From: Mytilus galloprovincialis
Taxonomy: Eukaryota > Mollusca > Bivalvia > Mytilida > Mytilidae
DNA length: 64,000 nucleotides
Assembly (NCBI RefSeq): GCF_965363235.1
Contig: NC_134841.1
Span: 38,097,440-38,161,439, forward strand
Direction: 5' to 3'
In this document: piece after piece, positions 1 to 64,000 of the stretch
Layout of the letters: each line of letters opens with the position of its first letter
Position numbering within the stretch: position 1 is the first letter of the stretch
Made by a program: the position numbers and the translations under genes
Notes under the pieces: model-generated
The model's database searches: none
What the model was told of the DNA's origin: nothing
What the model saw: only the letters and a program-made list of their open reading frames with translations

Positions 1-556
1 CAATAACTCCTTAAGGGGTCGACTGGCAATTTTGGTCATGTTGACTTATTTGTAGGTCTTACTCTGCTGAACATTATTGCTGTTTACAGTTTATCTCTAT
101 CTATAATAGTATTCAAGATAATAACCAAAAACTGCAAAATTTCCTTAAAATAACCATTTCAGGGGCAGCAACCCAACAACAGGTTATCCGATTCGTCTGA
201 AAATTTCAGGGCAGATAGATCTTCACCTGATAAACAATTTTAACCCACGTCAGATTTGCTCTAAATGCTTTGGTTTTTGAGTTATAAGCCAAAAACTGCA
301 TTTTACCCCTATGTTCTATTTTTAGCCATGGCGGCCATCTTGGTTGGTTTGACGGGTCACGCCACACATTTTTTAAACTAGATATCCCAAGGATGATTGT
401 GGCCAAGTTTGGTAGAATTTGGCCCAGTAGTTTCAGAGGAGAAGATTTTTGTAAAAGTTTACAGACGACGGACGACGGACGACGGACGCAGGACGACGGA
501 CGACGGACGCCAAGTGATGAGAAAAGCTCACTTGACCTTTCAGGTCAGGTGAGCTA
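1..556 (-). repeat. Helitron-like non-coding repeat, copy 1 (cut by window edge)
   Basis: This copy matches the 31470-34555 element in reversed orientation, including the phrases around 'agcaaatctgac' and 'tggcggccatcttggttgg'. A GACGGAC microsatellite precedes a terminal hairpin (stem TTGACCT/AGGTCAGG) and the end GTGAGCTAA. Nothing coding is visible. The Helitron-like label is inferred from the 3' hairpin plus CTAA end. Confidence 0.6.
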
Positions 557-580
557 ATAATACAAGACTAACAAAGTCCA

Positions 581-960
581 GAGGCTCCTGACTTGGGATA
601 GGCCCAAAAAGGCGACTGGGTTAAACATTTTTTTGAGATGTCAACCCCCCCCCCCCCTATACCTTTAGCCAATAAAGAAAAGTAAACACTTAACAATAAG
701 TACAGTAAAATTCAGTTCAAGAGAAGTCTGAGTCCGATGTCAGAAGAGGTAACAAAAGATAATAAACAAATTGACATAAAAACATAAATAACAACAGACT
801 ACTACTGACATGCCAGCTCCAGACCTCAATCAAACTGATTGAAAGATTATGTCTATCAGGCACAATCCCTCACGTTCACAAGGCTTTGAAAAAAATGAAG
901 AAGTCACCTGGACACCAGCTTATGCATAACAATCTGCAAAACTACAAAACATGATCTGTT
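581..960. repeat. Dispersed mollusc repeat fragment
   Basis: This stretch resembles 50400-50630: both carry a 'ccaaatccagacctcaat'-like phrase, a short 'gggtaaac' block and a 'cctgaattggg'-like start. It contains a C-tract near 646-657. No reading frame is convincing. The missing 3' exons of POLR3C were not found here. Confidence 0.4.
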
Positions 961-1119
961 ATTTGATCTGTTTTGGTGTTTCATACTGCTGCATGTGTTT
1001 TGTTTTAGCTAAAGATTCTTCAAACACTAATGTGATGAATATATATGACAGTATTTCACTCAAGGAAGCGACTCTTTTAATTTCAAAGTTGTATTCTTAA
1101 GTGATATCTATAAGTGCAG

Positions 1120-1401
1120 ATTTTCTGCACACTCTAACTGTATACATTGTTTGTTTCTCCACACTCTAACTGTATACATTGTTTGTTTCTGCACACTCTA
1201 ACTGTATACATTGTTTGTTTCTGCACACTCTAACTGTATACATTGTTTGTTTCTCCACACTCTAACTGTATACATTGTTTGTTTCTGCACACTCTAACTG
1301 TATACATTGTTTGTTTCTGCACACTCTAACTGTATACATTGTTTGTTTCTCCACACTCTAACTGTATACATTGTTTGTTTCTGCACACTCTAACTGTATA
1401 C
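1120..1401. repeat. 32-bp minisatellite, about nine copies
   Basis: The unit begins TCTGCACACTCTAACTG and ends CATTGTTTGTT. Copies differ mainly at one base (TCTG versus TCTC), in the order G-C-G-G-C-G-G-C-G. That order implies a 96-bp higher-order unit repeated three times. Confidence 0.9.
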
Positions 1402-1784
1402 AATGTTTATGTTTGTATTTATGTTTGAGATTTACACGTTCTATTCTGTTTCTTGTTTATGTCAACACCACAATTTTTACAATTGTTTTCCTGTGATTTT
1501 AAGACTTTTAAAGCGTTCAAGAATCATTTACAAGCATCTTCAATTTCTAAGTGATGTTGAAAATACCGTAAACAATCACACACCCTTTAAAATAACTGGT
1601 GTTTTACTACATATATTCAACAAGTAAGAAAAGTTTTCCTAAAATCGACAGGTGCAGAAAATTTACCAGTGCTAACTTTACAAGGCAAATTACAGTAAAT
1701 TGACATTAGGCAGAACTCAACATTCTATATATTTCTGCACCTTAGTCAGATTGTCTCTTTTTATAGTGTTTATAAAGGTAAATC

Positions 1785-1987
1785 TGCAATTTACCCCTTA
1801 TGATCTATTTTTAGCCATGCTGGTCTGCAGGCAAGGTCATTGGAGAGATTTTAAAAACAAGATAACATAATGATGATTGTAGCCAAATAGTTTCAAAGAA
1901 GATTTTTGTAATTTAACAGAAGATTTACAATCGATGCCAAGTGATGAAAAAAGCTCACTTGGCCCTGTGGCCCTTTAAGTGAGCTAA
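1785..1987 (+). repeat. Helitron-like repeat, short copy 2
   Basis: A truncated copy of the same family as 1-556, ending 'aagctcacttggccc' + loop + 'agtgagctaa'. The internal part is mostly deleted. It lies just downstream of the last POLR3C exon visible in the window. Confidence 0.6.
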
Positions 1988-2035
1988 AGCGTAAGAAATA
2001 GTTTAGAACATTTAACTCATATCTTATTTATATAC

Positions 2036-5000
2036 CTTATAAGATCTTTCTAGTACATGTTGAGCCAGTTTATGTATATCTACTTTAAACAGATAGAATG
2101 TTCTAGAAGGAGCATGATCTGGAGTTTTCGCTATCTCCTGAAAGTAAGCAATACATTATCATCAACAAATTCATACTTCAATGTGTATGTGAAAATAAAG
2201 TATACAACAAATCGTAACTAATACGAATGCACATTGATATACATATACATGTGCAGTTTTATATCAGGGAATTTTGTCAACTACATAATGATATTTTGTG
2301 AAATGTTATGGAACGAACTGTTACGTAGTAGACACAGAACTAAGAAGGATTGAATTCGCATATTTTCAAGAAATTCTCACTTCTTGCGAGAAGATATTAT
2401 TTTTACATAAAATGTCAATGTATTAAATTATCCTAAATATCAGAAATCTCAAATACTGTTGCAGTTTCTTTCTTTTCTTTTTCAGGCAATTGTATGTAAA
2501 ACTATGTACTGTAAATTCAGACATTATTGTGATGTTTTTTTCTAATAATGTGAAAATTGCATCAGGGTTATAATCGCAATAATTTAAACTAGCAATTTGA
2601 AATTTTTTATATGAATTAAACAGGATTTTTCTCAATATCGCAAAAATTAAAATTGCATTTAAGTCTTAAATGACAAAATAGCAATAATAAATGTATGCAA
2701 TAATTTCTGAATTTACAGTATTTTATGGCAAGCCTAATATTTGCATGCATTTTATAAGCCCAATGACCATATTTTAAGTCAAACTAAATTCACATGGATC
2801 AATGCCTACATTAGCTTTGTAGTTCATCATTGCAAAATTCATGATACATGTATGTGCAATATACGCCCAACTAAAATGTGCGTAAATTCAGCTCTTTGAA
2901 AAGAATTGAAGAGTTTTTTACTGTATGGTCTGTCATTTGCATTTTAAAACAGCACTCATTGTTCAGCTCAGTCAATCTTTTCAGATAGCAGTATGCCAAA
3001 AAACGTGGAGAAGCGATTTTCTTTTAAAAAAAAAATGTTTTCCTCACTTTTGAGGCCCATTTATATTGAGATTGACCCATGATATGATCAGTTGATAAAA
3101 GACTCCTCATTTATGTCAATTGTCGCAATAAAATAGTTCAACTTCAGCATTTTCTTCTTTACGCAGAGTTAAGTTTATAGACATTTATCTATATTTCTAA
3201 TACTAATAGCTTCCTATTTTTCAAACTTACTGAGGTGGTTATAAATTTCTGGGAAAACATATTATACAACAGTTCCTTAGCTTCTTTTGCTGAGATCATT
3301 GCAAAATCTTCAATCTATAATTTAAAAAAAAATATTTATGTACATTAATATTTATATCTAAGTTAAAGCAACTCTAACCAGAAAAAATGTTGCATATTTA
3401 TTGAAAATTCTTATTTTGCCATTAGTCATAAAAATAAATGACCAATTTCTTATTTTTTTTATTTGATGCCATTCATGTAAAACTCATCTTCACTAGTCGA
3501 GGTTTATGATCATACCTTCTACTCTCCAATATCTCATGGATCACAAATGCTGACTTAATCTGCCAAGGGTGAAGAAGATTAAGTATGAACCATTATATTC
3601 ATATATAATTAGCTTGCAAAGATTTATGAAACTCAGTTATAACAATATTTAATTTTTGCAAGGTAATTTTTTCACCAATTTGACCATGTTGACCTTTGCC
3701 TAAATTTTATAATTAAGGAAAACCAGAATCACTTACTAGAAAAAAACATAAAAATAACAAGTTGCAACCAGGTTTTGCGCTTCAAAATCTCAAAATTTCA
3801 CATTTCACTTTTTTAAAGTACATTTACCTGCTTCTGTTCTACATGCTTTTTCAACAATAGCACTCTAAATATTCTTAGACATTTTGATCCAAACCTGCAA
3901 AAGAAGTGATAAGTACATTTTAAATGTAAATGAAGCTTTTGAACAGTGATTTATACAAAGATAATGGAGAATGTATCCATTGATGCACCCTCTTGCATAT
4001 AATGTTATAATTTTATAAAGGGACACATCTCTAGAACAGTAAAAGTAACACTACACAAACTTGTTTAAGTTTTGTGAAGTTTCATAAAATTTGGTTGACA
4101 CAAACTTAAGTTAGAGAATGGGAAATGAAATGAAAAATCAGCATTTTTTCCTTTTGTAATGCAGCTCAACACTAGAATCCACCTAATTTCAAACTTGATC
4201 AGTGGTTTGTGGTAGTTAGCATTGTGTATAAGATTTATAACATTTGGGTGAGGCAAACTTCAGTTTCAAGTACAGGAACGAAAAATTCAGCAATTTTTCT
4301 ATTTGAAAAGTTTTTTTTAAATGTCATTGTTTTCTTAATATTTTTTTGCTTGAAACTTCTATTTTAGGAAAAAAAGTTAAACGTTAGCATATGCAACAAA
4401 AACAGTATCTATTGGCATACATTTAGATTTAATGTCTTATATCATTTTCAAGCACTCATATTATATCTCTTTTTATTCAAAAGTGTATTTTGATATAGTT
4501 TTATATAGTTTTCTATATGATGTATGTTCATTTTGTTTTTTGTTCTTTTAATATTTTTGTTGTGCTATATCTGTTTTTATTGGACATGATTTTCAATGCC
4601 CCCTTGGTATCTTCCCTGCCTATTTTTAACTTACCTTTCTAATACAACTGATTCCAAATGAGAGGTAACTTCTTCCCTGTCTATTTTTAACTTACCTTTC
4701 TAATACAACTGATTCCAAATGAGAGGTAACTTCTTCCCTGTCTATTTTTAACTTACCTTTCTAATACAACTGATTCCAAATGAGAGGTAACTTCTTCCCT
4801 GTCTATTTTTAACTTACCTTTCTAATACAACTGATTCCAAATGAGAGGTAACTTCTTCCCTGTCTATTTTTAACTTACCTTTCTAATACAACTGATTCCA
4901 AATGAGAGGTAGCTATTTGAGTTAGTGCTTTATATATATCTGATTCTGTTAAGGAATAATACTATGCTTTCTTTCATCTGACCAATCTATCATTATATGC

Positions 5001-8000
5001 AATGCCTTGGATGGAAATCAGCCTTATGTGAGTGCATGTATACATGTACATAAATTTGATTGATTTTGGAACACTTCAATGCACAATTAAAGATGAATTT
5101 TGGTCTGTTATATTGATTTTCTTGAACAGCTTAATTGTGAAACAGTTACAAACTTTCAATAGAGATTTTTTCAACTTGAAATATGTTAAAAGATATTCAT
5201 AAGGTCTATTTCTATCAGACGCAACTCGTGTTATAAAATAAATGCTGATTTAATCAATTCATATAGGTTCAAAATAAAGGACAAGGTACGATAAGGCCTG
5301 TTTTTGGCCCCCTTATTTCCTCATATTCTGTTTTGGAAAGCTACTTTTCATGTTAAAATATTCCCTTAGGTTTGAAGTTTGTTTGGCTGAACTTCAAAAC
5401 CATTAATTTTCAGAAAATGGGTGAGGTTAGGGGGGTTAAAGGGCATCTATAATGCCAAAAGAAGGGAAAATTACAATTTTAGGTCATTGTTTCTTAAAAT
5501 CTAATAGGGTGCGCCTACATGACCCAGAGAAAATTATGTCGATTTAGACAGCAAAAACTGTTCTAATGACTTTCGAATATTCTTGGGTCACATTGGCGCA
5601 GGCATATCAAAACAAAAAAAATGTTGTACAAAACACCTGAAGAGTGAATAATAATTACAATATTTGAATAATAACAGAAAGTTTACCCCCCTCACCTCAC
5701 CCAGTTGCTAAAATTAGTGGTTTTGAAGTTCATCCTAACAAACTTCAAGCATTAGGAAATATTTTAACATAATAAGTAGCTTTCAAAACAGAATTTGAAA
5801 ATTGAGAAAATATAACTTTTCACAAAAAAAAAAGGTTATGGATTATGCATAATAGTAGTTTCTGTTTTAATGTAAGGCTTTGTATTGTATTTTAACTCTG
5901 TATTATATTGGTTATGTATTTTAATTGTTCTGTTGAACCAACATCCTTTATGTCACCAAAACAAGACAGTTCCCTAGATTCTGTCTTTGTCAGTGGCATC
6001 AAATTTAATGGGTTTAGTCTGTAACCTAGTAACTAATAAGTGGTTCATCCAGTCAATGTTAAACCAACTCAAATATGATAGTAGGAAACAAGAAACATTT
6101 TGTAGCTATTGTTAAATCAAAGGGAGTAAAATGTTTATTGTTAACATTAATTTTACAAATATTTTACTATCTTTCATCATTCCTACCCTCAATTATGTCC
6201 TTTTTCACATCATATTGATTCGATGTCTATGCTAAGATCAGCAATTCATTGAAGCAATAATTTTTTAACTCTTTAATTTCCTATATGTACACCAGCAATG
6301 CATTTACTTAAAATGCATTTTAAAATACATGTAGAATGGTTTCAGATTGAGATTTGGAATCAGCTATTTCCAAACAAACTATGAAATTTCCATAAAGATC
6401 TCTGATTTTGATTTGTCTTGTCTTTCGAGCCAGAATGACTACAGTTCAAAGACATTTGGAATTCAAAGACAAATTTTAATGAGTTTGCATTATCAGTTCT
6501 ACAAATTCAGACATAACTTTGTCTAATTGCAGTTGACATGTATGTATATAATTATGTTGTATAATAAAATCAGATGGGATTCTGTCAGAAATCTACATAA
6601 AAAAATCACAATCTGTTTCCTGGAGATATCAAACCTTTTACCTTTTCATCACCAACCAATCAACAGAGACCTTTCCCTTAACTAATTTTTGTATCTATTT
6701 TTCAAAAATCAAAGGAGAAACTCTTTGTAAAATTGATATACATTGAATGTCATAAAATGTATCCAAAAAAAAAGTCAAGAATTTGTTACTAACAAAACCT
6801 AGAATTTTTTAATTTTTTTAATCAATTTTTTAAATGTAAAAATTCATTATTGTTGTATGTAAAAATTCATCGTTCTAGTATGTAAACATTCTTTGTTGTT
6901 GTATGTAAAAATTAATCATTCTAGTATGTCAAAATTCATCGTTGTAGTATGAAGAAGATATACGTAGAAAGGATACTGACAACATACATTCCTCCGCCAC
7001 TTTCATCAACTTTACTTATAAAACATGTCTATAAAATAAAAATACATCAAGAATAATTTATAATGATTTAACTGTTCAATTTTGTAATTTCTTTAAAATC
7101 AAGCTAAAGGAAAACTTGTATCCTTTTTAACATCAATCTTCAAAAGATAGCACTCCCAAAAAAAGATGAAAATCTTACTCTGTGTGAATGCTTTATGATT
7201 CATTAACTAATAAAAGAATCTTTAGTATTTAAATACTTCTGTGAAAATAAACTTGTCACTTAATATCCTATAATTAAACATCTTATGACATAATTGAATT
7301 CAACACGACGACATTATGAGTGTACACAAACCACACATTCTAATGATAAACTAAGTCCAAATTTATGTCAGCTTATAAACCTTTGAAGAACTACAAAATC
7401 AGATGTTTAAAAAAATCACAATCCACAAAAATTGGAACCCATGAAAACTAATGAATCCACAGTATATTGTATTGAGTTAACTTACTGAATCTTCACTAAT
7501 CATAGACAAATATATCTGTAGTAACTTCCTTGTAAGTCCAAAGTCCTTTGGTAATGCATTAAATATCTAAATAGATTGTAAATAGGTAATTAGTAAATAT
7601 ACAAATTGTACACATATGAGCGCTCATAAGGCAATGTCCTACTCTTTTAAAGATTATTTATTTGCACTGATTTTCAAATGTCCATTGCCAATATAAACCT
7701 ATGATATAAGCTTCACAAAAATTGTGTGCATGAATTGAACAAATGAGAGCGCTAACTATGCAAATTTTAATTTAATTAATGTTTCCAAGGGGAATAACTA
7801 TTTTAAAAATAATTGATCAGCACTGATTTTCAAGACATAGCTGATTTAACATGTATAATCTATGATATAAGTTTGATTAAAACCTGGCAAGAATTGTACG
7901 GGAGACAGCGCTAACAAAACCTGATTGCAAGGTGACCATCAAGGAAGGAGGCTCTACATTTCAAGGGCATAGGATACAGTTTTGATCCCAAAAAGAAATT

Positions 8001-11000
8001 TTGATGAAAATTTGCATATAGGCTATTTTTTACCTGATTAAATCAAATATGTAATAAAAAATATACCTTCATGTGCTACTTTTTAAGTAAAATGAGGTCG
8101 AAATTACAGACATTTACTCAAAATTCGGATTTGTGGACGTATTTTTCCTTCTGACAGAAATAGGTAACTTTTTTGTTTTTTTAAAAGATAAACACAGAAG
8201 CTGTTTTTTGTTAAATTATTCATAATTTCTCTTTTATATATATATATATATAAGTATCCTATAAATTTATGAAATATTTTGTTTAGAAATAACTAAAATT
8301 TATCAAATGTTCATGAATGAAGAAAAAAATGCAATTTTTTGCTGTATATTTATCAAATTAAAGAAAGATCACTATTGATGTTTTCATGAAAATTGGTACA
8401 AATAATCTTCATACGTAATCAAACCAAAAGTCATTTGAAAAAAAGAGGGGTCCATGAACTTGATTAAAAGTTAAATCAATTTGAATGACAAAAATCAGTT
8501 GAAAAATGCTTCTTTACCCAATATGTCACAGATTGACGTCGTGAAAATAACATTTTACATTAGCAACGTCATTTACCTCCCCTGTAACAGAATCGTATGC
8601 CATTAACCTCCTTGATCTTAAATGTTCTTACCTCAGTTAATGTAACAGCATTAGTAATAGTACTGTATGGGTCAGACTTTAATTCACAGACACGTAGTAA
8701 TGTTCTTACCTCAGTTAATGTAACAGCATTAGTAACAGTACTGTATGGGTCAGACTTTAATTCACAGACACGTAGCAACGTTCTTAATACTTCTCCAGCC
8801 TTCTGTGGAAAAAAAATACAGACCCTAAATAAATATTTATCTTATGTATTCTTAGAGTTTCCTCTTGTTCATTTACTCTTTGTTCCAATTTACACATGAT
8901 TTTTCTTCTGTTTGGACTCTTTAAACTAATTCTTTTTGCTGGAAATGTACAATCCTTCAAGATGAAGCTAATTTTGAGATGAAATGTTTTATTTATTTTT
9001 CTACAGATACTAATTTCTGTTGCTTTGATATATTTTTTTTAGTACAGATCCAACTTAAATTAGTATAACCCCTAATAAAATAAAATTTTAAGACATTTGT
9101 CTACTAGTATCTTTAAAATATGTAAAGCAGCCATCAATAATTGAAAATGTGTGTATTTGTAGAACTTAAAAAGCATGACTGGTACTAACCTTATCTACCT
9201 TACTGGCTATAGCAGTTATCATAAGTTGATCTCTCATGTATTGATGGAACCTGTCAAAGTTTGCTTTCCAGTAGATTCCAGCATCATCAGGTTCCTTAAA
9301 GAAAAAAGAAAATTAAAACTGAGAATACATATCATATTTTAGGTACAAATAAATGATTAATTTCTTTGTCGATAGACATTTCAAGGCCAATCAACATATG
9401 AACAGGACAATCATTATTTTCAGTACAAATAATTAATGATTAACTTTCTTTGTCCATAGAACTTTTCAGGGCTAACCAACCTATGAACACAGAACAATCA
9501 TTAATTAATCTATTTCTATCAGTTTTACTAAAGAAAGAAGGTTCATTTTAAAGATTATGCTACAAGAGATTTTTATTTCAAACACTGATTTGAAAAAAAA
9601 ACCACAACAAAGACTCCCTTCCCTTAAAACAAAATACCATTCCATAAAAAACGCAAGATTTTTTTGGATTGGATTAATGTATCTACTATTTACAATTTTT
9701 CTCAAGTACAAGTAAAATAGCATATTCAAGAAAATTTTTTTCAAGAATCAACCACTATGGATATTGACTCTTGACTAAGTCACATGTAAATCATTATGTA
9801 TTCATTTTTTGTGTATTTCATTATCATATTTATCTTAATTATGAATCTGTGTTTCTGAGACTCTTTTTTAAGCACAATACATACACGACATGTCAACAAC
9901 TAGTTTGTTGTTAAAAAACACATAAGATAAACATATTGCTTATCATTTTTCATAGATTTTTTTGTTAAATACATGTAGTTTTAAAAACTACCTTCTAGAC
10001 ATAATTGCCATTTTGTGTATCTCCTCTTTTAATGTTCATTTTATGATAAGCCAATAAAATACTTGGACAAATTGTGTGCATGGACCTTACTGCACTCTAT
10101 ACAACTTATGATGAACCTTTCAGAGAATAAAATTACCTCTTTTTCCGGTGAATCAAGAATTCTTCTTTTTTTCAATGATACTGGATTATTGTCTGTAGAG
10201 TGTTTTCTTTTTCTACTACCTATTCAAAATAAATCATTGAAACAAATAAAGCAAATACACATACATTTCAAATTTCTATTTTTACTTATATGGCTTATTT
10301 TTGTATTGTACTTTTTCATCATAATGTTTCTTTCATAGATTGGAGCCTCTCTAAGTTATCACATTTCCTAATTAACAGCTGCTCCATGAATGCATGCTAC
10401 GCCTGTCATTTTTTCAAAGAATAAAGTTCAATAACTTTTCAATTTCATATCAGAAATCACGAAAAAAACTAAAGGGAGGTTATCTTAATAGATATAAACC
10501 AGTCATCAAAGTTTCATGATAACTACTCAAAGCCTTCTTCAAAAACTGGAAAATCCCCCCTTTTTTTAATGAATAAAATCATGTAACTCACAATCGTAAA
10601 ATCTAAAATTTATGAAAAGTGAAATGGAGCTTAGGTCAATAGAAATATATATATAAAAAAAAAACACACAAAGTTTCATAAAAACTGCTGAAAGCATTTT
10701 TGAGTTATTGTTTGAAAAACTAGAAAAATTACCCTTTTTTAATAAAAAAAAAACCAGAAAACTCATAACCTTCAAATCTAAAATTTAAAAAAAAACGATA
10801 CAGAGCTCATGTCAATAGATATTAAGTTCCGCAAAGTTTCATGCATTTTTTTAGTAAATGTCCCACATGTTGAAGACAGGTGGACAGACAGAGAGGGACA
10901 GACATACAGGCGGTATACCATAATACATCAGGTAAACAGGCATATAAAAAATGACAATAAGTATTAATGAATATCATTAGGAAATCATCAGGCTTATAGC

Positions 11001-14000
11001 TAACAGAAGATTTGATAATAAGAACAAGAATGTGTCCACAGTACACGGATACCTCTCACTCACTATTGATTTTTTATGTTCAGTGGACCAAAATGCTTAT
11101 TTGGCATTAAAATTAGAAAGATCATATCCTAGGGAACATGTGTACTAAGTTCAAGTTGATTGGACTTCAACTTCATCAAAAACTATCATGACCAAAATGT
11201 TTAACCTGAGGTACAACAGAATGATGAACAGACACACAGAACGAAAAACATAATGCTCCTAAGTGGGGCATAAATATTAATTTAAAAGCTATTTAATAAA
11301 GTCTTCACAAACTTGTAATAGAACTGCATATATTAAGTAAAGTCTACACAAACCTGTGACAGGTATTTTGTATAAATCATCAGTGACGTCTTCACTATTG
11401 CTAGTATTGGTTCTATTTTTACATCTCTGTAAGAAATGTGTATTGACCAGACAGTTAAACTTTTCCTGTACAAATGAGCTGGCTATTTCTGGATGACCTG
11501 TTAAATAAACATAATCATGATAATGAAAAATGTAATTTAGTTGAATGCATCAAGTCATTTATCATCTTTCTATTTTTGCTGGATAGGTTCATCTCATGAC
11601 ATGTACATGAAAAAGTTTAAGTTTTTACAAGTAAATGAAAAGATTAAGATCAACATAAAAATTTCCACAAAAAATTGTATAAAATTGATATTTGTTTTAA
11701 GAATTGAAAATTTTTCCATTTCATATTATCAACCCATTCAACTGCATTGTTGGTCTTGTGGGCTCCACACTCTAGTGTTAGAGATCCTGGGTCTATCCCT
11801 GTTCCACTCGACCAAAAGTGTCCAGGTGAGGTCAGGTGACATGCCTTCCTATATATATATATAGCTAAAGACTCATACTTTTATGAACTACCACACAAAA
11901 TATCCAGATCAACTTTATATATACTCTAATACAACATTTTCAAAGCAGGATTCTTATTTATATATATTTTTTAATAAACTGCTCTAGCTTTTTCAATTAA
12001 GATACCTCAATTAATAAAAAAAAACATTGTTTTTTTTTTAATATTACATTGATATCAGGTTATGAAAATGAATTATTTTAAAGATATTAAACATTATCCA
12101 CAGAGTACCTACCAGCATTAGTTAGGGCTTCATTTAATTTATTAGTAACATTTTTTACAACTTGTGTCATTAACATCTGTCCATTCTGTAAAATCTCCTC
12201 CGCAACAAGTTCTGCCGCATCCCCGTATAATGTCTTAGCACAATATATATAATTTGGAAATCTAATCCTCCTTAATATAATTTCAGAATCTATCAAATAT
12301 TCTAGAGTTCCTTTACTGTCTGTTATGTAATCACAAATATTATGTTGCAGAAGTACACACAAAACTTTCTTTGTCTACAAAATAAAAAAATCAACTACAT
12401 GATAAACATGATAAAAAAGGAAAAACTAAAATTGCTTAAAAATGCTATCCATGAAGTTCCTTAACTCAAGTATATCGCACTATTGTTGCTCAGGGGTAAT
12501 ACTTATATCATGTATATGATTTCATGAATGTTCTGTTATGAATCCATAACAATTTATTTTTTTCGTAGAGTAAAACTGCTCGTGCCTTGTTCAATTTCTT
12601 CCAAAAAATAAAAATAAAACAAACAAGGCCATGCTCTTCATTGCTCTTCTTTGATTGGTAACAAGGTTCTAAAAACACTTAATCCATGGATTGAATGTTG
12701 AATGTGTACTGATTGATTTTTAAGTCTGAGACTTATGATTTTTATTAGTTATTTTTGTCTTTGAACAAGCTTTCAGACACTGTGGGTACTCTCAGATCTG
12801 TACTGTATCTTCTGTGTTTTAACTTTTAAGTGTATTGTGTATACAATGATATATCTGTATATCATGTATATAGATGCAAATTTGAAATAAATAGAAGACA
12901 AGTTTTAAAATATGCTTAAGAAATTAAATAGAAAAGATGGTGTCACAGAACTTATTTTCTAAAGCTTGCTTCAAGTTAAAAAATCTGAATTTCTTTAAAT
13001 TCCTTTATCAAATTTGACTATTTAACAATGTTTAAATTATCTCCCTTAAACAGTCAGGGATATAACTCTATAGGGTTATTACAGGAAAATAACATACATT
13101 TGTTATTGTAGACTAAAAAATCAAAGAACTGTGATAACATATGTATGTTACATGTTTCAAAGGGACAATATACATCATTAGTTTCGTTAAAATTTGTAAA
13201 AGTTCTATTGATATTACTTTTGTCTATATGCATACTTAACTATTGAAAGATATAACAGTTCATAGTTTGCCATTTTGCATAAAACATCTATATGTTATCA
13301 CAGAAAAAATATGCCTGAAATAACTAAAGGGTGTTATCACAGCTTCTCTATATCACTTCAAAGGATTTGCTCAGACATAGATCATGCTTAATTACAATGT
13401 ATTTTAATTTATTGTAAGAAATAATGACCAGAGCATGTAATGAGGTTCTGCGCAAGTTTCTCAGTAATTCCCAAGTGTCTTTTATAATAAGTTACATTCC
13501 TTTAATAACTAAGCCTTGTTATTACAGCTAAGTTTTTCCCTTAATAGCCTCTACTCATTGATTTACCATGGTTAATCAAAAATGAATTACTTTACTTAAG
13601 AAATTAATTATCAAGGCTATGCATTTAGTTTCTGCGTATAGTCTCAAGAGTTCCCTAGAGCCCACTATAAATGAAATAATTTTACAAATAACAAACATAT
13701 GTTTTTACAGATTTAGAATATTTTAGGAAGAAAATCTGTAATAACACACACAAGTTATTTTCTGTAATAACCCTATAGAGTTATATCTCTGACTGTTAAA
13801 GTTCCTAGTTGGGAAAATTGATTCGAACAAACCCAAACAATTGGTGTAGGTTAAAACGGTCTTAATAATGCAATAAATCACCTTATTTTTACTTAATTAT
13901 GTAAAGCAAATAAACAGTCTTATACATTTATTGCCAATCTGTCCCAAATTTTGCAGGCTAATGCAAAGAACTACATGTACACTAATTGTATACATTTACA

Positions 14001-15180
14001 AGGTGCTCATATACATGTAGTTAATGTATATTAAGCCCTTTATCACTGGTTTTTATAATTGTATTTTGATCTAATGTTGTCCAAGGTTATGGGGATTGTT
14101 TCGTACCAACTAACATCATTAACCTGCCACAGCCCTGATTACATGTTCATCCTAGGTCCATTCGCCCTGAGTTTGTTCGCCAATAGAGTCCATTTGGCCT
14201 GGGTTCATAATACCATTTTTTTTTAATAAACTAGTCAGCTTAGAATTAATAAAAGCAATGATGTACAAATTGTTAATCATGAAAAGGATTTCAGTACAAA
14301 TTCATTTATCATGTTTATTATTATACTCTGAGACTACTTTGACACCATCTTCACTAGCCAAGGATTACAATCCACTTCCCTCCTCTTCAGACAAGAGAGA
14401 CATGGGTGGATTGTAACCCTAGGCTAGCAAAGATGACTAAAACACATGTGTTTAAGGTCTCAGTTATACTACATTGTACATTATATATATATATAATAAT
14501 TTACTGAATAGAAATATTTTGTTAACAAATATCAAAACTTTAAAGAAAAATACATTTTATTCATGTACATGTATTCTACTATGCAAATCAAAGGGAAAAT
14601 GATAAATAAGATTCAGCAATACCGAAATATTCAGTGAATTTTACAACGCACGTTATAATTAACATTTAAGTCATATTCTGTTCAAATAATAAACATTATC
14701 AGAGGCATATACATTGTATATATGTCTCTGAAATTATGCAAATTTGCAACTAGACAACAATAAGAAAAAAAGAAAAATCAGGCCAATGGCAAACCGGTAT
14801 TAGGACGAGCAGGTACTTTACAAATTACATGTACTAGAGCGAATACATATGTCAGTGAATCAGGGCAAACAGACCTTTCCCAAGACAGGAGCCTATAATT
14901 CACTGGTTATTGTTTGTTGCTGTTAAGCATAAAATAATTTTGTTTTACCACATCTTTTTATATCATGTTTAAAATCATATTTTATGTAATTATGTTTATA
15001 AAAATATATAGTTTATTTAGATCAGTAATGCACCTGTTCTAGTGAGAATTTGCTCTTTAATGCAAGGTATCTAAGTGCACAGATATTATCCTTCAATAGA
15101 TGACATCCAACTGCTTCTGCTACTTCTCCAAAATTATCTTTTAATATGCTTTTGCATAGGTTACTTTTATTATGTGACAT
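2036..15180 (-). CDS. POLR3C: DNA-directed RNA polymerase III subunit RPC3 (3' part missing)
   Basis: RPC3 is part of the Pol III subcomplex (RPC3/RPC6/RPC7) that opens promoters and recruits TFIIIB; it acts in the nucleus. Twelve exons join in phase: 15034-15180, 12113-12374, 11354-11497, 10137-10219, 9190-9294, 8710-8802, 7486-7566, 6977-7028, 4879-4939, 3828-3894, 3231-3314 and 2036-2137. They encode about 427 residues against ~534 in the human protein. Family hallmarks are clear: KTLYGD at residues 96-101, NTHFLQRC, a lysine/arginine-rich linker (exon 4), GIYWKANFDRF (exon 5), SGGGMYVVNIYKAL (exons 8-9), IEDFAMISAKEAK (exon 11) and KTPDHAPSRTFYL (exon 12). The start ATG at 15178-15180 aligns with the family N-terminus. 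The last ~90 residues should lie beyond the left edge. Two exon ends (exons 6 and 9) are duplicated together with their donors. Confidence 0.93.
2507..2720. mobile_element. MITE with TACTGTAAATTCAGA termini, copy 1
   Basis: The 214-bp element starts TACTGTAAATTCAGACATTAT and ends with its inverse, ATAATTTCTGAATTTACAGTA. The same ends occur at 18734-18933 and 20342-20555. It lies in a POLR3C intron and shows no coding capacity. TA-type ends fit a mariner-like MITE, which is inference. Confidence 0.75.
4611..4911 (-). repeat. 61-bp tandem array of a POLR3C exon end plus splice donor
   Basis: Nearly identical 61-bp units, about 4.9 copies. Each contains the 3' end of POLR3C exon 9 (encoding TSHLESVVLER) and its donor GAAAG|GTAAGT. 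Donor GT dinucleotides fall at 4878, 4817, 4756, 4695 and 4634 (minus-strand G position). Only the first copy is joined to an acceptor (4941-4940). Using a later donor reads TAA immediately after AGG, so those copies are decoy donors or would end the protein. Confidence 0.9.
5280..5835. mobile_element. Foldback (long inverted repeat) element
   Basis: The left arm (about 5321-5445) and right arm (about 5683-5820) are imperfect inverses sharing 'ttgaagtttgtt', 'gaacttcaaaacca' and 'gggtgagg'. The spacer is ~240 bp. It lies in a POLR3C intron and has no reading frame of note. Confidence 0.7.
6840..6955. repeat. Imperfect short tandem repeat
   Basis: Units of roughly 27 bp built on 'gtatgtaaaaattcatcgtt' recur four times with substitutions. 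The array sits only ~20 bp downstream of POLR3C exon 8. Confidence 0.6.
7950..8440. repeat. Dispersed repeat shared with 50690-51010 (opposite orientation)
   Basis: Both copies carry 'ataccttcatgtgctac', an 'aaaatgaggtcgaaatt' block, a 'cggatttgtggac'-like block and 'gataaacacagaagctg', in reversed order relative to each other. A (TA)n tract lies at 8235-8252. It is intronic in POLR3C. Confidence 0.65.
8632..8787 (-). repeat. 78-bp in-frame tandem duplication of a POLR3C exon end with donor
   Basis: Two adjacent 78-bp units (8710-8787 and 8632-8709) differ at only three visible positions. Each encodes RTLLRVCELKSDPYST plus NAVTLTE and ends GAG|GTAAGAAC. Because 78 is divisible by three and the second unit is open, using the distal donor at 8631-8630 would insert 26 residues into RPC3. 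Using the proximal donor at 8709-8708 gives the family-length exon. Confidence 0.9.
9335..9505. repeat. Two-copy tandem duplication, about 85 bp
   Basis: The block from 'aggtacaaataaatgatt' to 'gacaatcatta' is repeated with substitutions from about 9418. It is intronic in POLR3C, just upstream of exon 5. Confidence 0.6.
10430..10925. repeat. Approximate ~140-bp tandem repeat element
   Basis: Three diverged units share 'aaatctaaaatttatgaaaa', 'gagct-aggtcaatagata' and 'aaagtttcatgataac'. The element ends in a 'ggtggacagacagagaggg' stretch. It is intronic in POLR3C and non-coding. Confidence 0.6.
11735..11875 (+). repeat. Possible tRNA-type SINE fragment
   Basis: A 'gatcctgggtctatccc' stretch resembles a degraded Pol III B box, followed by a TA microsatellite at 11851-11862. 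No confident A box or cloverleaf is seen, so it is not called as a tRNA gene. Confidence 0.3.
13047..13798. mobile_element. TIR element (MITE) in POLR3C intron 1
   Basis: The ends are inverse copies of about 45 bp beginning TAAACAGTCAGGGATA and containing CTATAGGGTTATTACAG. The ~750-bp interior has no significant frame. A target duplication is not clear. Confidence 0.75.
14346..14436. repeat. Short inverted repeat
   Basis: The arms 'ttcactagccaaggatta' and the near-inverse of 'taaccctaggctagcaaa' flank a purine/pyrimidine-rich spacer. A diverged half copy lies at about 3488-3530. Confidence 0.5.
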
Positions 15181-15860
15181 GCTGTTTCGTCATTAAATTG
15201 GTTGGTAAAATCAAAAGAGATTCCAGCTAAACAGAGAAGTATCGAAAAGATCCGAGAACTCCAAAAACAAAGAAGGTAAAAGCTGAAACAAAAGCGGTTT
15301 TGGAAACTGTTTACGATTTTTTGCAGTACAGTATAACATGTATAACTTTTGAGTTTAATTATAGATCTAATAATCGAGAGAATCTTAAACACAGTCCCCT
15401 GGTGTCTCCCCCAGCTAAGTAATCTACTAATCCAGTTGTTTTTTCCTTGGGTTGCACTGCCGAAAACATTGAGCCTACTGCAGAGCATCACTTTTTGACA
15501 TTTTTTATTTGAAATTTCCTGTCGCTAGTGTAGTGTCAGTGTTTCTAATTTTTAGTGGAATGTTGCCTTGTTTATCAGGTTTAATTCAATATTAACTATA
15601 GAAAGATGAAAAATATATACCAAATTAATGGCGAGCTTTTACATGGTTATCAATTCACCGTTTCGGAATCTTAAGCATTCTGGGTAAAATTTCCAAAAGA
15701 GTACAACAAAACGCTGTGATTGGTGTAAAACGTGATTAACAATAGAAATTCAACCAATGAACATGATGACGTAACGTTATTTTCATTTTGGTGTACCAAC
15801 AATGAGATTACCCATAGTCATTTAGATTTGATTTTTAAAAAGGCGAATTATCTAAACAAC
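15181..15860 (-). promoter_or_regulatory. Putative POLR3C 5' region
   Basis: Upstream of the RPC3 start codon are CCAAT-type boxes (ATTGG near 15719, CCAAT near 15751) and a CRE-like TGACGTAA near 15767. No TATA box is obvious. The transcription start and any 5' UTR intron cannot be placed from sequence alone. Confidence 0.3.
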
Positions 15861-15984
15861 AGTGTAAAGTTAAGTTTAAAAGTAAGTTAATCAGCTTTGC
15901 TAATGTAAGCCAGTTTTGTAACAGACTTTGGGAATAGCTCTGATAGCAAGGACAAAAAATGAAAGAGGGAGGCGATTATACATG

Positions 15985-16751
15985 TACAAATACAAATACA
16001 AATATTTTATTGGATGCCTCTGATGATTGGCACAAACTCAATTACAATAATTGGCAATGGCCCATACAACTAGTATACAAATAGTAATGATGCAGCAATT
16101 AAACAATACTACATAGCATATCATTGGGCACATTTCGAACAATGAAATGTGCAGAACTTTATAAATATATCAATACAATGTATATAGGTTAATTTATAAG
16201 AATTATAAGACTACTGACATAAGTTTATTGTATGTTATAGCTTCAAATTGTTCATACATTTTGTATTACTCATTTATAAGAACATTTTTTCTTAATTCAA
16301 ATGATTGATTAATAAAAGATGATATTAATCTAAGTGTTTTTCTACACTTGCTATTAACTGATTAAGTAATACAATGTAATAGTTTGATATATTCATCCTC
16401 CGTTTTGGATTGTTTGTCATAGTTTTTAAAATAGGACAATTTTGATACAAGAACATTTCTTTGTGATTCATATTTTGTGCAGTGCAAGATAAAATGTTTT
16501 TCGTCTTCTATATTTTTATTATGACATAATTTGCACAACCTTTCTTCTCTGTTAACTTGCATGTATCTACCTCTTTCAATTTCAATATTGTGTGCACTAA
16601 GCCTTAGTTTTGCCAAAGGGGCCCTATCTTTCAACATATTCAATTGGTCAACATAGTGTGCACGTTTATTTGAAAAACAAAAATGTCGAAAAAAATGATA
16701 ATTTTGATGATTCTGTAATATATGAATTCTGTTCTTGTAAAATTTGGTCAT
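15985..16751 (-). mobile_element. LINE 3' end with remnant of ORF2 C-terminus
   Basis: A 129-residue frame (16362-16751) carries the Cys/His cluster typical of the region after a LINE reverse transcriptase: CKLCHNKN, then HFILHC. Downstream on the same strand the element ends in an ATTTGT microsatellite tail near 15990-16010, as many non-LTR elements do. The reverse transcriptase core is missing, so this is a 5'-truncated dead copy. The clade is not assigned. Confidence 0.75.
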
Positions 16752-18370
16752 GAATTCATTGTTTTATTTGAGCAAGCATAGGTGTAATACATGTAGGTAC
16801 ATTAAAAGATGTTAAATATGAGAAACCCAGATTATGGATACATTTCTTCATATTACTTGTCCATAGGTTGTTTTCTCTTGTTTGAACAGTTGAATAAATA
16901 TGTCATGAGCTAAGATTTTGTTAGATGAGATTAAATGATCTAAAAATTTCATGGAAGACAACAAAATTTTAGCTTTTAAGGGGAGTCTACCAAGCTCACT
17001 GCGACATGCGTGGTTTTTGCATGATTACATGTATATGTGGACAGACAAAAACATTTTCAATATTTTTATCAGAGATGTCGTCACAAACAAATATGTATAC
17101 AAAATACTAGCAAAAGGGGAACAGCTATCTCTTACACACAGAAAAATACGCCGACCAAACATACTGATATAGAACCGTTTACAATATATATGAAAAAAAA
17201 ATGCCTAAAATCTGATCGTTGAAGTTAAAGTCCTGTAATAAAACTGGAACTGCAAATTAAAAAAAAAATCTGAAGGGAGCTTTCTTTTAACAATCTTAAG
17301 AAGAGATTTAAAATGTTTAGGTAAATTAATCTAAAATAAACTGTTGACACAGATATATTTATATTATATAATATCATGGATACGGCTTGCCTGTCTGCAG
17401 AAAATAAAGAAAAAAAAACCAATCTGATGGACATTAACATTATTAACATACATGACATACTATCACAAGTAGTTCCTATCAACCTGACAAATGCCTGACT
17501 TTAGCAGAAAAAATTGATATTAAAAATAGCTATTTACCATGTTTACAATGATTTAATTAAAAATTGCTGGAAAACGAGGCATGACCTAGGGGGCAGTCGC
17601 AGGTCTTAAAAAAAATTGTAAAACTGTCATACATGTACAAATGCAACTTTAGATAAAATATCTTTGATCTATGATAGTAGACTACAAGAACTTAGTTTCA
17701 AATAACCGAAGAAGAACTTAATACATGTATTAATTGAAATCCCCTGGACATGCTGAACAATGGCCAAATTCTTGAATTAGTCATCAAACTGACATGTACT
17801 GTTACTACTGTCAGATAGTATTTTTAATTTACAAAAACTATAGCAAGTGTGTGAAATATGAAAAAAATATTCTAAATTTTTAGTTCAAGTTAAGTAAATG
17901 TTGAAAAACAAAATCAAACTACCAGGCCACCTACATCATACATGACCTATGACAAATTATTTTCTTGATGTTGCTTACAAATGCCTAGCTTTTCAGATTT
18001 CGATTTTTGTGATGGTCAATAATATAAGTTAAATTATAACATGTTTTGACTATCTAAAACAATGTAAGAGCATAATTTTTTTAATTTGAAACGATTTGTG
18101 TCATAAATTATTTTTTGGGGTTATAGGCTGCTTTTAAAATTTTAAGGTGGGCAGAAAGGCAGCGACATCAAACTGGAAGCATGAAAACCAGTAAAAATTG
18201 CAAACAAAATTAGATGTATCTTCATTTAAACAAATGATATTTGAGCTGACATCAGAACTACATTTACTGTGACATTCAAGTTGTTAAAGTTGATTTGAAA
18301 AAATAAGTTTATTACAAATATTTTGTGTAACATTTACTTATTTTTAAATATATAGTTTGTCTTTCTATGT
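16752..18370. other. No gene recognised
   Basis: Short frames at 16951-17172 and 17225-17482 lack composition or motifs suggesting protein. The first part may continue the LINE upstream of its truncation point. Otherwise this is unstructured AT-rich sequence. Confidence 0.5.
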
Positions 18371-18374
18371 GTTT

Positions 18375-18620
18375 TAAGTCAGGAATCTGATGTTCGATAG
18401 CTTTAGTTTGTTGATGTGGTTCATAAGTATTTCTTGTTTCTCGTTGGTTTTCATGTTTGAATGGTTTTACACTAGTAATTTTTTGGGACTCTTTTTACCT
18501 TGCTGTTAGGTGTGAGCCAAGACCGTACCTTGACCTATAATGGTTTACTTTAATAAATTGTGACTTGGATGGAGAGTTGTCTCATTGGCACTCATATCAC
18601 ATCTTCCTATATCTATAAAC
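18375..18620 (-). repeat. SINE-like repeat, 'gatgtggtataagtgccaat' family
   Basis: This is the reverse of 30890-31160. Both share the blocks 'caatgagacaactctcc', 'gtcacaatttat' and 'gagccttggctcac', and the run toward 'tctgatgttc'. The family is dispersed widely in this window. Confidence 0.7.
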
Positions 18621-18733
18621 ATGATAAACATTAAAACTTTAATCTTGATATTTTGTCCCTTCATTTGTCCATAACAATACCTCCATTAATAAGCATACAT
18701 GTAGTTCATAATATGCATGTACAATTTATGTAA

Positions 18734-18933
18734 AACTGTAAATTCAGAAATTATTGTGAAAAATGCAACGGCTGTAATCATGATAAATTGTAATAATTTA
18801 AAATTGCATTTTGAACATTTTTATATCAATTAAACAGGACTTTTTACAATATTGCTAGAATTAAAATCGCATTTCAGTCCAAAATGACAAAATCACAATA
18901 ATAAATTTGCGCAATAATTTTTAATTTACAGTA
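18734..18933. mobile_element. MITE with ACTGTAAATTCAGA termini, copy 2
   Basis: The 200-bp element has ends ACTGTAAATTCAGAAATTAT and its inverse; its internal sequence is close to copy 1 at 2507-2720, sharing 'aattaaacagga' and 'aatgacaaaat'. Confidence 0.75.
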
Positions 18934-18959
18934 ACATATATATATACATGTAATATGTA

Positions 18960-19185
18960 TTCAATTCTAACATGACGTCCTTCAAACACTTTGAGTACAC
19001 ACCCGTGGTAAAATATTAATATTGTTTGGGCTGTTCCGATTGTACTCCCACATTATACATGTATGCTTTGTATTTAATGAGCTACCCGACGTTATAGAAC
19101 TATGACGTCAGAATATAATCATTTTATGGGAAAATACACGCTTGTGAAACTGAAAATCTATCACAAACAAGGAAACATACAATGT
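18960..19185 (+). repeat. ~220-bp dispersed repeat carrying a full CRE
   Basis: An inverted copy lies at 42685-42905 inside a CREB3L intron. Shared blocks include 'gtttgggctgttcc', 'gtactccca', 'gagctacc' and 'acaaggaaac'. It lies just upstream of the THAP gene and contains TGACGTCA. Confidence 0.7.
19103..19110. promoter_or_regulatory. Palindromic CRE, TGACGTCA
   Basis: A perfect 8-bp cAMP-response element lies 277 bp upstream of the THAP ATG, inside a repeat. The second copy of the repeat has TGATGTCA instead. CREB/ATF/CREB3-type bZIP dimers bind this site; use in vivo is unknown. Confidence 0.4.
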
Positions 19186-19387
19186 ACCTTATAAGTATAA
19201 GACATATTTATAACTTAAGTATAATTGTCATTTAGATTCATCCAAACCGATCTAAATATTTTATTGTAAATAGTTTAAGCATGTAACTTATTCAGTTTGC
19301 TCCATTTTTTTACCTCAATTTATAAGTATTGAATTTTAGGATATATATATTTCAGCAACTTTGTGATGTTTATGTCAGAATTTCAAA

Positions 19388-20344
19388 ATGGGTAAGCGTG
19401 CTTGTTGTGTTAAAGGTTGTCGAAATAATGGAAGAAGATTAGAGAAATGGAAAGAACACTTCTGTGACTTTCATAATTGTAATTTTGGAACATCAAGATG
19501 TATATGTGAACCTCCTTTTACACTTTTCACATTTCCAACTGAACTTAAAAACCCATACAACAGGAGAATCTGGACAAAAAATGTAAACAGAAGTATTGGA
19601 AATAAAATCTGGACCCCTACTCAAGAGTCTCGTATTTGCTCAATACACTTTGTAGATGGATTTCCTAATGACAATAACCCATATCCAACATTGTGTCTTG
19701 GCCACGAATTGGCTACTACACAAACTTTTGCAAGACCACCACCAATTGACCGATCAAATATAGATTCGTCTCCATTGAAAAAGAGAAAACATCAAGATTC
19801 TCCCAGTGACAAAAACCCAAATCCAACATTTTGTCTTGGTCAAGAGTTGCCTTCTACAGTAACTTTTGTTATACTACCACCAATTGACCAATCAAATATA
19901 GATCCAACTCCATTAATAAAGAGGGAACATCAAGATTATCAAGATTCTCCCAGTGACAATAACCCATATTCAACATTGGGTCATGGTCAAGAGTTGGCTA
20001 CTACAGTAACATTTGCTAGACCACAACTAATTGACCGATCAAATATATATCCAACTCCATTAATAAAGAACGAACATCAAGATTATCAAGATTCTCCCAG
20101 TGACAATAACCCATATTCAACATTGGGTCTTGGTCAAGAGTTGGCTACTACAGTAACATTTGCTAGACCACAACTAATTGACCAATCAAATATAGATCCA
20201 ACTCCATTAATAAAGAGGGAACATCAAGATTCTGACAGCACAGATTCATATGACCACAATGACCATGAAGACCATAACTATTCAATTGCCTGTCTCTCTT
20301 GTGAACAGAAATCTTATGCAATAACCCCAATGGTAATGCTATAA
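19388..20344 (+). CDS. THAP-type zinc-finger protein with tandem C-terminal repeats
   Basis: A continuous 318-codon frame opens with a THAP (C2CH) DNA-binding domain: MGKRACCVKGC at 1-11, a Cys/His-rich insert, a 'LFTFPTE' segment with the conserved proline, a conserved Trp in RRIWTKN, and RICSIHFVDG as the C-x2-H end near residue 83-86. THAP proteins bind DNA and are either host regulators or derive from P-element/Kolobok transposases. After the finger come four tandem ~47-residue units with the core NNPYSTLGLGQELATTVTF, then an Asp/His-rich tail and ...ITPMVML-stop. No transposase domain is seen. The stop TAA coincides with the first bases of a MITE, so the native C-terminus may have been cut. 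A donor-like ATG|GTAATG just before the stop leaves open that this is one exon of a longer gene. Confidence 0.75.
   Translation: MGKRACCVKGCRNNGRRLEKWKEHFCDFHNCNFGTSRCICEPPFTLFTFPTELKNPYNRRIWTKNVNRSIGNKIWTPTQESRICSIHFVDGFPNDNNPYPTLCLGHELATTQTFARPPPIDRSNIDSSPLKKRKHQDSPSDKNPNPTFCLGQELPSTVTFVILPPIDQSNIDPTPLIKREHQDYQDSPSDNNPYSTLGHGQELATTVTFARPQLIDRSNIYPTPLIKNEHQDYQDSPSDNNPYSTLGLGQELATTVTFARPQLIDQSNIDPTPLIKREHQDSDSTDSYDHNDHEDHNYSIACLSCEQKSYAITPMVML
19669..20236 (+). repeat. Four tandem coding repeats within the THAP gene
   Basis: The units are about 135-147 bp. Their protein core (D-NNPYSTLGLGQELATT-TF-RP-IDQSNIDPTPLIKREHQ) starts with the NPYPTL-LG tail of the THAP finger itself. The array therefore looks like an expansion of the domain's own C-terminal edge. 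The third and fourth units are nearly identical, indicating recent duplication. Confidence 0.85.
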
Positions 20345-20555
20345 TGTTAATTCAGAAATTATTGCGTGCATTTATTATTGCAATTTTTCAAGAATGGACA
20401 AAAGTGCAAGTTTAATTATTGCGATTTCCAAAAATAGCTGCATACAGATCTATTTTTCAGTTATCAGAATGCAAGTTCTTATTCTTGCGATTCCCACCCG
20501 GTTGCATTATTCAAATTAATTAAAACCTGACCATTTTTTTTTTTAATTTACAGTA
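20342..20555. mobile_element. MITE with TAATGTTAATTCAG/CTGTAAATT-type termini, copy 3
   Basis: The left end TAATGTTAATTCAGAAATTA matches the family end (12 of the first 14 bases, then identical); the right end is TAATTTACAGTA. The interior differs from copies 1 and 2. The insertion abuts the THAP reading frame and supplies its stop codon. Confidence 0.65.
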
Positions 20556-20642
20556 CATTGTTTAAATACTTTGTATTCTTGCACTGTATTCATGGTATTG
20601 TCTTGTATTATAATTTTTTGTAACACTAAGAATGTATTTACC

Positions 20643-21283
20643 AAAGGAGTAGGTCCGGTAAGGACCGATTTTGGCCTCAAATTTCAGGTTCATCTGACGA
20701 AAGATTTTGACTACTTTTTAAACACTTAAGTGTCTATTTTATTTGAATTAATTAGTTTATGTGAAAGATTTTAACAGATTCAAGCTCAAATATGAAAAAT
20801 CTACCTAATATACCGAAAAATGTCACTTTTCAGATGGTTTTTGGTAGCACCATTAAGTCATGCTAAATTACTAAAATCCTCATAATTCTAGCATTTTAGT
20901 TAAATTTTAGACGGTGTTCGTGTAAAACGAAAGTGGCCGCATCCGTGTTCATCCTCAACCTTTATATATGTTATGTATTATCATAAAATACAACTTACAT
21001 TTCAATATTAAGGATGAACACGAATGCGGCCACTTTCGTTTTACACGAACACCGTCTAAAATTTAACTAAAATGCTAGAATTATGAGGATTTCAGTAATT
21101 TAGCATGACTTAATGGTGCTAGTACCGGATATATGTGCATTGTATTGTCAAAAACAGCCAATATTTATGTAGCAGAAGCATTCTACTGTCCAATAAATAA
21201 CTAAAGGTTTACATTTTAACAATTTTGTAAAACTGCTATATTTTCGGGCCAAAAAGGGGTCTAATTACTGAACCTACTCCTTT
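20643..21283. mobile_element. Foldback MITE with long inner palindrome
   Basis: The outer ends are inverse (AAAGGAGTAGGT...ACCTACTCCTTT). Inner arms 20846-20955 and 21011-21120 are 110-bp inverted copies with about two visible mismatches, separated by 55 bp. The near-perfect arms suggest recent formation or gene conversion. Confidence 0.9.
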
Positions 21284-21682
21284 AATATTTAAATTGCTCC
21301 CTTATTATAATCTTCACATAAGGTCATATAATGTATGTTTCCTTTATGGGGTAAGATTACATTCCCCAATTTTCACAGCCAAGTTAAATTAAATAAAAAT
21401 TGGCTTCATCATTTTTATGGTATACATGTATATTGCATCAAAAATATTTAAAACAGTTAAGATAGATGGCACTGTTTTGATACTGTTGTGAAATTTTAAA
21501 GTACAAATGTTGCTTTGATCCCCTTTATTTGTATATATACAAGATTTGTTTTGCTTCATTACACTTACCATTGTTACTAGGTCAGTGACTTTGAATTCAT
21601 TAGCAATTTCAAATGTTAAGTTTTCTGCTTAAGTCATAATTAGTGTGATAAAAACTCCTTGTGATAAATCAATGATATTTTA

Positions 21683-22710
21683 TAGTGTTGTCAAATCGTA
21701 CACTTTTGCCTAACCGGTTACTTGGATAATCGTTCGACCGATTAACCGGTTAACCGGTAGTTTAAGTTGATGTTTGAAAGCCTTATCAACAGAACCCTAC
21801 ACATAGATGTGGTATGAGTGTCAATTTGACAACCTTTCATCCAAGACATAAATACGCTTTTAGAATTGAAGTTTTTCCTTTAGCATTATAAGGCTTGTCC
21901 GTGGGGATTCCTGGCGAAATTTGACTTTTAATAATCAAATACACCGTATCAACTATAATAGCGTTTTTTGTTCAGATTGAAAAAAAAAATCTTAATCTCG
22001 TAGAATTGAATATGTCATATGTCTGAAACCGTACATTCTTTCCTTTTCTCTTGTTGTCTCCGAAAATAATGTGATGTGTTTCAATTTGAAATGATTAATT
22101 ATAAAAAGAGAAGATGTGGTATGATTGCCAATAGGACAATTCTTCACAAGAAACCAAAATGACACAGAAATTAACAACTATAGGTCATTGTACGACCTGT
22201 TTCTTTACTGTGTTTGCTTTTTTCTTTATGCGTGTTATTCGTACTTACACCTACATTAATTGAGTACATGCACATTGGTTTGCATTTTACAATTTTTTTA
22301 ATGTAAAGTAAGACTAACCCTTGCACTACGGAGGTTGCACATTTAGATGTAGGTTTACACAATATTAGATCAAAAACGAAATAATGAAGTAATTAGTAAA
22401 ATTTAATCTCATTACTGATTTAAAGTTACTGTTAAAAAAACATGTATACTAATTATGTTTCTTTAAGATCCTGCCCTGAACTCTAATCAATTTTATGTTT
22501 AAATTTTAGGATTAACAATAGCAATCAATATACTGGACAATTGATCTGTCAAATGAATTAACACGACGACATTTTTATGATTTCAATACAGATTTATATC
22601 AAATCTATCAAAATTGAAAAAAGTCCGGTTAACCGGTTAGCGTTTTTGCTATTCGGTATTCGGTCGTTCGACCGATTAACCGGTTAACCGGTTAACCGTT
22701 GACAACACTA
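21683..22710. mobile_element. Non-autonomous hAT element with 8-bp TSD
   Basis: The ends are TAGTGTTGTCAA and TTGACAACACTA. They are followed inward by palindromic AACCGGTTAACCGGT clusters and a TCGTTCGACCGATTAACCGG block. The flanks 21675-21682 and 22711-22718 are both ATATTTTA, a perfect 8-bp target duplication diagnostic of hAT-type insertion. The ~1-kb interior has no transposase frame and includes a SINE-like fragment at 22110-22200. Confidence 0.9.
22110..22200 (+). repeat. SINE-like repeat nested in the hAT element
   Basis: It contains 'gatgtggtatgattgccaat', 'aggacaattcttcacaag' and 'aaattaacaactataggtc', the commonest dispersed repeat of this window (compare 39545-39690, 43685-43830, 57590-57712). 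Confidence 0.75.
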
Positions 22711-23133
22711 ATATTTTATATAAAGTTGCATTGCTTTTTGTACAACTCAGTCTGTACAAATGTACATATCAGTTTAATGACTATTTTTAGGCCCTGTCTG
22801 TTATGCCTGGCATGTTATGGTGTCTTTGTTAGAATAGGCCTTAATTAAATGATGCTAAAATATAAAGAACAGACAATAATCATGATAATAGGCAAAAAAT
22901 ACGAATATGGTAATAGAGAAAATGGGCAAAAAATATGAAGCATAGGATAGAGAAAAATTACCTTAAAAGTAAAGAATACAGAAATAAGGGACCTTCATAC
23001 AGACCCTCATCATGTTCATGTATGATTTTGTGTCCAGAACTTATACATGTTATAAACCTCATTTCTTTTTTCAACAACCCAACCCAATGATTACAATTTT
23101 AAATTATTTCTTTTATTTTTATTTCAGTTTGAG

Positions 23134-26100
23134 ATGTCAGTGAATTACGCAGATGGTTTATCACCATATGAGCATAAAGGACCTTGTGGCCAACCAGAAC
23201 TACAAGATTCTCCTGAAGAAGGAGAAAGAAAGATAGCAGAATTGGTAGAGTTGATCAAATATAGTAAACATATGATTGTCATCACAGGTGCAGGGATCAG
23301 TACCTCAGCTGGGATACCTGACTTTAGGGGGCCAAAAGGTAAGTGTCAATGACAGGGAGTTAGAGAGTTTTTTGAATATGTTTAACATTATAAAGAGATA
23401 TAAATGGATAACTCTATTATAAAGAGATATAAATGGATAACTCTATTATAAAGAGATATGAATGGATAACTCTATTATAAAGAGATATGAATGGATAACT
23501 CTATTATAAAGAGATATGAATGGATAACATTATTATAAAGAGATATGAATGGATAACTCTATTATAAAGAGATATGAATGGATAACTCTATTATAAAGAG
23601 ATATGAATGGATAACTCTATTATAAAGAGATATGAATGGATAACTCTATTAAAAAAAGAGATATGAATGGATAACTCTATTATAAAGAGATATGAATGGA
23701 TAACTCTATTATAAAGAGATATGAATTGATAACTCTATTATAAAAGTGAAGCAAAAGGTACCAAAGGGACATTCAAACTCTCAAGTTGAAAACAAACTTA
23801 CCATGTCATGGCAAAAATAAGAAAAAACGATGAAAACACACCAGTACACAAAACACAACATAGAAAACTGAAGACTGATCTGACAACACAACCCCTACCA
23901 AAACAGCAAGTGATCTCAGGTGCTACGGAAGGAACTTAAGCAGATCCTTCTCCATATTTGACACCCTCTGTGTTGCCCATTTAAGTAGATAGTAGATTGC
24001 ATAATTGAAAGATTAGAATTGTGGTTAGGACAATGAGAACATTACAGTCATCATCTGTGAAGCAGATATTCCATAACCAACAACCAAAAATAATCCCAAC
24101 TCTTGTATTTGTTATCATTGTTATATATATGTATTGCAATTACTCTGGTTTTATTACCATGATTACCAAACAAACAAATCTAAATATGTTGTACAATATG
24201 ATAAAGCAGTACGGTACATTTTGTTTGTATTCTTTCTGAACTCTTTGTCCAATTCATACAGATTTAGAAGTAAAAAGTTAACTGAAGCAATCAATTTTTA
24301 CAAGAAAAAATCTTTAGATGAACTGAAATTGAAACTCATTTACAGTTTTTATCAGGACCCTTGTATGACTGTTAATGTTCTTCAAAATCAGGCTTTGAAC
24401 AAAAATAACTTATGCTCATATTTGTGTTTTTTTTTTTAATATTATTGAAAACAGGAGTTTGGACTTTAGAAAAGAAAGGCATCAAACCAGAATTTAGTGT
24501 AACATTTGAAGGAGCAAAACCATCTCCGACTCACATGGCACTGGTAGCACTAGAAAGATTGGGTAAGTAACAACTAGTCTTGTATGATTTTTATGGCCCC
24601 GCCACTAAGTGGTCGGGGACATATAGTTTTACCCTTGTCCGAAATTCTGTCATTCCATCATTCCGTCATTCCGCAACAAACCATTATACGGAGTTTTTTT
24701 CAAAACTGCTTCAGATATTGGGCTGATCTTTGGAATGTAAGTTCACAATGGTGAGTTACAGATCAAGTGTAAGTTTGGTTCCGTTCCACTAATTTTTGCC
24801 AAATTACTGGCTTTGGACTTTAATAAATTGTTAAAAATCACAGTTATACAGACTTTTTTTCTAAACGCTATCAGATATTGGGATGATTTTTGGCATGTGA
24901 GTTAATTTTTGCCGAAATTACAGGTCGGACTTTGATAAATTGTTGAAAATCACAGTTAAACAGACTTTTTTTTTAAATGCTTTCAGATATTGGGCTGATT
25001 TTTGGTTTGTGAGTTACTCATGATGAGTTACAGATCAAGTTTAAGTTTCATTACGCTCGGCCAATTTTTGCTGTAATTTCGGGCTTTGGACTTTGATAAA
25101 TTTTTGAAAATCACCGTTATACGACCTCTTTTCTAAATGCTTTCAGATATTTGGCTGATTTTTGGTATGTGACCTAACCATGATGAGTTACATTTCAAGT
25201 TTAAGTTTGGTTCCGCTCCACTATTTTTTTTCTAAAATTAAGGGTTTACAACTTTGAAAATTGTTGAAAATGACAGTTATACGGACATTTTTCTATACGC
25301 CTCAAGATTTTGAGCTTATATTTTATATGTGAGACTACCATCATGTTTGTGTCAACATGTGTTATTAAAATTGCAGATTTTTTCTACTTTTGGAGACGGG
25401 GCAATTTGTGTCGCTTTGACACATCTAGTTAATTTTAGTTTCTTGTGTATTATTTGGAGTTTAGTATGACCTCCATTATCACTGAACTAGTATACATATT
25501 TTTTAAGGGGACAGCTGAAGGACACCTTCAGGTGCGGGGGTTTCTCACTACATTGAAGACCCATTGGTGGCCTTTGACTGTAGTCTGCTCTGTGGTCGGG
25601 TTGTTGTCTCTTTGACACATTCCCCATTTCCTTTCTCAATTTTAAAACCAGATGATCAATGTTCTGTATTTTATGTACAGTTGGATTTTCATGCAATGAG
25701 GGTTTTTTTCAGTAAAAAATTGATATCTTTAATTTAATATTTTGTTTATACATGTATTTGATTACTTTTGTGGAATTAGGCTGAATGGTATATGTAAATG
25801 GTTTTAATATAATTGACTTGAATTTTTTCATGCAAATGGTCACACAAAATTAATTCTATATAAAAATTTATACTGACAAATCAATTAAGTTGTATATTAG
25901 ATTGTAACTTTGAGAAGTCAAGGCAATAAAGAATGGAAAATGGAATATTAAAAGAAATAGATGCATTGTTTAATAAATTCATGCAATATATATGATATTT
26001 GGATTTCATGAAAATCTTCACTTGGTGTACCATTCCGCAGGAAAAAATATTTAAGAGGTTGTTGTTGGCCTTGTAAGTTTTACCTACCCATAGCAATTTG

Positions 26101-29100
26101 GTATCTATAAGACCATATTATTGTCTATTTATTGATAATTTATTTACATTTATATCAGGCATGAGCAAAAATTAGAGCTTGTATTATATGTGTTTACAGG
26201 TTTCGGATTCCTTTATTATTCTTTTAGATGTCTTTGTTTCATAAGCATGTGTTGTTTGATTGCTGTCTTATTGGTGTTATTATACAATTTTATGCATGAG
26301 TTTGTGATAACATTTTATTAGGACAAAAAATGAAAACAGTCAAGGGAGATAATTGCAGTTTTTGGCAGTATAATAATGTGCAATTATCTCCCTTGTCAGT
26401 TTTCATCTTTCGAATATCCATTCAGTCTTCTATTGATTTCAATTTGCCTGTCTGTTATATCTTTTGTTCAATACATTTTTTTTGTAACTATTTTTGTGTT
26501 AGTACTTTATAAGAACTGTCAAAGACCTACTTCCTGTTTTCCAATTGTTTGAATAACACGTAGAAACATGCGTAACCAGACAACACTTTCAATTTTTTGT
26601 AAACTTAATGTTTTATACATCTACTTTTTCTCATTTTTAGGTGTACTGCAATGTGTAGTATCACAAAATGTTGATGGATTACATTTGAGATCTGGTTTCC
26701 CTAGAAACAGATTATCTGAGCTCCATGGTGACATGTTTGTAGAACAGTGTGACAAATGTAACACACAAGTAAGTGTTTTAATAATTCTTTTGTAATGACA
26801 ACTGTTAATTTACAGATATATTATAATTTTTCTAGACTGGGGAAGTTTTATATGTACAAGATTGTATGTTTTGTATTTTTGTACATTGAAGGGTGTATCA
26901 TGGTATAGACGTATTTACACTTTGGGTATTAATGTGAACTATGTCTTCGAATGACTCTAATTCTGTCTCTGAATAACCTTCTGATGTCATACAACAAACA
27001 CTTTTAAATTATGACATCAATTTTTTAAATTGTAATGTAAAATTTTGAAGTACTTGTGTGAATTTAAGTGATGGCGGCCAACTTTGCATACATGTTTAAT
27101 TATCACTGAACTAGTATACATTTTTGTTTTGGGGCCATCTGAAGCTGATTCCGGGTGCTGGATTTTCTCGCTGCATTGAAGACCAATTGGTGGCCTTTGG
27201 CTGTTGTTTGCTCTTTGGTCGGTTGTTGTCTGCTCTTTGGTCGGTTGTTGTCTGCTCTTTGGTCGGTTGTTGTCTCTTTGACACATTCCCCATTTCCATT
27301 CTCAATTTTATTAAATTCATCTACAATTTTTACTCTCTAAGTCCTGGGGATTTATATATTTTCTTGAGCATCAACTTTCATTGTTTTAAAAAAAGATAAT
27401 TATATTTTCATTGATACTTGATCTCATGGTTTTGCATTCAAGCCTGTGAGAAATTTTTACATAGTTTAACATTAAATTTGGTGATTCATCTAAACCTACA
27501 ATATCAACAAAATTGGTACCCAACAAATTCTAATAAATCCACAGTATAGGTGTAAAAATGTAGGATTGATTGATAAATATGTGAATTCATTAAAGCTTAG
27601 ATATACATATATATCAAAACTATCAAAACATTGTCTTTTATATATAGTTTGTACAGGCAGGGATACAGTTTGTTCTTCCTTGTTGTTCCTGGTTTCAAAA
27701 AATTCTAGAATTGGAAACAGGCTGTTAATTGAAAATACTCTATTTAATTTTAAGAAAATAATGATTGTAAGTGATTGATTTTGTGCCACTTACAGCCTTT
27801 TGGCTATTAACAGTAGTGGCAGCCACATTTGATTTGGGGAGGAAATTGGGGTGCCTAGAGAGAATAATGACCTTCAGTAGAAAAAAGCTAGTCAATTATG
27901 ATTGAAGTTGAGGGCACATTTCAAATCAAATACTATTTTATTGAAACTAGATATTTTGTTTTACAGTATATAAATGCTACAGTTGTACCAACCATGGCAT
28001 TAAGGCCCACAGGAAATCCATGTACACAGAGAAAGTCTAGAGGATTGTGCAGGTAACCAGTCGAATGTAGTCAAAGGCAGATAACTGCTGTCTACTAATG
28101 TTTTTGTTAAGAATAACAGAATAAGCGTGAAAACTGAAAAGAGTTATATAAAATTATAATTTCCTACATTAATTTTGCTTCATTGATGTAATAGTATTAA
28201 ACAATTTTATATAATTATTGAAATAAAGCCTGATTAAAAAAAAATATAAAAAAATATAAAAATTTAGTAGGCTTTTAAATCAAAGAGAAATTTACTCAAC
28301 TTGTATAATTTACTTGATTTGAATATTTTAAGATTGACCATTGTAATAAAACTGAAAAAGGTCAAAAGCCTATCTCAGATAAATAAGTACAATTGGAACT
28401 ATTTAATCAAAAGGGTTGACTTCACTGAACGTATTTGAGGCCTTAATTTAAAATTTGCAGCAAGAAATATTTATGAAGTAAAATGAAGTTGTTAAATCTC
28501 AATAAAATCAGCTGTTAGTTTATTACAATACTCTCCACACTAGAGGGTGAGTACAATATCACAAAATTGGATTTTACATAGATTGGTATACGTAGTTATT
28601 CATCATGACCTAAGGTCTTTCTCTGCTTATAGAAAATATATAAATATTGTTTATTTTCTTGCAGAGGAAAATTGAGGGATACAATACTGGACTGGGAAGA
28701 TGCTTTACCTGATGAAGATTTGGATAGAGCTTTTTCAAATGCTAAGTAATGATATTTTGATCTGGTATTTTGTCATTTAGCAAGAGAAAGTGAAACTTAA
28801 GAATTATTAAATGCATGTATTGTATTTCAATCATTTCTAGTTTTATGTTCCACAAATGATTTATTAATCAATATTTGTTAGATTATTCTACATGCACATA
28901 TATAACTAGACAGGTTCTTGATATAAAATATATGCTTCTGTTTACTCCATTAGGTATCTGTTTTTTTTTTTTAAATATGTAATGAATATTCAATTTTTCA
29001 TAAATAATGTACCGGTATGTACATTTTAGTGATTCAACAATATGTAACTAGTAACTTATGACAGTATCTTTTATTATAAAAATAAAAGGATTTGGTATGG

Positions 29101-30127
29101 CTGCCAATGAGAGAACTTTCAACACAGTATGCCAAATTAAATGTAGGAGAGGATCGCAATTATAAAAAGAAAATGTATATCTCGATCTGAATAGTAAGCT
29201 GTAAAATGCCCCGAAACTGCAAATAACAAAGAATTTAAATGAGAGAATAACGACTAAAAGTTCATTTGATTATATATAAATACTTCTTGAACCATGAATA
29301 CAATAGTTTTCAATTTATTATTATTTTACAGGAAAGCTGATCTGTGTTTATGTTTAGGGACATCTTTACAAATCTTACCATGTGCTAATTTACCACTTCA
29401 AGTAAAGCGTAATGGAGGGAAATTTGTAACTATTAATTTACAAGCAACAAAACACGAAAAGAAAGCTGACATGAGAATACATGAACGTGTGGATAAAGTT
29501 ATGATTGAGGTTTGTCGAAGGCTAGAGATAGAGATTCCAGAGTATTATAATCCAGTAATTTGTTTGGAGTCGATGCATACAGAAAAATCAGAAGAAAAGT
29601 TAAGTGTTGTCGTCAGAGAAGAATTGTTAATGGTGGAAAATAAAGATCTCCTGAAAAAGGAGGATATTAAAAAGGAGGTCAAAGATGAAAATGAATTTAA
29701 GGATGTGTTCATTCAAAGCAGTCAGTCTCAAAACTTAAATATAATTGAAGGACATGAAATTAAAAAAGAACAAAACACTATGTGTGAAAGAATACCAGAC
29801 AATAGTTGCAAAGAAGTTAAATGTAACAAACATGATCTAAATCAGGCAGCAATCGGTAATAGTGACATAGATACTATTAATGAAATATCAAAACTAGGCA
29901 GATCTGACAAAGGGACAATACTCTCATTAAACGAAGAGAGAGATCAAGATATAGTACCAGCTAAGAATGACGGACATCAGCTGAATACTCACAATGATAG
30001 CTGTGTAACTGACAGTTCAGCAGGTTTACACATGTACATTGTAAATTCATCACAAAAACAGGAGTCAACAGACACAGACCTTAAAGATGATGATTATGAA
30101 ATACCTCACAAAATAATAAAGTTATAG
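23134..30127 (+). CDS. SIRT6: NAD-dependent protein deacylase sirtuin-6
   Basis: SIRT6 is a nuclear sirtuin that removes acyl groups from histone H3 (K9, K18, K56) and also ADP-ribosylates proteins, acting in DNA repair and glucose/stress control. Coding exons 23134-23338, 24455-24562, 26641-26768, 27967-28052, 28665-28745 and 29332-30127 join in phase to 467 residues. The N-terminus [13 protein letters not shown] matches the vertebrate start. Visible key sites: GAGIS 52-56, DFRG 63-66, QNVDG 113-117, catalytic His133, zinc Cys141, 144, 166 and 175, WED near 186-188, and GTSLQI 212-217. Numbering matches human SIRT6 to Cys166; the loop before the fourth Cys is two residues shorter. The tail after ~250 is longer than in human (355 aa), acidic with IKKE-type lysine motifs, and looks disordered. 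An acceptor at 23126-23127 just before the ATG implies an upstream 5' UTR exon. Confidence 0.96.
23380..23745. repeat. 29-bp minisatellite in SIRT6 intron 1
   Basis: About twelve copies of a unit around GAGATATGAATGGATAACTC + 'tattataaa', with single-base variants (first copies have 'ataaatgg', one has 'aacattat'). It begins ~40 bp after the exon 1 donor. Confidence 0.9.
23755..23965 (+). repeat. SINE-like repeat, 'accaaagggacattcaaactc' family
   Basis: Related copies in reverse lie at 35500-35690 and 55905-56075. Shared phrases are 'aaagggacattcaaactc', 'aaacacaacatagaaaac' and 'tctcaggtgct'. It is intronic in SIRT6. Confidence 0.7.
24590..25435 (+). repeat. Repeat element with ~130-bp internal tandem units
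   Basis: It opens 'atggccccgccactaagtgg' and closes 'ggagacggggcaatttgtg'. In between, about five diverged units share 'tcagatattgggctgatttt', 'gatgagttacagatcaagt' and 'aaattgttgaaaatcacagt'. It is intronic in SIRT6, just after exon 2. Confidence 0.75.
25500..25665 (+). repeat. Dispersed repeat, 'ctctttgacacattccccat' family, copy 1
   Basis: It shares 'cattgaagacc-attggtgg', 'tgctctttggtcggttgttg' and 'ctctttgacacattcccc' with 27115-27310, and a shorter match at 56690-56765. It is intronic in SIRT6. Confidence 0.7.
26333..26403. repeat. Perfect-type hairpin, ~26-bp arms
   Basis: The arms AAAACAGTCAAGGGAGATAA and the inverse of TTATCTCCCTTGTCAGTTTT flank a ~20-bp loop. It resembles the short palindromic MITEs with GGGAGATAA ends common in molluscs. 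It is intronic in SIRT6. Confidence 0.7.
27115..27310 (+). repeat. Dispersed repeat, copy 2, with internal 22-bp triplication
   Basis: Same family as 25500-25665. The block TGCTCTTTGGTCGGTTGTTG + TC is repeated three times in tandem here but once in copy 1. It is intronic in SIRT6. Confidence 0.7.
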
Positions 30128-30889
30128 ATTTTTAAGAAAAAAACTTATTTTATCACATCTCCACCCTGATCTATGGAGGGGTAAAATGATTGGTTGTTTA
30201 TTTGTCTGTTTTTTTGTCTTGGTTTTTCATTGAGTTTAAGTATTCATAAGAGATCGGTAATATTTCTTCCTTGGATAGTATTTGCTGAGGGTCTTCATCT
30301 AGTAATGTATTGGACAGTCTTCAATGCTGAACTGAATAGTTCACATCTTGTAACAATCTGAATCAGGTTAATGTTGTATGTCTATGTCAACTTTAGGGGT
30401 ACATTTCACAATCTTTATTCATAAAAAGGACCTTTTGACCTTTAAATACAGTGTACAGCAATTTGAAACCATAACTATATGTAAGGCAGGTTTGACAAAC
30501 CTGTATGATGAGGAACTGAATAACTATATGTGAAACTTAGATCACCTTGATCAACCTTTAACATGTCAAGTCTATGGTGCTGGTGATCAGGATCTAGGAA
30601 AATAACAAAATTCTTACACAAACTTTGTCAGTAGACTTTGTCAATAAATCATTGGTATTTGTATTTTTTAATAAGATCATTGTCAAATGGGTATAAAAAG
30701 TACAAGGTATCCTTTATCCCTTTTATGTATTAAGGTAGAAGTGAAACAGAAAACTAACAACTCAAGTTTCCAAAAAAAACAATCTAAGGTAACAGTTCTC
30801 AAAAATTTATACATTGATAAATTCAGGATAATTTGGGCATATGACTTGAATGGCTAATTTGAAATTTAGACACAAATGTTTGATAAATC
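30128..30889 (+). other. SIRT6 3' flank / likely 3' UTR
   Basis: There is no other gene in this stretch. A canonical AATAAA lies at 30643-30648, about 520 bp after the stop, and is the best candidate polyadenylation signal. Confidence 0.45.
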
Positions 30890-31215
30890 GATATCAAGAT
30901 GTGGTATAAGTGCCAATGAGACAACTCTCCATTCAAGTCACAATTTATAAAAGTAAACCATTATTGGTCAAAGTACAGTCTTTAACATGGAGCCTTGGCT
31001 CACACCGAACAGCAAGCTATAAAGGGTCTCAAAAAATTACTAGTGTAACACCATTCAAACAGGAAAACCAACAGTCTAATCCATACAAAAAAACAAGAAA
31101 CACTTATGACCCACATCAACAAACGACAACTTCTGAACATCAGATTCCTGAATTAGGACAGATGCAAACCAAGTTTAAACGTTTTAATGGTACCAAACTT
31201 CACCCTTATTTGAAA
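30890..31215 (+). repeat. SINE-like repeat, 'gatgtggtataagtgccaat' family
   Basis: This long copy matches the reverse of 18375-18620. It runs from 'gatgtggtataagtgccaat' through 'gagccttggctcacaccg' to 'tctgaacatcagattcctg'. A 103-codon frame here (30910-31221) is repeat, not a gene. Confidence 0.75.
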
Positions 31216-31469
31216 CAATAGTGTGACATCACAACATAGAAAGACACTATAAAATATCATTTAAAATGGCTTAACTTAAAACTTAATGTATTCTTCAGGG
31301 AGCATCTATTTGAATGCTAGTGAGGAAAGGTAATCAACAGATTCCCTAATGTGTACACACAATCAGTTGCACGTCTTCAGTGTATATTCAAACATTCAAA
31401 TAACTTGATAGCTTTTAAGTTTGAAAACTGGAAGAGTTGGTAACACAAAAAATATCTTTTAATATTATT

Positions 31470-34400
31470 AGCTCACCTGGCCCGAAGGGCCAAGTGAGCT
31501 TTTCTCATCACTTGGCGTCCGTCGTCATCTGTCGTCGTCATCTGTTAACTTTTACAACCAGATGCTCCGCAGGGTCAGCTTTATACGACTGCAGAGGTTG
31601 AACCCTGAACGGTTGGGGCAAGTATGGACACAACATTCAAGCTGGATTCAGCTCTAAATTTGGATTGTTTGGATAGTTGACACAGCATAGGTTTCTGACA
31701 CAGAATGAATGTGGTCTAATGAACTAATTTTTTTTTTTTTTGCCTTTGAGCAATTCACTATGCTGTTGATTATTAATCCTCTCAAAAAAATGTTTGAAGA
31801 AATTTTTTTTTTATTTATGAAATCTGAAATGAGAAAAATTGACCCCCCCCCCCAATTTTTTTTTTCACATCCCCCTTTCCCTTATTCCAAAACTGATCTC
31901 AATTCAAATTTCTAATGGAGTTTGCAACAATAACTACTCATTTAAATACATCATAAAATATTAAAATGTAAAAAAGTGCTTGTTATCAATGAATGGTACC
32001 AAAGATTGTTTTAATTTATCAGTTGGTAGTAAAAGTGAATATACATTGTATATTGTATAAAACAATGATTTAAGTTGATTCAACTACTATTCTGGACAAA
32101 GAAAGATAACTCCAATTGAAAATTTCTTGCTATTGCACAATATTGTGCAATTAGATATTTCTTGCTATTGCGCAATACTGTGCAATTGAAAATACTTGGT
32201 ATTGCACAATACTGTGCAATTGAAGATTTCTTGCTATTGCGCAATACTGTGCAATTGAAAATTTCTTGCTATTGCACAATACTGTGCAATTGAAGATTTC
32301 TTGCTATTGCTGAATACTGTGCAATTGAAAATTTCTTGCTATTGCACAATACTTAATATAATAATTTTGGATCCTGATTTGGACCAACCTGAAAACTGGG
32401 CCCATTAATAAAAAATCTAAGTACATGTTTAGATTCAGCATATCAAAGAAGCCCAAGAATTCAATTTTTGTTAAAATCAAACTTAGTTTAATTTTGGATC
32501 CTTTGGACTTTAATGTAGACCAATTTGAAAACGGGACCAAAAATTAAGAATCTACATACACAGTTAGATTTGGCATATCAAAGAACCCCAATTATTAAAT
32601 TTTTGATGAAATCAAACAAAGTTTAATTTTGGACCCTGATTTGGACCAACTTGAAAACTGGGCCAATAATCAAAAATATAAGTACATTTTTAGATTCAGC
32701 ATATCAAAGAACCCCAAGGATTCATTTTTTGTTAAAATCAAACTAAGTTTAATTTTGGACCCTTTGGACCTTAATGTAGACCAATTTGAAGATGGGACCA
32801 AAAATTAAGAATCTACATACACAGTTAGATTAGGCATATCAAAGAACCCCAATTATTCAATTTTTGATGAAATCAAACAAAGTTTAATTTTGGACCCTTT
32901 GGGCCCCTTATTCCTAAACTGTTGGGACCAAAACTCCCAAAATCAATCCCAACCTTCCTTTTATGGTCATAAACCTTGTGTTTAAATTTCATAGATTTCT
33001 ATTTACTTATACTAAAGTTATGGTACGAAAACCAAGAAAAATGCTTATTTTGGCCCCTTTTTGGCCCCTAATTCCTAAACTGTTGGGACCTCAACTCCCA
33101 AAATCAATCCCAACCTTCCATTTGTGGTCATAAACCTTGTGTTTAAATTTCATTGATTTCTATTTACTTATACTAAAGTTATTGTGCGAAAACCAAGAAT
33201 AATGCTTATTTGGGCCCTTTTTGGCCCCTTATTCCTAAACTGTTGGGACCAAAACTCCCAAAATCAATCCCAACCTTACTTTTGTGGTCATAAACCTTGT
33301 GTTAAAATTTCATAGATTTCTATTTACTTATACTAAAGTTATAGTGCGAAAACCAAATGTCTTCGAACGACGATGCAGACGACGACGCCAACGTGATACC
33401 AATATACCAATATTTTCAATTTTTGCGGTGGTATAAAAATCTTTTCCTCTGAAACTACTGGGCCAAATATAACCAAACTTGGCCACAATCATCATTGGGG
33501 TATCTAGTTCAAAAAAATGTGTCCGGTGATCCGACCAGCCAACCAAGATGGCCACCATGGCTAAAAATAGATCATAGGGGTAAAATGTAGATTTTGGCTT
33601 ATAACTCTGAAACCAACGCATTTAGAGCAAATCTGACATGGGATAAAATTGTTTATTAAGTCAAGATCTATCTGCCCTGAATTTTTCAAATGAAGCAGAC
33701 AACCGGTTGTTGGGTTGCTGCCTCTGAATTGTTAATTTTAAGGAAATTTTTCTGTTTTTGGTTATTATCTTGAATACTATTATAGATAGAGATAAACTGT
33801 AAACAACAATGTTCATCAAAGTAAGATCTACAAATAAGTTAACATGACCAAAATGGTCAGTGGACCCCTTAAAAGGTACTTTGCCCTTTATAGTCAATTT
33901 TACCATTTTTTCTTAAATTTTTGTAATCTTTTACAAAAATCTAATCTCCTCTGAAACTACTGGACCAAATTCAACCAAACTTGGCCACAATCATCATTGG
34001 GGTATCTTGTTTAAAAAATGTGTCAAGTGACCCGGCCAGCCAACTAAGATGGCTGCCATGGCTAAAAATAGAACATAGGGGGGAAATGTAGATTTTGGTT
34101 TATAACTCTAAAACCAAAGCATTTAGAGCAAATCTGACATGCGGTAAAATTGTTAATCAAGTCAAAATCTAACTGCCCTGAAATTTTGCCGTTTTTGGTT
34201 ATTATCTCCAATATTATTATAGATGGAGATAAATTGCAAACTGCAATAATGTACATCAAAGTAAGACCTACAAATAAGTTATTATGAGCAAAATGGTCAA
34301 TTGACTCCTTAAGGAGTTATTGCCCTTTATAGTCAATTTTGGTCAATTATAACAAAATGCTTTTCTCTGTAACTACTGGGCAAAGTGCATTATAGATAGA

Positions 34401-34555
34401 TATATTGTTAACAGCAAGAGTGTTCAGTAAAGTAATATCTACAAACACATCAACATCACCAAAACACAATTTTGTCATGAACCCATCTGTGTCCTTTGTT
34501 TAATATGCACATAGACCAAGGTGAGCGACACAGGCTCTTCAGAGCCTCTAGTTAT
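31470..34555 (-). mobile_element. Large non-autonomous Helitron-like repeat
   Basis: Read on the minus strand, the element ends AAGCTCACTTGGCCC-TTC-GGGCCAGGTGAGCTAA, a terminal hairpin followed by CTAA, preceded by a GACGACGGACG-rich stretch. Related ends occur at 1-556 and 1785-1987. The interior is built of nested tandem blocks: a 35-bp minisatellite (32120-32350), 'ttggaccaacttgaaaactg' units (32370-32900), three ~145-bp 'ctgttgggaccaaaactcc' units (32900-33350) and two 'cctctgaaactactgg' units. No protein-coding frame is seen. Helitron assignment rests on the hairpin + CTRR end and is inference. Confidence 0.6.
32120..32350. repeat. ~35-bp palindromic minisatellite
   Basis: About six copies of a unit containing TATTGCACAATACTGTGCAA. 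The GCACAAT/ATTGTGC-like halves make each unit a small hairpin. Copies alternate between GCACAAT and GCGCAAT. Confidence 0.85.
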
Positions 34556-35216
34556 TAGCTAATTTGGATTTTTACAAACAGGCTACAAAATATCATCAAT
34601 GACAGGACTTGTAAGTTGGACAAAACAAACCACATTTTAATAGTTCTTTAATGTTGTAACTCAGAAGAGGTTTTGTTACTGAACCACTAGTCTGTCAAAA
34701 CTGAGTTTGTGAGTTTGATGCAGTTGCGTCCAATATTTAACAAAAAGGATTGCCTGTTTTCCTGTTGAAGATCAGTGCTAATTTGCTGTCACACACAAAA
34801 AAAAAGGCCCAAATGAAATAGCCAATAGTTAAAAACTGTTTTGAAAGTGGTGTGAAATCCCCAAAAATCAATCATCATAACCTTAAACAAATGACCATTA
34901 CAAACACATGTAGACAAAATAAGGTGAAAGTTTCCATATCTTCTTGTTACAATCTAACATTAACTTAAACACATGTCATGTCTCAATTGTTCAACAACAG
35001 GTCAGGGTACTGTGACCTTTGCAGGTCTAAAGATAAGTTGTGTTGTTGCATTTTGTCATATCTCTTTACTCATATGTCATATTTATGCAGGATAATTTAC
35101 CTAAATACATGTAAATGCGATTCTCAAGGTATATTTTTAAATATTTACATGTACATATGCAAGTGACCTAAGGAAAACATTACAATCAGTTAGTTATTGG
35201 TTGTGTATTTGCAAAA
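34556..35216. other. No gene recognised
   Basis: Unique-looking AT-rich sequence. Short frames such as 34978-35166 have no motif support. Confidence 0.4.
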
Positions 35217-35220
35217 ATGT

Positions 35221-35430
35221 ACTGTGGATTCATTTCTTTTCCTGGGTACAAATTTTTGTGGATTGAGGAAAACTTCCATTTTCATTGATGTTTAATTTCC
35301 TTGTTTTGGCAAAGTCTGCATATATTCTGTTGAAAAATTTGTAAATAGTTGAACATTTAAATTTGTGGTTCCCCTGTACCCATGAAATCCACAAAAATTT
35401 GTATCCAACGAATATTAATGAATCCACTGT
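35221..35430. mobile_element. MITE with ACTGTGGATTCATT termini
   Basis: The ends are inverse copies (ACTGTGGATTCATT and AATGAATCCACTGT) with subterminal inverse blocks TACAAATTTTTGTGGATT. Solo right ends of the same family appear near 7415-7475 and 27500-27556. Confidence 0.75.
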
Positions 35431-35499
35431 TTTCATTTTAAAAAGTTACATGATGTCAGATATTCAACTGCTCAATTTGGGTAAAACTCTGCTAGGAGT

Positions 35500-35690
35500 T
35501 TTACCATTGAGCATGGTTTCCTCTGTTATTTGGTGGGTTTTGTGTTACTCAGTCTTTAGTTTTCTATGTTGTGTTTTGTATGCTGTTGTTTGCCTTTTGG
35601 CAGTTTATTTTTAACTTGTGAGTTTGAATGTCCCTTTGGTGTCTCATTCGACTCTGTTTCTCATTTGGATCTGATGCATAAGGGTTCTTT
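35500..35690 (-). repeat. SINE-like repeat, reverse copy of the 23755-23965 family
   Basis: It carries 'ttctatgttgtgttttgta', 'gagtttgaatgtcccttt' and 'ggtgtctcattcgactctg'. No gene lies between here and the LINE tail at 36300. Confidence 0.65.
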
Positions 35691-36299
35691 ACAATTAATA
35701 ATGGATTAAACTCAAAATTCAAAAATATTCTTTATTTACAACAACATAGTATAAAACAACAAGTAGAAAAACAAAAATAACCCTCACAAGAAAGGGTTAT
35801 ATCAAACAGTCTCATTTGTAAAATGAAAAGATGATAAAAATTTAATGAACCTGTCATCACTCAATCAAGTATCAAACTGACAGCCATTTACTTTCTCAAA
35901 TATCATATCATGTTGCCAAAAAAGCTTATAGTAAACTTTTGCATGAAAAACTCAAAATCTAACTCTTCAATCTTTTCAAGCATTTAAATACATTCCCAGC
36001 CAATAAAATGTATGAAAAATCAATTACATTTGGAAAATAAAAATTCTTTCATAAAGTGTCTTTAAAATTTCATCTAGAAATAATCACTAAAACATGTAAA
36101 ATGTGTGCAAAGTTTCAAACTATACATTAAAGCTTATATAATATGTTATTTGTACAATTTCAAGCATAGTACTTATGATTTTTACAAGACAAATGGTCAT
36201 GATGACCAGGATGACCTTAAGAGAATAATAAACAGAACAATTTAACAAACATACATTGTAGATATATGTCACTGTCAATTATAACAATAAAATGTTTAT

Positions 36300-36428
36300 G
36301 AACTATTTTCATTAGTTTGTTTAATAAGATTATACATGCTTTTTCTTGTCATTATGTTAATGTTGTTTTTGTCACAAATCGTTTTAGTTGGTTTACATGG
36401 CAATAAAAAGTTTGATTTGATTTGATTG
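36300..36428 (+). mobile_element. LINE 3' tail fragment
   Basis: A 'ggcaataaaaagtttgattt' sequence followed by a GATTT microsatellite (TTTGATTTGATTTGATTG) is a common 3' terminus of non-LTR elements. Only the tail is present. Confidence 0.5.
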
Positions 36429-36807
36429 ATATTTTATGAAACATATTTTGTAACAAATCATTTACTGAAAAATATGAAAATTTCTCCAGCATCCTTGTCA
36501 ACAAAACTTTATCGTAACTGAATTGTAATGAAGCCATTATAAATTGAAATTGTGTAAACTAATCAATAAACATTTGTTTCCTTGGGAAATAAGTTTTGTT
36601 TCTCAAGTCCTTACTAAATTTCCAAATGAACTACTATCAATATCTTTGGTTATCATATTGTAAAATTCTAAGATGAGTTTTGTCGAAGTTTAAAATTCCA
36701 AACAAAAAGACGATTTGATATGTTTTCAAAGGAGAAAAGAATTATCCATTTTGCACTAGATTAAACATGTAAAAAGTCATAACTTATTTTTTTTAGACAA
36801 AATGTTT

Positions 36808-38213
36808 CAGTGTTCTCCCCAGAAATTTTGGATAGCATCACATTTGGCGTAAAAAAAATAAATTGTATTTTTTTTCAATGTAATTTATCGTGTCGTGGCA
36901 ACGCTTTATTTCCTTTATGTTATATACATTATTGTTTATTACAAAATGTATTATATTGTTTGTATGCTATAGGCCATTATTTGGTAAATAAAATATTCTA
37001 TTCCACCCTATTCTTTGTTTTTATATTGTTGAATTCATAACTGAGAATACAATTAAACTATAACCATGATAACAGTATTTTCAGTTTATGTTTTCTATAT
37101 TCATTTATAGTTCCAAAATTATTTTTTTCCTCTTAGTCTAAATAAATATATGTGTGGTTCCAGTTACCCTACCTATACCCAGCTAAATGAATGAATGGTT
37201 TATTATAGTGCAACCTGTATAGATACAATTGCACTAAATATGTAGGAAAAAACATGGGTTCTTAATAAAAAATTTGAATAGAAAAAATTCTTTATCATGT
37301 CTTTGAAACATATTGGTTCATGGTCCCAGTTGTTTCTTTTTACAAAATGATATATTTTTAACAAAGTTATCTACAAGTAGTCTGTTAATGCTTAGTTTTC
37401 TCTTTATGTATCATTGTTTTCTGTCTACTGTGCCATTTGTGCATATGTAGTTATTATTGTAAAATGCGGATTTTTGTCATATCTGGTCCGGTTCCGATCA
37501 GTAGTTTACACTAAAATATTAAATGGCCGCCGAAAGCAATGAAAAATACGAAAATAAACAATGTTTGACAAGAGATTTGGAATGAATATGGCGTTTTTAA
37601 TGCATTAAATGGATGAAACATATTCACAAACAAATTTTTATCACTTTCTAAAGAAAGTACAAAACTTATTTTGCCCAAAATCAAAATTTTCACTCTCAAT
37701 TTAATAGGAAGAGAAAGAAAGTAATACTAATATATCAAAAGTCGTAAAAAGCTAAGACTCAACCTCATTTTAAAAGAGAAAAATTGTTTGTTTCTTTGAA
37801 ATTTCATTTAGCAAACATATATTTCGATTTTTTTATGATTTTCTGATTACGTTTTCTCCTTGTCGAAATTTGCCGATTGCAAACCACGTGGTATTAATCA
37901 TGTCAAAGTGACAGCTTGGGGTATTCGTATCCAAACAGTTATCACCCAAAGGGCATTAACACCTATTTAACCACTCTAAATTGCCTCTATTGTCCGACTT
38001 GAAGGGATTACAATTAAAAGTGATATATTTTTTTTATGATCATAAGTGGTAATTAGATGAAAGTTCAAAATTTAGGAACGAGAAAAATAACATCCTGAAA
38101 ATAATTATAGCGTCGCGGTAATAATTATAGCGTCGCGGTAATTATTATAGCGTCACGGGAAGAAATATAGCGTCGCGGTACCGCGACGCTAAAACGGCCT
38201 GGGGAGAACACTG
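36808..38213. mobile_element. Non-autonomous hAT-type element, CAGTGTTCTCCCC termini
   Basis: The left end CAGTGTTCTCCCCAG and right end CTGGGGAGAACACTG are perfect inverses. TGTTTCA occurs at both edges (36803-36809, overlapping the left TIR, and 38214-38220). The ~1.4-kb interior has no transposase. CAGTGTTCTCCCC-type ends are typical of hAT MITEs. Confidence 0.8.
38098..38190. repeat. Tandem TATAGCGTCGCGGTA repeat with palindrome
   Basis: Four copies of a ~20-bp unit (ATAATTATAGCGTCGCGGTA) end in the palindrome GCGTCGCGGTACCGCGACGC, just inside the right terminus of the hAT element. It is CpG-dense in an otherwise AT-rich setting. Confidence 0.85.
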
Positions 38214-38837
38214 TGTTTCATTAAAAAATGTATCATTCAGTAGTAGTTTATTTGCCGTGAAAAATGCACTAAAATCATAAATTTCTATAATAAAAATAAT
38301 AAGCATGACTTGTATTCTTAACAAATAAAATAAAACTATCCATCAGGTGGTGAAAGTGTAGAATCATATATGTAAGTGTATTTGACCACATCTAAAACTC
38401 TAAATCCACCCCTCCTCAAAACCACGTAAAAGCATTATTATAATCACAATAATTACAATCTTATGATTTGTTGGACTTTGAAAAATTCTTAAAACTCGTA
38501 CGTCGCAAAAGTTATAAGCAATCAACAGGATCAATATATCTTTTTTTTTCTTGGGTTAGGGACTAATTCTTGCATGCAGTTTGATTCCTCAATTTCTTAA
38601 AATCTTGAGTGGAGACACTATTGCAACTTAATCAATCAGTAACCTTCCAAGACTATAAAAAGTTTGGGAGGGACCAGCCCATTATATATGTAGCTGTTTC
38701 ATAATGCCGTCCTGAGATGGACCAGTGCATTATACACAGGATACATGTAGCTATTTCATAATGCTGTACTACATGTGATTAACAATTATTAACATAATTA
38801 TCATTAACTATTTCTCCCTGAGAAAACAATAATTATG

Positions 38838-41800
38838 TCATAAATCTCCATTTTTGCTGTGACTTTTTGTTTCACTTTCCACACTGTCAAATTGTTCCAC
38901 TGTTTTCTCGTTATTAAAGTCCACCTGAATTTGTTCCTGATTGATATTGTTACTTAATTTCACATTAACATGATTGGTGTCTGTTTCATTGTCGTCTGAT
39001 GATTTAGAATGATATAAAATGTCTTCATCCACAATAGTATCAATGTGTGTATTAGGAGGAATTGGAATTGCTGGTGTTTTTGGCGGTATTTCAAACGGTG
39101 GACCTGGTTTAACTGTCAGACCGTAAGGATTGTCATCATTATCTGTATCCAATCCACTGTCTCCATCGTGAAGCAAACTTCTGGACTTTCCTGCAAATAA
39201 TTTATAGCATTAATGTCTATTTTAATTCATTTTCTCATGAGAAATTATAAATTGACCTGAAATCATTGATTTATATCAACAGAACAATTTGCTTTATATC
39301 TGTATATTGTATTAATTAAAAATTTTGTCAATTATCACGACATTAAAAAGTAATTAATACAGACTATGTAATCATGTTAATTAAAATATTGGTTGGAAGA
39401 CCTCGAAATGTTCATTTTGTTGTTTGTTTGCTGTCAAGTAAAAGCTGTGTTACATATTTGTTTTTCATTCATTTCTTTGTATATTAATTATGGCATTAGT
39501 TTTTCTTTTTGAATTGTTTTACATTTGCAATTTCAGGGCCTCTTACAGCGGACTATGCGTAATGGGCTTTGTTCATTGATGAAGACCGTACGGTGATCTA
39601 TAGCTGTTAATTTCTGTCGTCATTTGATCACTTGTGGGGAGTTGTTACATTAGCAATCATACTTCGTCTTCCTTTTTATAGTTACATTTCTTTTTTACTT
39701 TTACAATTTGTCAGAAAACCAAGTGACTTAGGCCATAGTTATTTTAGTTTTAGTTTTACGAATCCGCCGACCCTAACTTTTGCCGAATTGGAAAAAAAAT
39801 AAAATTAGAAAACAACGATTTTTTTTAAAAAAAATTTCCGCCCGCCGCCGTGCTTTGCTGTAAAAAAAATTAATTTGGTTTTTAGTTGTACTTTTCGATC
39901 CGACTCTTTACAGCGCTTGAAAGAATAGGAATTTACGCTTAGCGATCGATGTTAGAAAGGACTTGAATGTTTTTGGCCACCATGGCGCGGTGGTTCGAGT
40001 TCGTGGTTCTGTATAGTTGTTTTTGATTTCGATCTTGCGGTAGTCAAGAACAAATTTGTAAAAGGGGAGTCTGATACATCTATTGGCCAAATGTGTATCA
40101 AGACAAAGTCATTGTCAGGGAATCCTTGTCCTGTGAAAACTGATGGAGGTGACTTATTATGCAGGTATGTAGTTTTAAATTGGAATTTCATCAAGATGAA
40201 AAATTATCAAAGTATGCAACATTTGTGTGTTGATGAAATGCATGAAAACAATATTTATAGCTGTGATTTTGTTGTAGTTTCTATCTGAGATTTTTTTCTT
40301 ATATGTGAAAAAAAAACATATTAGTAGCCAATAGCAAACAGTCTACTCTGACTGAATCTTAGTTACTTAATAGGATAGTCTGACCAACTTTGCCCAGGAT
40401 ATCATTTGAATTGTCTCCCAGAGAAGGGAATCAAAACCCTCATACACAAACATACTTGGAGTCTCAAACAATTTTGGAAACTTAATTGTATTTTTCAGTT
40501 TAAAACAAAATTCCTATTACATTATATATATATATAAATATATTAAAAATGTACAAGGCAGAAAAAGTGGTATGATATGATTGAATTACTGGCATGAATG
40601 AAACAATTTCTGAGATTTTTTTCATGTTTTATTTTAAATAGGTATCACACAGGATTTCAATGAAGTTTGCTTTTCTTGCTGGGACTTTGACGACATTGTA
40701 AACAATTCAAAATAGTTCAGCTCAAGGAAGACTTCAGTATTGTGCGGCCCATATGTGAAGGATGCATTGGTAAAGGAATGAAACCTGCGACCAGGAATGA
40801 CAAAAAAGTTAAAGAGTCCAAAAAATGAACATTGAACTGTCACTGTCATGTCTGTTGTATTGTAAAAAAAATTAAAAAAAGTATTTATACTTGAATTAAA
40901 ATTTGTTTTAATTCCAGATAAAGCACATAGATACTGACATATTAAAGAGTATTAAATCAATCCATGGTCACAGCATAAGCACATGTTATCATTTGTAAAG
41001 TTCTGTAGTTTGTTTTTGGAAGGTCTTTTGTTTGGAAGTTTTTTTTCTTCCTCCTACCCATTCTTTTCTTTATAGATGTCCATAAAACGAAATAAAAAAA
41101 AAAAGAAAATCTTGATTTTTTTAATTTTTTTTTTTCGTCCTCCTACCATTGGTTTTGTAAGAAAATTTCGTAAAACTAAAAATATAATAACTATGGCCTT
41201 AGGGTTATTTCTGTCCCCTGATACTTGATATATAAAAAGATGTGATATGATTGAAAATGAGACAACTCTCCACAAGAGACCAAATAACAATGAAATCAAT
41301 AATTTCTAGAAATACTTGGTATCAGTTAAATGCATTCAGTTAAGATAGTATTTTCCTACCTATAACTGTATATTTCTGTCACTTAGATAACAATTTCACG
41401 TCAGTTTAATAACCGTAATGCTTACCTGGAATTGGTACATTCCTTACTCCTGTCAAGGAATCAAAACTTTTGAATGGATTGAAGGTTGGAACAATGATGA
41501 AGGCAAATGATAACAATAGTACCTAAAAATAGATTAAATGTGTTCATGAAAGCAAATGATAACAGTAGTACCTAAAAATAGATTAGATGATTTTATAATT
41601 ATCTATCAATAAAAACAAATAATAAAAGAAGTTCCTAAAAAAAGATAAATACATTTATAATTATTTATGACTCTTTCATTAGTATTTGCCAATATTAAAC
41701 ACAATTTCTTTTGATTTAAACAAAGTTATCCAAAGTTGTTTTCATTTCAAAGTTCAATATGAAGCTATAAATATATATATACATATTAAAATACTGCACT

Positions 41801-44800
41801 GTTTTACATGTTTACTGGACGTGCAAGACCCCCTGGGTAGTCAAGGTTGTTTAAACAAATTGTTTTACATGTTTATTTACACATCTGACTGCATTTGATA
41901 ATTGAATGCCATACTTCTTCTTATTAAGAAATCAAATCAAAAAGTTTTTTGTTTTTTTTTAAATGTGAAATTAACAACACTTTTGAATGATTTAATGTTT
42001 TTTTAAAATGAATATGACTATTGGCACTCACACCACATCTTCTATGTAATGAAATTTTGGCTGCCAAAAATAAATACTAATACATACCATAACACATGTT
42101 GATGTCTGTGGTTTGGATGTCTTGGAAACTAAAAATGTTTGTAATTTCTTTAACTGCTGCAATAGTGTTCTGAAAACAAGATATATACATGTAAAGGTAT
42201 AATGTATAAACTCTAATTCAAATTAAATCTTTTTTCAGTAGTATTAGAAATTCATTGAATTATTGAAATGTTTTTGTAATAATTTTCTTAATCAACAAAA
42301 TAATTAAGAAATAATTCAAGGGGGCTTGATTATATCATGATTTTACCACGGGATGGCCCTTTATGATAAATATTTTACCCAGAGCGATAGGGAAGGGTAA
42401 AATATCTGAATAAAGGGACAACCCAAGGTAAAATCACGATATATTCAAGCCCCTATGAATTATTTCAATTCTTATAGGACAAATATGGCAATTTTTTTGG
42501 ATCGAAGTGCTCTAAGTAAAGGCATTATTTGCCATTCCTATAAATAAATGCACTATTAAATGATGTAAAAGAACATTGCAAACTGAATAAATGGCATGCT
42601 TAGACTATTTACAATGACATAATTAGATAGGTTTGGAGGAATCTAAATGATAATTGTATTTATATGTCTTATATGTAAACAAAACATGGCTTATGTAACA
42701 CATTTTAGCATCGTTTGTCTACGTTTCCTTGTTGTGATGATTTTCGGTTTCACAAGCATGCTTATATTCTATGATGTCAGGTAGCTCATTCATCAAAAAA
42801 CCATATGACATGGGAGTACGATTGGAACAGCCCAAACAATATATTCATATTTAACCATGGGTGTGTACTCAAAGCATTTGAACAACGTCATGTTAGAATC
42901 AGTTATATTTTTATGCTATGTGTTAACTTTACAAGACATATATATTAAAAATGAAGTATTCAACAAAACTTTTCAAACACTATTGCTTTTAACTCACAGC
43001 ATGGAGCAAAAATCCCTTATTAAATAACAATGTTTTGATGATTTGATTTGTGACGACATCATTTAGCAGGACAGATTCATCATAATAACAATATGTCATA
43101 GTAATTAATCTGTCACAGAGTCCTTATTCTGGGTTAAAAAAAATGTATTATGGAGTCAATCAAGTTGAATTAAAAAATCATACCAGTAGATGAATCTTAT
43201 GGTCATTAATTTGGATTAAAAATGTTTGTAATAGATGTCTGCATAAACTTTCCTGTGACCTATACAAGTCATGACACTTACTGATTTTGTTGTTCTAAGC
43301 CATCCACCTTTTTCTTCAAGTTAGCATTTTCTGATGTACACATTTTCACTCGTTTCTCCAACCCTTCCACATAACCCATCTTTCTCTTCCTACTTTCTTT
43401 TGCAGATATCTGTCAAATAAAAGATGAATTTGCAATTATCATTTTTAATTAAAATCTTGTCTCAAACAATTACATGCTATATTTGATTATCATGTAAACT
43501 CTCTCCAGTGCTTTTTGTAGGCAAACTTTTGACCAAACTATTGGGTATCATATGTGCATGATGTGTATTGCTAGTAATTCATTGTGCATACATTTGTTTT
43601 GTAAATTCAGGCAGTTACAATGTTCATGTAGTTTTCTAGTTTCAACATGTTCAATTGTTTTATATTTATCATTTATTGGCCTTTAACACAAACAGCTTCT
43701 TATGTGGTATTGGTTTTGTTCATTGTTGAAGGCAGTACCCTCATCTATAGTTGTTAACCCCTATGTCATTTGGTCTCTGGTGGACAGTTGTCTCATTGGC
43801 AATCATATCACATCCTCTTATTTTCATATCTAACATATACACCCCTTTTTATTTAAACTACAATTCCAAATTTATTCCCTTCATCCTAGAATTACAAACA
43901 TTGCAAAACCTTCCTGATCAATAGTTTGAATTGTTGTTGTTATGAACTTATGAAAATAGATGCAATATACATATATTATAGTGTTCATTTTTTAATAAAT
44001 TTCTAATTGTGTCTTACCTTGTTTCTTATTTTTCGTCTAACTGCCTTAAGAACTCTTTCTTCTTCCTTTGTAAGTGGCATATCTGTAGGGAGAACAACTC
44101 CTTCTTTGGCCAGTAAGTCTAATTCTTCATCTGTGAGCTTTAATTCTGGAATCTGTTAATAAATATATACATATAGGCATTATTAAAACCATGGAAAACA
44201 GAAGTATATATACTATTACAAGTAAAAAGGGATAAACTAATTTACCATGCAGATCTTACATAATTTATCTTGCTGATCATTTTTGCTTTTTAAACAGGAT
44301 GTTCTATATGTCTATTGGTTTTTTTTCAAGATAAAAAGTAGAAATGCAATCATTGGTTCAAAATTGTTATTTAAGGATGCCAACTTCTAGTCCAATAAAG
44401 ACGACAGCTGACCAACAATTTCAGCAATATCAAATTATTTTTGGATCTTGCCTTGTGGAGCTTTTTTTATTTATGAAAAGTTTCTATCTATAAATCTGTT
44501 CAAGTAAATAGGTAAATTGTACAAAATTCATAGTTGGTAAAATTTTACAGTTAATTTCTATCACTATGTGTTATCATGGTTATCATGGTTATGTAATAAT
44601 CTTTCTTTAGATATATTTTACCATAACAATGTTATGAAAACAAATGCGTATATATAGCTAGTTACTACAAGTTTAACCATAAAAACAAAAGCACTATGGA
44701 AGTTACATTTATTATTTACCTTTGATGATGTTGATGTGTTTATATCTTTCATGGTAAATGGTAATGTATCACATGATGTAACTTTGATGACACGAATAAC

Positions 44801-46744
44801 TTGACTAGAATCAACAGTGGCTGTTGTACTGGTGACTTCATTCAGTGGACTGTCTAAACCTACAAATCATGTACATGTTTATGCTTATTAATTTATAAGA
44901 ATATACAGTTTCATTAAATGGGAGCTTATGTTCTGACTTTGTCACTTCACATGTTTAATAATGTTAATTTACATTTATATAAATGAAAGTTCATTATTAT
45001 AAAACTATTTACATTCAAGTACCGGTATATGTACAAATGTACAATTCAACTTCACAAATTTATGTCCTACAATTTTCTTTATATATTCTCCTTATGAGTT
45101 TAAGTACCAAAAAAAAATATTTTTTTGAATTTAAGAAGATATAATATTTATTATCCTAAGGATACCATGGAATATTGGTTTGAGAGTTGTTAATTATTTC
45201 ATGGTTTCCTCATCATTCTCCTTGTAAAATAATTGCATTCAATTTTTGGTGATGAACATGATGAACAAATGTCTAAATGAAAATTTTACAATATTCATAT
45301 AGATCTGACATTTACATACAACATGTATTTTATTTCCTTACCAAAATTTATTGATGTTTCCTGATTTAGAGCATTTGTGCTACAAATTTCTTTGAGGAAA
45401 TCTTCGTCCGTTGCATTCATCAATAAACTAGGATCAATTCCATCAATATTAATGTCTTTCATGTCTAAATCCTCAAGTGACACTACATTATTTTGTTGTA
45501 TGATACCAGCTTGTCCAGCGTCACAATTGATTTCCATCATATCAGGGATTAAGTTTGATTGACTCCTAGGGGATCCTGACATATCTCCTGACTGTGGGCT
45601 TTGTTGCCGGTCTGTTGATCTTGGACTATACTGTTGGTCAGAAGACACACTTTGTGGAGAATAAGCATGCCCACTTGAGCTCATTGAAATTCCGCTGTCA
45701 CTGTTTGCTGGTGATTTTTGAGCATAATAATCATGATCTGAATAAATGTCTTTTGTTTTATTTTCCAATTCTGGTGGGTCAAGGAAATCAAAGTTGTTTA
45801 TATTGGCTTCATTTAAGGCAGATTCCAAAAGATCTCCAGAAAATAAGTCAAGGTCCGACTGAAAAAAAAAGTTACATGAATTGCAAATACTTTTAGACAT
45901 ACATTGTATATTGTTTTAAATGTCAATGTATGTAAAACATGTGTACAATGTATACATGAACCAGTAGTTTGTATTGGTCAAAAAAGTTATAAATAAACCA
46001 AAACAACCTTTAATGTTGTATGGGTTTTGCAATGATAGTTGATCATTTCTGTGGTACATGTATTTACAATGTAGTCATGGTCTGTTGTATGCTTGTGGAG
46101 GGTTGCCTCATTGGCATTCATACCACATCTTCTTATTTTTATATTCAAATGTATTTATTTGGCATAATACATGATAGATGCAAGAAGAATGTTTCCATGA
46201 ATTTTTTTGAAAATGATTTCAAATATTTGACATGTGTGTACAGTCAAGTTAAGTATGGGTACATTTTTGTACATCATGATGAATATGCAATCATACAAAT
46301 CCACTAAGTCACCTCTTGAAATATATCACTCCAGTCATCACTAACAGCATCTTCCTCAGAATCAGTTTCATGGTACTTCTTGATTATGGTAAAATCCTCA
46401 TCCAAAAGAGGGAAAGGTATAGCATCAAATAAATCAACATCATCACCTGCTAGTAGATCCATATCCATGTTGCTTAAATCACATACACTGAATGACAATA
46501 GTGACAGCATGGAAGTGTGTGTGTGGAGGAAAAATCTACTTTTAGATTTATGTGTCAGCAATATGTTACATCAGAAAGATAAAGATTAGTTTACAAGCTA
46601 CAGTAGTGATGTCAGCATCACTTGCCGTAAAATACTTACAAAATCCAATGGTGGCACATGTGTATTGTCGAACTCTTTCGACAGCACACCTTCTTGATCA
46701 TCAAACAACAGGTCAAGCACTTGCAAATTGGCGTCCACTTCCAT
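38838..46744 (-). CDS. CREB3L3: CREB3L-family membrane-bound bZIP transcription factor (CREB3L3/4-like)
   Basis: CREB3L factors sit in the ER membrane, move to the Golgi on stress, are cut by S1P and S2P, and release an N-terminal bZIP activator. Exons 46640-46744, 45342-45858, 44720-44859, 44018-44152, 43282-43409, 42088-42169, 41426-41522 and 38838-39190 join in phase to 518 residues. Seen in order: acidic activation region ([11 protein letters not shown] 9-19; DSGIS), the pre-bZIP block [20 protein letters not shown], basic region RRKIRNKISAKESRRKRK (~residues 292-309), a leucine zipper to ~345, a Cys before the membrane, a transmembrane segment [12 protein letters not shown] from 370, and RSLL at 405-408, an S1P-type RxxL site about 22 residues into the lumen. 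The proline-rich luminal tail is unremarkable. CREB3L3/L4 is favoured by the TCV-VLLLSFA membrane segment; which paralogue is uncertain. Confidence 0.92.
39545..39690 (-). repeat. SINE-like repeat, 'gatgtggtatgattgccaat' family
   Basis: Reverse copy with 'gggctttgttcattgatgaa', 'accgtacggtgatctata' and 'cacttgtggggagttgtt'. It is intronic in the CREB3L gene. Confidence 0.65.
39730..41201. mobile_element. TIR element with AGGCCATAGTTATT termini
   Basis: The left end AGGCCATAGTTATTTTAGTT and right end, inverse, AAGGCCATAGTTATTATATT lie ~1.47 kb apart. Both continue with 'agttttacgaa' and a homopurine/homopyrimidine stretch. It lies in the last CREB3L intron and contains the coding remnants listed at 40091-40849. 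Confidence 0.65.
40091..40849 (+). pseudogene. Degenerate two-exon coding remnant inside TIR element
   Basis: A frame beginning ATG at 40091 reads [19 protein letters not shown] to a donor-like GCAG|GTATG near 40164. After an acceptor-like AATAG|G near 40641 a second frame reads [17 protein letters not shown] to a stop, then in a different frame [15 protein letters not shown]...KESKK-stop. One frame change and one stop separate the parts. The C-x2-C-type pairs suggest a former zinc-binding transposon or captured host protein. I do not recognise it. Confidence 0.35.
41522..41650 (-). repeat. Tandem copies of a splice acceptor plus exon start (CREB3L)
   Basis: The true acceptor (41524-41523) with CTATTTTTAG|GTACTATT is duplicated 49 bp upstream as CTATTTTTAG|GTACTACT (acceptor 41573-41572), and a decayed third copy lies at about 41605-41645. 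Using the second acceptor adds 49 bases (not a multiple of three). It keeps a hydrophobic stretch but then shifts frame to an early TGA, removing the luminal S1P site. Confidence 0.85.
42306..42472. repeat. Palindromic foldback repeat
   Basis: The arms AATAATTCAAGGGGGCTTGA and the inverse of TCAAGCCCCTATGAATTATT extend ~75 bp each side through 'atgattttacc' and 'gggatggccctttat'. It is a short palindromic MITE, intronic in CREB3L. Confidence 0.75.
42685..42905 (-). repeat. Inverted copy of the CRE-bearing repeat
   Basis: It matches 18960-19185 in reverse, including 'ggaacagcccaaac' and 'gggagtacgattgg'. The CRE position reads TGATGTCA here, so the palindrome is lost. It lies in a CREB3L intron. 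Confidence 0.7.
43685..43830 (-). repeat. SINE-like repeat, 'gatgtggtatgattgccaat' family
   Basis: It contains 'ttttgttcattgttgaagg', 'catttggtctctggtgga' and 'ctcattggcaatcatatcac'. It is intronic in CREB3L. Confidence 0.7.
46015..46145 (-). repeat. SINE-like repeat fragment
   Basis: It contains 'tggagggttgcctcattggc' and 'attcataccacatcttctta', the end of the same dispersed family. It lies between the alternative first exon and exon 2 of CREB3L. Confidence 0.6.
46313..46468 (-). CDS. Alternative first coding exon of the CREB3L gene
   Basis: An open exon of 52 codons begins ATG at 46468 ([19 protein letters not shown]...) and ends WSDIFQE with the donor GAG|GTGACT, phase 0. This joins in frame to the acceptor at 45858 (SDLDLFSGD), exactly as the 35-codon exon at 46640-46744 does. 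Splicing the upstream exon into this one gives an immediate stop from either visible acceptor, so the two are mutually exclusive starts. The encoded peptide is strongly acidic, like an activation domain. An in-frame ATG at 46561 could lengthen it. Confidence 0.65.
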
Positions 46745-47313
46745 TAATATGTTTAAGTTATTAACATCTATTTATGGAAATTGACAAAATATCAAAAATG
46801 ACGTGTAACAAATTTCGTCAACGTTTGTTTGTTGTTAGGGGATTCCCAAAATGTGACGATGACACACCAGTATAAAACGAAAATGCAAAATAAATTGAAC
46901 AGTCAGCAGTTAGAAATATTCTCCAGCTGGATTTTTATCTTAAGAATCAATGTTTTTGATTGTTGACAAGTTTGTTTAATCCCTCGTTTCCTTATTGTTG
47001 GAAATTACACCACAACACAAATATGACGTGGAAGCGGAAGTAAACAGCAAGTAAACACACCTTCGGAACTTCTTTAGATTTTCCAATGAAAATGTTTCCC
47101 GCCAAATTCTTAACAATATTAGCTTGTGCAAAAAACTTGTCTGACTTGATTTTGCCAACACTAGTGATAGTAAGACTGTAAAATAAATCCATTTCAACAG
47201 ATAGATATAAGAAAGAATGGCCCTACCTTCATTCATTTGATTTGCTATTGTCTTAGCTTGGATAATAACGAGTTCCAAGTAGAATATGATATCAGAGAGT
47301 GACAGAGCCACAT
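46745..47313 (-). promoter_or_regulatory. CREB3L 5' region with UPR/CRE-type motifs
   Basis: TGACGTG at 46799-46805 and TGACGTGG at 47024-47031 match the UPRE/CREB3-type core bound by ATF6, XBP1 and CREB3L factors. An ETS-type GCGGAAGT lies at 47034-47041. The hAT-like element starting at 47315 marks the upstream limit. A frame on the minus strand (46976-47311, starting only with GTG) is not supported as a gene. Confidence 0.4.
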
Positions 47314-47314
47314 T

Positions 47315-49196
47315 CAGGGGCGTAGCTTACATTGAGGCAACCGAGGCAGGCAGTTGCCTCGGTAAAAAAAAGAAAAATATTTTCCTTCACTGTTTTTAAA
47401 TGAATATTGCAGCAAACTGGCTACTAAACAATAATGTAGCAACTTGTTATGTCTTGTTGGCGCGGTCATACCCTTTACGAATTATTCAAGACTTATGGGA
47501 ATATTTGAATTAATTTTCCCTCCTCTACTTGGAAATACCCTTTACGGTAGTTTTCTGTAATTCAAGTTTGTCAGAGTTAAAGGAAATCGAAAACATATTT
47601 ATTTTGTCCTACCCAATTGCAAGCGAAAACTGAGTAGAATAGATGAGGTTTGCAACTCTTGAGTCACCCGATCAAATCACTTTAGGGAGCTACCATTTGA
47701 TTTTTATGGGGGGGCTAGGATGAAATTTGAAAAAAATAGGCAGGACAGTAGTTTTGAGTAAAAAAAAAAAAGGCAGGATGAGACACTTGCAAAAAAAAAA
47801 GTCAGGACGACGATTTAGGTAAATAAAGTCAGGATAAACTAAAAAAAAAAAAGGCAGGACCGAACAGAGTGAAAAATAAAAAGGCAGGACAGAGATTACA
47901 GCTAAAAAAAAAAAGCAGGACAAAATTTTTCATCCTAGCCCCCCCATAAAAATCAAATGGTAGCTCCCTTACCATTGAATTAGTCAATTAGTTAATTTTG
48001 TGTCAGAATAATTTCTAGTATATATGAGGACCTGGGTGAGGTTTTAAGAAAACAGAAAAATCAGCCTTGAATTAATTTAAATTTAAAAGAATATGGATCT
48101 AAAATGGTGCTAAATTATAAAATAAAGGAAAATCAAGTTATGGGCGACAATGATTAAAAAATAAATATTTGATAATCCCATTCTAAGCATTCAAAGCCTC
48201 ATTTATAACCGTTGACATGTTCCCCTACAACTATGTTCGTTGACTTTGGTACTAAACAAAACAAAATATGCATTTATATATTATAGTGCACAGAAATAAT
48301 TGATATGTTGTGGTTCTCAAGTTTTATTCTCGCTATTTCAAATTCATAGTACGCACTAATTCAAGAGAAATATGTCTGTTATTTAATACATAATGTCAGT
48401 TTATATCTATATAAAAAAATCAACCAAATACTGTTTATTTATAATGAAGACTTCAGAATAAAGTAAATCATTGTTATTTGCCGGTTGTCATGTTCATCAT
48501 GAATGAAAAAAAAGTAAAAAATCATTCAATATGTAATATAGACCTTCGAAGGAATACACCACTAAAACAAGTGCCGTGCTTCACTTTACATTTAGCATAT
48601 GTTTTTTCTCCTAGTTTATCCTGAAATTCGTTTGTTCAATCCAGCTGTGGTGGTGATATCTATAATTCGTTGATTCGTGACCTACGACCAAATAAATGAT
48701 CATCACAAAACTTATTACAAATAAACCTTAATATTTGCGTTTATTTTTTTTTTCTGTATTGAATATTTTGTACAGGTTTTTTTGTATCCACCGAGCAAGG
48801 TCATGATTTTTTGTGATGTGACGTGTGAGGTACAGCCAACTATATTTGAGTGTACTACGGCTTTGAAATATGTTGGGAGCCATTAGGCATTTGAGCTGGC
48901 TTTCTGCTGGGAACAGTATGTCAATATATATATGTTCCTGCTTTCTGTAACTGCTAGCAAGTCATGAAACAGACTTTTCATTTGTTGTCTAATGTGATAC
49001 CTTCACGTATTTTATTATTTTTATAGCTTTACGTATAGATAGTAAGGCATATAATTAACATTATTATAATGAAATAGCATTGAACAGCAACTAGTTTTAA
49101 CGATTTTTTCTTGTTCAAAATGTAAAAACCTCTATAGCTGTACAGAGCCCCCTTACCCCCTGCCTCGGTATAAACAGAAGGCAAGCTACGCCACAG
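47315..49196. mobile_element. hAT-like TIR element, GGCGTAGCTT termini
   Basis: The ends CAGGGGCGTAGCTTAC and, inverted, CTGTGGCGTAGCTTGC with a shared 'ACCGAGGCAGG' block resemble hAT ends of the CAG-GGCGTAGC type. No 8-bp duplication is visible; the right flank is occupied by another MITE at 49197. The interior (47970-49140) has no gene. Confidence 0.65.
47686..47968. mobile_element. MITE, GGGAGCTACCATTTGATT termini, TTA target duplication
   Basis: The ends are inverse copies of about 46 bp, starting GGGAGCTACCATTTGATTTT and continuing through 'atgggggggctaggatgaaa'. Flanks are TTA on both sides (47683-47685 and 47969-47971). The 190-bp interior is one strand purine-rich with seven AGGCAGGAC-like units. 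A 3-bp TWA duplication with GGG ends fits PIF/Harbinger, by inference. Confidence 0.9.
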
Positions 49197-49415
49197 TATA
49201 TGAGGGGGAGGACAGGAGTAAGGGAGACAGGGAGAAAGGGGAAAGGAGAAAGGGGTGGGAGAAAGGAGAAAAAGTTGGAGAAAGGAGATTTTTTTTAAAA
49301 TTTATCTCAAAAGAAGATGTTTTATTCTAATGGGAGAAAGGAGAACGGGGGAAGGAGAAAGGAGAAGAGGGTTGGGAGAAGGGAGAAGGGTACCCCCTGT
49401 CCTCCCCCTCATATA
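49197..49415. mobile_element. Purine-rich short TIR element
   Basis: The ends are TATATGAGGGGGAGGACAGG and its inverse. The interior is a purine-only run of GGAGAAAGG units interrupted by 'ttttatctcaaaagaag'. It abuts the hAT-like element. Frames across it are low-complexity artefacts. Confidence 0.7.
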
Positions 49416-50035
49416 TACACATATGTCATATAGATAATGTCTCGTAAGACACATTCTGAAAAGAAAAGATTTCATTAGAATGCTAAAATTTGGTAAATGG
49501 GCCTGTGCTTTAAAGGGCATTAACTGTCATTGTATTTTCACATACTCGTATTTTCACATTAATTTGAGTCGACCATTTGATGATATATATAGCATATCAA
49601 AACTTATATCCATTTAAATTACAACAAATAGTGGACAATGCATTAAATCGATATAATATATTTCAGTATTCCGTGTGTATTTAAGTCTAGACGCCACCTA
49701 TAGATTATCGAGAGGACCTCCTAAAACTGTCGACGGTCAAAATCCCCGATATAAACACAAATATCAATAGATATCGACCACGTGCAATTTTGATTTTTCT
49801 AGGTCTGTTTGATTTTTTGTTATATGTTAAACAGTAAGTGAATCCTCGTTTCTTTTTGTGTATGACCGATTTTTTTGTGGATCGAATCCTTCAACGAAAT
49901 GGTTCAGGCTTTATTTCACTTTCAATGTTGACATTATATTCCTTATAACTTCATGTCAGTGCTTCGGTGCTGACATGGTTTTTTAAGCACTTTTCGATTT
50001 CTAAATTCTTAGAAGATGATTTGCGAAATTAGAAC

Positions 50036-50370
50036 GAAACTAAGATTCCAACTCGGTCCGTGTAACACTTATCAATTCAAAGTTTTAAAAAGTTTTAAAA
50101 TTTTAGATTTTTGGAATTTTGATCAAAGTTTCAAAATATCAAAATTCCATATTGTGTAAAAGTTTTGAAATTTTGAAATTTTAACCAAATAATTAAAATA
50201 TTAAAATTCTAAATATCGTTTATAAATTTGATAGTTTAGAAATTTGATCAAACTTTTAAAATACTAAACCTAATGTGCAATTTTGATTATTTCACTTTTT
50301 GAAAGTTTGATTTTTTAGATTTTTGATTAAAATATCAAAAAGAGAAAGGGGCGAAAAGAGGGGTACCCTG
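50036..50370 (+). repeat. Left arm of a 4.9-kb-spaced inverted repeat
   Basis: It runs from GTCCGTGTAACACTTATC through AT-rich 'tttgatcaaa' and 'aatatcaaaatt' blocks to GGGGCGAAAAGAGGGGTACC. The inverse sequence is at 55303-55625. The upstream flank 49925-50035 is also repeated at 63700-63815. Confidence 0.85.
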
Positions 50371-50399
50371 AACACGATCCTGGTTCAGTGATGGTTCAG

Positions 50400-50630
50400 T
50401 GATAATATACGTCATACTAACTTAACTACGAAATATAACAATGAACTAAAATTAAAATCATACAAAACTTATAAGACCAAAGGATCCTGAATTGGGGCAG
50501 ACGCACAAACGCGGCGGGGTAAACATGTTTCGTGCGATCACAAACCTTAATAAAGCTAGCAGTTACTGACAAATGCCAAATCCAGACCTCAATTAAGATA
50601 CTAAAGATAATAACTTCATCATATGAATAA
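50400..50630. repeat. Dispersed repeat related to 581-960
   Basis: It contains 'cctgaattggggcagacgca', 'cggggtaaacatgtttcg' and 'gccaaatccagacctcaatt'. It is non-coding. Confidence 0.45.
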
Positions 50631-50689
50631 CAGGCTCCCTGTTGGATTTATTGCTTATCTGTTCCTAAACACTCATGAAATATTTGTCA

Positions 50690-51010
50690 CTGGCAACCAA
50701 AAATGGATAATTTAAAATAGGTTGTTCCTGAACATTTGACAAATTTAAGTTATTTATAAACAAAATATTAAATAAATTTATATGATACATGTAAGAGAGA
50801 ACTTATAAATAATTTATCAAAAAACAGCTTGTGTTTATCTTTTCAAACAAAAAAGTTGTGCATTTCTGTCGGGAGGAAATATATGTCCACAAATCAGAAT
50901 TTCGAGCAAAGATCCAGTGAAATTTCGACCTCGTTTTACTAAAAAAGTAGCACATGAAGGTATACTTTTTATTAAATATTTAATTTAAGCAGGTAACAGT
51001 AGCTTATATA
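50690..51010. repeat. Dispersed repeat, inverted copy of 7950-8440
   Basis: It carries 'cagcttgtgtttatctttt', 'tgtccacaaatcagaatt', 'cgacctcgttttact' and 'gtagcacatgaaggtata'. It is non-coding. Confidence 0.65.
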
Positions 51011-51779
51011 TCTTAAAGGGAAGAAATTCTCACCGTTAGAAAAAAACTGTTTGGCTATATCTATGTTCATGGATATGCTCTTAAAAATGCACAAGTAACA
51101 AATACGGAACAATGATATCCCTTCATACAAACAAAATCCATTTCCTTTTATTTTCTATTTGAAAACAGTGCTTGGTCCTTTAGGGCCCCTAATGAATATA
51201 TTATGGTAAATGCGTATACTTTGTACAAGAATCAGTCCAAACGTTGTCTAAGGGTGCAACCATTTAACTTAAAAATTGGGAATATGTTTGTTTTGTCGAA
51301 GTGAAGAAAAAAAAAAAAAAAACGTGCAAACAAGTTTTCCATCGCTATTAATCAAATTATTTGGTTCAGAAGTTAATACTATAAGGCATGGGGGAAATCT
51401 GGATTCAGAATATTTTTGTTTTTGTCCTCTGCTTGCACAGATTTTGTTTTCTCCAGCAAATTGGAGATCAGAATATTTTTATGTACCTGTATTAAAGCCC
51501 CTCGTGGAAGTATCCAAAGTGTCACTTTAGTGACTATATTTATATATGTGATTCCCAAAAAGATAACTATTTATCACTGCATGATATAAACTTTTTAAAA
51601 TGATTTTCAATTTCTAAACGCCGACACATACAAATTGATAGATGGGCGATTAATGTACAGCGACAACTATTACATAAATATGAAGGCTGAAAATAATGTT
51701 TATGTTATACGTTTATGATATGAATGTATACAGCGTTTACAACCAGAACAATTAGTTGGATGTTAACGACTTTTATTTG

Positions 51780-51880
51780 GCCATTTTAACTTATTTTGAT
51801 TCGAGTGTCACTGATAAGTATTTTGTAGACGAAACGCGCGTCTGGCGCAACTTCATATTTTACATTCTAGTATCTATCTA
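51780..51880. repeat. GACGAAACGCGCGTCTGGCG repeat fragment
   Basis: It contains 'gagtgtcactgataag', 'tttgtagacgaaac' and GCGCGTCTGGCG, a repeat I associate with mytilid genomes. It supports the species group assignment. Confidence 0.5.
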
Positions 51881-52049
51881 TGGTGACTTTATGTAGACAC
51901 CTTATAGAAGTATTCTGGCTCCAAGCTACTAATATTGGTCTTATTCTGAATTTCAGCGTAAAAAAATATCAAAAACCTCCCACATTCCAGACAAGCACAA
52001 CGTTCATTGCGACACCATGAATTCAGTATTCCTGCTGTACCAATACTTA

Positions 52050-53824
52050 GGGACCGTTCAATATTTACCAGATGGATGGGCCGGTGCTTTCTTAATATTG
52101 TTTCATTAAAAAAGTTAATGCCCATCCTTTTAAATTCAGAAAAAAGTGCTTGCCCATCTAAAAAAATCTATAAAAAAAGTCCTTGCCCCTCTAAAACTAT
52201 AAGACAATCAAAAATGATTTAGGTTCTTTTTCTATTTTAAAGTTTTTAAATATTTATGACTTGAAATCAAGAATCAAGAAATCATGGACAATAACTCTTG
52301 GACTAGCAAACATATAATCATATGCTGAATTACTAATTATTGTTCTAATAACAGAGCATGTTTATAGTTCAATAATCAATGTCCCTTTATCTATTCTACT
52401 TTTCTGAAAAAAGAAATTATGGTCTTTTTAAGCAAATATAGGCAGACATGTTTTTGACTTTCATGCAGCCTTTTTAGCATATCAATTAATTCCCTAAATT
52501 TGACAGCTAAACACCAAACTATCAAACAACCTAGCATTCTGTAAGATCAATATATAAATGAGATAGCTGTATAGAGTTATATGAAAATGTAAGTTGATTT
52601 GAAAAAGTTGTGAAAAAATTTGAAGGTGACCATCTGAATTTAGTCTAAACTTAAAATTGTAGCTTTTTTCAACCTTTTAACTAAATCCATAAAATGACAG
52701 CAAAAAAACAAAGAACTAAACAGCCTGGCATTCAGTAAGATCAATATAAAAATGATATAGCAGTAGAGTTTTATGAAAATGCAAGTTGTTTTGAAAAAGT
52801 TATGAAATTTTTCTAAAGATGAATATAAACTGAAAATTTGAGCTTTTTTAAACCTTTTTATTAAATCCATAAGAATGACAGCAATACACCAAACTACCAA
52901 AATATTTGGCATTCTATAAGATCAATATATAAATGAAATAGCTGTAAAGTTTTATGAAAATCCATATTGATTTGAAAAAGTTATGAAAAAAATTAAAGAT
53001 GACTTTCCAGATTCAGCCTTAACTTAAAATTTTAGCTTTTTTTTACCTATTTATAAAATCCATAAAAATTACAACAATACACCAAAGTAACAAACAAACT
53101 TGCTTTCTGTAAGATCAATATATAATTGAGATAGCTATTAAGTTTTATGAAAATCCAAGTTGATTTAAAATTGATATAAAAAAAAATAAAGGTGACTATC
53201 TAAATTTAGCCTAAAATAAAAATTTGAGCTTTTTTTTCTTACCTATTAATCAAATCCATAAATTTAAAAGCAATACATGTACACCTAACTACCAAACAAC
53301 CTGGCTTTCTATAAGATCAATATATATATATGAGATAGATGTAGAGTTTTATGAAAATCCAAGTTAAATTGAGAAAGTTATATTTTTTTTAAAAATTGAC
53401 TATCTGAATTTAGCCTTACCTGAAAATTTGAGCTCTTTTTTTAACTTATTAATTAAATCCACAAATTTAACAGCAATACACCAAACTATTAAACAACTTG
53501 GTATTCTATATTTTTAGGTCAAAATAATTTAAAAGATAGTTCGAACAAAAAATTCTAGCTTTTTTATTCCTTAATTAAATCCTTAAAATTGACAGAAATG
53601 AACCAAGCTACCAGTTTGTTGAGATATGTTTTGAGTGCCTGCAAAAGAAAATTCCTACACACCGATTAAATTGATAGCAAAATTTTTCCTGTAAAATATG
53701 TTCTGGCCCATCCATTAAATATTTAAAAAAAAGTTCTCGCCCATCCAAATATTTCGACTAAAAAAGTGCTTGCCAAGCCCCATTTTGCACCGGCCCATCC
53801 ATCTGATAAATATTGAACGGTCCC
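52050..53824. mobile_element. TIR element with internal tandem units, TTA target duplication
   Basis: The ends are GGGACCGTTCAATATTTA and its inverse, with GATGGATGGGCCGGTGC beyond, flanked by TTA on both sides (52047-52049, 53825-53827). Subterminal 'gtgcttgccc' units repeat at each end. The interior (about 52490-53590) is six diverged ~185-bp tandem units sharing 'taaatccataaaatgacagc', 'aagatcaatatataaatga' and 'agttttatgaaaatccaagt'. No transposase is present. GGG ends plus TTA fit PIF/Harbinger-type movement. Confidence 0.85.
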
Positions 53825-54171
53825 TTAGATCTGAAATCGTTGATACAAGCCACAAGGCAATATATGATCGTCATGCATTCGATAAAAAATAATGAATACA
53901 AAACGTTAGAATTTACGACCGAAACGTTTTTCTGGATCTACCTTCTTCAGGAACGCTCAAAGCTGAATATTTAAGGCCAACAATTTATAAAGAACAGAAA
54001 TAGTTGATTAAAACGTAAAAGACGATCGTTCAAAATGTACATGGAATGATATATTCATCTGCCGACGTGATTGCAGAAAGTAAGAAGTCGTAAAGCATAA
54101 CAGAAAAATTTGAAATCAAATGAGATAATACAATGTGTATTGAGCCATTTTATTGCTTAAAGTTCAGTAGA

Positions 54172-54996
54172 ATATATATATGTTCCAGACCATATGAGTA
54201 TTTGGACCGTACGCGTACGGTCCGGACGGTATACGTATACTCGTACGGTCCGACCATACGCGTACGGTCGGACCGTATGAGTATACGCGTACGGTCCAGC
54301 TGACCAGACATGTTTTGAGATCATATGGGTTAAATTTAAACAAACATTTATCGAAATCTTTATTTTTAGTTATACAAATTGTTATTATTACAAATAGATG
54401 GATGAAGTGAATAAAGCGAACAATTGACCATCCAAAAGAACTTGCGGTCATCCTATGTTCAGTACATTAAATATTTGTTTAATTGTATATCTGAATCCTA
54501 TTTTGTTACTCTGGCCCAAGGTGACACTAGTCTTGCTACGACAAGGAACGTCATATTTTTTTTTACATTAACATGTTTTGTTCATGCATGTTCCTTTGCA
54601 TATGCATTTTTTTTGTAAAGTTCCTAAATATTCTATGACAATTGTCTTCCGTTAACATCAATTTCAATGAGCATACTGGGCTGCAATTAATGAATTACTG
54701 ACATTACTGACATGCTAAATATAGGAGATTAACAGATTAAATAAGCGTGATTTTTTTAAATAGTTAAAATATTAAGTTTTTATTTCAATTACTATTGAAC
54801 TTTTTATATTAATTTGAGATATAAGTTATGTTGATCTGTCATATACATTTGTATCTAATAAACTTGACCAACTTCTTAATATTAGTCAGACCGTACGCGT
54901 ACGGTCTGACCGTACGCGTATTTTGAAAAAGTACGCATACGGTCCAGACCGTACGCGTACGGTCCAAATACTCATACGGTCTGGAACATATATATA
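54172..54996. mobile_element. TIR element with GGACCGTACGCGTACGGTCC palindromes
   Basis: The outer ends 'atatatatgttccagacc' and inverse 'ggtctggaacatatatat' enclose subterminal arrays of nested palindromes (TACGCGTA cores) at 54205-54300 and 54886-54965. The interior ~585 bp is AT-rich and non-coding. The arrays are the most CpG-dense DNA of the region. Confidence 0.85.
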
Positions 54997-55302
54997 CATC
55001 TTCTTTTTTATATACTCAACCTTACCATACTATTTGACCTACTGCGAGTTGGTCATTTTTTACTGTTACTCTTAAAATATGGGTGCTGGGAAAACTAGCA
55101 AGTAAAATGGTCAGTATCAGAGCCGTGCGTTTAAAATGAATTCTCTTCTTTTGAGAAATATTTATTTTTGTCATCCAATTGTTCACCTGTTACAACTGCC
55201 TGTCTGTGGTTTTATGTTTTACATTAACGTTTAAGTGTCAGTATGTCTTCATTTCATTTTGTTTCGTTTCGTTCCGCTTTTATTTCCTTTTGCAGTTCAC
55301 AA

Positions 55303-55625
55303 GTACCCCTCTTTTCGCCCCTTTTATCGTTTTGATATTTTAATCAAAAATCTAAAAATTCAAACTTTCAAAAAGTGAAATAATCAAAATTGCACATTAA
55401 GTTTAGTATTTTAAAAGTTCGATCAAATTTCTAAACTATCAAATCTATAAACGATATTTAGAATTTTAATATTTTAATTATTTGGTTAAAATTTCAAAAT
55501 TTCAAAACTTTTACACAATTTGGGATTTTGATATTTTGAAACTTTGATCAAAATTTAAAAAATCTAAAGTTTTAAAACTTTTTAAAACTTTGAATTGATA
55601 AGTGTTACACGGACCCAACTCCCTT
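55303..55625 (-). repeat. Right arm of a 4.9-kb-spaced inverted repeat
   Basis: Near-exact inverse of 50036-50370, from GTACCCCTCTTTTCGCCCC to GATAAGTGTTACACGGAC. The two arms face each other around the elements at 52050-53824 and 54172-54996. Confidence 0.85.
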
Positions 55626-55904
55626 AGACAAAGTTGACTATAAACAAATTTTGCCATTTATTTCTTGTATACTGTTTTTTTTTTTTACTCACGCAAACAT
55701 TATTTTTCCTTTAAACATTTATTCCATGGTGATGGTTAAGAAGACGGCCTAAATAATTTACATGTTTTAATTTAGTTTTACGAACATCATACCGTTGTTG
55801 ATTATGGCATTGCTTTCTTACTGTTATTGTTTACCCAGCCTTTTGGTGAACATTTAGTTCTTGCAACAGCATTTTTTAAAATCCCAGAAAAGTTATTAAT
55901 AATA

Positions 55905-56075
55905 TCATTTAAACCAGAAAGTGGTGTTGTATGATGGCTATCATGTACTAAAATAGCCTCTGTTGTTTGTTTGTCTTTTTCATTTTTAGCCATGGTGTTG
56001 TCAGTTTGTTTTTAGATTTATGAGTTTGACTGCTTTTGGTATCTTTCGTCCCTCTTTTCTGACTGATCTAAGGTT
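55905..56075 (-). repeat. SINE-like repeat of the 23755-23965 family
   Basis: On the minus strand it reads 'gggacgaaagataccaaaag', 'cagtcaaactcataaatct' and 'ccatggctaaaaatgaaaaa'. A 63-codon frame here (55802-55993) with a good Kozak context is part of this repeat and is not called as a gene. Confidence 0.7.
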
Positions 56076-56284
56076 AATGTTTTAATTTATATATTTTCTT
56101 AGATAAATCTCTAAAATAAGCATCCTGTAAATCGGCAATAAACTGCTCTTCTATATGTTTTAATCACTTTGCACGAATCAATTACTTATAGAATTTATTA
56201 CGTTTTTCGTGACGGGTGTTACAAGAGGACAAATGTACTGATCCAACCGAGTACCTCATTTATCCATTTGTTGACCATATATTT

Positions 56285-56395
56285 TTGTCAATGTGGGTTG
56301 TTTTGTGAACTTTTTTTGTTTTGCTTTTTGTGAACGGTCTTGTTTTGTGAACTTTCTTTGTTTTGCTTTTTATGAACGAGTCTTGTTTTGTAGTC
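56285..56395. repeat. Two-copy tandem repeat, ~50 bp
   Basis: The unit 'tcttgttttgtgaacttt' + 'ctttgttttgctttttgtga' occurs about twice. A fragment of the 25500 repeat family (CTCTTTGACACATTCACC) lies at 56690-56765. No gene is seen between 55625 and 57107. Confidence 0.55.
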
Positions 56396-57107
56396 TTTCT
56401 TCTTTTAATTCTGATCATAAAATTGCATGCCTCTCTTTATGTTTTATTATTTGGTTATACCTTCAAGTGTCTTATCCTTTTCATTTTTGACCTAAAGTGT
56501 ATTCGAAATGTTCTGATTGTTGTACACAGTTTCTCCTGTTCTTACTTTGACAACATAGCTCCATGTACACTAAAAACAATGTAAGAATTAACTGACCTAA
56601 CGAGTCACCAATGTATCAACCATGGTTGTCCCCGGAACAACATTATATGTAAGGATAAAAGGCCTAAAGGAATTCAGATGGTCTTATTCTTATTATGTGT
56701 CTTCAGCAGTGTTCTACTCTTTTGTGGGGTGGTTGCAATTGTCTCTTTGACACATTCACCGTTTCCATTTCAATCTTATTCGCTAAAACCACTGAACAAA
56801 ATAATGCCAAAAAATTCCGATATGTTCTGTATGTTATTTCTTTGGTTCAGAAGAAAGGCTGATTTTGGCAACTTTGAAAACGTAAATCAATGGGCGAGAT
56901 TTATGCTCCTTTGATTCTCCATTTGTTTGCATGTTTTTGTTTCCCTCTCTCGATTTGCTGAATATTAACATACTAAATAATGTGAAATGGCAAATGCTTA
57001 AAATATATCATAATTTATTCCGGAAAACATAAAAAAAACTATAAAAAAAGTCTTTTACAAAAATACATATGATATTGTACAAGTGTATATGATGATGCTG
57101 ATTGTCT

Positions 57108-60100
57108 TTATTTACGGAATTCTCGCTTGATTAGTTCAAAATCTGGTAACCTTGCACTGAATCCATTCTTTTTATTAAACTCCTGAAAAAAAATGAAAAA
57201 AAAAATGAAATAATCAGACTAAAACAAAAGTACTTTGTTTGATACATTTTAATAATTCATTTAATTATTGAAATTGTGCGCCTTAATTTTAGCCAATATC
57301 TCATTTAAAATCATTCTAAATCCGATTCATCGTGTAAAATAAGTTTCATGCACTCGTGATGTTAATTAATCCCTACAATAGATCCTTATTTTTAAGCGGT
57401 GGAGTTTCAGTCATGATTTCATCTCGGTTAAACAACCCTGCGGAACCGATAGCTATTGTGCTAATTAATCTTAGTTTAAAGTCGTAAGTTTTATGCCTAT
57501 AATGTTTTCAACTGGACGGTTGAGAGGCAACACTCAATCCATATTGCCAATTCCATTTATTCTATTAAAAAAGCTAATAAATATAAACCTTTATTGGCTT
57601 TGCTCATTGTTGAAGGCCATACAGTGACATATAATGGTTAATTTCTGTGTCATTTGGTCTCTTGTGAAGAGTTGTCTCCGACTCTCATTGGTAATCATAC
57701 CACATTAAGATTTGTTTTAGATTTAAAAAGCTCTTGTAACGTACTATCTACCTAGGAGTGCCGGACCACTTGACAATACATTGGTTTACATATATATAAT
57801 CTATGCTGTAAACTACACAATAATTCTCCCATAAATGCTCATGAATATAATGTTCACACGTAATACGAATTCGATTCGCATTAACTAATTCGAACTAGTT
57901 TAATTCGCATTCGAAACGTTTTACGTCCTAACGTCAATTCTAATTCGAATTACAATTAAGCGTCAATGACGTTAACTTTTTTAAATACGTATTAACAAAA
58001 ACGTATTTCTAATGCGAATTAGTTAATTCGAATTAGCCAATTCGAATCAATTCGAATTAAAAAAAGAAGAGTGTGTGAACGCGATTAGCGAATTCGATTC
58101 GAATTCAATTCGAATTAAATGCACGTGTGAACGAGGCATAAAAAATGAACTAACCTGCGGCACGGTAAACTGGTATTTGCTACTCATTCTTTGCACAACA
58201 GTTTGTATTGGGATAATTGTGTGTATCTTACTGTTACTACAATGAAATAAATATATTGTAATGCATTGTTAATTGTTAAAACATGTTATTATTTCATCTA
58301 CCAAAACGTTTGTATTTATATTTCACTATTTCCTTCCCCCTTTTGTTTTAATATATTCCCCTGTCATTACTGCCTCATCCTTTAAAACGTTAATTATTCT
58401 AAGTTTCCTCTTATGTACTTTCTGGCATATGTTATATTGTTAAACCTTCAAGTTTTTATCTATTTGGTGTTGTAAACGCTTTTGAAGATCAGTTGCATGA
58501 CCAATTAAATACTTTTTTTATGACTATCCGTAACGTTAATGCCAATAATTATTATTCCAAACTTATAAAACTTTCTGTGTCGCTTTGCAGGCAAACGTAT
58601 TGATAATAAGAGATTCGGAAATGATGCAAGCGACAGCAACCAAACAAAAAGACTATTTAATGTCAACATACTAAATGGTTTAGCTGACATAAGTTCGTTA
58701 ATATATCTTTTACTTACACTGGTGCTGCAGTTCGTGTCCTGACATTCACATAGAATTCAATCATTTTGACTATGTCCTGTTCCAGCTTAAATAAATAGAA
58801 TAAAAAATGATTTAAAAAAAAAACAACTGTGAATCAAAATTAAAATCCTTTTTATCTGTGCAAAATCTATTACATTACCTAGCTTGAACTTTTCGTACAC
58901 TATAAGTCTAAGGTCTTACTCTGTTCTCTGCAAGGAAATAATTATTCTACAAATCAATAGGTATGTATCCAGCACCAAAATATGTCATACATTTTTCAGT
59001 GGTAGTTCAGTAAAATTCAAGTTTTTATATCATACCTCTCTTCACAGTGATGTGCTCATTAAATTAATTATGATTTTTATTATAGTTCCATGTTTAGTTG
59101 AATAATTGGGTATTTTCGTGTCTGCTTTGTATTATAAAAGTTGCATAATTTTATTTACCTTTTTGACAGATGATCTTATTCTGGACTCCTGCTCCAGAAG
59201 ATGTTGATACTTTTGTTCCGTCTTTTTTGCTTGCTTTAATGTTTCTTGAAGATGTTTCTGAACCTTATTCATTGCTCTTCGTGTTGAGCGTTCTTCGTGC
59301 GCACTAAAATTTTCTTCTGTGTAATCATTAATCTTCATTGAAGTATCCATCTTGTATGTAACTTTCCTGTTGGCAAGCCAACACACCTGAAATGATATTT
59401 TATTCAAGTGTTAGAAATAAGGATTTCGCTTACTTAAATGATAGTTATATTGAAGCATTTGTTATAATTTGACATACATTTTTATATTTGTCAGAGGTTA
59501 AGTTATTTGATAAATGTCGAGGTTCTTATCTTAGATACAATTGCGTATTATAATATTGTGTGATGAAGGATAACATATTTCCATTGGAGGTGTGCCTACA
59601 TTGGCAGAATTTATTCCGATGCAGATACAGATACAGGAATGACTTCTGTCCTCATTAAAATCCAAGGTTTAGAATTTGGATTTACTTGGGGGAAATGGGG
59701 GAGGTCGATCTACAATTTACTCTTTTCATAATAACTATTTAAAGGATTGCATTTGACAATTATCCCTTTTTCTTCAATTTCCTTTTTCTATTTTCTATTT
59801 TATTTTTCTCATAATTTTTTTCGAGTGTGGATGGGAGGGGTCTTATGTGAATTGTAATTGTTACCTTTTGCTGATCCTGCAATTTCTTGTAAATTTGATT
59901 GTGTTTTTTAATCTCCTTTTCCATTTCTTTGATTTTCTTTTCACATTGCTTGACAATCTTCTTGTCAAACCTACAACAAAGATAACATGATTTGACGATA
60001 TTGTTGATAACTATAAGTTTGTTATAGTCGATTTATTATTTTTTTCGGCTTTATAAAAGGCCGCGACATAAAAATAGGAAGCAATTCAATTGAGACAACT

Positions 60101-60351
60101 TACAGCCTAATTTATAAACAGTTTACGAAAAACCAACCAAATAACCTCGTATGGTCGAAAAGATTTTACAATTCCCCGACCCTCACAAAATCAAAATCAA
60201 AGAAATAATTTTACAGCTCACAAACTGAAGTTACTAATATTTCTTAACTTAACTACCGAATTCTTAAAAATACTTACATTCCACCAAAAACATAATCTAT
60301 TCCGTACATCCTTGGAATATATATGGTCATTGTTACATCTGTGGCCTCCAT
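57108..60351 (-). CDS. Uncharacterised 208-residue coiled-coil protein
   Basis: Six exons with clean splice sites join in phase: 60278-60351, 59865-59970, 59159-59386, 58718-58785, 58155-58230 and 57108-57182. The protein starts MEATDVTMTIYIPRMYGI. It continues with a highly charged helix KKIVKQCEKKIKEMEKEIKK (about 28-47), a second long Lys/Glu/Gln-rich helical stretch (about 90-145: RRAMNKVQKHLQETLKQAKK, then QKYQHLLEQE), a conserved-looking FYVNVRTRTAAPVKIHTI region and a C-terminus FSARLPDFELIKREFRK. No signal peptide, membrane segment or catalytic motif is seen. Mixed exon phases and an open frame over all six exons support a real gene. I do not recognise the family; a cilium- or cytoskeleton-associated coiled coil is only a guess. 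An AATAAA at 57112-57107 overlaps the stop codon. Confidence 0.72.
57590..57712 (-). repeat. SINE-like repeat, 'gatgtggtatgattgccaat' family
   Basis: It contains 'ggctttgctcattgttgaag', 'tttctgtgtcatttggtctc' and 'aatcataccacattaaga'. It lies in the last intron of the coiled-coil gene. Confidence 0.7.
57840..58140. mobile_element. TIR element of nested GAATTCGAATT palindromes
   Basis: The ends TGTTCACACG and CGTGTGAACGA are inverse. The interior is an almost continuous series of AATTCGAATT / ATTCGAATC palindromes with ACGTCAATT and TTAACGTCATTG. It lies 15 bp from exon 5 (58155) of the coiled-coil gene, inside its last intron. Confidence 0.8.
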
Positions 60352-60604
60352 TTCTATTAATTTTCTCTGCGAAAAGTTGCTGAATCTCTGTGTGTATTTC
60401 TTTTCACGTCGTTGTGAAGGAAAGAAGAGAATGATGGGAAGGGCCGACGTCACAATAAAGACGTCTTCCAGTTGGACGTTAAAACAATTACGAACGGCGT
60501 TGAAAAGACTATTTTTAACCATAACTCTAGGATTGATAGACTAAGTACCCTTCTGTTAAAACACACAAATGGTACATTACAAGTTGCCAAAGTGACTATG
60601 CTCA

Positions 60605-60880
60605 ATATAAAAATAAGGAGATGTGGTATGAATGCCAATGTGAATAAGAACTATCCACCAGGGTTCAAATGAATGTAAAAATAAGATTTATTGATTGTTG
60701 GTTGCTACAAACGTTCAGTGGCAAATATTTAATGCATGTTCAGGACGAGTAAAAATAAGTTGTTGCATAACTGCCAATAAGACAATCTCCACCAGACCCA
60801 AATAACATATTAGAACTTGACAACTTAAAGGCACCGCACGGCCTTCATGCATTAGCTAAACCATACCCAATGGTCAGCCA
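60605..60880 (+). repeat. Fragments of the 'gatgtggtatgattgccaat' family
   Basis: Two partial copies: 'ggagatgtggtatgaatgcc' at about 60618 and 'aactgccaataagacaatct' to 'ggcaccgcacggccttcatg' at about 60768-60850. This is the upstream region of the coiled-coil gene; no promoter motif stands out. Confidence 0.55.
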
Positions 60881-60919
60881 TTAAAAGCCCCCAAAATGAA
60901 AAAATATTAGACAATGAAG

Positions 60920-62770
60920 TTGATTTTTGTCGAGCCTGCGACTTTAGTGATCCAGCGGCTGCGGCGGCGTTAACTGACTTCTAAAAGCTTAATATTTTTA
61001 AAGGTGGAAACCCTGAATGCTTCATACTTTGTATATTCTAGATGCCTTATTTCACATGTTCATTGTCCTTGACCTCATTTTCATGGTTCAGTGACTACTT
61101 GAGAAAAAGAGTTGAGATGTTTTGTAATGTAAATTTCTTTCTTATCATGAGTAATAGGATAACTATATTTGGTATGTACGTACTTTGCAAGGTCCGCATG
61201 CCAAGCAGACAGTTTTCACTTGACCTCATTCCATGGAGCAGTGAACAAGGTTAAGTTTTGGTGGTCAAGTCCATATATTTGATACCATAAACAATAGGTC
61301 TAGTACCTTGAACTTCATTTTCATGGTCAGTGATCAAAGTTAAGTTTTTGAGTTTGGCCATCAATAGGTGTACTATATTTGTTGTATGGAAGGATTGTAA
61401 GCTGTACATGTCTCTCTGGCATGGTTCATCTTACCTTGACCTCATTTTCAGGGTTCATTGGTCAATGTTTAGTTTTCTTGATTAAGTCTGTTTCTTAGAA
61501 ACTATAAGCTATATATCAACTATATTTAGTGTATTAAATGATTGTAAGGTGTACATGTATTTCATGTCTGGTTTATATGACTTGACCTCAATTTTTTGGA
61601 TCATTTTTGTCGAACCTGCGACCTTTGTCGAACCTGCGACCTTTGTCGCAGAAAGCTCGACATAGGGATAGTGATCGGCGGCGGCGGCGTTAGCTTACTT
61701 CTTTAAAGCTTCATAATTAAGAAGACCTGGATGTTTCATACTTTGTATATGTTACGAAGTTTCCGTCAGTCACATGTCCAATGTCCTTGACCTCATTTTT
61801 ATGATTCAATGACTACTGGACAAAAAAGTTCAGATTTTTTGTAATGATAAATTCTCTCTTATTATAAGTAAAACTAGATTTGGTATGCTCGTACCTTGCA
61901 AGGTCATCATGCCCGTCAGACAGTTTTAACTTGACTTCGACCTCATTTCATGGATCAGTGAACAAGGTTATGTTTTGGTGGTCAAGTCTATATCTCAGAT
62001 ACTATGAGCAATAGGTCTAGTATATTCGATGTATGGAAGGACTGTAAGGTGTCATCTGACCTTGACCTCATTTTCATGGTTCAGTGATTATAGTTAAGTT
62101 TTTGTGTTTTGGTCTGTTTTTCTTATACTGTATGCAATAGGTCTACTATATTTGGTGTATGAAATGATTGTAAGGTGTACAGGTCTAGCTGGTAGGTGTC
62201 ATCTGATCTTGACCTCATTTTCATGGTTCAGTGGTCAAAGTTAGGTTTTTGAGTTTTGGTCTAATTTTCTAATACTATATACAATAGGTCAACTATAGTT
62301 GGTGTATTGTATTTTATGATCTATATGTCAGTCAAGTAGGTTTTATTTGACCTTGACCTCATTTTCACGGTTCATTGATCAGTGTTAGGTTTTTGTGTTT
62401 TTGTCTGTTTTTCTTTAACTATAAGCAATAGGTCAACTATATCTGTTGTTGTATGGAAGAATTGTTAGTTGTACATGCCTGCCTGGCATGGTTCGTCTGA
62501 CCTTGACCTCATTTTCATGGTTCATTGGTCACTGTTTATATTTCTTGGTTAATGTTGAGTTTATGTGGCAGTTATAATAATGCTTTATATCTATAGGACT
62601 ATCACCATAATATCAATGACTAGTAAAGAAGGCGAGACATTTCAGCGTGTGAACTCTTGTTAACTTTATGTGATAGTAAAGCTTTATATTCAGGACTATC
62701 AACAATATATCAATGGTTAGTAAAGGAGACGAGACATTCCAGCGTGTGAATTCTTGTTTAATAAGCAATA
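60920..62770 (+). repeat. Long non-coding repeat, 'cttgacctcattttcatggt' tandem family
   Basis: About eleven diverged ~130-bp units each carry CTTGACCTCATTTTCATGGT + 'tcagtg', followed by 'gttaagtttttg' and 'caataggtc'. It opens with 'gtcgagcctgcgac', restarted at about 61606 ('gtcgaacctgcgac' twice, then 'gcagaaagctcgac'), so two elements appear joined. It closes with two ~90-bp copies of 'gacgagacattccagcgtgt'. No coding frame is seen. Confidence 0.75.
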
Positions 62771-63593
62771 ATTAAAACCGTACGGCCTTCACGGTGGTTA
62801 TAGAATAAAAACCTCAACCGAATGCCAACACAGCAAAGCATTGATTGAATGTATGGGTTTTTGTTATGAAATTCAACTTCACGAAACATACATTGGTTGA
62901 CCAGTAAATAACTGAAGGAACTTCAAGACCGTGATATTTGACAGCAAACTCTTTACATTCTGACAAGGGTTGGCTTAATAGATTAATGGATACAGGTTAT
63001 TATTATTGTTTTGCCGTCAAATTATAAGGTTTTAAATAAATTTAATGTTTCAAAGGGTGGCCTACAACCATACGATTTTATAGAAATTCCACGATTCCAA
63101 AATTGGAAGAAAGTTGCGGGGACTGGATGATTGTACAAAACCAGGTTCGTAAAATGTAAAAAGTTGTTAACTGATATACCGTGTGCAAACTGGCAGTGTG
63201 TTTGGGTAAAATTTAAAACAGTTCCAAAGGACAAGGGGCGTTAATTAAGATCCGTATTTGGCCTAAAATATGGCAATAAATTAACCCTAAATCAAACAAA
63301 TGATAATACATGTATTTGTAAAAAAAAACACCTGTTTAAAGTACAAACTCTGTCAAGAATAAAGAAAATAAAATGTAGGGTTCTTATAACAACACAGCTT
63401 TCAAAGAGCTACAGATAATATATATAATTGTTCTCAAACAAAAGTAAAAATTAATATCATAGCATGTCAGGGAAACGTAATATTTGCTGTAATACATATC
63501 AAAAATAAACAGTGGCGGATCCAGAACTTTACCTAAGGGGGGCCTGGATCCGCCTATAATAAATGTAGAATATATACATGTTTCAAATTAAAC

Positions 63594-63815
63594 TTGTCAT
63601 TGTGTGATGCTTTCAATGTTGTCATTGTGTGATGCTTTCAATGTTGTCATTGTGTCACGATGCTTTCAATGTTGTCATTGTGTGATGCTTTCAATGTTGA
63701 CATTAATTGTATTCCTTGTCATGTCAGTGATTCTGTCCTTCGGTGTGATGACATGGTTTTTACGAATAAATTTTTAGTAAATAAAAGACGAAATAATAAC
63801 GAAACTAAGATACAA
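63594..63815. repeat. 25-bp tandem repeat and adjoining dispersed repeat
   Basis: The unit TGTCATTGTGTGATGCTTTC + 'aatgt' occurs four times (one copy with an extra 'cac'), then grades into a copy of 49925-50035 ('gtcagtg-ttc', 'ggt-tgacatggtttttt', 'aacgaaactaaga'). No gene is seen to the right edge. Confidence 0.75.
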
Positions 63816-64000
63816 ACTCACTTAAGCAAAGTACTCTCAGATCTGATCCTAGTGTCTTTTTGTTGTTGGGATGTACAAGTAACCGGCCACGTCCACTTGT
63901 ATTTTTGTCCATCTGATGGGTTAAGCCTTTTTCGACTGATTTTTATAGTTCGTTCTTATGTTGTACTGGTATACCACTGTCCCAGGTTAGGGGAGGGGTT

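Follow-up and report, generated by a model that had tools for sequence, protein, structure and literature searches.

The first report of mirages in amphioxus is said to be that of Canestro in 2002, and a 2001 paper by Lievers, to go by its title, reportedly linked a 31-bp VNTR in human CBS to reduced CBS activity. Amphioxus mirages, which occur in Adh3 and in the globin genes BflGb6 and BflGb9, are minisatellite-like tandem duplications of exon-intron boundaries. They contain many units with AG/GT signals, are found at either edge of the exon, and are unstable in length; RT-PCR suggests that splicing is regular (PMC3087553). The CBS VNTR (c.1444_1467+7) spans, by its name, 24 nt of exon end and 7 nt of intron, including the donor (PMC2630376). 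The CBS variant 844ins68 is a duplicated intron 7/exon 8 junction of which one copy is strongly favoured, giving normal mRNA; the site is called a “donor” in the text of the source and a 3ʹ splice site in the title of one of its references (PMC2630376). Tandem duplication has also been described as a route to intron gain (the Rogers model), with proto-splice sites AGGT or AGGC, for ATP2A1, fission yeast and potato (PMC4974935, PMC3629103). Human segmental duplications offer a further example: their splicing patterns change where internal tandem repeats lie at exon-intron boundaries (PMC2812944). Here, we describe an array at the end of exon 9 of POLR3C in the mussel Mytilus galloprovincialis and compare it with these systems.

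The POLR3C exon 9 array

We analysed a 64,000-nt stretch of the genome (the window), whose coordinates are used below. The minus-strand gene in the window is POLR3C (RPC3), an RNA polymerase III gene with 12 coding exons that run from 15180 to 2036; joined together, they form a single open frame, 427 codons long. The part of the protein that was searched matches Pfam families PF22536 (E 5.8e-34) and PF05645 (E 2.9e-17), and the solved RPC3 (PDB 2xub_A, E 3.8e-66). A C-terminal stretch falls outside the window, in a neighbouring locus (L010), and matches RPC3 458–506 (E 4.4e-9). A whole-genome protein search found no second copy of POLR3C at E≤1: 13 of the 14 matches fall at the POLR3C locus and the other has an E value of 4.3. 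Therefore, this assembly (1.385 Gb in 331 contigs, one haplotype) holds a single copy of the gene, which is also open.

The end of exon 9 and its donor lie in an array of five near-identical copies of a 61-bp unit (4608–4912, minus strand; Table 1). TRF places the array at 4610–4911, with a period of 61, 5.0 copies and 99% matches. Each unit comprises 34 nt of the end of exon 9 and 27 nt of intron, including AAAG/GTAAGT. The last 33 of the 34 exonic nt are the same in all five copies, and no letter differs among the five donors between −15 and +15. TRF and the copies set in register thus agree with an initial annotation, which had described about five copies of a 61-bp unit holding a 33-base exon end and a GTAAGT donor; its positions for five equal donors were exact. 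Copies 2–4 are identical, and all differences are confined to the outer edges of the array: the first base of copy 1 is the exon's own C, and copy 5 deviates near its 3ʹ end. This is as expected if the duplication spread from within. A whole-genome search, by a method that skips simple repeats, found the array at E≤0.001 only in POLR3C.

Splicing from donor 1 reads E-R-F-G-S into exon 10 and leaves the frame open. Donors 2–5 lead to TAA directly after LESVVLER, which leaves 57, 118, 179 or 240 nt to the next junction. Hence, the earlier claim that only the first donor keeps the frame, and that the others reach TAA, holds for the spliced coding sequence. Among the 12 POLR3C donors in the window, that of exon 9 is predicted to form the most stable U1 duplex (−10.6 kcal/mol). 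In RNA folding predictions, the mean unpaired fraction is 0.40–0.76 for donor 5, depending on flank length, and 0.24–0.29 for donors 1–4. We considered a donor-hiding stem, formed between TTACCT in the unit and AGGTAA at the donor. Donors 1–4 are about equally closed and donor 5 is more open, so such a stem does not explain a preference for donor 1.

Exon 6 of POLR3C is a sister case (Table 1). Its last base is 8710 or 8632, and the second donor is in frame and would add 26 amino acids. Within positions 1–15180, two of five TRF arrays lie over POLR3C donors, which does not differ significantly from random placement (P 0.14). Hence, any claim of enrichment rests on the genome counts given below.

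Table 1. Coordinates of the exon-end arrays of POLR3C and of the exons and intron around the exon 9 array
Feature	Position	Strand	Basis or remark
POLR3C exon 9	4879..4939, 61 nt	(-)	spliced with donor 1; in-frame joins to exons 8 and 10; matches RPC3
POLR3C intron 9	3895..4878	(-)	if donor 1 is used; contains array copies 2–5
POLR3C exon 10	3828..3894	(-)	shared acceptor tttgcag/GTTTGG
Unit copy 1, authentic exon end and donor 1 (G of GT at 4878)	4852..4912	(-)	sequence in register
Unit copy 2, donor 2 (G 4817)	4791..4851	(-)	sequence in register
Unit copy 3, donor 3 (G 4756)	4730..4790	(-)	sequence in register
Unit copy 4, donor 4 (G 4695)	4669..4729	(-)	sequence in register
Unit copy 5, donor 5 (G 4634)	4608..4668	(-)	3ʹ part differs (GGCAGGGAAGATA) at array end
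POLR3C exon 6 end and donor GAG/GTAAGA, 78-bp unit, 2.1 copies	8621..8786	(-)	TRF and spliced coding sequence

Some further features of the window were observed. Read on the plus strand, 4608–4912 contains a donor-like antisense site, AGAG/GTAACT, at the starts of units 2–5. Exon 9 has two candidate acceptors 6 nt apart (aacag and aatcag, 4939–4950); the downstream one gives the length of the solved RPC3 and the other gives two additional residues. The donor of exon 8 (6834–6976), A/GTATCC, is the weakest of the 12 (U1 duplex −3.3), and a 23-bp minisatellite begins ~25 nt downstream of it. At 19669–20231 there are 147-bp repeats that, read on the plus strand, look coding-like by eye (~49 amino acids per unit) and are possibly the repeat of another gene.

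Exon-end arrays elsewhere in the genome

Pairs of the 8-mer AGGTAAGT were counted across the 1.385-Gb genome, with the reversed, composition-matched motif as the control. There are 2405 pairs with starts 61–91 nt apart, versus 842 for the reversed motif, and 1330 versus 515 at 92–122 nt; these counts are inflated by long arrays. Single AGGTAAGT sites are rarer than those of the reversed motif (39,604 versus 72,798), and the pair rate per site is 6.07% versus 1.16%. Counted by hand as distinct places on contig C1 up to 86.2 Mb, there are 19 for AGGTAAGT and eight for the control. Rows of pairs occur in four of the eight control places, and TRF, run on two of the other four, found no array at the pair in either. 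Fisher tests, for which site numbers were scaled from the genome totals, give p 4e-6 for 19 versus 4 and 3e-4 for 19 versus 8; for exon-like arrays alone, the values are 3e-4 (14 versus 4) and 0.007 (14 versus 8). Extrapolation from this one contig gives ~225 exon-end arrays for the AGGTAAGT 8-mer and this spacing range. Pairs of the donor form TGGTAAGT are fewer than those of its reversed motif (1649 versus 2586, by pair counts alone), which counts against a general donor excess.

We opened 25 places among the matches listed: the 19 on C1 up to 86.2 Mb and six new ones from a second list. In 19 of these 25, an exon-like frame ends at the first donor; no such frame was seen in the other six (L073, L074, L075, L077, L085 and L089). 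Among the matches listed, 12 of the 19 exon-like arrays outside POLR3C have known-protein matches. The matches are to GDE_C (AGL), Fz, EGF_CA, SNF, PDZ, Ank, RIC1 (E 4e-6, although the model is long and its curated threshold is not reached), ITPR (E 2e-4), PTGR1, MTR4, Dynein_C and TSP_1. The remaining seven (L011, L028, L031, L072, L079, L087 and L090) have no significant protein match. Donor arrays with units of 37–117 bp and from two to tens of copies occur in unrelated genes. Judged from copies after the first, there are also units that end in TG/GTAAGT rather than AG, in ABCD1-like and glutaryl-CoA-dehydrogenase-like exons.

In an AGL-like gene (L071 and L040; G000:C1:7066749-7069965), a 78-bp unit that holds the end of an exon with its donor is repeated over ~3.2 kb, roughly 40 copies by length. 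TAA follows directly after the first donor of this array.

Arrays at acceptors

Motifs for acceptors show no comparable excess: there are 170 pairs of TTTGCAGG versus 149 for the reversed motif (0.48% versus 0.50% per site), and 1204 versus 1188 for TTTACAGG, by pair counts alone. We chose 17 acceptor places by eye among the matches listed, in two rounds of eight and nine. An exon-like frame was seen, among those matches, in four of eight in the first round (not in L093, L094, L096 or L097) and in five of nine in the second (not in L102, L107, L108 or L109), with L101 and L103 doubtful. Pfam E1_dh supports the frame at L095.

In five of the nine exon-like acceptor arrays, including the doubtful exon L101, splicing to the preceding acceptor would cause a frameshift. 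A rule by which the 5ʹ-most site wins at both exon edges, suggested by three of four acceptor arrays being open, was dropped on this ground. Three of eight acceptor arrays are in frame and open; counting L103, perhaps no more than a coding repeat, the figure is four of nine. Against a null of 10%, P is 0.037 or 0.008. A partial frame filter on the acceptor side is possible. At either edge of an exon, wherever another choice would break the frame, splicing has to use the copy adjoining the exon body, and this is what exon definition predicts.

Two side observations concern individual acceptor places. L098, L099 and L100 (units of 81, 78 and 87) are all in frame and open, above the 10% null. An 88-bp unit with many repeats, at L096 and at G000:C2:22103626-22105146, reads acceptor-like tttgcag/GATCAGAG...AAAAAG/GTTAGG, and is perhaps a whole tiny exon.

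Choice among the donors

Which of the five donors is used? We considered the frame in 21 exon-end arrays: the 19 at the opened places and the two in POLR3C, at exons 6 and 9. The frames of seven of the 21 were taken from the open reading frame alone. A later donor breaks the protein, by a stop or a frame shift, in 17 of the 21. It is in frame and open in four (L079, L082, L086 and POLR3C exon 6), of which L082 and L086 were scored by hand, with no stop found. At L087, the first copied unit has a stop, and some of those after it are open. When single duplications were simulated at the 12 POLR3C donors, 13% left the frame both in register and open; on that null, the probability of at least four in 21 is 0.30. 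The observed number fits this null and gives no sign of a filter for frame. If later donors were commonly used, the protein would be broken at 17 of 21 arrays, which supports a silent array.

The simplest, though indirect, inference from these sequences is that every donor beyond the first is inert. We consider it likely that the exon 9 array is a young, silent “mirage” minisatellite, in which splicing uses the exon-side donor and removes the remaining copies as part of the intron. As in mirages, the repeat spans an exon-intron boundary, GTAAGT is present in all five units, and several loci carry such repeats. The array would have arisen by tandem duplication across the boundary between exon and donor, which grew into a minisatellite. 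By exon definition, donor 1, as the one closest to the exon body, would be chosen by the spliceosome for pairing with the exon; copies 2–5 would be removed with the intron, giving normal mRNA. The array would then be near neutral, with its copy number free to change by slippage or unequal exchange. The initial annotation had seen here a possible natural test of donor choice by proximity. The array is indeed one of many in the genome that could serve in this way, but the presumed winner is nearest in one sense only: it is closest to the exon body, not to the acceptor.

Variation among the interior copies of nine arrays is broadly, but not wholly, consistent with silence. Variable columns are spread over the donor (8/81), the exon side (18/265) and the intron side (25/242), with p 0.20–1.0. 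Raw mismatches are fewer on the exon side (32/2383) than on the intron side (59/2154, p 0.0009) or at the donor (23/819, p 0.008). A purely silent array does not predict fewer mismatches on the exon side, and the column counts do not show this difference.

An alternative, also raised in the initial annotation, is that later donors are used in part, the resulting TAA isoform is destroyed by nonsense-mediated decay, and copy number thereby tunes, or lowers, RPC3 output. The stops reached from donors 2–5, all upstream of a junction, would be premature, and the title that reportedly ties the CBS 31-bp VNTR to reduced activity concerns a repeat that, by name, also covers an exon end and donor. However, arrays of the same build occur in unrelated genes, their frames are unfiltered, and the donors of interior copies are no better kept than the rest. 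We regard this explanation as unsupported and unlikely; taken as a whole, the interpretation in the initial annotation is partly supported.

A further possibility is that the array heals itself as tandem introns do in the proposals of Rogers and Hellsten: any donor is used, and the GT...AG stretches between copies are then removed to give normal mRNA. Each AAAG/GTAAGT supplies both an AG and a GT, loss of any number of whole 61-nt units would restore the normal junction, and intron gain by such duplications has been described (PMC4974935, PMC3629103). Nonetheless, the exon ends would make poor acceptors. Their mean pyrimidine fraction is 0.43 in 19 arrays, and 0.41 at POLR3C exon 9, versus a mean of 0.70 for 11 real POLR3C acceptors. 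A further AG is present within 20 nt in 12 of those arrays, versus one of the 11 acceptors. Furthermore, the TG/GTAAGT units in the ABCD1-like and GCDH-like exons would close this route there, to judge from the copies after the first. Such a mechanism is very improbable for the exon 9 array.

When equal donors are duplicated in mammalian test genes, the intron-proximal copy is reportedly favoured. By this rule the winner here would be donor 5, which counts against the silent array with donor 1 in use. Donor 5 is also predicted to be the most accessible, and only one haplotype is assembled, such that a harmful allele could be hidden in a heterozygote. However, if the intron-proximal donor won and the assembled haplotype were a rare or damaging allele, a single genome would carry a broken gene at 17 of the 21 arrays, some of them long (the AGL-like array, with its 78-bp unit, covers ~3.2 kb). 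We give this reading equally little credence. In our judgement, the frame evidence is not outweighed by the TGGTAAGT counts, the folding of donor 5, the mammalian rule and the raw mismatches. Least probable of all is an assembly artefact: near-identical short repeats are prone to mis-sizing, but the outer copies have edge-specific differences, units vary between genes, and larger arrays contain internal variants.

Implications and comparison with known systems

On the excess of AGGTAAGT pairs, we tentatively raise, with more doubt than confidence, the idea that strong 5ʹ splice sites are preferred targets of tandem duplication in this animal, with AGGTAAGT arrays ~5-fold above the control per site. 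The acceptor motif, measured likewise, does not exceed its own control; the TGGTAAGT pair counts oppose the idea. If it is correct, hundreds to thousands of introns would start with rows of identical unused donors. This would point either to a mutational hotspot linked to donors or to some advantage of additional U1 sites; the unused donors would be masked by a strict rule that favours the one closest to the exon body.

Choice among identical donors has mostly been addressed with built minigenes. This genome appears to offer a large natural series of unrelated genes in which a donor is repeated from twice to tens of times, sometimes in frame and sometimes not. The donor rule could be settled in this series by ordinary RNA-seq, and long reads could address the effect of copy number. 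The literature searched yielded no molluscan case of mirage-type arrays; nor did we come across a description of them in another invertebrate, or any mention of a donor excess.

The exon 9 array is thus probably a silent POLR3C case of a known kind, to judge from its sequence; it gains weight from how numerous such arrays are in the genome and from the AGGTAAGT excess. It resembles amphioxus mirages in being a tandem boundary duplication with splice signals, in another genome and another gene. It differs in that a genome-wide count with controls is available here, with units of 37–117 bp, and that the arrays are known from sequence alone. The human CBS 31-bp VNTR has the same build by name, and there it is the CBS side that has, by a title, population and enzyme data. 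CBS 844ins68, by contrast, involves the other end of the intron as named, and has two copies. Tandem-duplication intron gain shares the copies with proto-splice sites; here, an existing intron has been enlarged and we infer no new intron. The repeats of human segmental duplications likewise lie at exon-intron boundaries, but in recent human paralogues.
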